Of a stretch of DNA of 64,000 nucleotides, positions 1 through 64,000 are shown one piece after another. Position 1 is the stretch's first letter; each line of letters begins with the position of its first letter. The stretch is taken from contig NC_058342.1 of the NCBI RefSeq assembly GCF_905475395.1, positions 36,290,140 through 36,354,139 on the forward strand, in the 5' to 3' direction. The DNA is from Chrysoperla carnea (lineage: Eukaryota; Arthropoda; Insecta; Neuroptera; Chrysopidae). The notes below the pieces were generated by a model that saw only the letters and a program-made list of their open reading frames with translations, was not told where the DNA came from and did no database searches. A program made the position numbers and the translations under genes.

Positions 1-2289
1 ATCACATTTTCTTCACGACAGTTTCCCTGGATTTCAGTAAAATATTTTTACTCATGCCATTGAAACCCATTTTATCCCAATTATTCCATGTAAAATTCCC
101 CAAATAATCGTAGTTTTGCAAATATTTATGTATAACCTGATTCTTTCATCTCCCTTCACCAAGACAAATTTGACTATTTTCATATATTCCCAAAATTTCA
201 GATCCGCCAGGTTTCGTCTTCTTTTCTGTGCTAATTACTTCACTCCAAAAGCCCCTGAACAGAGTAGTCTCCCATTTTTTATGGAAACCCCTGAAAAAAG
301 CATCGAAGCATCTATTGTTTGAAACTGACAATGACCTGACGGACATAACAGACAGTGTAGTTGTTACCTACCGATACAGAATGACTACAAAGCTAATCAG
401 CCAACGTTCATCGTATGTTTTCAGGTTTGTTCGAGTTAATACATAAATTATCCTACATAGTACGTATAATAGACAAAGCATCTATTTTTTTGAAACTGAC
501 AATAATCTGACGAACGCAGCACACTGTTTGCTCCAAATAATCAATTTGCTCCAAAAGTGAGGACATTTCACGATTGTTCTCTAAATTTAGGAATTGGTAT
601 TGAGCTTCCAAAAAGGGTTGTTTTTTGTAATCCATGAGCTCTTATTCTAAAACAGTTTAGACTCTTCTTTTTTTTTTTTTATTTGGTAAAAACATTGATT
701 TGAGTTTTATACACAGTTAATTGGACATCTAAAATATATTTTGCAAAGAATTGATTATTTTTTGCAAAATTGAGGAGAATGTAGTTTTACTTGTTAGTCC
801 CCGAGCTATGTAAATATTTTACTAATACTTAAGTGAAATAGTTCAAATACAAAACATACGCGTGCGTTGTTCGTTTCAAATTGAGTTACCGTGAGGCGGC
901 TAAATAATCTATCGTTCGTTGATTTGAAATTGAAGGAGATTTATAAGATTTGTATTTGAACTTATTTCTAGGTTTACAACCATGTTTTTTACTCTTTTTT
1001 TTTTAAACAAACCCACACAAATTAAATGTAAATGAGACTTACGATCAAATTATTTAAAAGTTTGGTAAAATGAGCTTAAAAGTTCTTAAATGATTGCCTT
1101 TGAAATATTTATAGTTAAAGTTGAAATATAACTATACTATTAATTATTTCTGAAGTCCTTTTTATGATAAAAAATCTTGCAACACTGTAATATAAAATGA
1201 CAACGAATGTCAAGTTGGTACCACTGCTACTGTTTATTTTATTTATATTTATATCAAATATTTTTCTCTAAATATATTAATTTTTGAATTCATTTATTTG
1301 AATGTATACTTTTAAAAGTATAAAATTGTTTAAAAATATTTTTATCTAAAAAACATATTCGACTATTTTAATAAAAATCAAATTTCGCGCTCATTTCAAT
1401 GTCATGTGTCATGCGATAGACATTTTAAAAGCGGTGTTGCCGTTGTTTCTTGTATTATGTCCACTGACAACTGATTATGTCATTTTTTTAAACATTTGAA
1501 AGTCAAAATTGATCAAAATAAAAAAAACTGTAGACGAAGGCCCTTACTCCTTTAAGAACTTTGGATTCATTGAGATTTCTGATCATCATGTTACCAAATC
1601 TTGAAACAATTTAACCGAAAAGATCTTTGAAATTTAATTTGCGTGGGATACTTATTTATTTTACAATTAAAAAAATACTTTCTTTTTTTTTTTTTGGTGA
1701 AAAACAAATTTATGTGGAGTTTTTTTTTTCGTAAATAGCCATCGGAAAATAAGTGGATACTTTTTTATCTATAAATAATACTGAATATTATTTTTACATC
1801 AAAATACAATCGAAATTCTGTCTAAAAGTCCAAAATCGTAAACACAAAATTTCGACTAGGTCGAAAACAACATTCAATCCAAATTCTTTTACCAAATCTT
1901 AACTTGTCAAAACTCGTTTTGAAACTTTTTAAAATAGAAAAAGAATAAGGGTCTTAAAAACTAAAAATTTTTAAAGCTTGCATTTGGCAACGAATTTTTT
2001 TTAATACTTCATAGTAGTACGTTTACGATTTTTACAAAACTACCCCCTCCCCCCTTCTATAAAAATATTTCACTAGCCATTTTCAGATTTCTGAATGAAT
2101 TCAATGTAAAGTATATCAAGGATTTGCAATTTTCCTGGATAGAGTACCCTTGAGATATCATTATTTTTAATTTTAGGCCGATCAAAAAGATTGAGTTACA
2201 AATTTAGTACCTTTACCAGATTAGGAAATGCTTTTAGGGCTGTTTTAGGCCCATCATTCTCAAATATAGTTCATTTAGAATTTGGTAAA
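1..2289. other. Intergenic, AT-rich, no gene recognised
   Basis: Short open frames here show no recognisable domain, and long A/T runs interrupt any reading frame. The only structure I can support is the dispersed repeat at 297-525, listed separately. Nothing else stands out. Confidence 0.6.
297..525. repeat. Dispersed repeat with internal duplication, copy 1
   Basis: A segment beginning GCATCTATTGTTTGAAACTG recurs about 175 bp later within the same copy (near 305 and 477). The whole arrangement, including the CCGATACAGAATGACT and CATAGTACGTATAA blocks, recurs at 48935-49140. Two diverged copies with the same internal layout indicate a mobile or satellite-derived family. I see no coding capacity and cannot name the family. 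Confidence 0.7.
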
Positions 2290-2590
2290 TATAAGCTAGG
2301 AGTCTGCACCAAAGTTTTTCGTAAAAAAAATACTTTTTAAGGTGCAAGCTTTTATTGTACTAAAAAGTAGAAAATAATTTTATTTATGAGTGACTCATAC
2401 CCGACTATTCGTAAAAGCTTGAGGCGTTCCACATCCCTAATTTTTTTTTTCGATTCATTCTTAATATTAAGCGTCTCAAGCTTTTACAAATAGTCGGGTA
2501 TGAGTGACTCATAGATAAAACTTTTTTTCTACTTTTTAGTACAATAAAAGCTTGTCCCTTAAAAAGTATTTTTTATAAAAATTCTTAATT
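2290..2590. mobile_element. Foldback MITE
   Basis: This is a long inverted repeat with arms at about 2315-2432 and 2471-2582 that pair almost throughout, including AGCTTTTATTGTACTAAAAA and GAGTGACTCATACCCGACTA. The unpaired centre is only about 40 bp. There is no open frame, so it is best called a non-autonomous foldback element. A fragment of the same family lies at 27099-27140 inside a RhoGAP-gene intron. No target duplication was resolved. Confidence 0.75.
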
Positions 2591-2870
2591 TAGGACCAAA
2601 AAAAAAATTATATATATCAAATATGGTGGAATCGATTGGAAAATGAGGACGCCACCGTCATCCAAACTAAGCTTGCAAGCAAAATTTCAGTTCAATCGGA
2701 AACTGGGAAGTGGATCAAATTTGACTTGGAAGATTTGATTACAGATATGGAGTGTAGAGAAGAAGGAGAATCATCTCTTATGACTGTTTGACCAAAAAAG
2801 TGTCCACAAAAAGCTGTTAGATTATAGTTCCAAAACCAACTAAAAAGGCGCTGATGACCACTGATGATTC

Positions 2871-2965
2871 TTGGCTATCCTACTCTATTAACTTGTTTAG
2901 TTATCTATCCTACTCTTATTACTTTGAGCACATGTTTTAAAATGTACACTTTTGATACATTATTT
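2871..2965. repeat. Dispersed repeat, family also at 44160 and 53785
   Basis: The block around TATTACTTTGAGCAC followed by TTTTAAAATGTACACTTTTG is shared with 44160-44335 and 53785-53940. The three copies are non-coding and diverged. This copy is the most degraded. Confidence 0.65.
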
Positions 2966-3449
2966 AATGCTTTACGATGGACACTTTTTATATACAGAGA
3001 TGATTCTCCTTTTACTCTACACTCCATAATTACAGACAAGACAACGGGGCATGTGAAACTAAATAAAAGCTTGTAAAAATTGGCGAGACTCCTAGATTAA
3101 ACTATCGAAGATGGTCCTATGATCTTATTTTCAGATGACTATTAGATTTTTTTTTTTTTTACTAATAATTTTTCCCTTTTTTTGGCATTATTGTCGATTT
3201 TCAATTTTTTTTTTTTAATAAGGAACAATTGAAAATAATTATACTGATATTTTGATAATAATACTTTAGGCTAATTTTTTTTTTTGGTAATAGTATGAGA
3301 TTATCTAGACTACAAATATTTTGTATTTCTTTGACTTTTTTTAGGCAATTATGAGAAATAAAATCTAAAAATGGGATACAAAAAAAAAATCAAAATTTTT
3401 CCTGGAAATGACTACAAAATTTTGATGAGTAAAATGTTTAGATAGAAAA

Positions 3450-6400
3450 CTATTTGCCAGTAGCGGTTAATTCATGATCCCCTACTAAATACAGCAACTG
3501 AAAAGCGATCCCTAATAAAGATATGCCTAGTAGATCTCCCAATGATGTCAAATATGGTATCGCTGAATTATCTGGATCAATTTTTCTTGCCCACATCCAA
3601 TGTATCATAATATGAGCGATATATAGCAAGGTAGCAACCTGGAACAAAGAAATTGTAATATTAATTTTTACCCGACTGAGAAACGTAAAGGAGTGGTCAT
3701 GTGTGTTCTTGTATGGCACACTAGAGACCAAACGCGTGAACCGATTTTGATAATTTAGACGTCAATCGATTTTTCTTAACCTTGAGAGTGCTACTGAAGA
3801 TAGAGCAGTAATGACAATTCAATATGGCGACCAACAGACGCCATATTGTGAAAAGAATGTACATGTGTTCCTATGTGGTGCAATAGAGACCAAACGCGTG
3901 GACCGATTTTGATGATTCAGACGTCAATCGATTTGTATTCACCTTGAGAATACTACTGAAGATAGAGCAGTAATGAAAATTCAATATGGCGACCAACAGA
4001 CGCCATATTGTGAAAATAATGTATATGTGTTCCTATGTGGCGCAATAAAGACCAAACGCGTGGGCTGATTTTGGTGCTTTAGACGTCAATCGATTTGTCT
4101 TAACCTTGAGAGTGCTATTGAAGATAGAGCAGTAATGAAAATTCAATATGGCCACCAACAGACGCCATATTGTGAAAAAGAATGTACATGTGTTCCTATG
4201 TGGTGCAATAGAGACCAAACGCGTGGACCGATTTTGATGCTTAAGACGTCAATCGATTTATCTTAACCTTGCGAGTGCTACTGAAGATATGGCAATAATG
4301 AAAATTCAATACGGCGACCACCAGACGCCATATTGTAAAAAAGCAAACAATGAAAGAAGTCTAACCCCGACCCAAAAATTTATGATTATGTTTCCAGAAA
4401 CTAATTTAATAGACTTTTCACTAAAATTATCCTTCTTCATGGTAAAAATGAATCCCTGGAAGTCAATAGAGAGGTTTGAGAACCATAGTTTTGGGTTGGA
4501 GTGTCTCAACTCGACCCTGAGAGTAAATTTTTATGTTTCTAGAAACTAATTTGATGAATTTTTCACTAAAATTATCCGTCTCTATGAAAAAAACGTCTGG
4601 TCGTCAAAAGACAATCTTTAAAACACTAAAGCCTTGGATTGAGGTGTCTCAACCCGCCTGTGATAAGTAATTATTATGTTTTTAAAAGTTCATTTGACGA
4701 TTCTTTCCCTAAAATCATTATTCTCTGGGGAAAATGAAAGGCTGATTTTCAAAAGACAATCTGAATAATTCAAGGGTTCTGATTGGGGTGTCTCAAGTCT
4801 TTTTTTGCGACCAATGTTGGTATAAACTGTACTTTATACATGCATTTACATTTGGATTCAGCCAGAACCTTGTCAGTTGGTTATAATAAGCGTTTTGTCG
4901 TTATAAACGATATCTTATAAGGGTCCAATATTGGACGATGTATGAAAGAAGTTTTTGTAATAGTTTTGTTTACCTGAAGAACTGCAGCGCATAGATATAC
5001 AACCACAAATAAAGCTGTTAAGGCTGCCATTCCCTGTTTGATATAATTTATGGTATAAATGAATATGATATGTCCGGGAACCACCATTGCCATTAGAACT
5101 CGAGTGGTACGCGCATGAGGACCTATAAAAAACCATAATTAGTGTAATTATTCGATAATATTTTTGGATGTGTCCAAATTCCTGACAACTCACAATTTTT
5201 ATACTTACAATTAGCTAGTGGAAAAAATGAAAGCATGAAACATATATTTTCATTATTTGAGTAACAATTAAAAAGAGAAAATCAATTATTTTTATAATGT
5301 TCCATGGAACCATGACTAGTCTTAGTCCGCAGTCTTTTCATGTCATGATTTTGAACACTAGAAGTATCTACATGAAAGGGCTGGAAGAAAGTGGTGCAAA
5401 AGACACTTACATAAAAATTTCCAACCCTCTAACTCAATTTTAATGAACTCTGGATGCAAAATGTAGAAAAATATGTTTGGTATTTGAGGTTATGAAGTTG
5501 GGAAGTTGATATCATAACCATAATATTACAAATAATTGAGCATAAAATAAGAATATTTATAAAAATTTGTACCTTTGCCACAAAATCCAGCAACAGGTGT
5601 AATAAAAATAACCGTGTCAGCATCGACCCCCTCCACATCACTCGTATTTGGCAATGTACCCAATTCGGCTTCTTTATGTAACGCAGTCGATATACGACTT
5701 GCTTGCACAGCCACCAAATTACCACCGACTCCATTAATCACCGGCTGAAAGACAGCAATTCCTTCAAATCTGGATACCATAAAATCCAAAATTAAACCAC
5801 CCAAAGAACTAATTAGCATGGCAGCCATAACTGGCGTCCAACCATTGTAAAGAACATCTCGCGTATGGACATTTTTTTTGGCAATCCAAATCCACAACGG
5901 TGTAACTAAGACGTAACCAGCTATAATTGACGGTGCTAACCAGTCCTGTTTGCCAATTGAATCATACAGAATCGTTGAGATCCAAGATAGTAACGTTAAT
6001 GAGGTGATATCCCCTAAACTTGCGGCTATCGGTGTTGCCACATTGTCTGGATTGATATTACAATGTCTAGAGAACACGATCACCGCGGCTGTTATTAAGC
6101 CAAGTACAAAGCTAGCAACGCTCGCTGTTACTAAACTACTAGCACACAATAAATACGCATGATCCAATTGTACACTTTGTGTTTTGATCGCTCCCATAAC
6201 AACAGCCACCACAGATGCCAGAAACCCAACAACAATCGCTTGGCATTGTATCAATGTTAAATTACCGACAATCATACTCCATTGTTGCTTTGGTGTGTCC
6301 ATGTGCCCTAAATTCGCTTGCGTTGATAAACGTGACGCTAAGGTCATCTCTAAATTACCTTTTAATCCAAGCAATGCTGGCACTAATATCACCAATTCAG

Positions 6401-7881
6401 TTATGTTTTCAAAAACTGTCCAATGCTGAAAACAAATATCAAAATTTATTACCAAAATTCTGGATAATTGGGAGAGTGAAGAAATAGTGACTGACCTGTA
6501 CAATATCCAAAACTAATCCAGCACCAACCATGCCTTTGCCAGCAATTAAAAATGGAATGAAAACTTGTATAGCAGTTTTTAAATAAGTTTCTTTGTTTTC
6601 GTCCAAATTATCGCACATCTGACTTTCCACAACAATGTCCGGTAATTTCTTGGCCGACGATGGGACCTCATCCTCAGATGCTAAGATGAGATCACGTTCC
6701 ACGGCTGTGTTCGCTTGAGATTCAGTGTTTGTGTTGGCTAATTCTAGATTATCATTTGTAGTTTCATGTTGTTCCATTAAATTTGATAATTCCAATTCGG
6801 TTGAGGGTTCGTTTAATGATTGACGCGACATTTTTGGTGATTTTGTTCGAAGGCTTTTTATATCACCAATATCACTTAATAAATTATGTGGGGATTGAGC
6901 GTTGTCGATGCAGCTGTTGTAGTTGTCGGGAGCTTCGGGTGGCTGCAGATTACGGCTGTCCTTGGACCCACTCCCATAGGACAACCTGCTGCTAAAATCA
7001 TATAAATATACATCATTTCAATTTATTTGAACCATACAAAATGTTCGATTAAACACTATTTATTTCATTCTAGATACTCTTTGGCCACTTTTTAGTCGAT
7101 GTAGTGGACTTGTTTTGAGAGCCTAAATGGCCGAGCAGTCTAAGGCGTTTGTCCATTTAGACATAGGTTGTGGGTTCGAATCCAGGCAGCGGCAGTGTGA
7201 ACAATTATGATTAATAGGGCGGCACCCACATCAAAATGTAATTGTAATTAAATAAATAAAGATCAACAAATAATGATGGGGGTGGCCTCTGTTATAAGCG
7301 TAGCCTCTGGGGGTGGCCTCTGTCAGAGAAACGGAGGTTAAACCCCATTATTATTATATAGTGGACTTGTTTTAAGGATTTTCTGGAGTAATTTGAACTC
7401 AAAAAAACCCGAAGTTTTCCTAAACGCAAAATTTTTTGTGATCTTGTCCTTTTTTTTGAGAGGTTGAAGAGTAAAGGATAAAATTCGAAAACATTGAACA
7501 AAATTTTTGGTCTCCAATAAGATAATTTTGATTTGATGATTTGAAAAAAATACAAAAATCGGATTCAATTGACGATTGAATGAATAATTTTTGAGATAAG
7601 GTCCTAAATCCCACACAAAGAACGATTTCTGGTAATTTCTTAGAAAATTTCAAATTATGTACGTGCAAAAAAAGCTATATTTTAGTTTTTTATTAATAGT
7701 AAATTAAAAACTTTTTAAATTTGATAAATTCAAATAATTCCCGCCATTTAAACCTAATCTACTTTTGACATGTCAAACTAAAATAACAAAACTAGTAAGA
7801 TTAAAGAATTAATTTTAAAAAAACTTTACAAAACCTGTGACGTTTTCGTAACATATCGGGTAAATTATTAGGATCAGTCAT
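3450..7881 (-). CDS. SLC41-type Mg2+ transporter, paralogue A
   Basis: Membrane transporter of the SLC41 (MgtE-like) family, which moves Mg2+ across the plasma membrane in animals. The exons, in transcription order, are 7881-7835, 6991-6496, 6425-5573, 5122-4974 and 3638-3450. They total 1,734 bp in consistent phase, giving 577 aa (human SLC41A1 is 513). The N-terminus is a hydrophilic Ser/Asn/Glu-rich tail. Two MgtE-like halves follow: the first carries [12 protein letters not shown] with RLSTQAN and [14 protein letters not shown]; the second carries [13 protein letters not shown] and [14 protein letters not shown]. Multiple hydrophobic segments lie between. The start is the ATG at 7879-7881 in a short first exon; its splice to 6991 gives an in-frame RKRHSSRLSYG junction. 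The exon-2 acceptor is an ambiguous tag/CAG/CAG. The last intron holds two tandem arrays. The gene looks intact; the exact SLC41 subtype is not assigned. Confidence 0.93.
3700..4345. repeat. 162-bp tandem array in SLC41 intron
   Basis: Four copies of a unit of 162-163 bp, anchored by GACCAAACGCG at 3726, 3888, 4050 and 4213. Each unit contains the near-perfect stem CAATATGGCG / CGCCATATTG around a 9-base loop. The copies differ by scattered substitutions. The array lies in the last intron of SLC41 paralogue A and has no coding signal. Confidence 0.9.
4370..4800. repeat. Degenerate 145-bp tandem array
   Basis: Three diverged copies of about 145 bp, anchored by the ATGTTTCCAGAAAC-like block near 4387, 4532 and 4677 and by a recurring GGTGTCTCAA-like block. 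The array directly follows the 162-bp array in the same SLC41 intron and is clearly older. No open frame is conserved across copies. Confidence 0.7.
7117..7358 (+). mobile_element. tRNA-Leu-derived SINE with target duplication
   Basis: The head resembles a type-II tRNA. It has an A box within TGGCCGAGCAGTCTAAGGCG (from 7128), a B box GGTTCGAATCC (7173-7183) and room for a long variable arm, most like tRNA-Leu. A non-tRNA body with a repeated GGGGGTGGCCTCTG block follows, and the element ends in ATT repeats. It is flanked by the 15-bp direct repeat TAGTGGACTTGTTTT at 7102-7116 and 7359-7373, the signature of LINE-assisted insertion. It is complete at 242 bp. It lies in the first intron of SLC41 paralogue A, antisense to the gene. 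Confidence 0.9.
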
Positions 7882-8827
7882 TTTTCCAGCACTAAAAATT
7901 TGAAGCAAAGCGAAAAAATTTGCTGATTATCACAGTTGAGTTTTCTTTGACTGTTGAGAAGTAACAAATTTCAAATAAACTGAACCAACGGTAATTGAGT
8001 TAAAGTGAGCTGAGCTCTGGTTTGGTGATTTGGCTTAAGTTAAGCCCACCTGCGTTGTTCTGTGTGAATTTAAATAAAGATTAGAGCTAAAAAAAAAATA
8101 AATAAATATTTGTTTTGTCTACTTACAATCATAATTAATAAAAGTTTAATTAGTTTTGATAAAACTGTGGTTTCACATTCTTTCAATTTGTAATTTTGTA
8201 ATTTAAGACGATTAAATAAATTCGAGATGGAATTAAATTACAAAAATGTTCCATGTGGAATTTTGAAAAACGTGATTTGTGTTAGGTTAAATAAAGGTGG
8301 TAGGGGTAGTTTGGTGAAGTTTTAATCAGCTCACTTACCGTTATATTTCGATAAATATTTTTGGTATTTATTGCAAATAATTGAATTTTCATCATATTTT
8401 CGAAATGAAGTTAATTGACTTGGGTCACTTTGGGTGCAGTAGTTTGTTAGATTTGAGCAAAGAACATAATAATTTTATTCGCCCTTCAAATGATTTCTTT
8501 CACAATGTGTGTGTGTCTTCTGCCTGCTTATTTTTTAAGGGATGATTAAAATCACCTTCACCGTACACATGTGTATTCGATTACATCTTGTAGTCAACTG
8601 TTTTCAGTTGTTACTCTCTCTTCACTTTAAGTTAAGGGTTGTAATTGTATGGGTCCGTTCGATTAGACTAGCTTATACAGGCGTCAAACTAATCCCAAGA
8701 TGGCCGTCTTAAGATATACTTTGCGTTACTAATAATGACGCATATTGTTTCATTAAAAATACCCATTTTATCAAAAGCGGTTATTAAATAAACGATCGTT
8801 ATAAAACTGTTAGTCATTTTTTTGAGA

Positions 8828-9170
8828 AATAGAATAGAACAAAAGTTGTTTATTGTTTTATAAGGAGCATTTCATGCATTTAAACTTTTGTTCTACTTGA
8901 CCTTTGTTGGCCATTTACGAACTCGACCTCACTTTTTACGGCCTGAGCACGCTGTAAAAATTTCAACTTTATATCTTTTTTCATTTTTGAGTTATCCTGT
9001 ACACAGACGGACAGACAGACAACCGGAAATGGACTAATGAAGTGATTTTATGAACACCTTTACCAAAATTGTGTGGGTAGCATCAATATTTTTAAGCTCT
9101 AGTTACAAACTTGGGACTAAACTTAGTATACCTTGATATATTACATATATACAGGGTATAATAATATATG
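8828..9170 (+). repeat. Dispersed ~350-bp repeat, copy A
   Basis: Shares with 16560, 32167 and 39384 the blocks GAACAAAAGTTGTTTATT, CAGACAACCGGAAATGGACT and TACCTTGATATATTACATAT, ending ACAGGGTATA. This copy lacks the 5' GCCCTCACGGGTAAA block seen in the others. It is non-coding, and I cannot say whether it is a SINE or a LINE tail. Confidence 0.7.
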
Positions 9171-11169
9171 ACGCAAAATAAAACGTATTTTGAGTTAAAT
9201 ACGTAGTGTCAGTCACATATGGAATCACTCATTAGAAGTGAACATTTGAGTGTGAGTTGGATTTGATGTTGATAGCGCCTATAATACCTAGGCTTAGTTT
9301 CATCATCTCTATGAATGAATTCTTTTTATCGATTTAAAACATTTCTATGTGTATTAGTGGTGACGACGACGCGACCCCCGATTTAATTATTACGTCATTG
9401 TCAGTGGATTCTCGATTGTACTTTGTACGGAATGTATCCGAAAATTCTCGTAATTTGTTACAAAACTTTTTTTTTTGTTAATTCAAATTATTGATCTATG
9501 TACGTCTATATGTGTGTATGTAAGCGTAGGTTATGTTTTCGACCTCGAAAATTCGATGTCGAAATTTTCTCCATTTACGATAAAGGTTTCGAATTTAACG
9601 AATTTTGTGAGAATGTGATGAAAGTAAACGATTAATTAAGAGTTAATTTTTTCTATATTTAACTATTTGTTGCTCGGTTAAATACTTGTTGCTCGTTTTA
9701 CCTTAACTTTGAAAAAAATTTGTCGTTAAATACATCTTTGATGGCTCAAATAACTGAATGCGTTACGAAGGATCCGATCTTGCTATTTAGCCGCTCCGGA
9801 AAAAAAATAATATTTGCCGCCCTTTACACTCATACCATATACACGGTGTTTTTTCTTAAGTTGACATATGCTTGAAACTCGATAACTAAATTTAATCGAA
9901 GAATGATCTTCAAACGAAAAATATTAGTTTCAAAGGCACACATATTATACCGGCATCGAAAATTTGAATAAATAAAAACAATAATTTTTTTAATATACAT
10001 CTTTATATGGAGGTTTTGTGGAGTTGACATCAGAATGTGGAGTTTTATTTTTAGATGCTTCAAATATTTATATTTCTTATAAATAGGTTTTACTGTAACT
10101 TAATACGTATCAAATATCTTTTCATTAAGTGAAATTTTTTTGTTTCAAGGTGGTCCCATACAGGTGATTTTCATTTCAAATATGTTTTCTTTGTCGAGAA
10201 CCTGAGAAAGGACCAAAACAGAAATTTATGAGCTCGAGAAGGGCAATTTTGAAACTTTTAGCCCAAAAATTTAATTTCATTTTTAAATGGGGTTATAACT
10301 TTTGGGACACAGTGTGAACAATGCTCACATTTTATTTCTGAGAAATTTGCTTGAAATATTTTATTCCAATTTTGATCTAAAAATCGTGCCAGTAATTATT
10401 TTACGATTCTTATTTTTAGTCAATACTAACTTAAGGCTAGACAAAAAGCACTAAGCACGTTTTTAACCGTTGCTCAAACAAAGCAAATTTTTATCGTAAA
10501 TTAGATTTTTCGACCAAGATTCATCGAATAAATTTTATTACAATGTGTTTGAAGTTATTCTTTCAACTTACTCAGATTAACTTTGGGCCTAATAAAAATG
10601 TTTAATGAAATTTCGGAAATCTATAATGGTATTGGCTTGTAGTTTAATTATTTGGCGCTGATTACAAGTGCTTTTTTATTGCTAATCGAAGGCATAAGCA
10701 TCAGAGTGAAAAAGATCTTTACCTTTATAAATTATATGCTGGAGATAGGGAAGACTGATAATCTGTTTTACTCAAAGAGCTTTCAGCGCCTCCACAAAAA
10801 GTATGCTGTGAATACACCAGCATAATTTTTTTTAAATTTAAATTTAACGGAACTACAGTGCCATCTGTAATTGTCAAATCGTAACAAAAAATCGATAGTT
10901 TGAAAATCGCTACCAAGATGACGCTACTACATAAATATTTTGGAAAATTTTGTTTTTCACATTATCCGCGTTTCTGTAGGCGTGTAACTAATCAATTTAA
11001 ATTTCTTATATTAAATACTATCTGTAAACGAATTTTCATTAAAATCGTTAGAGTCGATTTCGATAGATATAAGGATAGACATATTTAACTTTAGTTTTAT
11101 GGGAAAACGGTAAATCGATGATATGTTTTCATAGATTTCTCCAAAACTAGCCGGTGGAAATTAATTTAA

Positions 11170-11400
11170 AAAAAACCTAAATAAATTATTGAAAAAAAAA
11201 AAAACAAACAAAAAAAACCGTTAATTAAGGACTAATTAACGAGGTAGGAGCACGTCTGACTAATTAAGGAGGTAGGAGCACGGTTATTGGGACACAAATT
11301 AAAAAAAATATATTTTTTCAATTTTGATGGTGAATTATATTATAACTTAACAATATAAGACGAAAATTAATAATAAAATTTTTCGATATCTAGAGTAATT
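11170..11400. repeat. Dispersed repeat pair, copy 1
   Basis: Contains GACTAATTAAGGAGGTAGGA followed by TTTTCAATTTTGATGGTGAA. Both blocks recur in the same order at 14785-14965. A short AATTAACGAGGTAGGAGCACG duplication is also visible inside this copy. Non-coding. Confidence 0.65.
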
Positions 11401-13744
11401 TTCCAAATATCGAAAATTGAAAATTTGGTTTAATTATTTAGCTTTCGATATTGCGAAAATCAAGACAGATTTCGAAAAATTTTATTCTTATTTTTCGTCT
11501 ACATTCATGAAGTTATAACAAAATTCATAAGGTACAAATAATTTCAACAAGTCTAAACTTACTTTGACGCTTGTACTACCTTAAATAAAATATCAACAAT
11601 TCAGATTTATATGTATTAATGTTGGATCAACTTTAAGGTAATAATTTGAATAATAAATAAAACCAGGTTTAACTGTAATTTTAAATTTGTTAGATATATG
11701 TATCAAGTAATGATATATGTCATTGAACAATGGACATAATAGCAAATATCCTGTCCAGTTTACGGTGTTAAACTGTTAACATAGAGTAATTGCAACTCGT
11801 GTAGGCGATTTAAAACGACCTTAATGTTTGCGCCATACTCAACAGAAAACAACTGCCCAAATTCAAACTCCTTCAAACTCCCAAAAAAAAAAAAAAACAC
11901 AATAATCTTGAAATCCCCGAAAAAAATAAAAAATGATACCACTTACATTTTACTTGTCATCTGATAATTTTCACTTGAGTCAACACAATTTTCAAATTTT
12001 CCATTTTTTCATCGACATTATCCGAAACATTTTTTAATCACTACACACTTGTTCAAAAATTTTCACAACACTAAAAATCAATTTGCAAAAAATAAAAAAT
12101 AAAAAATAATTCACAAAATAATAAAAAAAGTTTTTAAAAAGCCATTGTTTAAAAAAAATGTCCAAAAAAAATCGATTAATTGATGCGTTTGAATGCTAAA
12201 CCCATATTGTTTGCGATTGAAGAATGATGAACGATCGCGATGTTAAGAAGGGTGAACGATTCAAATGATGCGACAAGCGATTGTTGTATGAAGTATGAGT
12301 AAAAAGTCTTTTAGCGCGACTAAAACAAAAATAAACCGATTCAATTAATTTAGCCCATGATAAGTATTCAGTATTTAGTAAGGTATGGTATGGATTCAAC
12401 ACTCAATATTAAATATAAATACCTAAGATGATGATTCGCGCCGATTGCGATTGTCCTAATCATAAAAATTATTGAAGGTTCCACTACCGTATTAATCTTT
12501 CCGTGTTACATTATTTCTGGAGTACTTCATATATTATTCGTTGTCCGTCATCCAATCCAATCAAACCTACACTATATTCTGTTTTAAGCTAGTTTTCAAT
12601 TTTTTCTCATAGGTTTTATTTTATTTTATTCTTTTTAACCGACTTCAACAAATAGAGGAAGATTTCTCAATTCAATTGTCAAGTGAAACAATCCAAAATT
12701 TAAATTTAAAAAACATACTTTTTTCAAGTATTTAAGTTTTCATTGCGCTAAATAATAAAAAATAATTTTTTGTTTTATAATCCAAGTGGTAATAAAAGAC
12801 TCTTGAGGTAATAAAAGACTCCTAAATAAGATAGTGGAAATCTGGCTGAAAGGTAAAACTAAAACTTTTTCATTGCACCCCTCGGAAAAGTAGAAAAACA
12901 CCCTCAAAAATTATCATAATTTCTTCATTCTCTTCAATTATCTTCATTTGATTTTCTGGGTAACAGGTCGGTCTCGTCTTTGGGAAAGAGGTCGTTCTCA
13001 AGGAGGGTACAGATGACTCTTGGTCTACCTCTCTTTTATTTTATAATTATTAGGGCTGAACGATATCCTTTAGATTAGGCAATTGTAGATTCTTCTTTAA
13101 TACTCGTTTTAAGGGAAGGAATATGATTGTTTCCAAAACAGGAAAATATATTTTGAAAGTCCTTCAAAAAGAAAGTACTCAAAAAATGTTCAATCTTCTC
13201 GAAATATTTTTTGTATAAATTCAATAGATATTTCACAAGTTTCAAAGAAAAATACATTGAAACACAATTCAATATATAAGTATTTAAACAATTAACTTTG
13301 TTATGTATATATAACATATATTTTAAAATATTTGTTGTACTTAAAAATTGGCCCATAAAATTGTACGCGGTAATGGTTATTAGCCAAATGTAATCCTTTC
13401 ATCTGAGCGCCTAGACTAAAATCGATTTCAATGATAACATTATTTCAGTAAATTTGAATGTAAAGGTCATGCGATTATTGATGCATAGAAAATAACAATC
13501 AGATAATTATTTATTCAGAATGGCCCCCTGTCCTTATCACCAAATCTCTACTCCCTAAATTTAATGTTTTTTTTTTCTACTGTTGATCTTATTCTTTGGC
13601 ATAAATTTTTAGGCTGTAAAATTTTGAAGTTTGTAAATTCATCTAACATAGTGTTTCCCCAAGTGGTTGACAACGCTCCCTTGTGGGTGCTAGAGGCCAA
13701 TAGAGGGGCGGTAAAGCTCATTTGTATACGATAAATGTAAGTAC

Positions 13745-14100
13745 CTGGATGGACGAGCCTTGCTCGTTATTTATTTAAAATGAAACCTAACTAGATCAAT
13801 TTTTCGTCCCAAAACCCCCCTGCATACTAATCGTGTAACAACGCCATCTACTGAAACCTATCTTTAAAGTTTTAGTGTCGGTAAAGCAGTTAGTTGCTCC
13901 CAATTAAAAAAATAGTATTGCTACTCGCCAATAGATGGCAGTAAGAGTCACATTTTTCAGTTTGTTTCAGTTATTGCTGAAAACACGGATAAAACGCCAT
14001 TTTCAAAAAATGAAACCAAGCTAGATTAATTTTTCACCCCCAAAAACCCCTACATACAAATTTTTATGAAAATCGTTTTAGCCGTTTTCGAGATTGATTG
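13745..14100. repeat. Repeat with two direct copies of a ~50-bp block
   Basis: A block like AATGAAACCTAACTAGAT followed by TTTTTCGTCCCAAAACC occurs near 13780 and again, slightly diverged, near 14008, ending with AAAATCGTTTTAGCCGTTTT. An inverted CGCCATCTACTG / CAATAGATGGC pair lies between. It resembles a widespread insect interspersed repeat, but I cannot name the family from sequence alone. Confidence 0.5.
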
Positions 14101-14784
14101 AATTCCAAGAATTTAATTTGCTCTGTAATTAAAATGATACCAGAAGTTAATTTGGTGAATCTTTCAATCTTCCTTGAGGAAAAATGAAAGCTACAACTCG
14201 ACGCGTTTATCTTCTAGCTTGTCTTTTATGGATTTTTCTTCGGAGAAGAATGATTTTGAATTATATAGAATTATATCTGTGATCTGTTTGTAATATGTCT
14301 ATGATGGTATTGAGTTGAGGGCTTGATATTTGAATGTTAGTTTAAAAATGAGACTTATTGTAAAATTGAAGCACTTAAAATTTATTCACCGTCACCGTCA
14401 CCGTATTCCCACTAATCAAACTCAATTATATGAACAATATTTATGTTCAAATAGAAACCGCTTACTTAAAACCATTTACTTATTCTTATGTAAAGCCTGT
14501 TTCACATTACACTTAACATACACGTTTGTGCTTGATTCAAAAAACGAATTGTGAAACGAAAACTGTTGAAAATATGTAATTATAATATTGCTTAATTCAA
14601 TGAACTTACACGCGCTAAGTATGTATGTCAAATTATTATTTATATAATGCTTTGACAGCAGTTATTTAATATATATAGACTCACATTTTTGACAATAAAC
14701 TACTTCTAAATCTTTAACCACAAGGACTTTATTTCGATTTCCTCAACAAAGGAGGGGGTTGGGTTGAGTGTGGAGTTGGGTTGT

Positions 14785-14965
14785 CTTAATAAATTATTGA
14801 AAACAAAAGAAAAAAACCATCGTGCCTGACTAATTAAGGATGTATGAGCACGGTAGTGGAGCCACGAATTTAAAAAAAATATTTTTTCAATTTTGATGGT
14901 GAATTATTTTATAACTTGACAATTTAAGACGATAAGAAAGAATAAAATTTTTAATAAAAAAATGA
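14785..14965. repeat. Dispersed repeat pair, copy 2
   Basis: Second copy of the 11170-11400 family, in the same orientation, about 3.6 kb away. It shares TAATAAATTATTGAAAA, GACTAATTAAGGA and TTTTCAATTTTGATGGTGAA. Non-coding. Confidence 0.65.
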
Positions 14966-16559
14966 AAAGAATTTAAATCGAATCGAATCGATTTTAGAAT
15001 CGTTCATTATTGAACCCAACACTATTTGAAGTGTCCAATGTAATACAGGTCTTATTGTTTTGTAGTTCTTTAATACATTCAACATTGAGATACTGTAATT
15101 CTTCAATTTGCAATCAGATATTATATGTTAAGGGGTAATGTCACTTTCAAACACTAGAAATATGATTGATTTCCCAATAATTTCGAATGATTAAAATGGC
15201 GTCTATCAAATCATTCGTTTGTAGTGGTTGTAATTCTGTAAATATTTGCAGTGTGGTGATCTGTAAGGATCTTTCACGAAATCGCGAACCTCTTGTTCTT
15301 CTTAGCAAACATTTTAGTCATATTTTCGTATATAAGTGTTCGAAATACGATTTTTTCTGATTTTTCAGCTTATTTACAGGGAATTTTCACACCTACTCAT
15401 GTACTTTCGTTAATTTAATATAAACCGTCCTCAGTAAATTAAAAAAACTTAATTATGTAGAGGTTATGATTTTTAAACTTAACATTTAGCGAGCGAAATA
15501 TTTGACGCATGTGTAGAATGATGCTGATGCGAGTGTTGACGGTTTAAATATTTGAATTCTCGTCATTAGATAAATAATGTAAAAATGAATTGAAATAGAT
15601 CAAACTATAAATTGATTAATATTTATTTGGTATAATTTAATAATTAATAATTTGATGTCAGCATTATGAGTTTTGTTTGATTTCTAAATATTCACAATAA
15701 TGAATTGAAAGAATGAATATGAATATTTCATAATGTTTTTTAATAATAATTAGTAACAAAGTATTATTTATTATTCGATTTGAATAGGTGTAAAATTCTA
15801 TGAAATATTATTATATGTAAAATCTTATTTAACAATTATTAATATTATTGTAAATATTTCATAAATCTACATTTTCCTATTATTTTTTTTTACTCGTCTA
15901 CGTTACTCAAAGGAGTTTAAATTGTCGAGACTCAACTGTAATTATTCTAAATTGAAAATTATGCAAAACAAGGTAGTTAATTTCATTGGGGTCATGTTGA
16001 CCCAAGTAACAATTTTAGTTTTGCAAAACTATATTTATTAAATACATCAAGAAAATGCGCGGACAATTTTTTTAAAAATATCTCTTAAGTTGACCAACAG
16101 ATGGAATAACAAAAAATAGGATTAATAGAGTGATTAGGACTTCCCACTACTATATTTTTATCTATGATTAGGACCTGATAATTAGAACATTTCTCAATAA
16201 ATAATTTTGTTAAAATAGTCACATAATTTATAAAATTTATGATTGATAGTGACCTTGTGTTAAAATTAACAACAATGACAAATTATAAGTAATTCTAATC
16301 CGGATTTAAAAAGTATCCGTTGACCGCATCAAGTAGCTTTTTTAAAATAATTAATACAAATTATGACATGTCAGAAAGCCATAATGGATAATATCTTTCA
16401 AAAGTAGATCATTCAGTTTCAGGAAAAACAAGTGGACCAAATAATTAACTGAGTTAATTATTGAAATACCATGTGTAGACGTTGATTACGCTATCGTTTG
16501 TTTTTTCACGTCACGTAAGTAAAAAGAGATAGTCAAAGATATATACATACATACAATTT

Positions 16560-16895
16560 TATATAATTTGCGCTCTCACGGGTAAACAGCGATGTTTTCG
16601 AAAAAATGTTTCAAACAAAAATTGTTTATTTTTTTTTAAGGAACATTTCTTACATTTAAACTTTTGTTCCATCTTTAACGGTTTACAAGATGGGTCTTAC
16701 GGACCCAAGGCTCAATTGATCTATGTTGCTCATTTACGAACTCAACCTTACTGTGATATCTCTTTTCGTTTTTTGAGTTATTGTGTTGACATACAGCCGG
16801 AAATGGACTAATTGGGTGATTTTATGAACATCTATACCAAAATTTTGTTGGTAGCATCAATATTTGTGGGGTCTAGTTACGAACTTGGGCTTAAA
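16560..16895 (+). repeat. Dispersed ~350-bp repeat, copy B
   Basis: The fullest member of the family also at 8828, 32167 and 39384. It starts near TTTGCGCTCTCACGGGTAAA and runs through GGAAATGGACTAATTGGGTG and TTGTTGGTAGCATCAATATT. It lacks the terminal ACAGGGTATA tail. Non-coding. Confidence 0.7.
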
Positions 16896-18450
16896 GTTTT
16901 GATCTGTTGGCTCTTGGTCTAAATCTATAAAATGTTTAGTCTAAACTAAATAATATTAATGTTTTAAAATTAAAAATAATTAAATTTTATTATCAAAAAT
17001 ATTGTATTTCGATTTTAGCAATTTAGATAACAATACAGTACTTATATAGTTTTATTTTATCAATTTTATTTTATATTATTTAAAATAACAATAAAAATTA
17101 TTAAATAACAAAATATATATTTATAAAATGATAACAAAAACTTGCATTCCATCTATATGTATTAGTGATGGGACGAATATTCGCATTCGCATTCGCAAAA
17201 AACGATGCGAATATTTTTGACAAAGAATCATCAAAATTTTGTATCATAAATTGGGAAGCAACCCCAAACTTAACTAAAATGTACGATTAAATGTGTAAGT
17301 TGAATAAGGATCAAAGAAATGCTTTGGGTTAGTGTGATCATCCAGTTCTTTCGAATTGTGTTAGCGTCAAAGAAGTGACTATTATGAAAGATATCTGAAA
17401 AAAAAAAGAAAAGATATTTAATTTTTATTTCGATTTTCGAGATGAAAACACACTAGCTTTGTGTTAAAAACTTAAAAATATCTTTCAAAACCCCCGCAAT
17501 AAATACAAATATTAATATTAATGTTTTTTTTAACCCTGAATTCATGCGCACACTTTTTTCTATATGCATTTATCAAATTTTATATTTAGCGCGCTTTTTT
17601 TATAACAGTTTAATTCAATAATATTATGTTGATTGAAAAAAAAAATTCCTTATCAAATATTTGCATAATATTTTGCAATCAATCATTTTGTATGACTAAT
17701 TATGGCATCAGTAAATGGATCTTTTTTCAAAAGAACCGGTAAACATGATAAAGAATGCATCTGTGATTCACTTGTTCTCTCTTGATAAACAAACGTCACA
17801 GTAAAGCTCACTTTACAATGCTTGTATATTATACGCAATTTACAGTTATTTGCGACACGATTGGCTTTCAGAATGAATAATATAAGCTATTTTCTATGAC
17901 ATTTAACCTGTTAAACATGAAAATCGCTTATAAACTTTTCTATCACGCTACGTTTTTAGGTTATGATGTGAAAATAATGTGTCAAATTAGTCACCATTAT
18001 TTTCCGACCCTTTTCATTGAATTTAATTATTGTGTTAAGAAAAAAAAACGTGATATCTAGTAAAACCCGTTTAAACAGATTCTAAAATTTTAAATTGTAA
18101 GTTAATTGATATGATTTTAACTGTGATTAAACCGTTTCCTGGATGAAAAGAGATGAATTGAATGTAGCTTACAAGAAGAACGACAAAAATAAAACAGATG
18201 TATATATTGTAATCAGGACCCATATCAGCGTCTCTTATAATTCTTAGTCTAAGGAATATCCCCTTAAATACGTCATGGCTATCGTTTTAGAATGATGTGC
18301 TACAACTTAACAGTCCTATTGTAATACGGGCTTTAGGAACAAATTTTTATAATTTTTTTGAAAGTACACTATTCTTGTCTTGTCAGAAAAACTAGTTTGG
18401 TGGTGAAGATATCATTTAAACTTCAGTGTTGATTTTTTAATTTGAAAATA

Positions 18451-18528
18451 ATGTATAATCGTGAGTATCGACCGGATTAATTGATTAATCGTAGATTAAA
18501 ATGTAAATAAATAAAAAAATGTTTGCAG
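18451..18528 (+). other. Possible scramblase mini-exon and 68-bp intron
   Basis: ATGTATAATC at 18451-18460 is followed at once by GTGAGTAT, a good donor, and TTTGCAG ends at 18528, a good acceptor. Splicing joins C to CT and gives M-Y-N-P-T-Q-I-A-Y-G, in frame with the scramblase exon. In that case the ATG at 18519 would sit inside the intron. The alternative is unspliced initiation at 18519. I cannot decide without transcript data. Confidence 0.5.
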
Positions 18529-19858
18529 CTACACAAATAGCATATGGACCTAGTGAAGGTGCACCGCCTTTATCGCATCAACAACAACCGTTGATGAGTT
18601 CAATGAGCCCACCGCCGGTTCAAGCAGGTATGCCACCATATCCTGGACCTCCTGGTCCACCTGGTAATCAAATACCACCTCCAGGCTATGCACCACAAGC
18701 AAATTATCCACCAGGGCCGGGGTTTCAATACCCAATGGCAAATGCACCAGGTGCACCTCCAATGATGGGTGGACCTCCAGGACCACCAGGTCCAGTTATG
18801 GCACAACCAACCGCTGAAGCCAATTGGATGCATGCACCACAAAGACCTGTTAATTGTCCACCAGGTCTTGAATACTTAACAATGATCGATCAGCTGTTAG
18901 TACATCAAAAAGTTGAATTACTTGAAGGTAAATTTTGTTCTTATATCCGATTGCCATGTCCCCAATCCGACCCTTTAATGTTCCAGCTTGTTCCTGATCC
19001 TTTTCGCTTAAATTTGCAACCACCAAGTAAATTGGGGAAAATTTTGTATTTTTTAGTTTTCACTGGATTTGAAACACGTAATAAATTTGTAATAAAAAAT
19101 TCGTTAGGACAACAAGTATACTACGCCGTAGAGGATTCTGATTGTTGTACTCGAAATTGTTGTGGTCCGATGCGACCATTTGATATGCGAATATTTGATA
19201 ATTTTCGCAATGAGGTCATACATTTAAATCGTCCACTTGCTTGCGATTCATGCTGTTTCCCATGTTGTCTTCAAGTAAGTCTTTTAGCCTAAACTTAGTT
19301 CATTCAGAACCAGAGCATACTTTCTAAGATTCGATCTTGTTTACTTTTAAGAGTGTTGAAGTGTCGTCACCTCCTGGAACTGTAATCGGTACTGTCGAAC
19401 AAAATTGGAGTCTATGTTATCCATCGTACTCCGTCAAAAATGAATTTGGAGCGACTGTACTAAATATTGAAGGACCATTATGTAAATTCTCATGTTTTGG
19501 AGACGTTAAATTCAAAGTGATGTCAGCTGATGGATCCACAAAAGTTGGTAAAATATCAAAACAATGGTCTGGTCTGATCCGTGAAGGTTACAGTGATTCT
19601 GATAATTTTGGTATTACGTTCCCCTTGGATTTGGACGTCAAAGTTAAAGCCACGTTATTGGGTGCTTGCATGTTGATTGTACGTATTTTATTTAGAAATT
19701 TTCACAGATTTCTCACATTTATCACGAAATTGGAATTAGAGAAAATATGACGTCTGATAAAATGAGAAAATTCTTTGTTGTCATCGCATAACTTCCATAT
19801 ACAAATTTATTTGTTGTTTCAGGATATGATGTTCTTTGAAAAGAGCAACAACAATTAA
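18519..19858 (+). CDS. Phospholipid scramblase (PLSCR family)
   Basis: Palmitoylated membrane protein of the scramblase family, linked to Ca2+-dependent lipid redistribution. The exons are 18519-19274, 19352-19678 and 19823-19858, totalling 1,119 bp and 372 aa, with phase-0 introns. Residues 1-110 are a Pro/Gly/Gln-rich tail. The scramblase domain begins near [10 protein letters not shown] Cys-rich patch ([11 protein letters not shown]) is the usual palmitoylation site. GKISKQWSG, then [17 protein letters not shown], matches the Ca2+-binding/EF-hand-like loop, followed by the single C-terminal hydrophobic helix ([12 protein letters not shown]). The last exon encodes only [11 protein letters not shown] before the stop. 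The start may instead lie in the mini-exon at 18451. The protein is full length for the family and looks intact; the fly orthologue would be one of the scramb genes, but which one is not decided. Confidence 0.93.
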
Positions 19859-20741
19859 GTGAAGCAGCAGCGGCGCTGATTTATTCTCCAAAATGATGGC
19901 TAATGGATGGATGCACTCAAAAGCCTCAATTCCAATTTTTTTTGAAATCCCACTGTTTTTTTTTTTAATCAAATTTACTATTAGTTTTAACTATTCGTTG
20001 TTTTTGTTTGTTAGGTTTAAGATACTGATAAAACTGCGCTGAATATAGTCATTAATCAGAGTCAGGGTCAGGGTCGTGTCTTAAAAAGTGGCACAAATCT
20101 ATAAAGCACGATCAAACCATTTGTACGTCACGTCACGGCACGCACAAGCGGGAAGAATGCGACATTTTTTAGTACTAGGATACGGTATTGTAAGAATTGG
20201 GTGAGGGGATGTTTGGAGGGCGTAAACGAAGGAAGGGCTCCAAAGATACAAAGTTTTACGTGACGTAATTTATAAATAACCAATTTTCATAATTAGCGAT
20301 CACGAAAACTTACTTAACGAGGCCAATTTTTAATGATTTCTTTTGATTTGGACACGACCACAAAGATTTGTGCAAATTGTTTGATTGTGTACGCATGAAC
20401 GCGACCCTCCTCTCCTATTATATGTAATTTTATTTGACCAAAAATTATTTTAAGCAATCTCGGAGATACTCGTTACAATTTTAATTAAAAACCGTCCAAC
20501 AGAATATATTTACAAACTTTAGTTTCAACAAATTGATTTTTTTTAGATCTGTAAAACGAATTCAACTGAAACTGAGACGTAATCTCCATATTTTTTTAAT
20601 AAATGTTCAAACTTACATAATGTTGACACTTCGCGTTTGTTCCTCTGCGTTTGCAAAAGGCCAGGAACCAAGATGTTTATTGAATTGTTAACCGTTTTAA
20701 TAAATTTTATTTTAAAAATCGTTTCCTTCTCGATTTAGATT

Positions 20742-20833
20742 CATAGGCGTCGCTAGAATGAGCATATTGAAAAACACCGAAATATAAAAATTGATGACTT
20801 TTTGTAATTTTTCACAACGTAGTGACGCCTATG
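20742..20833. mobile_element. Short foldback MITE
   Basis: The ends CATAGGCGTCGCTA and TAGTGACGCCTATG are imperfect inverted repeats 92 bp apart, enclosing AT-rich DNA. This is the size of a tiny MITE. No convincing target duplication was seen. Confidence 0.5.
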
Positions 20834-23689
20834 GTTAGGTTTACAAATGTAATTTAAGCACAAATACAATGACTGAACAAAAATTTCCAAAAGTTGTACC
20901 AGAAATATTCGATTTTTATCGAATCCAAAACAATTTACACTTAAAACAAACCCATCGTTCCAGGGAATTTTTTTGAGACTCCATGATATCGCCTCTCGAC
21001 AGCTTGCCACTATCCAGACAAATACATTATTTCCGTATTTTTTGCCATAGAAATATTATTTGACCAATTCGATCGTAGCAATCCTGTTTTGTTGTAGATT
21101 CCCCAAAAATATCCGATATTGGAAGACAATAAACCATACCATGTTTTTAGAAAAAAAAAAAGGAATAATAATTGTGAATTAATGGTTTTTGGTACGACGG
21201 GACGCGACGCGACGCAACGTCCAATTAAAATGAAATACTCAAAGCACAATTAATCGTTTGTTTGTTTGTACTCAGCACTCAATTGAGCATTTCAAGTAAA
21301 AAATATTCCCGTAATTGATTAAGCCTTATTATGAATATTTGTGCCCTAATTAATACTATATTTATATACGCTTTTTAAATTTATAATTATGATATTGCAG
21401 GCCAGTCAACCAGTCTTCTTGTCAGTCTTTCAATGTTTTCAAACCAAAGACTAAAGGGCTTGGCATGAACCTTCTGGAAAAACATTTGTTGCAGAGTCCT
21501 TTTTTTAAAATGGATAAAAATATAAGCTCTTTCTTCCAAAATGAGCAATGTCATAGTTATTACTTTAAAAAGGCAAACTTATAATTAAAGAATTTATTTA
21601 CTATTTACAAAAGAATTTACAGTAAAAATTTTATAATCTATATATTTTATAAAGGCCTATCTATATGTAATATATATTACGTTACGTATAACGTTACGTT
21701 ACGTATAGTTTTTAAGAATTTATATGTTTTGTTTTGTGTTTTTTAACGCAGTTAATCATTCTTACCACAATCAATGGATTTGGGGACTTCATCTTTCATA
21801 TTTTTATAAGTAACAACTTCTATTCTACGAGCTACAGCTATTAAAGAGTAAGAATACCGATGCAAACTGCGCATGTGTTTTAATAAGTAATACGACTTAC
21901 TATCATGAAGCTTTCTCTTTCGATTGCAATCATATTTTGAAGGGACATGGTTGAGAAGCACTTGTTGAAGAACCCATGAATTTTTTCCGTCAATTTAAGT
22001 CTCAAAATTGTTCGGGAGCTAGTAATGCTGATTTACTTCAAGCTTTGTACGGACTCATGCGCAGTTCGTTTATTTGATACCCACCGCGATTCATTAGGCG
22101 GCTTTTTCAACAAAAATTGTCCTTCTCTGAGAAAAAGTGAAAACTCAGTTTACAAAGTCTATAGAATCGGGATAAGGCGCCCTTACCTGAGTCTTCATCT
22201 TTTTACCTTGGTTTTCTTGCCAACGGAGTTTGATTTTCTTTAGGAAATGATGATTTTTAGTGAAGGAGTCATTAAATTAGCTCCTGTTAGTACTATTCCT
22301 CTCAGGAGGAGTATCAGATGATGATTTCCAGTCTTTGTAGGGGTAGGATTTTGATTCGACGAAATTGTACGATTTAAGGCAAGTGTGTTAATATAGCTTA
22401 ACGCTTTTCAAATGAATGTGATACGTTTTATGTCATAGTTTACGTATAGAAGCAAATTGTTTAAGAATTTCAGACGATATTTCAGAAACTAATCGCTTAA
22501 TCGTTAAATGAACACAATTTTTGAAGTTTTTAGGTCATATTTTCTAAGGAAATCGAACTCACTCAACAATTGGAAGAGTAGTTTTTGAAATATTGCCTGC
22601 CTTTAATTGTTCCAAGAAATCTTTTTGTATATGTTTTAACAATTAGAGATAACGTATTCGGGTTCCTAATAAATAAACCTGTTGATAATCCATGAAAAAT
22701 ATCTTCTAACAATGAATCTATCCACGGCAAATGATGCGCTACAAGACCTTCTGACCTTCTTGTAGATCATGATAGATTTTTTCTCTTGCGATTCTTCTAT
22801 GCCTAAACTATGTTTAAAGTTAAGTGCCATAATTTTGATTTCAAAATGTATGGTTCCAAAGAACAAGGAATGAAAATTATTTTTAAAAAAAATACTTAAA
22901 CAAAAAATGTTTCAATTAACAAAAATATTTTAATTGTTACAAAAATACAAAATAAAAAAAAAACAATAATTGTTTGATTGTTTTTAACAAATTATTAAAA
23001 ATACATTTTTGTAAATTTGTTTTGTTGTTTGTTTTTTTAGTTTAAATGCCTTCATTGCACATGCGAGCGCGCGCGTTAATATATATATTTTTTTTCGAAC
23101 ATTAAAAATTAAAATTATTTTGGTGTTATTTTGACTATGCAAGCAAATTGCAATATTCGACCGTAAGATGGTGACAAATTTGGATGCCTTATTGTTTCGC
23201 TTCTACCTCGGAGAGACGCTGAAAAGTATTTCAGTATTAACTAAAAAAGAAGGTCAAAAAGTCAGTCATGGGGACTGTTGACAGAAGTGAAAATTTAAAA
23301 CTTTGGAATGACAGCTCATCAGCGATGTCAATGATTCACCAGGCAGGTTTAATTTTTAACTTTTTCCCCTCCTAAAAAATGCCAAACGCGTCTAAATTAT
23401 TTTTCAATTTTGGTTAGCTCATTCTATTCGAAACTGAGATAGTTTTCAGATTTCTCCGAAGCAATAGAAAAAAATTGGGTGACTTGATTTGTCATCATCT
23501 TTCGGTGTAAATGCCCAAACTTAATATGGACGATAAATTTTTTTTACAAAATATTTTTTTCTTTATTTATATATATATATAATTTTCCTTAATTAATAAA
23601 TTTTCTTTTTATATATACAAAATTTTCCTCTTAACGTTAAGTAAAAATTATGTGATGTTTATATTTGCAGTTATCCAGATAAGCTCACG

Positions 23690-23985
23690 TGTTAGTGGAG
23701 TACATGCAGGAGCCATCTGGAAAAATTCTCGGATTAATTTTCTTTGCTTATTCCCGTTCGAAAGACTTTAAAGGATCTAGAATTTGCTCGTCGAAAATCT
23801 AATCTATTTTTTTTTCTTTTCTAGCTTACAAACAACTTTGACATAAAAAATAAAATTGATTTAAACCAAAATTTAATCAGATTTTTGCCTGATTTTTATG
23901 AAGGGACGACTTTCGAACAGGAAAATGCAAAGAAATCGAATTTTTGGCTACAGATGCGCTTGCATGTGCTCCCCTGTGTGAAATT
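23690..23985. mobile_element. Foldback repeat, family also at 32443
   Basis: The left arm holds TTGCTTATTCCCGTTCGAAA; the right arm holds its near-complement ACTTTCGAACAGGAAAATGC. Pairing continues outward to CAGGAGCCATCTGG / CTACAGATGCGCTTGCATG. The right arm recurs near 32443-32545. Non-coding. Confidence 0.55.
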
Positions 23986-25412
23986 AGTGATCAAGAGATA
24001 GTTTTTTTAACATTTTAAAAATAATACTAGAAAAAATGGCATAGATTTGGGCGTTTATAAATACTGACACAGAGTAGAAATATTTTGGCAAAGCTGAAAA
24101 ATAATATTGCACTATAAAAAATTTAGTCTTCAAGTTACATGAAAATTTGTAACGAGACTCGAATCCCCTACGATTCTAAATATAAGCAAAATAAATTTAA
24201 GAAAGACGTATTGTGAGCCTCAACGAAAAATCTTTGAAAACGTTTCGCTTATATTTAGTATCATTGTCAGCTAATTTCACACACATATTAATTAAATTAA
24301 ACCAAAGCAGAGCTTTATCTTTCTCCCAATCTTTTGAAAGATAAAACAAAGCTGTTTTTTAGTACGTGTTAAAAAAAATTCTTTGCTAAAACTAAATAAT
24401 TATTTGGTCCACTTTTTTTTTTAATAAATTTTTCTTTATCACATGTTAAAAATGACTCCTGAATTATTGGAAGCGATTCATGAAGACTTTCATGTTAAAA
24501 ATTATTAGTTTTTTTTTGTGTGAGAGAAAATGAACAGCCCAAAATTTGTAAATAACCAGGATCTGACTCACAAAAAAATTGAAACGATTTTATTTTTGGC
24601 ATCACATCGACATCGACAATACTACAATTTTTTATCCGGATCAATTTAGCTTATCTTTATCTCATCATCAGATATTTTACTCGACTCGTAATTTCTTTAT
24701 CATTCTATGAAGAAAATTGAAAGCCCGACTGTCAAAAGACGGAAAAGCTACCAATCATGGAATGAATATATCACACTTCCAAAAAACACAGTTAACTATG
24801 AGATAAAATGATTGGAAATGATTGTGTATCGCACTTCAAATCCGAGCTACCAAAAAAGTTCAACAGCTGCTAACTCAACCCAAGTTCAGTCGATCCAACT
24901 AACTTGCAAAAATTTAAAACGATTGGAGCGAGTTAGAATCGTTCCAATCCAACCCTTTGATGTTCTAGTTTATCTTTTGACGATCAGACTTTCTTTTTGT
25001 GAAAAAGTCAGGGCGCAGAATATCTTTGGCCTCTGATGTGAAAAAAAAAACACTTTATACGTAAATTGAGAAAATCTAAAAAGCCAGAAGGGCGTAAGTT
25101 TTGTTTTTGATGTCTAGATGAATGAAACCAAAATAAAAAGAATCGAACCTTTTTTTAAATGCCTTTTTCAAAATTGGAATGTGACAATTACAAAATTTGA
25201 ACAGAAATAATTAATACCCGTAATAATTAAGTAAAATTAATTAATAAATTCTTACAAACTAGAATTCTATGTGACTTTTAAACTTTCTTTCTACTTCTTT
25301 CAAATATTTCACCGAATTAATTAACAAAAACTAATTAAAAAAACATGATCATCACTTAAAAAACTAAAATAAAATAAAAATAAAATTTGTTTTGGTATTG
25401 TTTCATTTGGAA

Positions 25413-28400
25413 TTAGACTTTGCTCTCTGGACCGATTGTACTTGGATGCAAAAATGATTGACATAAACGATTTATGTGAATTGCACATAAATGCCCAAAA
25501 TATTTGTACCATTCTAGGGTTTTGCCCCTGAAAAAACAATAACCAAGTTATTATTTAAACATCATGAAAGTGTACGCTGTTCCATTTCTGGAACTATGAG
25601 AACTTACTTGATATCCATACGAGCTAAATATAGAATTCTGGATTTACCAGAACCACATGGCTCAATTAAGTAACGTGAGGCCAATATTAAACCTCGTACA
25701 GCACCTGTAGATAACGGAGCGTCTGGATGTTCCACAGATGTTTCCACAATCATGCACGCAGATTTTTGTAACTGTGTTTTCCAACTCCTAAAAAAAATCA
25801 ATAATTTTAAAGGTTGCTTTCATCGAAATCGATCCTTTTTTTTTTGGACATTAGGTCAACCTGGAAATGTTAGGGAATTTTAATATTCTGGAACAGATAG
25901 GGAACTGTAGTATGGGTCAAAAATGGACTTGAACCAGAGATTTTCAAATTATAATCAAGAAAAAGTCAAGGAATTTCATAAAAACAATTCGAAATACAAT
26001 AGAAGCGAATAGAAATCGAAATACAATACCGTATAACACAAAAATCCCGATGAAATAATGGTTTAATACCCTCAGAATCCAACACATACTGATAAACATC
26101 GGTTTCGGCATCTAATCGTTTCACGACATGCGCCGAAATACATGTTTCATCCCATAACGTGCGTTCAGTTAGAATACGTTGCAACACTTCACTGGGAGGC
26201 GCTTCCACTTCCGTACATACCCGCCATAATTCTAGAGGATGTTCGTCACCAACCTTTTTGTATGATATATCGATATGTGGTCGATACGGATTGTAAATAC
26301 TGACCCAGCCCAAACTTCTAAAAAAGAAAATGGGAAACTTTACTTATTTTTTTTTAATTATCACATTTTGAAGTTTGCTTTCATTTTCTCCAGATTTTAA
26401 GTGTGAATGTGACTTTAGGGTGTACAGATGGATCACATTTTATTGCTATTGAGTTTTTTTGGATAAAATTATCCACAATTTTAATGAGTGTAAATTTCCA
26501 AAATTTAACAAAACTTACTTTTCTTTAGCAACTTTTAATAAGGCAGCCATACATAATTCTTGATATTCTTTCCAATCTTGATTTAAATTCGATCCTAAAT
26601 TCGACAACGTAACTGGTACAGCGTCTTCCAAATAATTAAAATGACATTGCACAACTAAATCCACTGTTATCTGCGGAGAGAAAATACAATTTCGTTCAAA
26701 AAATTACTTGGAAAATGTTTTAAAATGGCGGTGATTGAATAAAACATACCGTAAATAGTTCAGTATTATGTACAATGAAATGCAATAAACATTCATGAGC
26801 TGCCCGATTGTCTTCCAATTCTTGTTGACTGGGTGTGCCAGTATTACCGCCAGTATTCCGAAAATGGAATAATGTTGGCACCAGACATACAGCTAAATTA
26901 CTGGGAGTCATTTGATTGATGTGCGAATACAACGAAACATCATGCAGCAAATCTAACAATACTTGTAACGCTTCGGAATTCTCATCTGGCAACAATAATA
27001 ATACCCATTGTACGGCTTCCGTTCGACATTCTAACGGTACATCTGAAATTCAATTAAAAAAAAATAGGACCCAAAATTCATAAAAATTCTGTTCACTGAC
27101 AAGCTTTTATTGTACTAAAAAGTACAAAATAATATCTATGGGTAAGTTAATTAGACTTACATTGAAATATTAAAATAAGCGTTTCAGATAATTTATTTGT
27201 GAGAAGTACTTCTGGTAATTCACGAAAATACTGTTTAATCATGTCAGCAACATCGAATGCCTGTTGATCACTGAAATCCACATGCGTTGACATATTTTCA
27301 ATAATTGTTTTTAATTTTTGTATTCGAGATTTAACGCCAGATTTCCGAAACAATCCAATTTGTTCCATTGCATTGTCACGTAAATAACTGATTGCGGCCG
27401 TTATACCATTGGGTAAAGCTTTACCATTTCTTTGTTGTAATATTGATAGCGGTACTCCAAATGCTTTCTTGTCTGAAAATCAATAATCGAATCATTACAA
27501 CGAGGCTATACTACTGACAGTTACAGTGGCAGTGACTTATTTGTGGAACTTACTACACTTGGCAAGTATCAATTACGAGCAAAGGTTCCGCATTCACTCA
27601 AAATGTTAAAAGGATCAAAATGTTCTTGGTGTGTGAACTTAAAATAGTCTCTATTTACCTTTAAAATCGGATTGTTTCAATTTTTTCTTTAATTTCGGTA
27701 ACTCCCAATTCCATCCAGTACGATGTGTCGGACAATATTCTTCCAAAATCGTTTTCAATTTAATATTCGCCAATTTTCGTAGCATATGTAATTGTCCGCA
27801 TGATAAGCTTGCCAACGGTCGTGTCCGTGGTTTTATTTTAAATTGATGTTGCCAATTATCGGATAAATCATTAATATTGATCTTAACATTATCATGATGT
27901 GTATGATGCTCATGCGTATTATCAAAACAATATGTGGGAGGTGTATCCGTTAGCGGTGATTCTGGATAATCAACATCAAATTGAAAGTGTTCGCTTGAAT
28001 CCATTGGTAAGATACATTTTAGTTTAACATCATCCTGATCAATATTGTCCTGATTCTCACGTGCTGTTATCACCAAGCCACCTAAAAATGGATAATAAAG
28101 ATAACGATAACAAAGATAACAAAAGACAAGCTTAAAAAAGACTCGGCTCAATTTGATCCTTCTGATACTCGAGGCTGTCTTTTGAAAACCAGGCTTTTTT
28201 CGGAGATTTTAATGATTACGTTAAACGTTACGTTATTACGAGTTTTTCTCCATCTTTTATTTAAAAGGCACCATTCTTCAGATTACATCATAGCCGGAAG
28301 TGAACCCGACTACCGAATGGACAATACTCCTGAGGATACGTGAACGTAACGTGAGCATAGAATTAGATTCAAATCAAGGACTTGTTTGTAATTCGTGCTT

Positions 28401-28630
28401 TACTAACCATCTTGCACTTGAACTTTTCGCCGATGTGATTTACGACTCTCAACTTTACGTAGAAAACTTTTCGCATTATCACACAACCATTCGCTGCCAG
28501 CTCGACGTAAGCGGATAGATTGGATTACAGCATCGGATGGCGCTAGACCAACGGGTAAACTACCGTATTGTAACGGAGTCTGACCTTGATGTTGATATCT
28601 TGGTGTCAATTGTCCACTATTCTGTTGCAT
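25413..28630 (-). CDS. RhoGAP-START protein (DLC1/STARD13/cv-c family)
   Basis: GTPase-activating protein for Rho with a C-terminal START lipid-binding domain. The family acts at the cell cortex and focal adhesions; crossveinless-c is the fly member. The exons are 28630-28408, 28081-27659, 27472-27161, 27042-26750, 26670-26519, 26317-26030, 25787-25608 and 25527-25413, totalling 1,986 bp and 661 aa, with every junction in phase. The RhoGAP domain starts at FGVPLSILQQR. It carries the arginine-finger motif GLFRKSG, then FRELPEVLLTNKL and the helix MTPSNLAVCLVPTLF. The START domain spans from about WKEYQELCMAALLKVAKE to YFGHLCAIHINRL. An in-frame TGA precedes the chosen ATG. No SAM domain is encoded here, so this is either a short isoform or longer forms use exons further upstream. 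The last exon, which has no long frame of its own, was recovered by splicing. Confidence 0.92.
27099..27140. repeat. MITE fragment in a 118-bp intron
   Basis: AAGCTTTTATTGTACTAAAA followed by AGTACAAAATAAT matches the arm of the foldback element at 2290-2590. It makes up about a third of the RhoGAP gene's intron 27043-27160. It is probably a truncated insertion, and the splice sites remain intact. Confidence 0.6.
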
Positions 28631-30515
28631 TCTATTTCACACTGCTTGTCATATCTAGAACACATTTGTGTGCAGATGCACTGTTATAAAGCTTCTTTCT
28701 CATCCCTCACAAGATTACGCTAACGTTTGACGCTCGTTATAGTACATATAACAGAGCACATTGAAAAATATCATGTCTCTAGGATATTCTGCCCTCTGTA
28801 TTCTGATAAAGTGACATGAACCAGTGAAAGACCTGTATTGATAAAGTGACATGAACATTCTTCTTCGAAGAAAAACTAAAGCCCTGTTGTCTAAAGACAC
28901 GTTGGAGCACACCCAAAGATTGAGTGACGCATGTTCTAGTCACCAAATTAGCTTCTAATAATATTTCTCTTTAGAAAATACCTATTCATGAAAATAAAGA
29001 GAATATTTATCGAATACAACGACCATAATTTTTGAATTTTAGACCCCTACGTCTACATAATGTTGCTATTACCGGTTTCGACTGTATGTGGCCAGAATAT
29101 CCCGAGAACAAATACTTTTTTCAAAATTATAGAAACCTTTAATTGATATAGAAGACGATTCTGTAACTTAAACAAGATTCGGTACTTCAAAGTCGCTCGA
29201 ATCATATAAATCGTTTATACCTATGAATAATAGAATTCAACAAATTTTATGAGTCTATGGACTGAAAAAATGGTTTCAAATTTCACGTAATAATTTTCTT
29301 GTCTTCGAAATTTCGATTTTCACTTGGGCCGTTCTTATTTTAGCTGTTAATTTCAGTACAAAACTAGTATCTAATCAAATGATGTAGTGATTTTAACTGA
29401 TTGAGAAAATCATTTGATGAAATTATGTCACCATTTTTCAGTTTAAATTCAGCTCAAAATTTATACATAGTAATTCCAAAACACTCTGTAGCTCTAAAAA
29501 TAATTAAGAGCTATTTTAAATGAGAATTTGTATAAATTTTTTTGCAAACCTCTCACAAGTACTATGTTTGTTACTTATTTCACTTTAAATCTCCCTCTCT
29601 ATCACATGAATCTCTTGTCAAAATAATCTCACATGAATATTCACATTTCACACGAATCACTTTTTAAAGTTACAGAATCGATGATCCATCCAATAAAAAT
29701 GTTACAATAATGAAGCACCCTTACAATTTTTGCACACTTATATAAAACAAATCGAACTGAACTAACAAACACAATTGAAAATCGTTATCGAATTGAAATA
29801 CAAAATGTTATAAAAACCGTTCAAAACTGGTTAATTGTGAATTCAGTATCGGAGATGAAGAATTCAAAAAATCAAGTTAGTTGTCTTTGCCCATTTATGG
29901 GCAATAAAATACACCACAATCCACAATCAAGTGAATTTATTTAATATCAAACAGTAAACAGTAAATAAATATAAGTTGAATAGTGAACTCCCTGTACTGA
30001 GTACTGAGTACTGAGTACTCTTTAGTTAACTTAAAACAACAATTTACCTTGGACATTAAAACTAACTCTTGGGTTAGTTTTTTTTACTTGATTCAACTTA
30101 AATTTCTTCTTAATAAAATTACAGTTTCCATTAATTTTCACCACACCAATAAAATGAACGTATAATTTTAGATTGGTACGAATTTTTAATACTTGAAACA
30201 CGTTTATCGATTTGAAAATTTCTGTATTGATAAGAAAAGCGTTTTTAATCAATATTCACTTGAATTGAAAATAATCACTATCAGATACAAATTCAACCAT
30301 TTTTATTAAATTTATGTACATTTAAAATTTTTATTTTGAGAAGTTGTTTTTGAGTCAGTTATTGTTTTTTTTTTTTTTCAAATATATATTTTTACTTAAG
30401 TTACAACTTTGGTGTTACAATAAGGGTTTGGCAGATGTGGTCTTATAGATCATGCAGGGGTGTAGTGGGGTATATATTATGTACATATATATGTGGGTAT
30501 ACTATATGTCTAATA

Positions 30516-31051
30516 TAGTCAAAATTTGTTATAGCGACATAAATTAATACAGAGGATATCGCAAATGGATCCAAGAGGCCATCTGTGTCCCCGCTTGAGA
30601 ACAATTTATCAATCCAACACGTAACGTCTCCGAGTAAAAGGTTTTATTTTAAGCAGATGAAGCTATAGGATTTTGTCGGAACTAGTCCACAGCTTCTCAA
30701 ATTGAATTGCTTCCAAGATTGATGACTCCAATGTTTCGGACCTAAGTATTCTATACCGGACACTCTGCAGGTTTCTGCAGGTGCAAATGCAGTATATTGA
30801 GGTTTCATTATCCTCAACACGGGTTCCTCTAAAATTTGAATCTTTTGAGATTCCCAAATAATGAAGACGGTGTTTCAATCAACAGTGTTCCGTCAAGAGT
30901 CCCATCATCGTTCTCAACTCCCGTGAGACCCATCACCCTTCTCTTTAGTAAGTTTCAACTGACTACAGTAATATATTTATTTTTAAAAATAACTAATTTT
31001 AATAATGATTTGTCGCGTTGTAAGCGATGTCGCTATAACAGATTTTGATTG
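30516..31051. mobile_element. Long pogo-like MITE, 536 bp
   Basis: The left end is TAGTCAAAATTTGTTATAGC; the right end, read on the other strand, is CAATCAAAATCTGTTATAGC. They agree for about 25 bp including TATAGCGACAT. TA dinucleotides flank it at 30514-30515 and 31052-31053. The interior is less AT-rich than its surroundings and has short open frames on both strands, none recognisable as a transposase. Confidence 0.7.
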
Positions 31052-32166
31052 TATATAAGTACACATGTGGATTGTACAATAAAACAGCTGTATATACCAT
31101 TGAATATTGTCTGCCCACTATTTTAATATTATGTTATTCTAATGCCACATTCACACTCTTTAAATTCAATGACTTTACTTAAGTTAGTACTACAGCTAGT
31201 TAAACAAAATCGGCTTTACTTCCAGAGCATACACTAAAATCGTCCATCATGGTTGGGACATCAAATGGTTGAATTTAAAATTTATTGACTCTTTGTAATA
31301 GATCTGACGGGTACGAAACGTATATTAATCAATAGCTTGGTCTTTGGGAACTAAATTAAGCCGAATCGTTAATTAAGCGTCAGATATGTTTTGTATATCT
31401 TAATATTTAAAATTTAACTGACGATTCAGTGGTCAATGATATTTCAATCTCATTTGACATTGATGAGTTGACGAATAAAGGTTTAAAGTTTGGTGTATCA
31501 ATTTTTAAAAAAAAGTTAATATTGTATAGGTTGTTTGCGCAAACACAGCACATTAGAGATACGTGATACAATGACACAATGTCAAAATATCTTGTGGACA
31601 CCCTAGATCTTTAATAATTTTTTGGAAATGAATCTAAATCCTGAATCGTTGCACTGGTATGAAACAACCGTATAAAATAAAAATAAAAAAGTTTTGAAAT
31701 CCCATATGTGTTAGTAATTTAAAACTATTCTGAAAATAAACAAATGAACAAATTCATAAAACTAAAATAATTCGCTTATCACTTGAAATAAATTCGTGGG
31801 GTCATTATTAATCCCAAAATTAAATTGACCTAAAATTCCTAATACATTTGAAACCTGCTTTATTGTGCTAAACATAATATAGAAGAGCACATATGGGTGT
31901 AATCGCCGGGAAAAAATTACCGATTCGATTTTTTTACATATTTTCATTTTTGACCGACGGAAATCTGGTCTGATTTTTATAAAATCAATTTTCTCTTTTA
32001 CTGCTCAGAAATTTAAATTTTTGAACTAAGTAAATCTGTTTTAATTTCTTGTTGTTTCATTTTTACGTCGGAAAAGTCTCCTGTGATTTTTTCTTAAGTT
32101 CACCGTTTCCGAGATGTTAACAATGTAATGTTTTGAAGAACTTCAAGAAGACAGATTTGCATCTAA

Positions 32167-32440
32167 TTTGTGCCCTCGTGGGTAAACAGTGATGTTTACA
32201 AAAAAATGTTTGAAACAAAAGTTGTTAATTTTTTTATAAGGAAGTCGCTATAAAAGCTTGATATCTCGTTTCGTTTTTGAGTGATCGTGTTGACAGACAG
32301 ACAACTGTAAATGGACTAATTAGGTGATTTTATCAATACCTATACCAAAATTTTGCTGGTAACATCAATATTTTTAAGCGTTACAAACTTGGAACTAAAC
32401 TTAATATACCTTGATATATTTCATATATACATGGTATAAA
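32167..32440 (+). repeat. Dispersed ~350-bp repeat, copy C
   Basis: A member of the 8828/16560/39384 family with an internal deletion after TTTTTTATAAGGAA. It keeps ATTTTGCTGGTAACATCAAT and TACCTTGATATATTTCATAT. It runs straight into a segment (32443-32545) also present at 23900, so the two may be parts of one larger element. Confidence 0.65.
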
Positions 32441-33203
32441 AAGGGACGTCTTTCGAACGGGAAATATGCAATAAAATTGAAACTGAAATTTTTTCACGAC
32501 AGATGCGCCTGTATATGCTTGTCTAAATCAGCGATCTATGATTCATAACTATTACTATTCTTTTTCAATGAACCATTTGGGTTTTGCCATTTTTAGTTAA
32601 AAAAATATGAGTAATTGAAATTTATTGGAAATACCGATGGTAGGAATATTTATATTTTTATAGTTTTTATAAAATTAAAAAAGTTTTCTGCATAAAATAT
32701 TCTTGATATTAACAATTTTATTTCGAGGACAAATCTCTCTAATTGATGGTCATTCCGTTGCAATTAAAATTCAATTTAACTATCATTTTATGGAATTACG
32801 TAATCATACATCTATATCATACAACTATTGCGTTGTACCTTTCTGCAGCAGGCAGCTACTGCTACAGTATAATTTTTTTAAGATGAAATTAATTATATGG
32901 AATTATGTGCAAGTAATTCGTAAATAGTTTTTATGTATTTTGATTTCATTTAAATAAAGTTGAAAACTCAAACCCTGTTTTTATTTTATTTTTCCCCATC
33001 TCTCTGTAGCTATACAATATTATTTCAGTTAAAAATAGGTGAGTATTTCGAACTTCACGATAGATAAGTATTTCAAACTTCGTTTGCCATTTTTTTTTTT
33101 GTAATAATACTACTCAAAATTTTCCAAAAATGAGTTTTACTTTTTGTTATAATTTAAGAAAATCGAAAATATGAATATAATTATTTATTAATACGAATAA
33201 CAG

Positions 33204-33283
33204 AGCCCTAATGGTATAATGGTTAGCGTATCTGACTTCGAATAAATAGTCCCTTGGTTCGAAACTAGGTGAGGACATATATT
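33204..33283 (+). repeat. tRNA-like sequence, plus strand
   Basis: Resembles a degenerate tRNA: an A-box-like TGGTATAATGG, then GTTAGCG, and a B-box-like GGTTCGAAACT. The anticodon stem (TCTGACTTCGAA...) does not pair, so it is not a working tRNA gene. It forms one end of an inverted structure with 33884-33960. Confidence 0.6.
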
Positions 33284-33401
33284 AAAAAAAAGTTCATTAA
33301 ATCTTTTAAGCAAAATCTGATTTTTATTTTCATTTTTTTTCAAATTTCCACCACAGCATGTTTGCCTAGTAAATGATGAAAAAATTAGTTTTTTTTCGTT
33401 C

Positions 33402-33690
33402 AAAAACTTCAATTTTTTTCACATTTCTACTAGGAGAACATCATGGGCGGACGGAATAAGTAGTACCTGATAGCAAGGTAATTGTTGTCACCTCGTAAGT
33501 CAGAAAGTTAGTGGTCTGCACACCCGTGTTTGGTGAGTGTGACCTCTAGTGGGCAGACCAATAACTTTCTGCCAAAATAAAATTTTAGACTTTCGGGGTG
33601 AAAACACTTACTCACCTTTCTCCTTATCAGGAACTACTAATTCCCACTTATGTTCTCCTAGTACAAATGTTGAAAAATTAAAAGTTTTTT
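33402..33690. mobile_element. Foldback element between two tRNA-like heads
   Basis: Inverted arms include CTACTAGGAGAACAT (from 33427) against ATGTTCTCCTAGTA (from 33650), and CAGAAAGTTAGTGGTCTGC (33501-33519) against GCAGACCAATAACTTTCTG (33553-33571). The arms extend outwards into AAAACTTCAATTTTT / AAAAATTAAAAGTTTT. Non-coding. Confidence 0.75.
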
Positions 33691-33883
33691 CATAAAAGTT
33701 TGACAGTTAAATTTTAGTATGCTTCTTTTATAAAATTTTGTAATAGGAGAAGATGAGTGAGATAAAATATATAAAAAGTTCTCAAGCAAATTTTTTAAAT
33801 TACTAGAACTACTTAAACTTTACATAAAAATTTAATTATTATCACGAAACTTTTGTTAAATAAAAATTTATTTTCGGTTCGTC

Positions 33884-33960
33884 CTGGATGCGAACTCGGA
33901 TACCCTGTATTCAGAGTCAAGTGTGCTACTCAATGCTCTATTCGATGTCGCTTACCTGTA
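33884..33960 (-). repeat. tRNA-like sequence, minus strand
   Basis: On the minus strand it reads TAGAGCATTGAGTAGCAC, then TGACTCTGAATACAGG, then GAGTTCGCATCCAGG. It thus has D-arm, anticodon-arm and T-arm-like parts nearest tRNA-Gln or tRNA-Lys. The acceptor ends (CGACATCG / CGAACCG) do not pair, so it is a SINE head or tRNA pseudogene. It faces the plus-strand tRNA-like sequence at 33204. Confidence 0.65.
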
Positions 33961-34272
33961 ACTTTAAAATCGATAATGTTATATTTTCTGAAAATAGATT
34001 GTGACAAGAAGGAATATTGGAAATAGGATTAAAATCAAGTGAGTTTATTTTGAAATCAACCCCTTTATAAGCACAATTTAAAACGATAATAAGGGAGAAC
34101 AGTTTAATTTTAAAATAAATTCACTTGAATATCGAATAATAAAAGCAAAAATTGATAAAAATTATGTTTTATTATAAAAATTTGTATTTACATGAAAAAA
34201 TATATCAAAATGGTTATAAAAAAATCTTCGATGAGGTCATTTTTGATTTACATCTGTTTTTCAATGAAATTA

Positions 34273-34591
34273 CAGTCAAAACCGGTTATAGTGGATAGTG
34301 GTATCGTTTATAGCGACAAATGGATAAAATTCAAACATATGTGACCATAACTATTGCTTTAATTTTTAATTTTGAGTCGAATTGACTTTATTTTGAACTT
34401 TTCAAACAAACAGTATATTATTAGGCCTTAATTACAGACTAATAACTCTTGTAAATGTCAGTTGTTCATGGTCGTCAAAAGAACGAAGAAGTTAGAACTC
34501 TAAAAGTTCCAATTTGAGCTCTAAATTTCGCTATATAAATATATTATCGAATATAACGACCGTAATTAGAGATATGAACCGGTTTTGACTG
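34273..34591. mobile_element. Pogo-like MITE, 319 bp, with TA duplications
   Basis: The inverted ends are CAGTCAAAACCGGTT, perfect for 15 bp, and TA flanks both ends at 34271-34272 and 34592-34593. TA target duplication and CAGT-type ends fit the Tc1/mariner-pogo superfamily. No transposase frame, so non-autonomous. Confidence 0.85.
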
Positions 34592-36107
34592 TAATATTTT
34601 AAAATATTAAATTCTATTTGTGAATTTTAACCCCCGATTGATGAGTTTTAAGAATTGATAGCCAATTAGTAAATTAATCATCATCTTATAAGAAAATTTG
34701 TCGGAGTTACAATTCGAGTTACATTCAAACACATCTTTAATAAATTTTCAAAGCAATCGTAAAGTAAAACATCGTTAAAACAACCATCCTGCATTATATG
34801 TTTCAACGAGGTTCTACTGTACTTTCAACAACCGAAGAAGACGTCCAGACTAGTCTTTTCATAAATCATTAATACAAAAATAAACGAATCACTTTTTTAT
34901 TTTATTTAAATAATCAGAGAGAATCCAAAGTGGAGAGAATTGACGGGTCATAAAGTAACTCAAATGATCTGTTTGTGATGGAGTGGTTCTCTAACTACAC
35001 CAAAAAACAAGTTTCAATGCAAAACTAAAGTTTTTTTTTACTTTTGTCCGGAAATTTGGTATAAATACTCCACTGTGCGGTACGGCGCTACGCGTAACAT
35101 ATGACCTGTTACCTTCCACTTCCACTCTGTGATTTCTCTCTGAATGGAATGTTATAAAATGATATAATAAATATTTTAGGAAAAACAAACATTAATTATT
35201 TATAAAAATATCATCTTAACTAATATATTCATAAAAATAACCGTATTTTATGGACGATTTTACCTTCCATTCCACACAAAAGATTGGGCAACTCTGTCCA
35301 ATCTTTTGTGGGTACAACTTATCTATTATTTTTTCGAACAACAGTGGTCGAATATTAATCCAAATCAGAAAAAATTGATCAATAACATCAATTTTCGATT
35401 TTAAACCCATAAAATACGGCCATAATTTTTTTTTATACAGATTATATATATTTATATACAAATTACATAAATTGGAAGACTCTAGAATGATGGGAGTAAT
35501 ACTGTGATCAATGGCTCAATACTTGATATCTCACATGGAAAATGTACAAAGTGTTTCGAAACATTTAATAATATTTACTGAGACATCTTGTATTATGTGC
35601 CGTAATCCAGATTTATCAAGTGAAAGAATGATTTCAGTTGATTTTAACCTTTTTCTATTCGAAATCCGCTTTTCCATTTGATTTATAATGGAAGTTGGTT
35701 GAACCATTGATACTCGAAAATACAGAATGGGCAACCAAAAAGAATGCGCATCGAATTATGGCAAAAGAAACTTTTTTAAAGAATATTAATGCTCGGTGCC
35801 TTTCAAATTATAAATTCAAGAAATTGAGCCAAGGAATTTTGATTATAGAATCATGCAATACATTCAAAATCAGTTTTTATGTCGAAAACTACTGGAATAC
35901 CAAGAGATTTTTTTGGTATTCCAACTTGTCTTATAACGATCGGACTTGCATTTTTCTTCGAAGAATGAATTCGAAAAATAACTAAATTAGCTCCTAATCC
36001 ATAATTGTGGATCCGTATAACCGGTTTTGATTGTATTTGCAAACTTTGCAAAATTCAAATGACTCAAAATTCGAAGCATTCTCTTTTCGGTGCCCACTGT
36101 CCAAGTT

Positions 36108-39100
36108 TTAAAAGAAACCTGGATTTGTATGTTCAATAACGCAACGCTTACAAAACTTTTTAACAGCTCGATAGCCATCAATTGTAATTTGACAATCTTG
36201 GATGTTGAGCAACTGAAGACCCCGACAATAATACGCAATATATTGTATCCCCTTATCAGTAATCAGTTCACAATTTCGTAAACTGAGTTTCTTTAAATTT
36301 GGACATGATTCAGCCAATTGTCTTAGTCCATTATCGGTCACATCACATTTACCAATATCCAAAGCACGTAGTCGTGAACAGGAACGAGCTAGTATAGTGA
36401 TTGCATCGTCTGACACCGCTTCACAACCACGACAATTTAAATAGCGTAGCTTGTAACAGCGTCGTACGATCACTTTAAGACCTGGATCACTGACTCGGTC
36501 ACATTTCGCAACGGATAAGTAACGTAATGTAGCACCTAATTTAGCTAGTTCATACAAACCAAAATCTGTTAAATTTGTACAATCGCTTACGCTTAACTCA
36601 CGTAGTGCTGAACAGAAACTGGGCACACACTTGATACCAGCATCTGAAAAATCAAATTCAAAATCAAATACACAACTCTAACATCGCAGCTGAAAAGTTA
36701 GTCCCGAGTTTAGCGGGTTTCAAAAGAAATTCCAATAAGATCGGATCAAATCTGCCTATGTTATCAAAAAAAATCAATTTTTTTAACTTTATGACGTCAT
36801 CAGAATCAAAAAAAATTAATTTTGCTCTATCACATCCAAATTTTATTCAATTTTGATAAACCAAGTATGTAATCCTACTAAATTGGGGTCCTACTTTTCA
36901 AATTTGTGATCAAAATTAACCTAGCTCTAATAGGTTTCACGAATGTGGAATCCTGGTCCCGGAATTACGCACATAAGTGATAGCTAGCGTAAAACTGATA
37001 TCGCAGCTGAAAAGAATGACCCAAAATTAATGGGTTTCAAAAAAAATTCTAATAATTGTGGAATAAATTTGCCTGTTATCAAAAAAATCAAATTTTTTAA
37101 CTTTATGACGTCATCAGAATCCAAAAAATTTAATTTTTCTCTATCACATCCAAATTTTACTCAATTTTGATAAACCAAGTATGTAATCCTACTAAATTTG
37201 GGTCACTTAAAGGGTCGTAAGTAGCGAGAGTTAAAAGAGATCTTTACAATTAAATAAAATTGACTGAGTACTGACCTGTGATTTGAAGACATCGTCGTAA
37301 ATACAAGTAAATAAGTTGTGGACAATGTACAACAATCGTTCGTAATCCATAATCGTCAATCGATGAACAATCCGTTAAATCCAAATATTGCAATTGAAAT
37401 TTTTTAGTATTAAAAGCGGCCAATGTTAATGATGCAATCATATTATCCCCACCACTTGAATGATTACCACTACAAGCACCTCCACCTCCACTATTTGAAT
37501 GATTATTATCGTTACTCGTATTATTATCGAATGTTAACGATGAACAACGATCACCAGCTGAGCTTGATTCTAAACAAGAGCTTGTTGATGTTTGTGCTTG
37601 TTGAGCTTGTGTTTGAGCTTGTTGTGCTGTACTTAACGTTGTAAATGTTGAGATTTTTGTACACCCTATAGAAAAAGAAAAAAAAACACTTTAAAATATC
37701 AAACTTTAATTTAGTAACATAAAACGGGGGGGGGGGGGGGGTAGATAGGGCATTCTAACGACCATAAAAGTTTTCATAAAAAGAAGTGACAGATGCTATG
37801 CGTCAAGGACAAGTTTTAACTTTTTTTAGGGAAAAATTTTTCCAGGAAAAATCGTATAGCTTGAAACATAGACAAACTTTGAAACAGCTGTTTCTCCGAA
37901 AATATCGGTCCTACAAAAATCGTCTTATCTCAAATTGTTGATTAACCTTCTTTCAAAAAAAAATACTATTGTTTTTGATGAAAGACCAGTCCTTGCATTT
38001 CCAAATCAGCAAAAACTGAAATAAGGTCAAAATTTTCAAGGTTTTTCTTATTTTTCGGAAAACTCGGAAAACTTGGATTTAATATTCGCAATGTAAAGAT
38101 ATACAGGGTGTTCTCTTATTGATAGCAGAAAATTATACCAGTAAATTAAGCTTATCAAGACAAATGGAAAAGCTATGAACCAAATTTCGATTTGAAGCCT
38201 GATTCGGGAGATATGACTATGAGGAAAATAGATAGATTTATGAATTTACAGACCTATCAAATGCATTACATCCTGTATTTTACATTGACTCTTATGGACA
38301 ATTGAAAGGGATTACGAAAAATTTGTTAAATCGAGAAATTCGTTATATTGAGGTATTCTTTCACAAAATTACACTTACCAGAAATATCTAAATGTTGTAA
38401 ATGTACACACTTATGAATAAAATCATATAAAATATGATTGGTAATTGACGAACATCCCTGTACTTGTAAATGTGTTAACGTGTGCGCAACACATTGTGTT
38501 AACATGTAAAGACCAGCATCTGTTAATCGAGCACCATCTAATATAAAAATACGTTCAATATGTGCTAAATCACCTGTACCAGTACCACTATTCTCCATTC
38601 TACCATTATTATTTAATAAACATCTATTATTTTTACATATATAACAACAAGATGACGATAACGATGACGATGCTGACATGGCTGACATGGCCGACATCGA
38701 CGTATTCTCATAAACAATACTACTATTGCTGTTATTATTATTAAATTTAATTAATTTACATAATATATTATGTAATATATAATCAGCGTTCATGTTCGAT
38801 CCTTTTATTTGTATGATTCGCCATAATGATGATGATGATGTCATCGTCATCGACATGCTATCATTCATGTCAGTAGAACTGTTGCTGTATTTAACATTAC
38901 TGTTACTGTTGCTGATCTGTTGATGTGTTGACTTGTATGACGTAACATGTTTACAGATCACATACTCAAACCGTTTACAAACGTTTGTACATTCGTACAA
39001 ATCGATTGTGTTTAACCATTTGAAGATTTTCAGCAGTAAGTTATCGGTCAGCATTGTTATGGTGATTGGAGCGGATCTTGAATTAGGATGGATCGCTGTA

Positions 39101-40358
39101 CCCGTTGCTGATACTCCATCTAGAAGTGTGGTATTGTTGTAATAATTATAATAATAGCTGTTGTTTATGTGATAATGTGATTGTTGAGATTGTTGTTGTG
39201 ATTGTTGATAATGGTAATGTTGTTGATATGCTGTTGAGGAAGTTGATTCTGAAACAAGATTTAATAAACAAGTCAAAACAAACAATTGACAGAGTTAATT
39301 GTTGAAATACAATGTATAGACAGTGTTGATTTCACTGCCACATTACATACAAATAACTGATATTCCCATATAATACATACTATATAATTTGCGCCCTCAC
39401 GGGTAAATAGTGATGTTTACGAAAAAAAGTTTCTAAACAAAAGTTGTTTATTTTATTGTAAGGAACATTTATATTTAAACTTTTGTTCTATTTCTAACGT
39501 TTTACAAGATGGATCCCAAAACCCAAAATTCAATTGACCTATATTGCTCATTTAACGAACTTAGCCTCATACGTTTTAGGTCCTGAGCATGCTTTAACAA
39601 TTTCTTGATATCTCTTTCCGTTTTATAGTTATCGTGTTGCCAAATGGACAAACAGACAGACAGGGTATAAAAATAAACAAACACTTACGTTTCTTATTAT
39701 TTAATAAATACATCTGTTGCTGTTGATTGAAGCGTTGTTGTTGTTGTTGCTGTTGATGCGTGGCTGATGGTGTACTTCCAGATTGAGACACTAACAAACT
39801 AACACTTGGAGATTGAGAAATCAACGTGTGATATCCTTGATCAAAACTTGGACTGTGGCATTGTTGTTCCTGTTGCAAATACTTGTTCGTCGAATGATGG
39901 AATCGTCTACGATGACTCGATTGATTACTCGAACAATTAAACCGTTCAAACTGTGCCTGTTGATTACTTGAACAGTTAAATCGTTCAAATTGTGCCTGCT
40001 GATTACTTGAACAATTAAATCGTTCAACTTGATTGTGTTGAACTGTGGGACTCTTGAACCGTTCAAACTGTTCAACTTGCTGTTGATTGAAGTCATCGTT
40101 AAGACTGTTGTCGCACACGCCACGAGCACAACATCGATGTCGTTGATTCGGATATTCGTTGTTCGAATTCGAGGTCAACGATAACGATTTAAATATTAAA
40201 TTCGATTCCTCCAATTGTTGATTCGTTGTTGAATCATTGTTATTGTTGTTTGAAGTACAGTGTGTGCTAGGAGGTGAACGTCGGCCTAATTTTGCTAATG
40301 GACAATGTTTGATTTGTGTAAATTCATTGTTGTTTAATGAATTTTTTCCACTAATCAT
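36108..40358 (-). CDS. FBXL7-like F-box/leucine-rich-repeat protein
   Basis: Substrate-recognition subunit of an SCF ubiquitin ligase. The exons are 40358-39689, 39248-38379, 37665-37276 and 36643-36108, totalling 2,466 bp and 821 aa, with all junctions in phase. The first ATG gives MISGKNSLNNN. The N-terminus is Gln/Asn/Ser-rich with three 13-aa units of the type ERFNCSSNQQAQF. The F-box is near ITMLTDNLLLKIFKWLN...CTNVCKRF. Cys-type LRRs follow, ending in KKFCKRCVIEHTNPGFF, which is nearly identical to the vertebrate FBXL7 C-terminus. Human FBXL7 is 491 aa. The extra length is low-complexity sequence at the N-terminus, after the F-box, and between the LRRs (Gln/Ser/Asn/Gly-rich, encoded at 37440-37665). 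Introns contain a repeat copy and a tandem duplication. The gene appears intact. Confidence 0.93.
36683..37215. repeat. Tandem duplication of 317 bp in FBXL7 intron
   Basis: ATCGCAGCTGAAAAG begins one copy at 36683 and the next at 37000. Both run through AACTTTATGACGTCATCAGA and GATAAACCAAGTATGTAATC. The second copy is cut after about 215 bp. Each holds the perfect palindrome TGACGTCA. It is probably a duplicated interspersed repeat. Confidence 0.85.
37726..37741 (+). repeat. Run of 16 G in FBXL7 intron
   Basis: Sixteen consecutive G residues in an otherwise AT-rich intron. The length could be misread by the sequencer. Confidence 0.9.
38102..38277. mobile_element. Possible small MITE with TACAGG ends
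   Basis: Starts TACAGGGTGTTCTCT and ends ...TTACATCCTGTA, giving 9-bp imperfect inverted ends 176 bp apart, within an FBXL7 intron. The TIR is too short for certainty, but ACAGGGTGT ends also occur at 45337 and 58706. Confidence 0.4.
39384..39675 (+). repeat. Dispersed ~350-bp repeat, copy D
   Basis: Fills most of the FBXL7 intron 39249-39688. It starts at TTTGCGCCCTCACGGGTAAA, shares the ATTGACCTATATTGCTCATT block with copy B, and ends CAGACAGACAGGGTATAAAA just 5' of the splice donor on the opposite strand. Part of the interior is missing compared with copies A and B. Confidence 0.7.
39900..40035 (-). repeat. Coding 39-bp tandem repeat in FBXL7 exon 1
   Basis: Three units of 39 bp encode the 13-aa motif around ERFNCSSNQQAQF, with a fourth, partial unit upstream (FERFKSPTVQHNQV). 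The repeat keeps the reading frame because 39 is a multiple of three. The copies are near identical, so the expansion is recent. Confidence 0.85.
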
Positions 40359-40724
40359 TTTGAATGTACAGAAACAAATTCGTTTAAGCAAATTTATGCT
40401 TCATGAAACGAAGGTGTATGATTTTCTTTAGTTCGTATCTAATCTTCGACAATGTACAAATATGTTGATGTTTTGAGATGTCATCTAGAAACCGAAAAAA
40501 TGATAAATTAATCAACTAACAGATCGCCGCAAGTCTCCTATTTTCTCGCTTTTACCTTGAAGAAGACTATATATCAATTTTGTCTAGAACGGGGTGAAAT
40601 TTGCGAGGTTTACGCGTGGTTGGCATCAAAAAATTCGTTTTTATTTAACTTGACTTATTTGAATTATCGAAATCCTACTATATGTCCAAGTATGTTACTT
40701 GAATGTACAACTTTCAATTAATAA
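40359..40724. other. 5' flank of FBXL7-like gene
   Basis: Presumed 5' UTR and upstream DNA. I see no clear TATA box or initiator and no further coding exon. It ends at the giant palindromic element. Confidence 0.5.
40716..40724. repeat. Left flanking duplication AATTAATAA
   Basis: Nine bases identical to 42179-42187, touching each end of the palindromic element: a candidate target-site duplication. Confidence 0.7.
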
Positions 40725-42178
40725 CGGTGTGGCTATCCGCACAATACCGTCTACGGTCTAGACGGTAGACTACCGTCTATACGGTATACCGTATACCGCA
40801 CAACGGTGGTATACCGCACAATACCGTCTACGATCTAGACCGTCCACAGTATACCGTATACGGTCTATTTAGACGCGGTATGAAATTATTTTTGCCCTTT
40901 TATACCGTGGGGCCCTTATACCGTGCACGGTATACTTTTTCACGGTATACTCTTTATGCCGTCGAGCCCTTATACCGCACACGATATGTTACATTTCTGT
41001 AGAATACGCTTTCCCATCTGTATAATGTATACCGTGGACGAGACTATGCCGCACACGGTATATTTCATTTGCTTCAAATAAGCCTTCCAATCTATATTGT
41101 GTATACCGTGGGCGAGACTATACCGCACACGGTAAAATAATTTCATACCGCGTCTAAATAGACCGTATACGGTATACTGTAAACGGTCTAGACCGTAGAC
41201 GGTATTGTGCGGTATACCGTCTATACGGTATACCGTCTGTACGGTATATCGCCTACACGGTATACCGCCTATACGGTATACCGCCTACACGGTATACCGC
41301 CTACACGGTATACCGCCTACACGGTATACCGCCTACACGGTATACCGCCTATACGGTATACCGCCTATACGGTATACCGCCTACACGGTATACCGTCTAT
41401 ACGGTATACCGCCTACACGGTATACCGTCTATACGGTATACCGCCTATACGGTATACCGTGTAGGCGGTAAAAGTATACGGTATACCGTATACTTTTTCA
41501 CGGTATACTCTTTATGCCGTCGAGCCCTTATACCGCACACGATATGTTACATTTCTGTAGAATACGCTTTCCCATCTGTATAATGTATACCGTGGACGAG
41601 ACTATTGTGTATTGTGCGGTATACCGTCTATACGGTATACCGTCTATACAGTATACCGTCTATACGGTATATCGCCTACACGGTATACCGTCTATACGGT
41701 ATACCGTGTAGGCGGTATACCGTATAGGCGGTATACCGTATAGACGGTATAGCGTATAGACGGTATACCGCACAATACCGTCTACGGTCTAGACCGTTTA
41801 CAGTATACCGTATACGGTCTATTTAGACGCGGTATGAAATTATTTTACCGTGTGCGGTATAGTCTCGCCCACGGTATACACAATATAGATTGGAAGGCTT
41901 ATTTGAAGCAAATGAAATATACCGTGTGCGGCATAGTCTCGTCCACGGTATACATTATACAGATGGGAAAGCGTATTCTACAGAAATGTAACATATCGTG
42001 TGCGGTATAAGGGCTCGACGGCATAAAGAGTATACCGTGAAAAAGTATACCGTGCACGGTATAAGGGCCCCACGGTATAAAAGGGCAAAAATAATTTCAT
42101 ACCGCGTCTAAATAGACCGTATACGGTATACTGTGGACGGTCTAGATCGTAGACGGTATTGTGCGGATAGCCACTTCG
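40725..42178. mobile_element. Giant palindromic element with 16-bp core repeats
   Basis: The outer ends CGGTGTGGCTATCCGCACAA and, on the other strand, CGAAGTGGCTATCCGCACAA match except at two bases. The arms (left 40833-41213, right about 41765-42147 in reverse) are essentially identical over about 380 bp by eye. The left arm carries an extra 77-bp segment (40756-40832). The core has two blocks of 16-bp units of the form CGGTATACCGYCTAYA, about 16 at 41210-41465 and about 10 at 41614-41765, the latter reversing orientation near 41700. A 118-bp piece of the left arm (40930-41047) is repeated at 41488-41605. It is more GC- and CpG-rich than its surroundings. No real gene is inside. A 9-bp duplication suggests transposition, perhaps Mutator-like. 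Family unknown. Confidence 0.9.
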
Positions 42179-42187
42179 AATTAATAA
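42179..42187. repeat. Right flanking duplication AATTAATAA
   Basis: Matches 40716-40724 exactly and touches the right end of the palindromic element. Confidence 0.7.
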
Positions 42188-43604
42188 TCCTGTATTCAGC
42201 TAAAATTATTTCTTGCGTAAATTTTGGGACACAATAAATTTATGGTAACCATACATACCTTAATTTCTAATATTTGAAGAAATTCATACACGAATTACCA
42301 TCACTTGAATGAAATTTCATATTAAATGATCGAATCAAGAAAACTTTTTTTATGGCATTGAAAAATTGTCAAAATATCACAGAAGAGGATGTTTTCGAAC
42401 ACGACTAGTTAAGTATACAAAAATGTACTCAAAAAAAAAAAAATAAGGCACAAAATTATTTAGTTAAATTTATGATCATGTTTCGTTTTCACTGTAATTA
42501 ATAAATATTTGATATGAATCACATAATTTTATTAAACAGTCAAGTAATAGATCTGGACCAATTGATTTGTAAATAACCATTTACAAATCATCATTTACTT
42601 TTCACATGATACATCTGAATCTGAATATTGTAAATATTTTTTAATGAATTATGAATGAATTTAAATAAATGAATTATTAAAAATATATTGAATATATTAA
42701 TTACGATCACATATTATTTATTTATATTAACTTATTTATTTATAAACAATTAGAATTATTTAATAATATTGACACTAGTTATTAAAAAAGTATGTCGATT
42801 GTCGTCTGTGTCTGTCTAATATTATTATGTACATTCTTACCAACCTTAAATCTCTAAACTAATAATCATTTTGTGAAATATTCAACAAGTGTGGTTTTAT
42901 TACCAACATAAGGTACATCAACATCATACCTTTTATATTTTAACTGATTTTTTTCCATCACCCATCGTACAAAACTCAAAAGAGTTTCATTTTCTTCGTA
43001 AGGATTCATTTAAATAAATATCTACTACCGTTTCACCTTAATCGGCTCTGTTGTGTTTGGTCGAAATGAGCGCTCCATTACTTTGCGGAGCAATTATCAG
43101 GTTCACGTATTCCCAATAAAGAACAAAAATTTACGAATGATATGTCAGTACAGCCTGCTATTTCTTGACTGGCTTTTCAGTTTAAGTGACTCTAGTAACT
43201 ATATATACCCGACTGTGGCCTTTAGCAATATTACTCTCTAGAAAATAATTATCCCGGCTGCAGAAAGTACGCATTAAAATGATATCTCATATGACGCTTG
43301 ATTTGAGCGTAAATTTAGGGTTCCATCTAGGTGAAAAAAATAGAGTTATGCCCAGCGACAAATTATAAAAATGAGCGACAAAAAAGTTTATTAATATCAA
43401 AAGTGGAAATAAACAAATGGCTGATGAATGATTATCAATTATCAGTGCCAAAAAATAATTGGTAAAGCGCAAATAATAACAAATCATCGCTTTATAGTTG
43501 ATGCGCAAGCCTGAAATCCTGAGAACGGGGTGAATAACGGCGTGCATGGGGTGCATAAATATTTATACAATTGAGTATGTGCAATCGAAAGCTTGTTAAT
43601 TTTC

Positions 43605-43630
43605 TTGAGCCAATATCGATATTGGCTCAA
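43605..43630. repeat. Perfect 26-bp palindrome
   Basis: TTGAGCCAATATC followed by its exact reverse complement, with no spacer. It could form a small cruciform or be the junction of a collapsed foldback. Confidence 0.95.
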
Positions 43631-44159
43631 TAATAATCACCAAGTGAGGTTAGCTCAGACAAATATTGCAACCTCGCCAAAGACCGAAATAACATTTAGG
43701 AAAATTTTGGATAAATTGTGTGTGGTATTGTGGATAAAGAACGAACAATGAAAATAAAAAATGTAATTTTTAATTGATGGTTTGTAATTTTTTTTAATAA
43801 TTAAAGAAACAACATCTTTATAAAAATAGAAAAAGATCTAAATCCTTATAAAAATTTTTGTTTCATACTTTATACAAAATTTTTTTCAAAGGAAATTTTC
43901 ATAAAAGTGTTTAACATGTTGAATTTTCTTTCTTTTTTTTCTGGAAATGAATCGTTTTTATATTTATGTTATCAAAAATACTGGCCAATTAAAAATTATC
44001 TTAAAATTACGATTCATTTCATCGTAAAATGAAAATTATAAAATATTTTGTTTTGTAATAGGAAAAATTATGATAAAGAAAAGGTGGTAAGTGGTTTTTT
44101 TATTCATGGAAACCTTAACTTCCAAATTTCACTATGTCCAGCTGAAAGCATTCAATTAC

Positions 44160-44335
44160 AGTTCTATAATTAACCAGAATGTGCTTGTGTAGTAAAAAGG
44201 AGTTTGATGTAAACTTCTCTTTCCTTCTCTATTAACTTGTTTAGTTCTCTATCCTACTTTTATTACTTTGAGCACTTCTTTTAAAATGTATACTTTTGCT
44301 ACAGCAGCGCCATTCTTTTTGATACACTTTGAATC
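44160..44335. repeat. Dispersed repeat, second copy
   Basis: Shares GTAAAAAGGAGTTTGATGT, TATTACTTTGAGCACTTCTT and ACTTTTGCTACAGCAG with 53785-53940 and, in part, with 2871-2965. Non-coding. Confidence 0.75.
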
Positions 44336-44682
44336 TTTTTGGAAGTTAATATTTGAATGATTAAAAAAAGTTCACAAAAATAAAATAGAAATAAAATAAA
44401 ATAGAATATTTTGAAATATTTAGCAAAATGTCTGGAAAAAAATCATTGAATGATTTAAGAAGACAATAATTTTTATGTATTAGATGAACTTTTTAAATCA
44501 GCTGCTAACTTCTGACACTGAGACACTCGGTATAAAATACACAAGGTTTGTTTTAATTTGAAAAAAACTATGAAATAAAAATTGGAGGGATAATTATTTA
44601 AAACACAGCCCATAAATACTATTTTACAATGAATACAACAATCAGATCTCATAAAACAAATGCCAACCAAGATGAGTCTAAC

Positions 44683-44940
44683 CCATAGACATATAAAAAT
44701 AGACTGAAGAAGTGGGCGTGATCTGCCCAGGCTCGATAAAAAAAGAACGATGCTCTGACGTACATTTTGTTTCTTTTTAGTTGCGTTTGCGCATTAACAG
44801 TCTTGGAAAAGTGCTTCCTGTAAGTGGACAAGTGCGCCAGTAAGTCACGCCCTGAAAAAGGAGACAAAACGTACGTCAGAGCATCGTTATCTTTTTACCG
44901 TGTCTGGAATCTGGTCTATTCTTATATATCTATGCTGTGA
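44683..44940. mobile_element. Foldback MITE with CATAGA ends
   Basis: The left arm CATAGACATATAAAAATAGA ... ACGATGCTCTGACGTAC pairs with the right arm GTACGTCAGAGCATCGT ... TCTATTCTTATATATCTATG. The central part is unpaired. Non-coding, with no certain target duplication. Confidence 0.75.
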
Positions 44941-45336
44941 CCATGAGAATAGGCTACACATAAGATTGCAAAAAGAATCACAAAGATTGATACAAAGTAA
45001 TTTCTTTGCTCATAAAATGTCTCAATAATCCGGACTCAATAGAAACCAAAAGGTTTTTCATCACTGGAAATGTTTAGAAAAATGCTTGTCCATAAAATTT
45101 TTATGTGATTATGCTTTCACAGACGTAGTACGGATTATCGAGACTCTACTGTAGACTCATCTTATTTGGTATTTGATGTGGTCAGATCTAAAAACAATTT
45201 GAAAATAGTTTTAAAACTAATTGCACCTAAAAAAAATAGTATAAATATTTTGAGAATGAAACCCTTAAAAAAATATGATTTCATTAAATGCATTTTAAGT
45301 AGGAAATATAAAAAAGGAAAATCTTTGATCATATAT

Positions 45337-45562
45337 ACAGGGTGTTCCGTGACTCGATGGACATATCTTAAGAGCGTATTCTTTGGACAATTTTAAATCG
45401 AAAGTGCCTCTTGTATTTTTGTTCATACTTTTTGTCTTCAATGTCTTTTATTACTTAAATTTATTAGTGTCCATAGCTCCTTAACAAAACTATATAAGGC
45501 ACTTTCCACTTAAAATTGTTCAAAGAATATGTTCTTAAACTATGTCGAGTCATGGACAGCCT
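45337..45562. mobile_element. Foldback MITE with ACAGGGTGT end
   Basis: ACAGGGTGTTCCGTGACTCG at the left pairs with CGAGTCATGGACAGCCT at the right. Pairing continues through ATTCTTTGGACAATTTTAAA against its diverged complement and AAGTGCCT / AGGCACTT. It is about 226 bp with a short central loop. Confidence 0.75.
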
Positions 45563-45569
45563 ATATTAA

Positions 45570-45604
<35 letters not shown>

Positions 45605-45681
45605 AGCTACGAATTAACTTTAATTCGTATTCGAGAATTAAGTTCTTAAGTAAACGTGTTGAAAGACGGATCTTGTTGACT

Positions 45682-48647
45682 TTAATCACCAATATCGTCA
45701 TCACGATCACCAATTAAGTATAAAAATTCAAATGCAGCACTTAAAAATGCCATCCCTAAAAAATCAGCTATAGCAGTTAAGTACGGTATTGCAGAGTTGT
45801 CTGGATTGACTTCGTTCCGCCACATTTTATAAATCATGATATGGCAAATATACAATAAAATTGATACTTGGATTAAAGACGTTAACAGATATATAATCAT
45901 GAAGATGGGCGTCGTTGATGTATGACCAGCATTTAACGATGCAACAGCGTAATTAAATATTAAATGGCCTGGAATTGTCATCGCTAATAATATTCGAGCT
46001 GTATGTGAATTCGCATCTAAAATTTAATATTTTATTTTGTTAATTTTGTTCATTTACCAGACTAAGGTTGCACATTACACATGCAAAAAAATGCGTACCT
46101 GATCCAAAAAAAACTTTTCGAATACTATAGGAGAAAGGAACATGTTCACCAAGCGTGTAATTTTTATGTAAGTACGTTGATAATTTACTGGCTTGAACAG
46201 CAACTAAATTACCTGCGACACCATTTACAATCAATTGATATACAGCAATTCCACGAAAATTTATTATTGAATATTCCATAATTAATCCACCCACACTGTT
46301 CAACACACACACAGCTTGTATTTGTTTGATTTCATTTTAAAAATACTTTAAGGGGCTCACAGACGTTCAATATTTTTATATTCCTCATCCATACTCAAAT
46401 TCATTTACTTTTCTATCTCAAAAGTTACATTCAACTTCCATCAAATGAAGGCTCAGAGGAAAATAAATTGAGAGATAAAAATATTGAAGGTCTATGGACC
46501 GCTGTCACTTGAATTGAAAACAAGACACAAACCTACTGATAATCATTGCTATAACCACAGGTTGCCATCCGGTTAATAGGGATTCCCTCGCCATTACATT
46601 ACGATGAGCTAATTTCCACCAAAACGGTACGATAAAAAAACATAGCGCAATCACAATCAATGAGATCCATTTAAAGTCCTCTGAAAAAATTTCCGAAAAA
46701 CTTATTATTTCCAAAATTACACAGGATTCGAAAATTTGAAGTAAGTTGTTTGAAGGAATGAAGGGAGGGAGGATATATTAAAGCTTTAAACTTACTTTGA
46801 AGATCAACCAACAATGCAGTCGTATTTGCCAATATAAATACGGTTGTTAAATCACCTAAACTAGCAGCGATTGGGGTCGCTATATTATCCGGATTGATGT
46901 GACATAGTTTTGACAGGAAAAATACACAAATCATGACCGATCCAAGTACAAGACTGGTCATCGAGGCGGTGAACAAACAACTGGCAGTCAACAGTAAGGC
47001 ATTATTTATATTAAATATTCCTTGGGGAATCCATCCCAAAGTATTTGCACCAGTCGCTGCCAAAAATCCAATACATATACTATGTACCTAAAAATATATC
47101 AAAACAGTGGCGGATTTAATATCAAAAACCATTATTTTGTAACATATTTCATTACAAGTTTATAACGAAATAGTCTTTATATTTAAAATTGCAATTGCCA
47201 AGCAAAGCGGGCGGGTATCTGCTAGTCTTATAATAAAATATTTAGATAATTTAAATAAATTGAATTTACCTGAACAATTCCTAAATTTGAAAGAACAAAA
47301 CTAAAAAACTTGTGCGTTGATTCATGACTATGTACATTCGCTTGCGTGGACAAGCGCGCTGCTAAACACATCTCACAATTGCCCTTCAAGCCCAACAGGG
47401 CTGGTATTAAAATATAAATATTTGGTATATATTGTATGGCGGTCCAATGTTGTATTTTATCCAGAATTAAACCAGCCATTAATTGGCCAATGCCAGCCAT
47501 TAAGAATGGTATCATAAATTGTACCAAAAATGCGATTGCACCTTCAGTTTCCTCTCCATCCGCTGTTCCATTCACTGGACGCGTTGTCACCTCTTGTATC
47601 GATAACTGTCGATGTCCTCCTCCTGGTCCACTTCCATCCCCATCAACACTTGTTGGTGTGTTTATCGATGACGTCATATGATAATCATGACTTGGTAATT
47701 GAGTGTATAAATTTACAGTTGGATTTTTATTATTGGCACCCTTAATAAAACAAAAATTTTGATATTGAACCCAAAACAAAATAATTAACACAAACAAGAA
47801 ATTTATTATGTGTTTTTTTTCGCGAATTTTGAAATTCTCTTCGATGATTCGATATTTTGAATAACAAAAGCATCAAGAGCAGGCATGGGCGAGTTATTTT
47901 AAGTCAAACTCACCATTGTTATAAGTTCATTGTGTGTCTCTTTATCCAAGCCCGCATTGCTCATAGAGGAGGAAGCGAGACAGGTATACGACTCTTCTAT
48001 CTATCTCAGTTTCTCTAATAGTAATGACATAGGTAGAAAAAAATGTTGTCTCTCTGTCTAACTTGTATTATTGGTTGGCACTGGTTAGGTTGTCACTGTC
48101 TTACTCGTATGTTAGTTACAGAAGTCTGAGTGGCTTCTCTAAGCCACGTTTGCCCATCCATGATCAAGAGAGATGCCGCAAACGTGTCCCTAGCACCTAA
48201 GCCTAAAGATCCTATGTGCCTTCCTGAATGGAAGATCAGTGGTAAAGATCTTTTAGGAAAATAATTACGAATACATGCAAACTCTGCACTAAATTCCTTG
48301 TGTGTTCCTTTTTTCAAGGTTACAATGTTTTTAGGGTTCCGTAGTATAAAACTAAAGGATCCTTTTGATTATTTAGTTATATTTACCTGTATATAAGATG
48401 AGACTAGACACATACGATCACTAAATTTTAACGATCGGTCTTTGTATTTTGTTAAATATTTCGTTAGTAAATCGTTACGATTTGGTTGTAATAATGTTGG
48501 ATTTATACTAAATTCATCTTGAGACGATTCGTCTGAAGATGATTCCCCAATGGGGGCTAAACGATCACCAGTCGGTTCCCAAGATGGTGACGATGTTTGT
48601 TGATCTTCTTCCATTTTTTTATTCCAAAAATTTACAGTTTTAATCAT
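45682..48647 (-). CDS. SLC41-type Mg2+ transporter, paralogue B
   Basis: Second SLC41-family membrane transporter. The exons are 48647-48387, 47740-47270, 47087-46796, 46680-46533, 46292-46099 and 46016-45682, totalling 1,701 bp and 566 aa, all in phase. The N-terminus is acidic and Ser-rich ([10 protein letters not shown]), followed by a Gly-rich linker (GSGPGGGH). The first MgtE-like half has [19 protein letters not shown] and [14 protein letters not shown]; the second has [17 protein letters not shown] and [14 protein letters not shown]. The second half thus reads AIAD where paralogue A has SLGD. Only the phase-1 intron before the HTARILLAM / [11 protein letters not shown] segment is shared with paralogue A; the other introns differ. 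MIKTVN is used as the start, but MEEDQQ a few codons on is possible. The gene looks intact. Confidence 0.93.
46357..46502. mobile_element. Small foldback MITE in SLC41-B intron
   Basis: CAGACGTTCAATATTTTTAT at the left pairs with ATAAAAATATTGAAGGTCTA at the right. The same end sequence appears near 53335-53362 without a visible partner. Confidence 0.6.
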
Positions 48648-48934
48648 GTCTCAGTTAATATTCTACAATGAAAATTAAGTAAGTAAGGATCGAACCCCAG
48701 ACTCCTACTATCTCATAATAGATTACTTGACCAGTTATTTTAAATGGTAAGGTTATTCGGACACTAACGTGTATAACGTTAACGCTATCTTTAGCGATTT
48801 TTCTTAAAAAAAGTTTACTCCTTCAGGAGTAAAAATCTAGTGATCAAAAGATTGTTTTGGTGGGCAACCTATCTTGCTCATCTTTCACCTTTTAGTTATG
48901 CGTGTATATAACTTTTATACTTGTGTGTAGCTGT

Positions 48935-49140
48935 CGACAAAGCATCTATTATTTGAAACTGGTAATAACCTGACGAGTAGTTGTTACACACCGATACAGA
49001 ATGACTTTATAGCTACTCAGCCAGCGTACATCTTTGGGTTTGTTCGGGTTACCAAAGATAAATTATACAACATAGTACGTATAACAGATAAAGCATCTAT
49101 TGTTTGAAACTGACAATAGCGTGACATCAACACACACAAT
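48935..49140. repeat. Dispersed repeat with internal duplication, copy 2
   Basis: Same order of blocks as 297-525: AAGCATCTATT...TTTGAAACTG at both ends (near 48938 and 49087) with CCGATACAGAATGACT and CATAGTACGTATAA between. Confidence 0.7.
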
Positions 49141-50712
49141 TTTTTTACGGAGATTACGAATCCGTTGATGGGGCTGATAAAAAATTGTTTTTCCTGTGGT
49201 GACGTTCAGTCAATGATCCCCGGATTGATGGTCTTTAGCACGGGAGCCAGTTAACAAGTGACTCAGGCACACACTAAACACATGATAGTGTCGGAATAAC
49301 CGAACGATTCTATTTTATTAAGTCTTAAAGAATCCCTAGGTTCTCCAGGGTATATCTGTATTCGTTCATAATCTTGGGTAAATTTTAGAAATGATTTTAA
49401 AACTTTGATATGTAAAAGTAAAATATCTTTACATACCGGTTTCTTTCCATATGTTTTTTTCGAAGTTTTTCGATGTATTACAAGAAAATTAATAATTTAA
49501 AGGAGGAAATAATATGAAAATTATTACTTACATATGATTTGAAAAATGAACACATCGAAAATATAATAGATCAATGGTTCGAAATGGTAGATTATCGAAA
49601 ATTTTTCCGAACATTTTTACTTAGATCATAATTAAATTAAATGTAGAAATTTTCTAAATAATTCGACAAGATTGTTAAGTATACATGTTACATGTGTAAG
49701 TATTCAAACGTTAAGTATTTTTTTAAAATTATTTCACTTGCCACTTAGAATTTCATTTAATTTTCTTCTACAATTTTTTTTTATTTAGTTTGAAATATCC
49801 ACGTTGTATTTGTATTATGACAGTAGTGATAAATACTGTTCGATATTATTCATATTCGTAACATGATATTAATGACGCAAAACTTCTCGAAATTATTCAA
49901 TTAAAACTTCTATTGATAAAATTTTTAAATAAAAATAATAATAATTTAGAATTAATTTAATTTCTACCCTGGAAAATTCATTTATTCTACATCTGTCCTG
50001 AAATTAATTTTTAATGGCCAATGTAACAGCTAAACTTCTATAAATTTCAATCCATATACAGTATTTGCACAATTAAGTGTGTTAGTTATTTAATCTCGTG
50101 TTTTTAACCCGAAATTTAGAGTATTAACGGCCCAAAGACAGCTGAACTTTGCTGTTCCATTATGTAGTGTTTTACCGTACAAATTTGTTTTTTCTTTTAG
50201 TCTTACCCCTCCTTTTTTTACTCTTCGTAAATCAATATCCTTCTCTTACAAATTTGTCCTTATCTGTTTCAACTTTTCTTTTTCCTAGAAGCCCATAGAC
50301 AGTTCCCTGGCTCCGTCTAATGCTTAATCCACCACTGTGCTTCGAAGGCTCCGTATGTTTGAGTTAAGATTACCTTTTATATTCAAACTTCTTAGGGACA
50401 TCTTACCTTGGAGACTTCCGGCATGCGTGTTTTTTTAGGGACAGATAAAAACACGACAAAAAATTGTAAATTTTCAAACAATAATTCATTTTTTATTGAA
50501 TGTAAAATAACCACAAATTACAAAAAAGGAAGGAAATATTCCAGAAAAAAAAGTAATTCTTTTAAAGGAGAAAATTGGATAATGAAAAACTAATTTTTTT
50601 GATTGGCGTATGTGTTTTTTTTCTCAATTTTTCTAATGAATATCAATTTTTTTTTAAATATTTTGACTCAAATACTCGATTCACCTAATAAGCATTAGAA
50701 AAATGACTCAAC

Positions 50713-50940
50713 CATGAGCGTAACTCCGTAAACATCTACGGGGTGTAGATGGGCACAGCCCTTATAACAAACAGCTTCAATATCAGCCAACACGAGAAAC
50801 GATCGTATAATACACATTTGGCGGATTTGAAATAAAATTTTAAATTCGTCTCAGTTCTAATATCAGTTGATCTAATAATTGGGGCGGAATTGAAATTTTA
50901 GAACTAGTAAAAAAAAACAAATATTTAAGTTACGCTCATG
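50713..50940. mobile_element. 228-bp TIR element with 13-bp flanking duplication
   Basis: Ends CATGAGCGTAACT and AGTTACGCTCATG are perfect 13-bp inverted repeats. Immediately outside lies the direct repeat AAAATGACTCAAC at 50700-50712 and 50941-50953. Near the left end CATCTACGGGGTGTAGATG forms a hairpin. There is no coding capacity. Thirteen bases is longer than the duplications of the common cut-and-paste superfamilies, so the class is unclear. Confidence 0.85.
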
Positions 50941-51350
50941 AAAATGACTCAACGATTACTAATTTTAGTTTTGAATACTTTTTGTTAATTATTGTAATTT
51001 TTACACGATCATATTTCTTATAAAACTCTAATCGAACAAATTTAATTATTAAATTAAATCTTTTGTTTGTTTTTCGACAAATAATTTGAAAGTATACAAT
51101 GTATGTTTTTTTTTTAGATCATTCAGTCGCGTAGTTACTGTGACACACTGTAGGTTATCCATGCTTAAAAATATTGTCATTTATTCCGTTCGTATGGTAT
51201 TCGAAAAAAATGGAGCAAACACTTTAAATAAGTGCATCAAAATATATGGAAAATATTCATAACATTAACATTTATCCCGAAAGGGAAAATCTTTCCCAAG
51301 GAAGTTTTTCATAGATGTATAATATATTGCCTAGATAATTAGAGGAATAA

Positions 51351-51543
51351 CCATAGAGTTATTATCAGAATAGAGTGCGAGGGAGGACAGTGAGAGTGTC
51401 CGAAAGTAAAAAAAAGAAAGTTACCATATAATTTCTTCTATGGTGACGTCATCCTACGATACAGATGCGGTAGCTCGGCATCGTTTTCTCTCTTACTTGC
51501 AGACATTTTCACTTTTCTATTCTTATAATATCTCTATGGTAAT
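51351..51543. mobile_element. MITE with ACCATAGAG ends
   Basis: ACCATAGAGTTATTATCAGA at the left pairs with TCTTATAATATCTCTATGGT at the right, with AGAATAG / CTATTCT continuing the stem. It is about 193 bp and non-coding. Confidence 0.75.
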
Positions 51544-52397
51544 AACAGATACACTTACGCTTTTCGGTGACAACATCCCATTAAATATAGCTTAAAATTA
51601 CCACTGAATTATTAAAAAGAAATTTTAGATAGAGTCCCCAATTCAATATCTTCAGTAGAAGTCAATTCGAGAAGTTAAATTAGTCAAATTTCCGAATTAA
51701 CGATTGATCAATCTTCTTTCAATATATTGATCACTTCTTTAAATGTTTGGGTCGTATTTTTCCGAACACCTTGTACACAAGTAAGACTCAAAAGTGTATT
51801 TACCATTTAACTTTTTTTTAATTATTACTTACTTATTTAATTTTTTTATATTGATTTAGATTTGAAAATTAGAAGCTTTAGAATTTTATTGTGGAGAAGC
51901 TTCATGATGAAACTTCATATTCGATACAGCTAGACACCCCTCTGTTAATATTTGGCACTAGGAAGCAGCCAAGTGTCTCCGGCTATATAACATCGACGAT
52001 AATTTTTGAAAGGAATTTTCGAACCATAGGCTAGGACATTCGACTTTGCTCGCCTGAAACTCATTAGAGCACAGTCAAGAAGGGTGGTGAGTTCTTGACT
52101 TGAATTACCGAGATTTTTTACTAAAGCTTATGTTTCTCGACAACATAAATATAAAAAAAAATTAAATAATAAGTCTTTAATAAGTTGAAAGATAAAATGG
52201 TGCCTGACACATCCTGTACTCCTGTATGTTAGTAAATACGTCACTGATCCTGATTGATGTGTTTTTTTTAATATTTTCTAATACTTGATTTTTACTTTTT
52301 TTTAATTTTTTATTTGATAATAAAATTTTCTTATTTTTGTACAATTTGTTTATAAAACCCATTTAAATTTTTCATGATATAATTGTTGTCACAAAAA

Positions 52398-52468
52398 TAG
52401 GGGGGGTTGGAGAGATAAGGCGGACGGAGGGGAGGGGAAGAGGCGGGCAGTCAGGCAAGGGAGGAGTT
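52398..52468 (+). repeat. G-rich purine tract
   Basis: About 70 bp that are almost all A and G, with runs GGGGGGG, GGGG, GGG and GGG, in very AT-rich surroundings. It could form a quadruplex or triplex. No gene context. Confidence 0.7.
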
Positions 52469-52573
52469 AATTCTGATTCTAACAAATACGTATTACAATA
52501 TAATATACATTTTCGAAACGTATTTTTCCTGATTTTTTGTTACAATTAATTGAGCGAAAATTTGATTATAGTG

Positions 52574-52855
52574 CAGTCAAAATTAGTTACAACGGTTAAC
52601 AATCAACCTCCTAAATCATTCTTCTAGGAGGAAAAGGTTGTGTTGAAGTGCCCCAACATCCACAGTTGGTGTACCAGCTTGACTTTTGACGGCCAGTACT
52701 TATGTTCTAGTCACCAAAGCTGCTGACAGTTCTCTCAGAAGATTAAAAAGATTCTTAAGAGATAAAAAGTACGTATCGCTTAAAAAGTACGTTTATCGAA
52801 GAACCACAATAGTCCTTAATAGCGAATAAGGCTTCGTTATAGCTGGTTTTGACTG
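52574..52855. mobile_element. Pogo-like MITE, diverged
   Basis: The left end CAGTCAAAATTAGTTACAAC faces the right end ...CGTTATAGCTGGTTTTGACTG, followed by TA. It is the same family as 34273-34591 but older. Confidence 0.65.
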
Positions 52856-53784
52856 TAGTATTTATGGATTTACTCTTGTGACTTTGGTATCTCTTAACTT
52901 AGAATTTGAGCCCCTGTTATTAATAAGATTTGACTTGATCCTTTTTTAGCTGCACTAATTTAAATAATCCACACTAGACCCAATTTTGAATAGATCTCTT
53001 AGTAAATTAATGATGTGTGAATTTTTCATTTTCTAGTATTTCGGGTTTAGAAATCGTTCATCTTCGAATAATATCATATTTCTAGTGACATCAGAGATAA
53101 CCTCAATAATTACTTTTTGAGTTCGTGAACATTTTAATAATTCGAATTTTTTGTGTTCAGATTCCCCTGATTGTTAAATATCAAAATAAATAAACGCTAG
53201 TCATTTCCATTAGTATGAAACATACCCTTGTTGACAATTTTACTAACAAAGTACAATTTAAATTAATGCAGCTTTAAAAGAACTCAAAAGGCCATAGATT
53301 TTTACGAGACACCAAATTTTTGTTTTTCTAAAGTCTCTCATAGACGTTCAATATTTTTGTACTATTACAATTTCAATGTTGATTTTATGTTACGTATATT
53401 TAGCATTGATGTTTTTAACAAGTTGTTTGAACGTGAGACGTAAAAAAATTTAACTTGAAACAAATTTTTATTACGTCTATTCAAATAAATAAAATTATTT
53501 GTACGTCTATGGGATACTTTAAATTGAACATTAAATTGATATAGTATTTCTGGTTGAGCCCTCAAGAATAAATACAATTTCCTAACGTTCATACGCGAAA
53601 ATGTATCTAATTGATGTTTAAATAAAAAATGTTTTTTTGTAAATATACAATATTTAAGGCCTCTAGGACACGGGAAAAGATCTGCCATGGCAAGCCACCA
53701 GATTACGTCACTTATCACAGAAAAAAAATACAATGAAACTATGGAGAGTAGAGGTAAAGAGGACTATCAAAGTAATAGTTCTAA

Positions 53785-53940
53785 TATTGACCAGAATGGC
53801 GCTTGTGGAGTAAAAAGGAGTTTGATGTGAACTCCTCTATCCTTCTCTATCATCTTTTTTAGTTCTCTGTCCTACTTTTATTACTTTGAGCACTTCTTTT
53901 AAAATGTACACTTTTGCTACAGCAGACGCCATGAGATGAT
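53785..53940. repeat. Dispersed repeat, third copy
   Basis: Matches 44160-44335 through GTAAAAAGGAGTTTGATGT, TATTACTTTGAGCACTTCTT and ACTTTTGCTACAGCAG. Non-coding. Confidence 0.75.
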
Positions 53941-54681
53941 TCTAGTTTTGATAAACTAAAATGACCCTCCTTACCTCCATATATGAAACGAAACAAAACA
54001 AATAAATGCATGGAGGTCTCAAAAATCAATCTTACAAATTATCTGATAATTTTTGATTATCCAAGATAATTAAATACACACTTTTCTCTGATTATTTTCC
54101 GTACAGATCAAGTTGAAGGTCAGTTTCCTCAAAATGATATTTCGAAAATTGTATCGTTTTGGATGAAACCTTATATTTTGGGGGTATTTTTGAATTGATA
54201 ATAAGATTATCCAAAATAATTTGCGATTTTCTTAATTTGCAGAACTAGATTGGTGTGTTTGTGGCCCGCTATGACAGATCAATTTCCGTGTGTGTTGAGA
54301 GACTTAAGAAAATGGTTTTCCCTAGCAATAATTAAATGGAAAAAACAGATCTATGTATAATAAACGCCACTAGCTACATATACAAATTTTTTAATCTTTT
54401 TTGTATTTTTTTTTTAAATATTGATATAATTTTTTTTTTAAAAAACATTGAATTAATAAATTGCCAAAAAAGATTTTTTTTTACATTTTTTTTTTGTTTT
54501 TTTTTTTTTGAAATATTTTATGTTTTTGAGGAAAAATAGTGAAATATAAACGCGACGAATTGAGACAATCTTATTATTGATTAAAAATTTGCAACTTTTA
54601 TTTAAAACGACTTTTTTTTAAAGATTTTTTTTGTTTTTTTTTAATTTCTGGTCCAATTAACAAACTTATAGGAAGTAAGTA

Positions 54682-54995
54682 CACTCAACACCGGTTATAA
54701 TGACATTGTAAGTTGGTTATTATGACCAAATGTCAAGGATCCAAAGTATATCCTTTGATATTTTAACTGGTCTCTTTCAGTTATCTTGGAGATGACTTGG
54801 TTGGAGTTTGGAACGCCCCAACACCCTCTAATTTACTATTTTCAACATTAATCGCTTAATTTTGAATCGTATTCACTTGTAACCGTCCCAACCCGACCTT
54901 TATTTTCTTATCGGGATGTGGTCTAATCGCAAAATTAAACATACTCCAGGAGGAGACGACACCGACGTTCAATATCGTTATAACCAGTTTTGACT
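54682..54995. mobile_element. Pogo-like MITE, diverged
   Basis: The left end CACTCAACACCGGTTATAAT faces the right end CGTTATAACCAGTTTTGACTG, 314 bp apart. This matches the size and ends of the element at 34273-34591. TA is kept only at the left. Confidence 0.7.
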
Positions 54996-57900
54996 GTGTT
55001 TAGAAAATTTTTCTATAAAAGATTTGTATTCTTCTAAAAAATTTAAATATGACGCATTAGTTACCATTTCAATGGCTAGCCGTTGCCGTTGTCGCTAGAT
55101 GGCATTACTTGATTCCATTATCTGGTCTTGTCTGATCGGATTCCACTAACTTTTCAAACAACGCGAGACGGGAGCGGTACGATTCGATATTTAAAACGTT
55201 ATTTGTTTTTTCTAAAACCTAATTTTTATTCTGAATAAATTACAGCACATGTGTATCAAAAATATATGTTTTATCTGTTTCTTTCACGGAAATCAAATTC
55301 ATGTTTTAAGGAAAAATAAACATGATGGCTTCTTTTTATTTCGTGTTTCTATCTTTTTAAATCTTATGAGAAACACTTTTAAATGCCGTCGTTAATTTAT
55401 TAACAGCCAAAATTCCAAAACAGATAATAATAGATTACTTCCAAAGTTCATATTTGACAACAAAATGTCTATAGATTTCTCACGCTTATTTTAAAACGAA
55501 ACACCCATGAGAATTTTTCTCATCACTTCAGTAAAGTTGGTCAGAGAAAAAAAAAACGCAATTCAAATAGCTTCGTTATACTTCGGCTATCTTCGTATAT
55601 GTACTGTGTTTTTAATCTGACCAGTCTGAAGGGTTAAGTTGGCGACAACACTTCAATTTTTCTAGATTTTCGAAGAACAGTTGATTACAAAATATCAAAC
55701 AAGAATTATATCCTGAATTACCGATACTAAAATTCCCTGATATTTCCAGGGCGATGATCATCTCGAAATTCCCTCGTGATTGATATCTAATACTTGAATT
55801 CATCGAAAAAGTTTTCCCATAAGATTTGTACAAGGTATAATTAAAAAATTCATACAGGAACATTCCTAGTTGATCCTTCCCGTCTCCCATTGTTAAAAGA
55901 GTTAGCGAAATCTTAAATTTTCTGGAACATACCCGTAATATTTATACAGTTAAAATAAAACAATTATCGCGTAAAACAAAACAAAAAATCGTAAATCGTT
56001 TACTCCGAACCAACCCGAAACACATTTAAATGATAATTAACGCCGTCTCAAAAGAAAAAAGATTTAATAATTATTAATAAAAAAAAAAGTGTGCGTTTGC
56101 GCAAATGAATAAAAAAAAAAGAATTTTTTTCTCGAAGATCTCAGAAAAGAATGTAATTTAACGAATCGTTTATAGGCGCTGCAATGAAGCGCAACGTTTC
56201 GTGAGATAAATAAACAAACTTGAATTCCGTATGCATTCTTTTCTGAAACACCCTGTAATTATTTCTTAATTTAACAGAAATATATAAATTATTGAGATGA
56301 TTTAAACACAATTTTACTTTCTTTTGGAAAATTTGAAAATCAATAATAGAAAAGCCTATACTTTTTTTTTTTTTGAGACATTTATAGTTTTACTAAAAAA
56401 ATTTGTTTTATAAATGCTCAAAAATTAATGATTCCGTATCATAAAAATTAAAATATATGAAGAACCCTCATGAAAGAATATAATGTACAGTCGAGAATAC
56501 GAGACGGAGACTTCAAAAAATGTCTTATTTTCCAGAAAATTCTAGTTGCTGGGAATCTCTGATGATCCCACTTGTACGGCTTGTATGAAGTACGATATTA
56601 TTTGCACCCGCTGAAATTTACAGGAAGGCAAGAATAGAATATTTAGATCAGAAACCTTGAATGCAGCAATTCTGGAGGAAAAGCTGTGGGTTTTCTATGT
56701 GACCTCGACAGAATCCTATAACTGCATCTAGTTAAAATAGCACCTATCAACCGCTCATTTTTCGAGTACGGGTAACAGATTGTTCTCAATGAGGGCACAG
56801 AAGACCTCTTGGTTTAGGTGCTAGGAACCCAACTTTTTCAATTTATTTCAAAACGCTACATTGCTGGATACAAGACATTTTTTAAGGCCCTCTCGTACTA
56901 ATAGATAGTTCAAATATTCGTCATTAGGTGGCAGTGATATTCAATTGACTTACGGGATCACATCAATTTCTTTATAAAATACAAATTCGATTCACAATTC
57001 GACCTTAATCTGCACAGCACAATTTTACGAAATTGTGTCTTATATGATGGTGATCTTAAAAATCCTAAATTTTTCTCCGATTTCGGAACCAAAAAGTTGG
57101 GAATATTTAAAAACTTTGATTAAAATTAATGGATGCAGAGTATTAGGCCCTTTTATCCAATGGAATGTAAATAATGAATCGAATCGATATTTTCAAAAGT
57201 TAAAAAATAAAATAAAAAGACAAAACTTATAAAACCTTAAAATAAAAATTTGCGCGACAAAACGGGTCAAAAAACGCCACTACCACACTAGCCCAAAGTT
57301 CGATTCCATCTCACTCTTACACCATAATAATATTTACATCATACGTACGGATAGTTAACGCCTTCGTCTGTGACGTGCGCGTATCTTGATATATTTTAAT
57401 TTTTACGCATGCGTATAACAAATATATATATATAAATGTATTAACATTGGTTTTATTTTTTTCAGAAAAATCATTTAAACTTATTTTAAAACTTAGTTTA
57501 CAAGTGTTTTTTTTTACGTGACACCAGATCGGATTCTAATGTGTCCCAGATGCAGCCGCAAGGACGCTCTATCACGTCTTTTAGGGCGAACATGCGATGT
57601 TAGTTTTTTTTTCTAAATGTAAGGAACAATACGTTTCGAGCTACAATGTATTCGTCATCAGTCTGATAACGTCTACATTGTAAATCAGGAATACGTACGT
57701 GAATCACAGACGCCGAAGACGGCGAGCGTGTGTGTCCCAGAGGATGATGTGTGCTTGAAAGCGTTTTACGACAACAAACTTACAAATTAATTGGAGACTG
57801 TACAAGATTTTCGAGAGATGATTATTTTTACTTTCTTTTTTAATAAATGTGGGTGTCAAATAAATATTATCTTTGGTACAAATTCGAATTTGACGATTGT

Positions 57901-58435
57901 GGGACGAACAAATCTTACTCCCAAAAAAGTTTAAATGAATTTTCCAAGCCATATATAAAGAGCGTAATAATATTAATAAAATTGGGAGACAAATTTTTTT
58001 TGTTTTTCTCAGTGCTATTTTTGGAAAAATTCAGTGCCTATATTTACTTTTAGACAAAACGATTTTTTTTTTCGGCTGAAAAAAAGAGGCAAGAGATAGA
58101 AGAAAGAGGGAAATATATGAATATTAAAGATAATAATGAGACATATCTAAATGATTCAAATCATTGGTTTTTCCACATATACGCCCGAATTTTGACTTGA
58201 AATTTTTGAGAGTTAGAACCCACACAATTTTAAATATTTTTTTCAAAGTTTTATTTTTAATAACTATTTTAATATTTTGTATGTTTAATTATTTATGTTT
58301 TGTTAAATGTTTAAACTATATTTTCATTTTGGTTTCATGAAATCTTTCATAATAAATGTTGTTTGTTGAAAATGTTTGTTTTATTTTTTCTGAACTCGCA
58401 TCATTCCAAAAATATTTTGTTTTATTTCGATACTT

Positions 58436-64000
<5,565 letters not shown>

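Follow-up and report, generated by a model that had tools for sequence, protein, structure and literature searches.

A dispersed foldback element family of Chrysoperla carnea with 9-bp target site duplications and probable Mutator affinity

The window considered here is the whole stretch of 64,000 nucleotides of Chrysoperla carnea DNA that was analysed. It lies on C6, one of six large contigs (140.0, 100.7, 94.1, 77.5, 76.4, and 38.6 Mb) in a searched genome of 559,487,470 bases and 337 contigs. The published length of the X chromosome, as given in PMC10116181, is 38.62 Mb vs. 38.56 Mb for C6, which would make this contig the X. Frames on the minus strand in the neighbourhood encode F-box and leucine-rich repeats. 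The nearest open frame, also on the minus strand (39594-40400), has no Pfam match, and ~325 bp past its end begins the foldback element whose parts are collected in Table 1. A sequence-only reading had placed the ends of this element at 40725 and 42178, and direct reading confirms a genuine palindrome with those ends and with AATTAATAA flanking both.

Table 1. Features of the foldback element and its flanks, in window positions.
Feature	Position	Strand	Remarks
Foldback element, 1454 bp	40725..42178	.	Terminals CGGT (left) and CGAA (right), each read inward
Target site duplication, left copy, 9 bp, AATTAATAA	40716..40724	+	From sequence; 13/20 family pairs exact
Target site duplication, right copy, AATTAATAA	42179..42187	+	Read from sequence
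Left end motif, GTGGCTATCCGCACAATACCGT	40729..40750	+	Genome and window motif search
Right end motif, GTGGCTATCCGCACAATACCGT, identical 22 bp to left	42153..42174	-	Genome and window motif search
Left arm, 402 bp, identical to right arm; inverted A-B-A' module	40814..41215	+	
Right arm, 402 bp, without mismatch to left arm	41765..42166	-	
First array of 16-bp palindromic units (CGGTATACCG with YCTAYA spacer), reversal ~41456	41210..41474	+	Limits by eye
Nested partial copy of the left arm, 97% to 40917-41047	41475..41605	+	
Second 16-bp array, reversal ~41703	41616..41770	.	Limits by eye

The arms extend over 551 nt at 96% complementarity (40814-41364 / 41616-42166). Compared base by base inward from 40814 and 42166, they show no mismatch over the first 402 bp and the first mismatch at offset 414. 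Each arm in turn forms a smaller inverted module, with an inner inverted pair at 40808-40892 / 41134-41218 (96%). The element had been described as a near-perfect 1.45-kb palindrome, a description that suits the arms but not the whole element, since the left end carries ~77 additional bases (40725-40813 vs. 42167-42178) and the core between the arms is asymmetric. A period-16 array is called over 41210-41822 (74% matches, 5% indels), a span that includes the nested copy. The 16-bp units do carry the 10-bp palindrome first reported for them, and all 24 occurrences of CGGTATACCG in the window lie inside the element. The array reversal placed near 41700 is also present, near 41703, together with another near 41456 (by eye). 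The nested copy exists too, although its length is 131 bp at 97% (40917-41047 / 41475-41605) and not 118 bp.

The element differs from its surroundings in composition, as had been noted, with a GC content of 0.455 vs. 0.31 in the rest of the window and a CpG observed/expected ratio of 1.83 vs. 1.08. Folding of its DNA gives a long hairpin at -752 kcal/mol, a single value obtained without a shuffle control. Rfam returns nothing at gathering scores across 40600-42300. Within the window, the end motif with up to three mismatches is found only at the two ends of the element and in none of 100 shuffles. The window contains 10 occurrences of AATTAATAA, hence the flanking copies are weak evidence of a target site duplication by themselves and become strong only through a test across the family.

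The search of the genome with the element ends that had been proposed finds further copies. Allowing up to two mismatches, the 22-bp end has 94 genome matches vs. 0 for the reversed control. These correspond to 74 sites, 20 with facing pairs of ends and 54 with single ends, and the two end motifs of a facing pair lie 71-2667 bp apart. Exact matches of the 20-bp end to viral contigs number zero. The sites are spread over all six large contigs (9, 19, 8, 14, 7, and 17 on C1-C6), with C6 holding 17 of 74 vs. 5.4 expected by length over six contigs (chi-square p 7.5e-7). This is a roughly three-fold excess on the X-sized contig, counted from well-kept ends only and without another repeat as control. 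The same counts place family sites near contig ends, with a median relative distance of 0.113 vs. 0.25 for a uniform distribution (p 1.9e-6).

Duplications at the insertion sites provide the family test. Exact 9-bp duplications flank 13 of the 20 facing pairs vs. 0 of 380 combinations in which left and right flanks were swapped, and no duplications of 5-8 or 10-12 bp occur in the 20 pairs. The 13 exact duplications are 96% A+T. Among the remaining seven pairs, two match at 7 of 9 positions and five at 5 or fewer. The two prove nothing, as 16/380 control pairs also match at 7 of 9, with a further 2/380 matching at 8 of 9. The earlier proposal of insertion as one unit is therefore borne out by the duplications of the family as a whole. 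Mutator/MULE elements generate target duplications of 8-11 bp, commonly 9, whereas a length of 7 bp is expected of P/Galileo elements. The length seen here, 9 bp, falls within the first range, and none of the 20 pairs match at 7 bp.

One of the five poorly matching pairs, the 71-bp pair, consists of facing ends left as a 79-bp remnant at C6:32.358 Mb (L066, C6:32358042-32359112, at ~481-590). Its flanks are mirrored without a direct duplication, 15 bp on one side being the reverse complement of the other side. Possibly an end and its flank were copied back on themselves, or a duplication-free insertion took place into a pre-existing palindrome.

The 4 bp outside the 22-bp motif may differ between the two ends of one copy, as in the window. 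Among 66 distinct ends in fetched loci, out of the 94, CGGT occurs 24 times, GCAA 12, GGAA 11, and CGAA 10, together covering 57/66; CGAC occurs twice and seven other 4-mers once each. Among the 13 copies flanked by exact duplications, 2 have identical 4-mers at both ends vs. ~2.8 expected under free combination, thus the four common terminals pair up between ends nearly freely.

Inverted arms are also present in three further copies compared (L053, L054, L062), so that long terminal inverted repeats (TIRs), as expected of a MULE, are not confined to the 402-bp arms of the window copy. As is characteristic of the foldback class, the inverted arms of the family are long and internally repetitive, and their modules vary. 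The two arms of a given copy are seldom each other's best match. In a comparison of 19 of the 20 pairs, leaving out the 71-bp pair, the best single collinear partner of the left half is its own right half in only two copies, the window copy and L054. In the other 17, among which L060 gave no own match, some half of a different copy scores higher. As each left half has a single own partner against 36 others, the chance rate of choosing it is ~1 in 37. A cruder, gap-ridden test of arm identity over 160 bp gives medians of 0.946 within copies and 0.937 between them. The family thus shows no sign of general arm correction, while the partner test does not measure shuffling. The identity of the arms had been attributed to recent insertion or ongoing arm-to-arm correction. 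What holds of this is an identity over 402 bp peculiar to the window copy, which the 2/19 result marks as a local event and which may reflect a recent inverted duplication or conversion; correction as a general process finds no sign in the family.

Predicted coding sequence joined to a family end is found at one single end, C2:3410546. Here the family end and ~250 bp of family sequence are followed by a predicted three-exon frame, located 469-1289 bp inside the terminus and reading inward, with GT..AG introns. The predicted product of 220 aa matches PF21599 ZSWIM3_N (E 1.9e-8, 35.2 bits against a cut-off of 27.8), and the first frame does so unspliced at 4.5e-7. Below the cut-offs it also resembles PF03108 DBD_Tnp_Mut (7.8e-4) and FAR1 (0.056). 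Only four genome places pass the ZSWIM3_N cut-off (11 candidates scored), and the chance of one lying within 500 bp of a family site is ~5e-4 (74 x 4 x 1000 / 5.6e8). The DNA of the gene recurs at one other place as a 760-bp fragment at 98% (C4:1411196-1411953), with no family arms within the 3.1 kb examined there. As no partner end was found in 6.9 kb read on the inner side of C2:3410546, the gene could be captured.

The sequence-only reading had suggested looking for a larger relative with the same ends and a transposase. One copy carries a predicted Mutator-type DNA-binding gene, but a catalytic domain was not found. Above-threshold genome matches to the MULE catalytic profiles PF10551 and PF21056 coincide with none of the 74 family sites. 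Inward reading of 26 of the 54 single ends over 1.5-3.8 kb, with C2:3410546 among them to 6.9 kb, likewise gave no copy joining these ends to a MULE catalytic domain. Six open frames inside longer copies (L053, L054, L062, L063) have no Pfam match over the cut-off, the best being zf-CHY at E 0.069. The link to Mutator therefore rests on the duplication length and the DNA-binding gene, without a catalytic domain.

The 14 genome places that match PF10551 comprise L069, L070, a place at C5:22.8 Mb, and a group of 11 at C1:138.28-139.40 Mb. L069 (1-3282, at C1:139.76 Mb) and L070 (C5:73.2 Mb) represent a second MULE, with TIRs of 33-bp tandem units. L069 has an uninterrupted 736-aa frame with a ZSWIM1-3 RNase H-like domain over the cut-off and MULE, FAR1, and SWIM domains below. 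As a source of the family it was rejected, since neither these ends nor the GGTATACC repeat occur in the 3.3 kb examined. Its DNA-binding region is not clearly alike either; the best pairwise match (E 6e-4) falls in the catalytic region and the N-termini reach 18 bits (E 0.49). L069 is for these reasons an analogue only. Another candidate, the PF21599 place at C5:27.05 Mb, appears by eye to be a C2H2 zinc-finger gene and has none of the 94 end matches nearby. This locus (L090, C5:27045600-27047600) holds a 412-aa frame, C2H2 zinc-finger by eye, with a ZSWIM3_N-type stretch at its start, and is possibly a host gene that has acquired a MULE-type DNA-binding domain.

The eleven MULE-domain matches at C1:138.28-139.40 Mb (L071-L079, L081, L082), close to the end of this chromosome-sized contig, resemble bacterial IS256-type transposases. 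One shares 73% DNA identity with Spiroplasma and Cardinium plasmid places, one of them annotated as an IS256 family transposase. Frames that by eye are IS200/IS605-like, group II intron RT-like, ankyrin-repeat, and RelA-like lie near these matches, and the RelA-like protein has distant matches only. It is possible that this region is an endosymbiont genome inserted in C1 or mis-scaffolded there. The eukaryote-type L069 sits further out on the same contig.

The searches directly reveal a dispersed family with common ends, 9-bp duplications, copies of unlike make-up, and a predicted DNA-binding gene. With high probability, the window element is a non-autonomous Mutator-like (MULE) foldback transposon mobilised by a Mutator-type transposase made elsewhere. 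Its assignment to this superfamily is strong, though short of proof, as no copy with these ends and a catalytic domain was found among the 26/54 single ends read inward. The transposase would bind the end GTGGCTATCCGCACAATACCG and, by analogy with Galileo, probably also the internal CGGTATACCG palindromes. The 16-bp arrays would then probably be repeated transposase-binding sites, and a palindromic unit would suit a dimeric binder. Having paired the ends, the enzyme would excise the element and, with cuts staggered by 9 bp, paste it into AT-rich DNA, leaving the 9-bp duplications. The protein encoded at C2:3410546, or a full-length relative of it, may be what moves the family. Between jumps the arms would be altered by recombination or fold-back copying, which is proposed as the reason that the copies are unlike mosaics of common modules. 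A foldback shape would leave arms prone to both processes, consistent with the unlike copies and with the mirrored remnant at L066.

Membership of a different superfamily of DNA transposons (hAT, Merlin, P/Galileo-like, or undescribed), with the Mutator-type DNA-binding gene as a captured passenger, is unlikely. It would fit the failure to find a catalytic domain with these ends and the presence of the gene in a single element copy, and a foldback-like shape also arose in the P superfamily, in Galileo as described in PMC3688188. However, the duplications are exact at 9 bp and at no other length from 5 to 12. The gene also lies just inside the TIR and reads inward, where a MULE transposase would begin, and the fragment is a transposase-type DNA-binding domain and not arbitrary host sequence. 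A distinct arrangement in which the 220-aa protein mobilises the family as a stand-alone binder is quite improbable. The protein would lack a catalytic part, the catalytic subunit would come from another MULE, and the arrays would act as a cooperative docking platform. Under this arrangement the four interchangeable 4-bp terminals would imply a cut independent of fixed terminal bases.

Exact 9-bp duplications at unrelated sites, together with common termini, argue against a satellite or host regulatory palindrome spread by recombination without a transposase. Such an origin is very improbable, despite the abundance of the 16-bp arrays, whose two-unit pattern has 532 genome matches (314 forward and 218 reverse). 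Some clusters among the first 100 array places listed, e.g. at C1:48.609 Mb, do lack an adjoining end match. An assembly fold-back artefact could likewise produce arms of 402 bp without a mismatch. This is hardly credible for an element with unlike ends (CGGT/CGAA), ~77 additional bases on the left, an asymmetric core, a flanking 9-bp duplication, and many further copies in the genome.

The probable Mutator-like foldback transposon identified here adds a well-defined lacewing family to the foldback elements whose tie to Mutator consists of target duplications and a protein domain. One perfect-armed copy among mosaics, a mirrored-flank remnant, an apparent X excess, and palindromic arrays make it well suited to asking how foldback elements are constructed and whether they seed satellites and inversions. 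Among the open papers listed, judged mostly by title, none reports this family, and those retrieved with its decamer are unrelated. The titles listed on Chrysoperla transposons and Mutator concern other elements, and among those listed on Neuroptera and MULE none concerns such an element.

The element had been said to resemble no family that could be named. This no longer stands, as its design is the Mutator/Foldback design of Tm1 and Tetris, and a Mutator-type DNA-binding domain is predicted in one copy that has the same end. In Tm1 of Meloidogyne, as presented in PMC3169594, the TIRs are composite, vary in length, and consist of short tandem repeats, the duplications are mostly 9 bp long, the terminal motifs are asymmetric, and the transposase is of the FLYWCH-MULE type. 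The lacewing family resembles Tm1 in these TIRs and duplications, in short non-inverted terminal motifs beyond the TIR, and in mostly non-autonomous copies with a Mutator-type protein in a rare one (PMC3169594). The Tm1 repeat consensus and the lacewing end also have TATCCGC in common, by eye and as a lead only. In contrast, the Tm1 account gives two terminal motifs of 7 bp and a repeat of 13-15 bp, whereas the lacewing family has four common terminals of 4 bp and a palindromic repeat of 16 bp, with a predicted DNA-binding gene only in place of the FLYWCH-MULE transposase.

Tetris (Tetris/DAIBAM) of Drosophila virilis was assigned to Mutator on its 8-10 bp duplications plus earlier suggestions (PMC4079207). 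Shared with the lacewing family are the foldback shape, modular rearranged copies, duplications of this size, tandem repeats within the TIR, and the failure to find an autonomous copy. According to the same account, its repeats (TIR-220) are not 16-bp palindromes and its structurally complete copies have no conserved open frames. Galileo, of the P superfamily in Drosophila, has long, internally repetitive TIRs whose repeats contain additional transposase-binding sites (PMC3688188), but its transposase is described as P-type with a THAP domain. Rehavkus is similar in its 9-bp duplications, in TIRs that measure 26-400 bp, in a minisatellite that precedes one TIR, and in its insect hosts, and differs by the PHD-finger transposase given as its feature in PMC6446971. 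The lacewing elements are accordingly taken as a new family of known design, that of Tm1 and Tetris, with the terminal 4-mers and palindromic arrays taken as its own marks.
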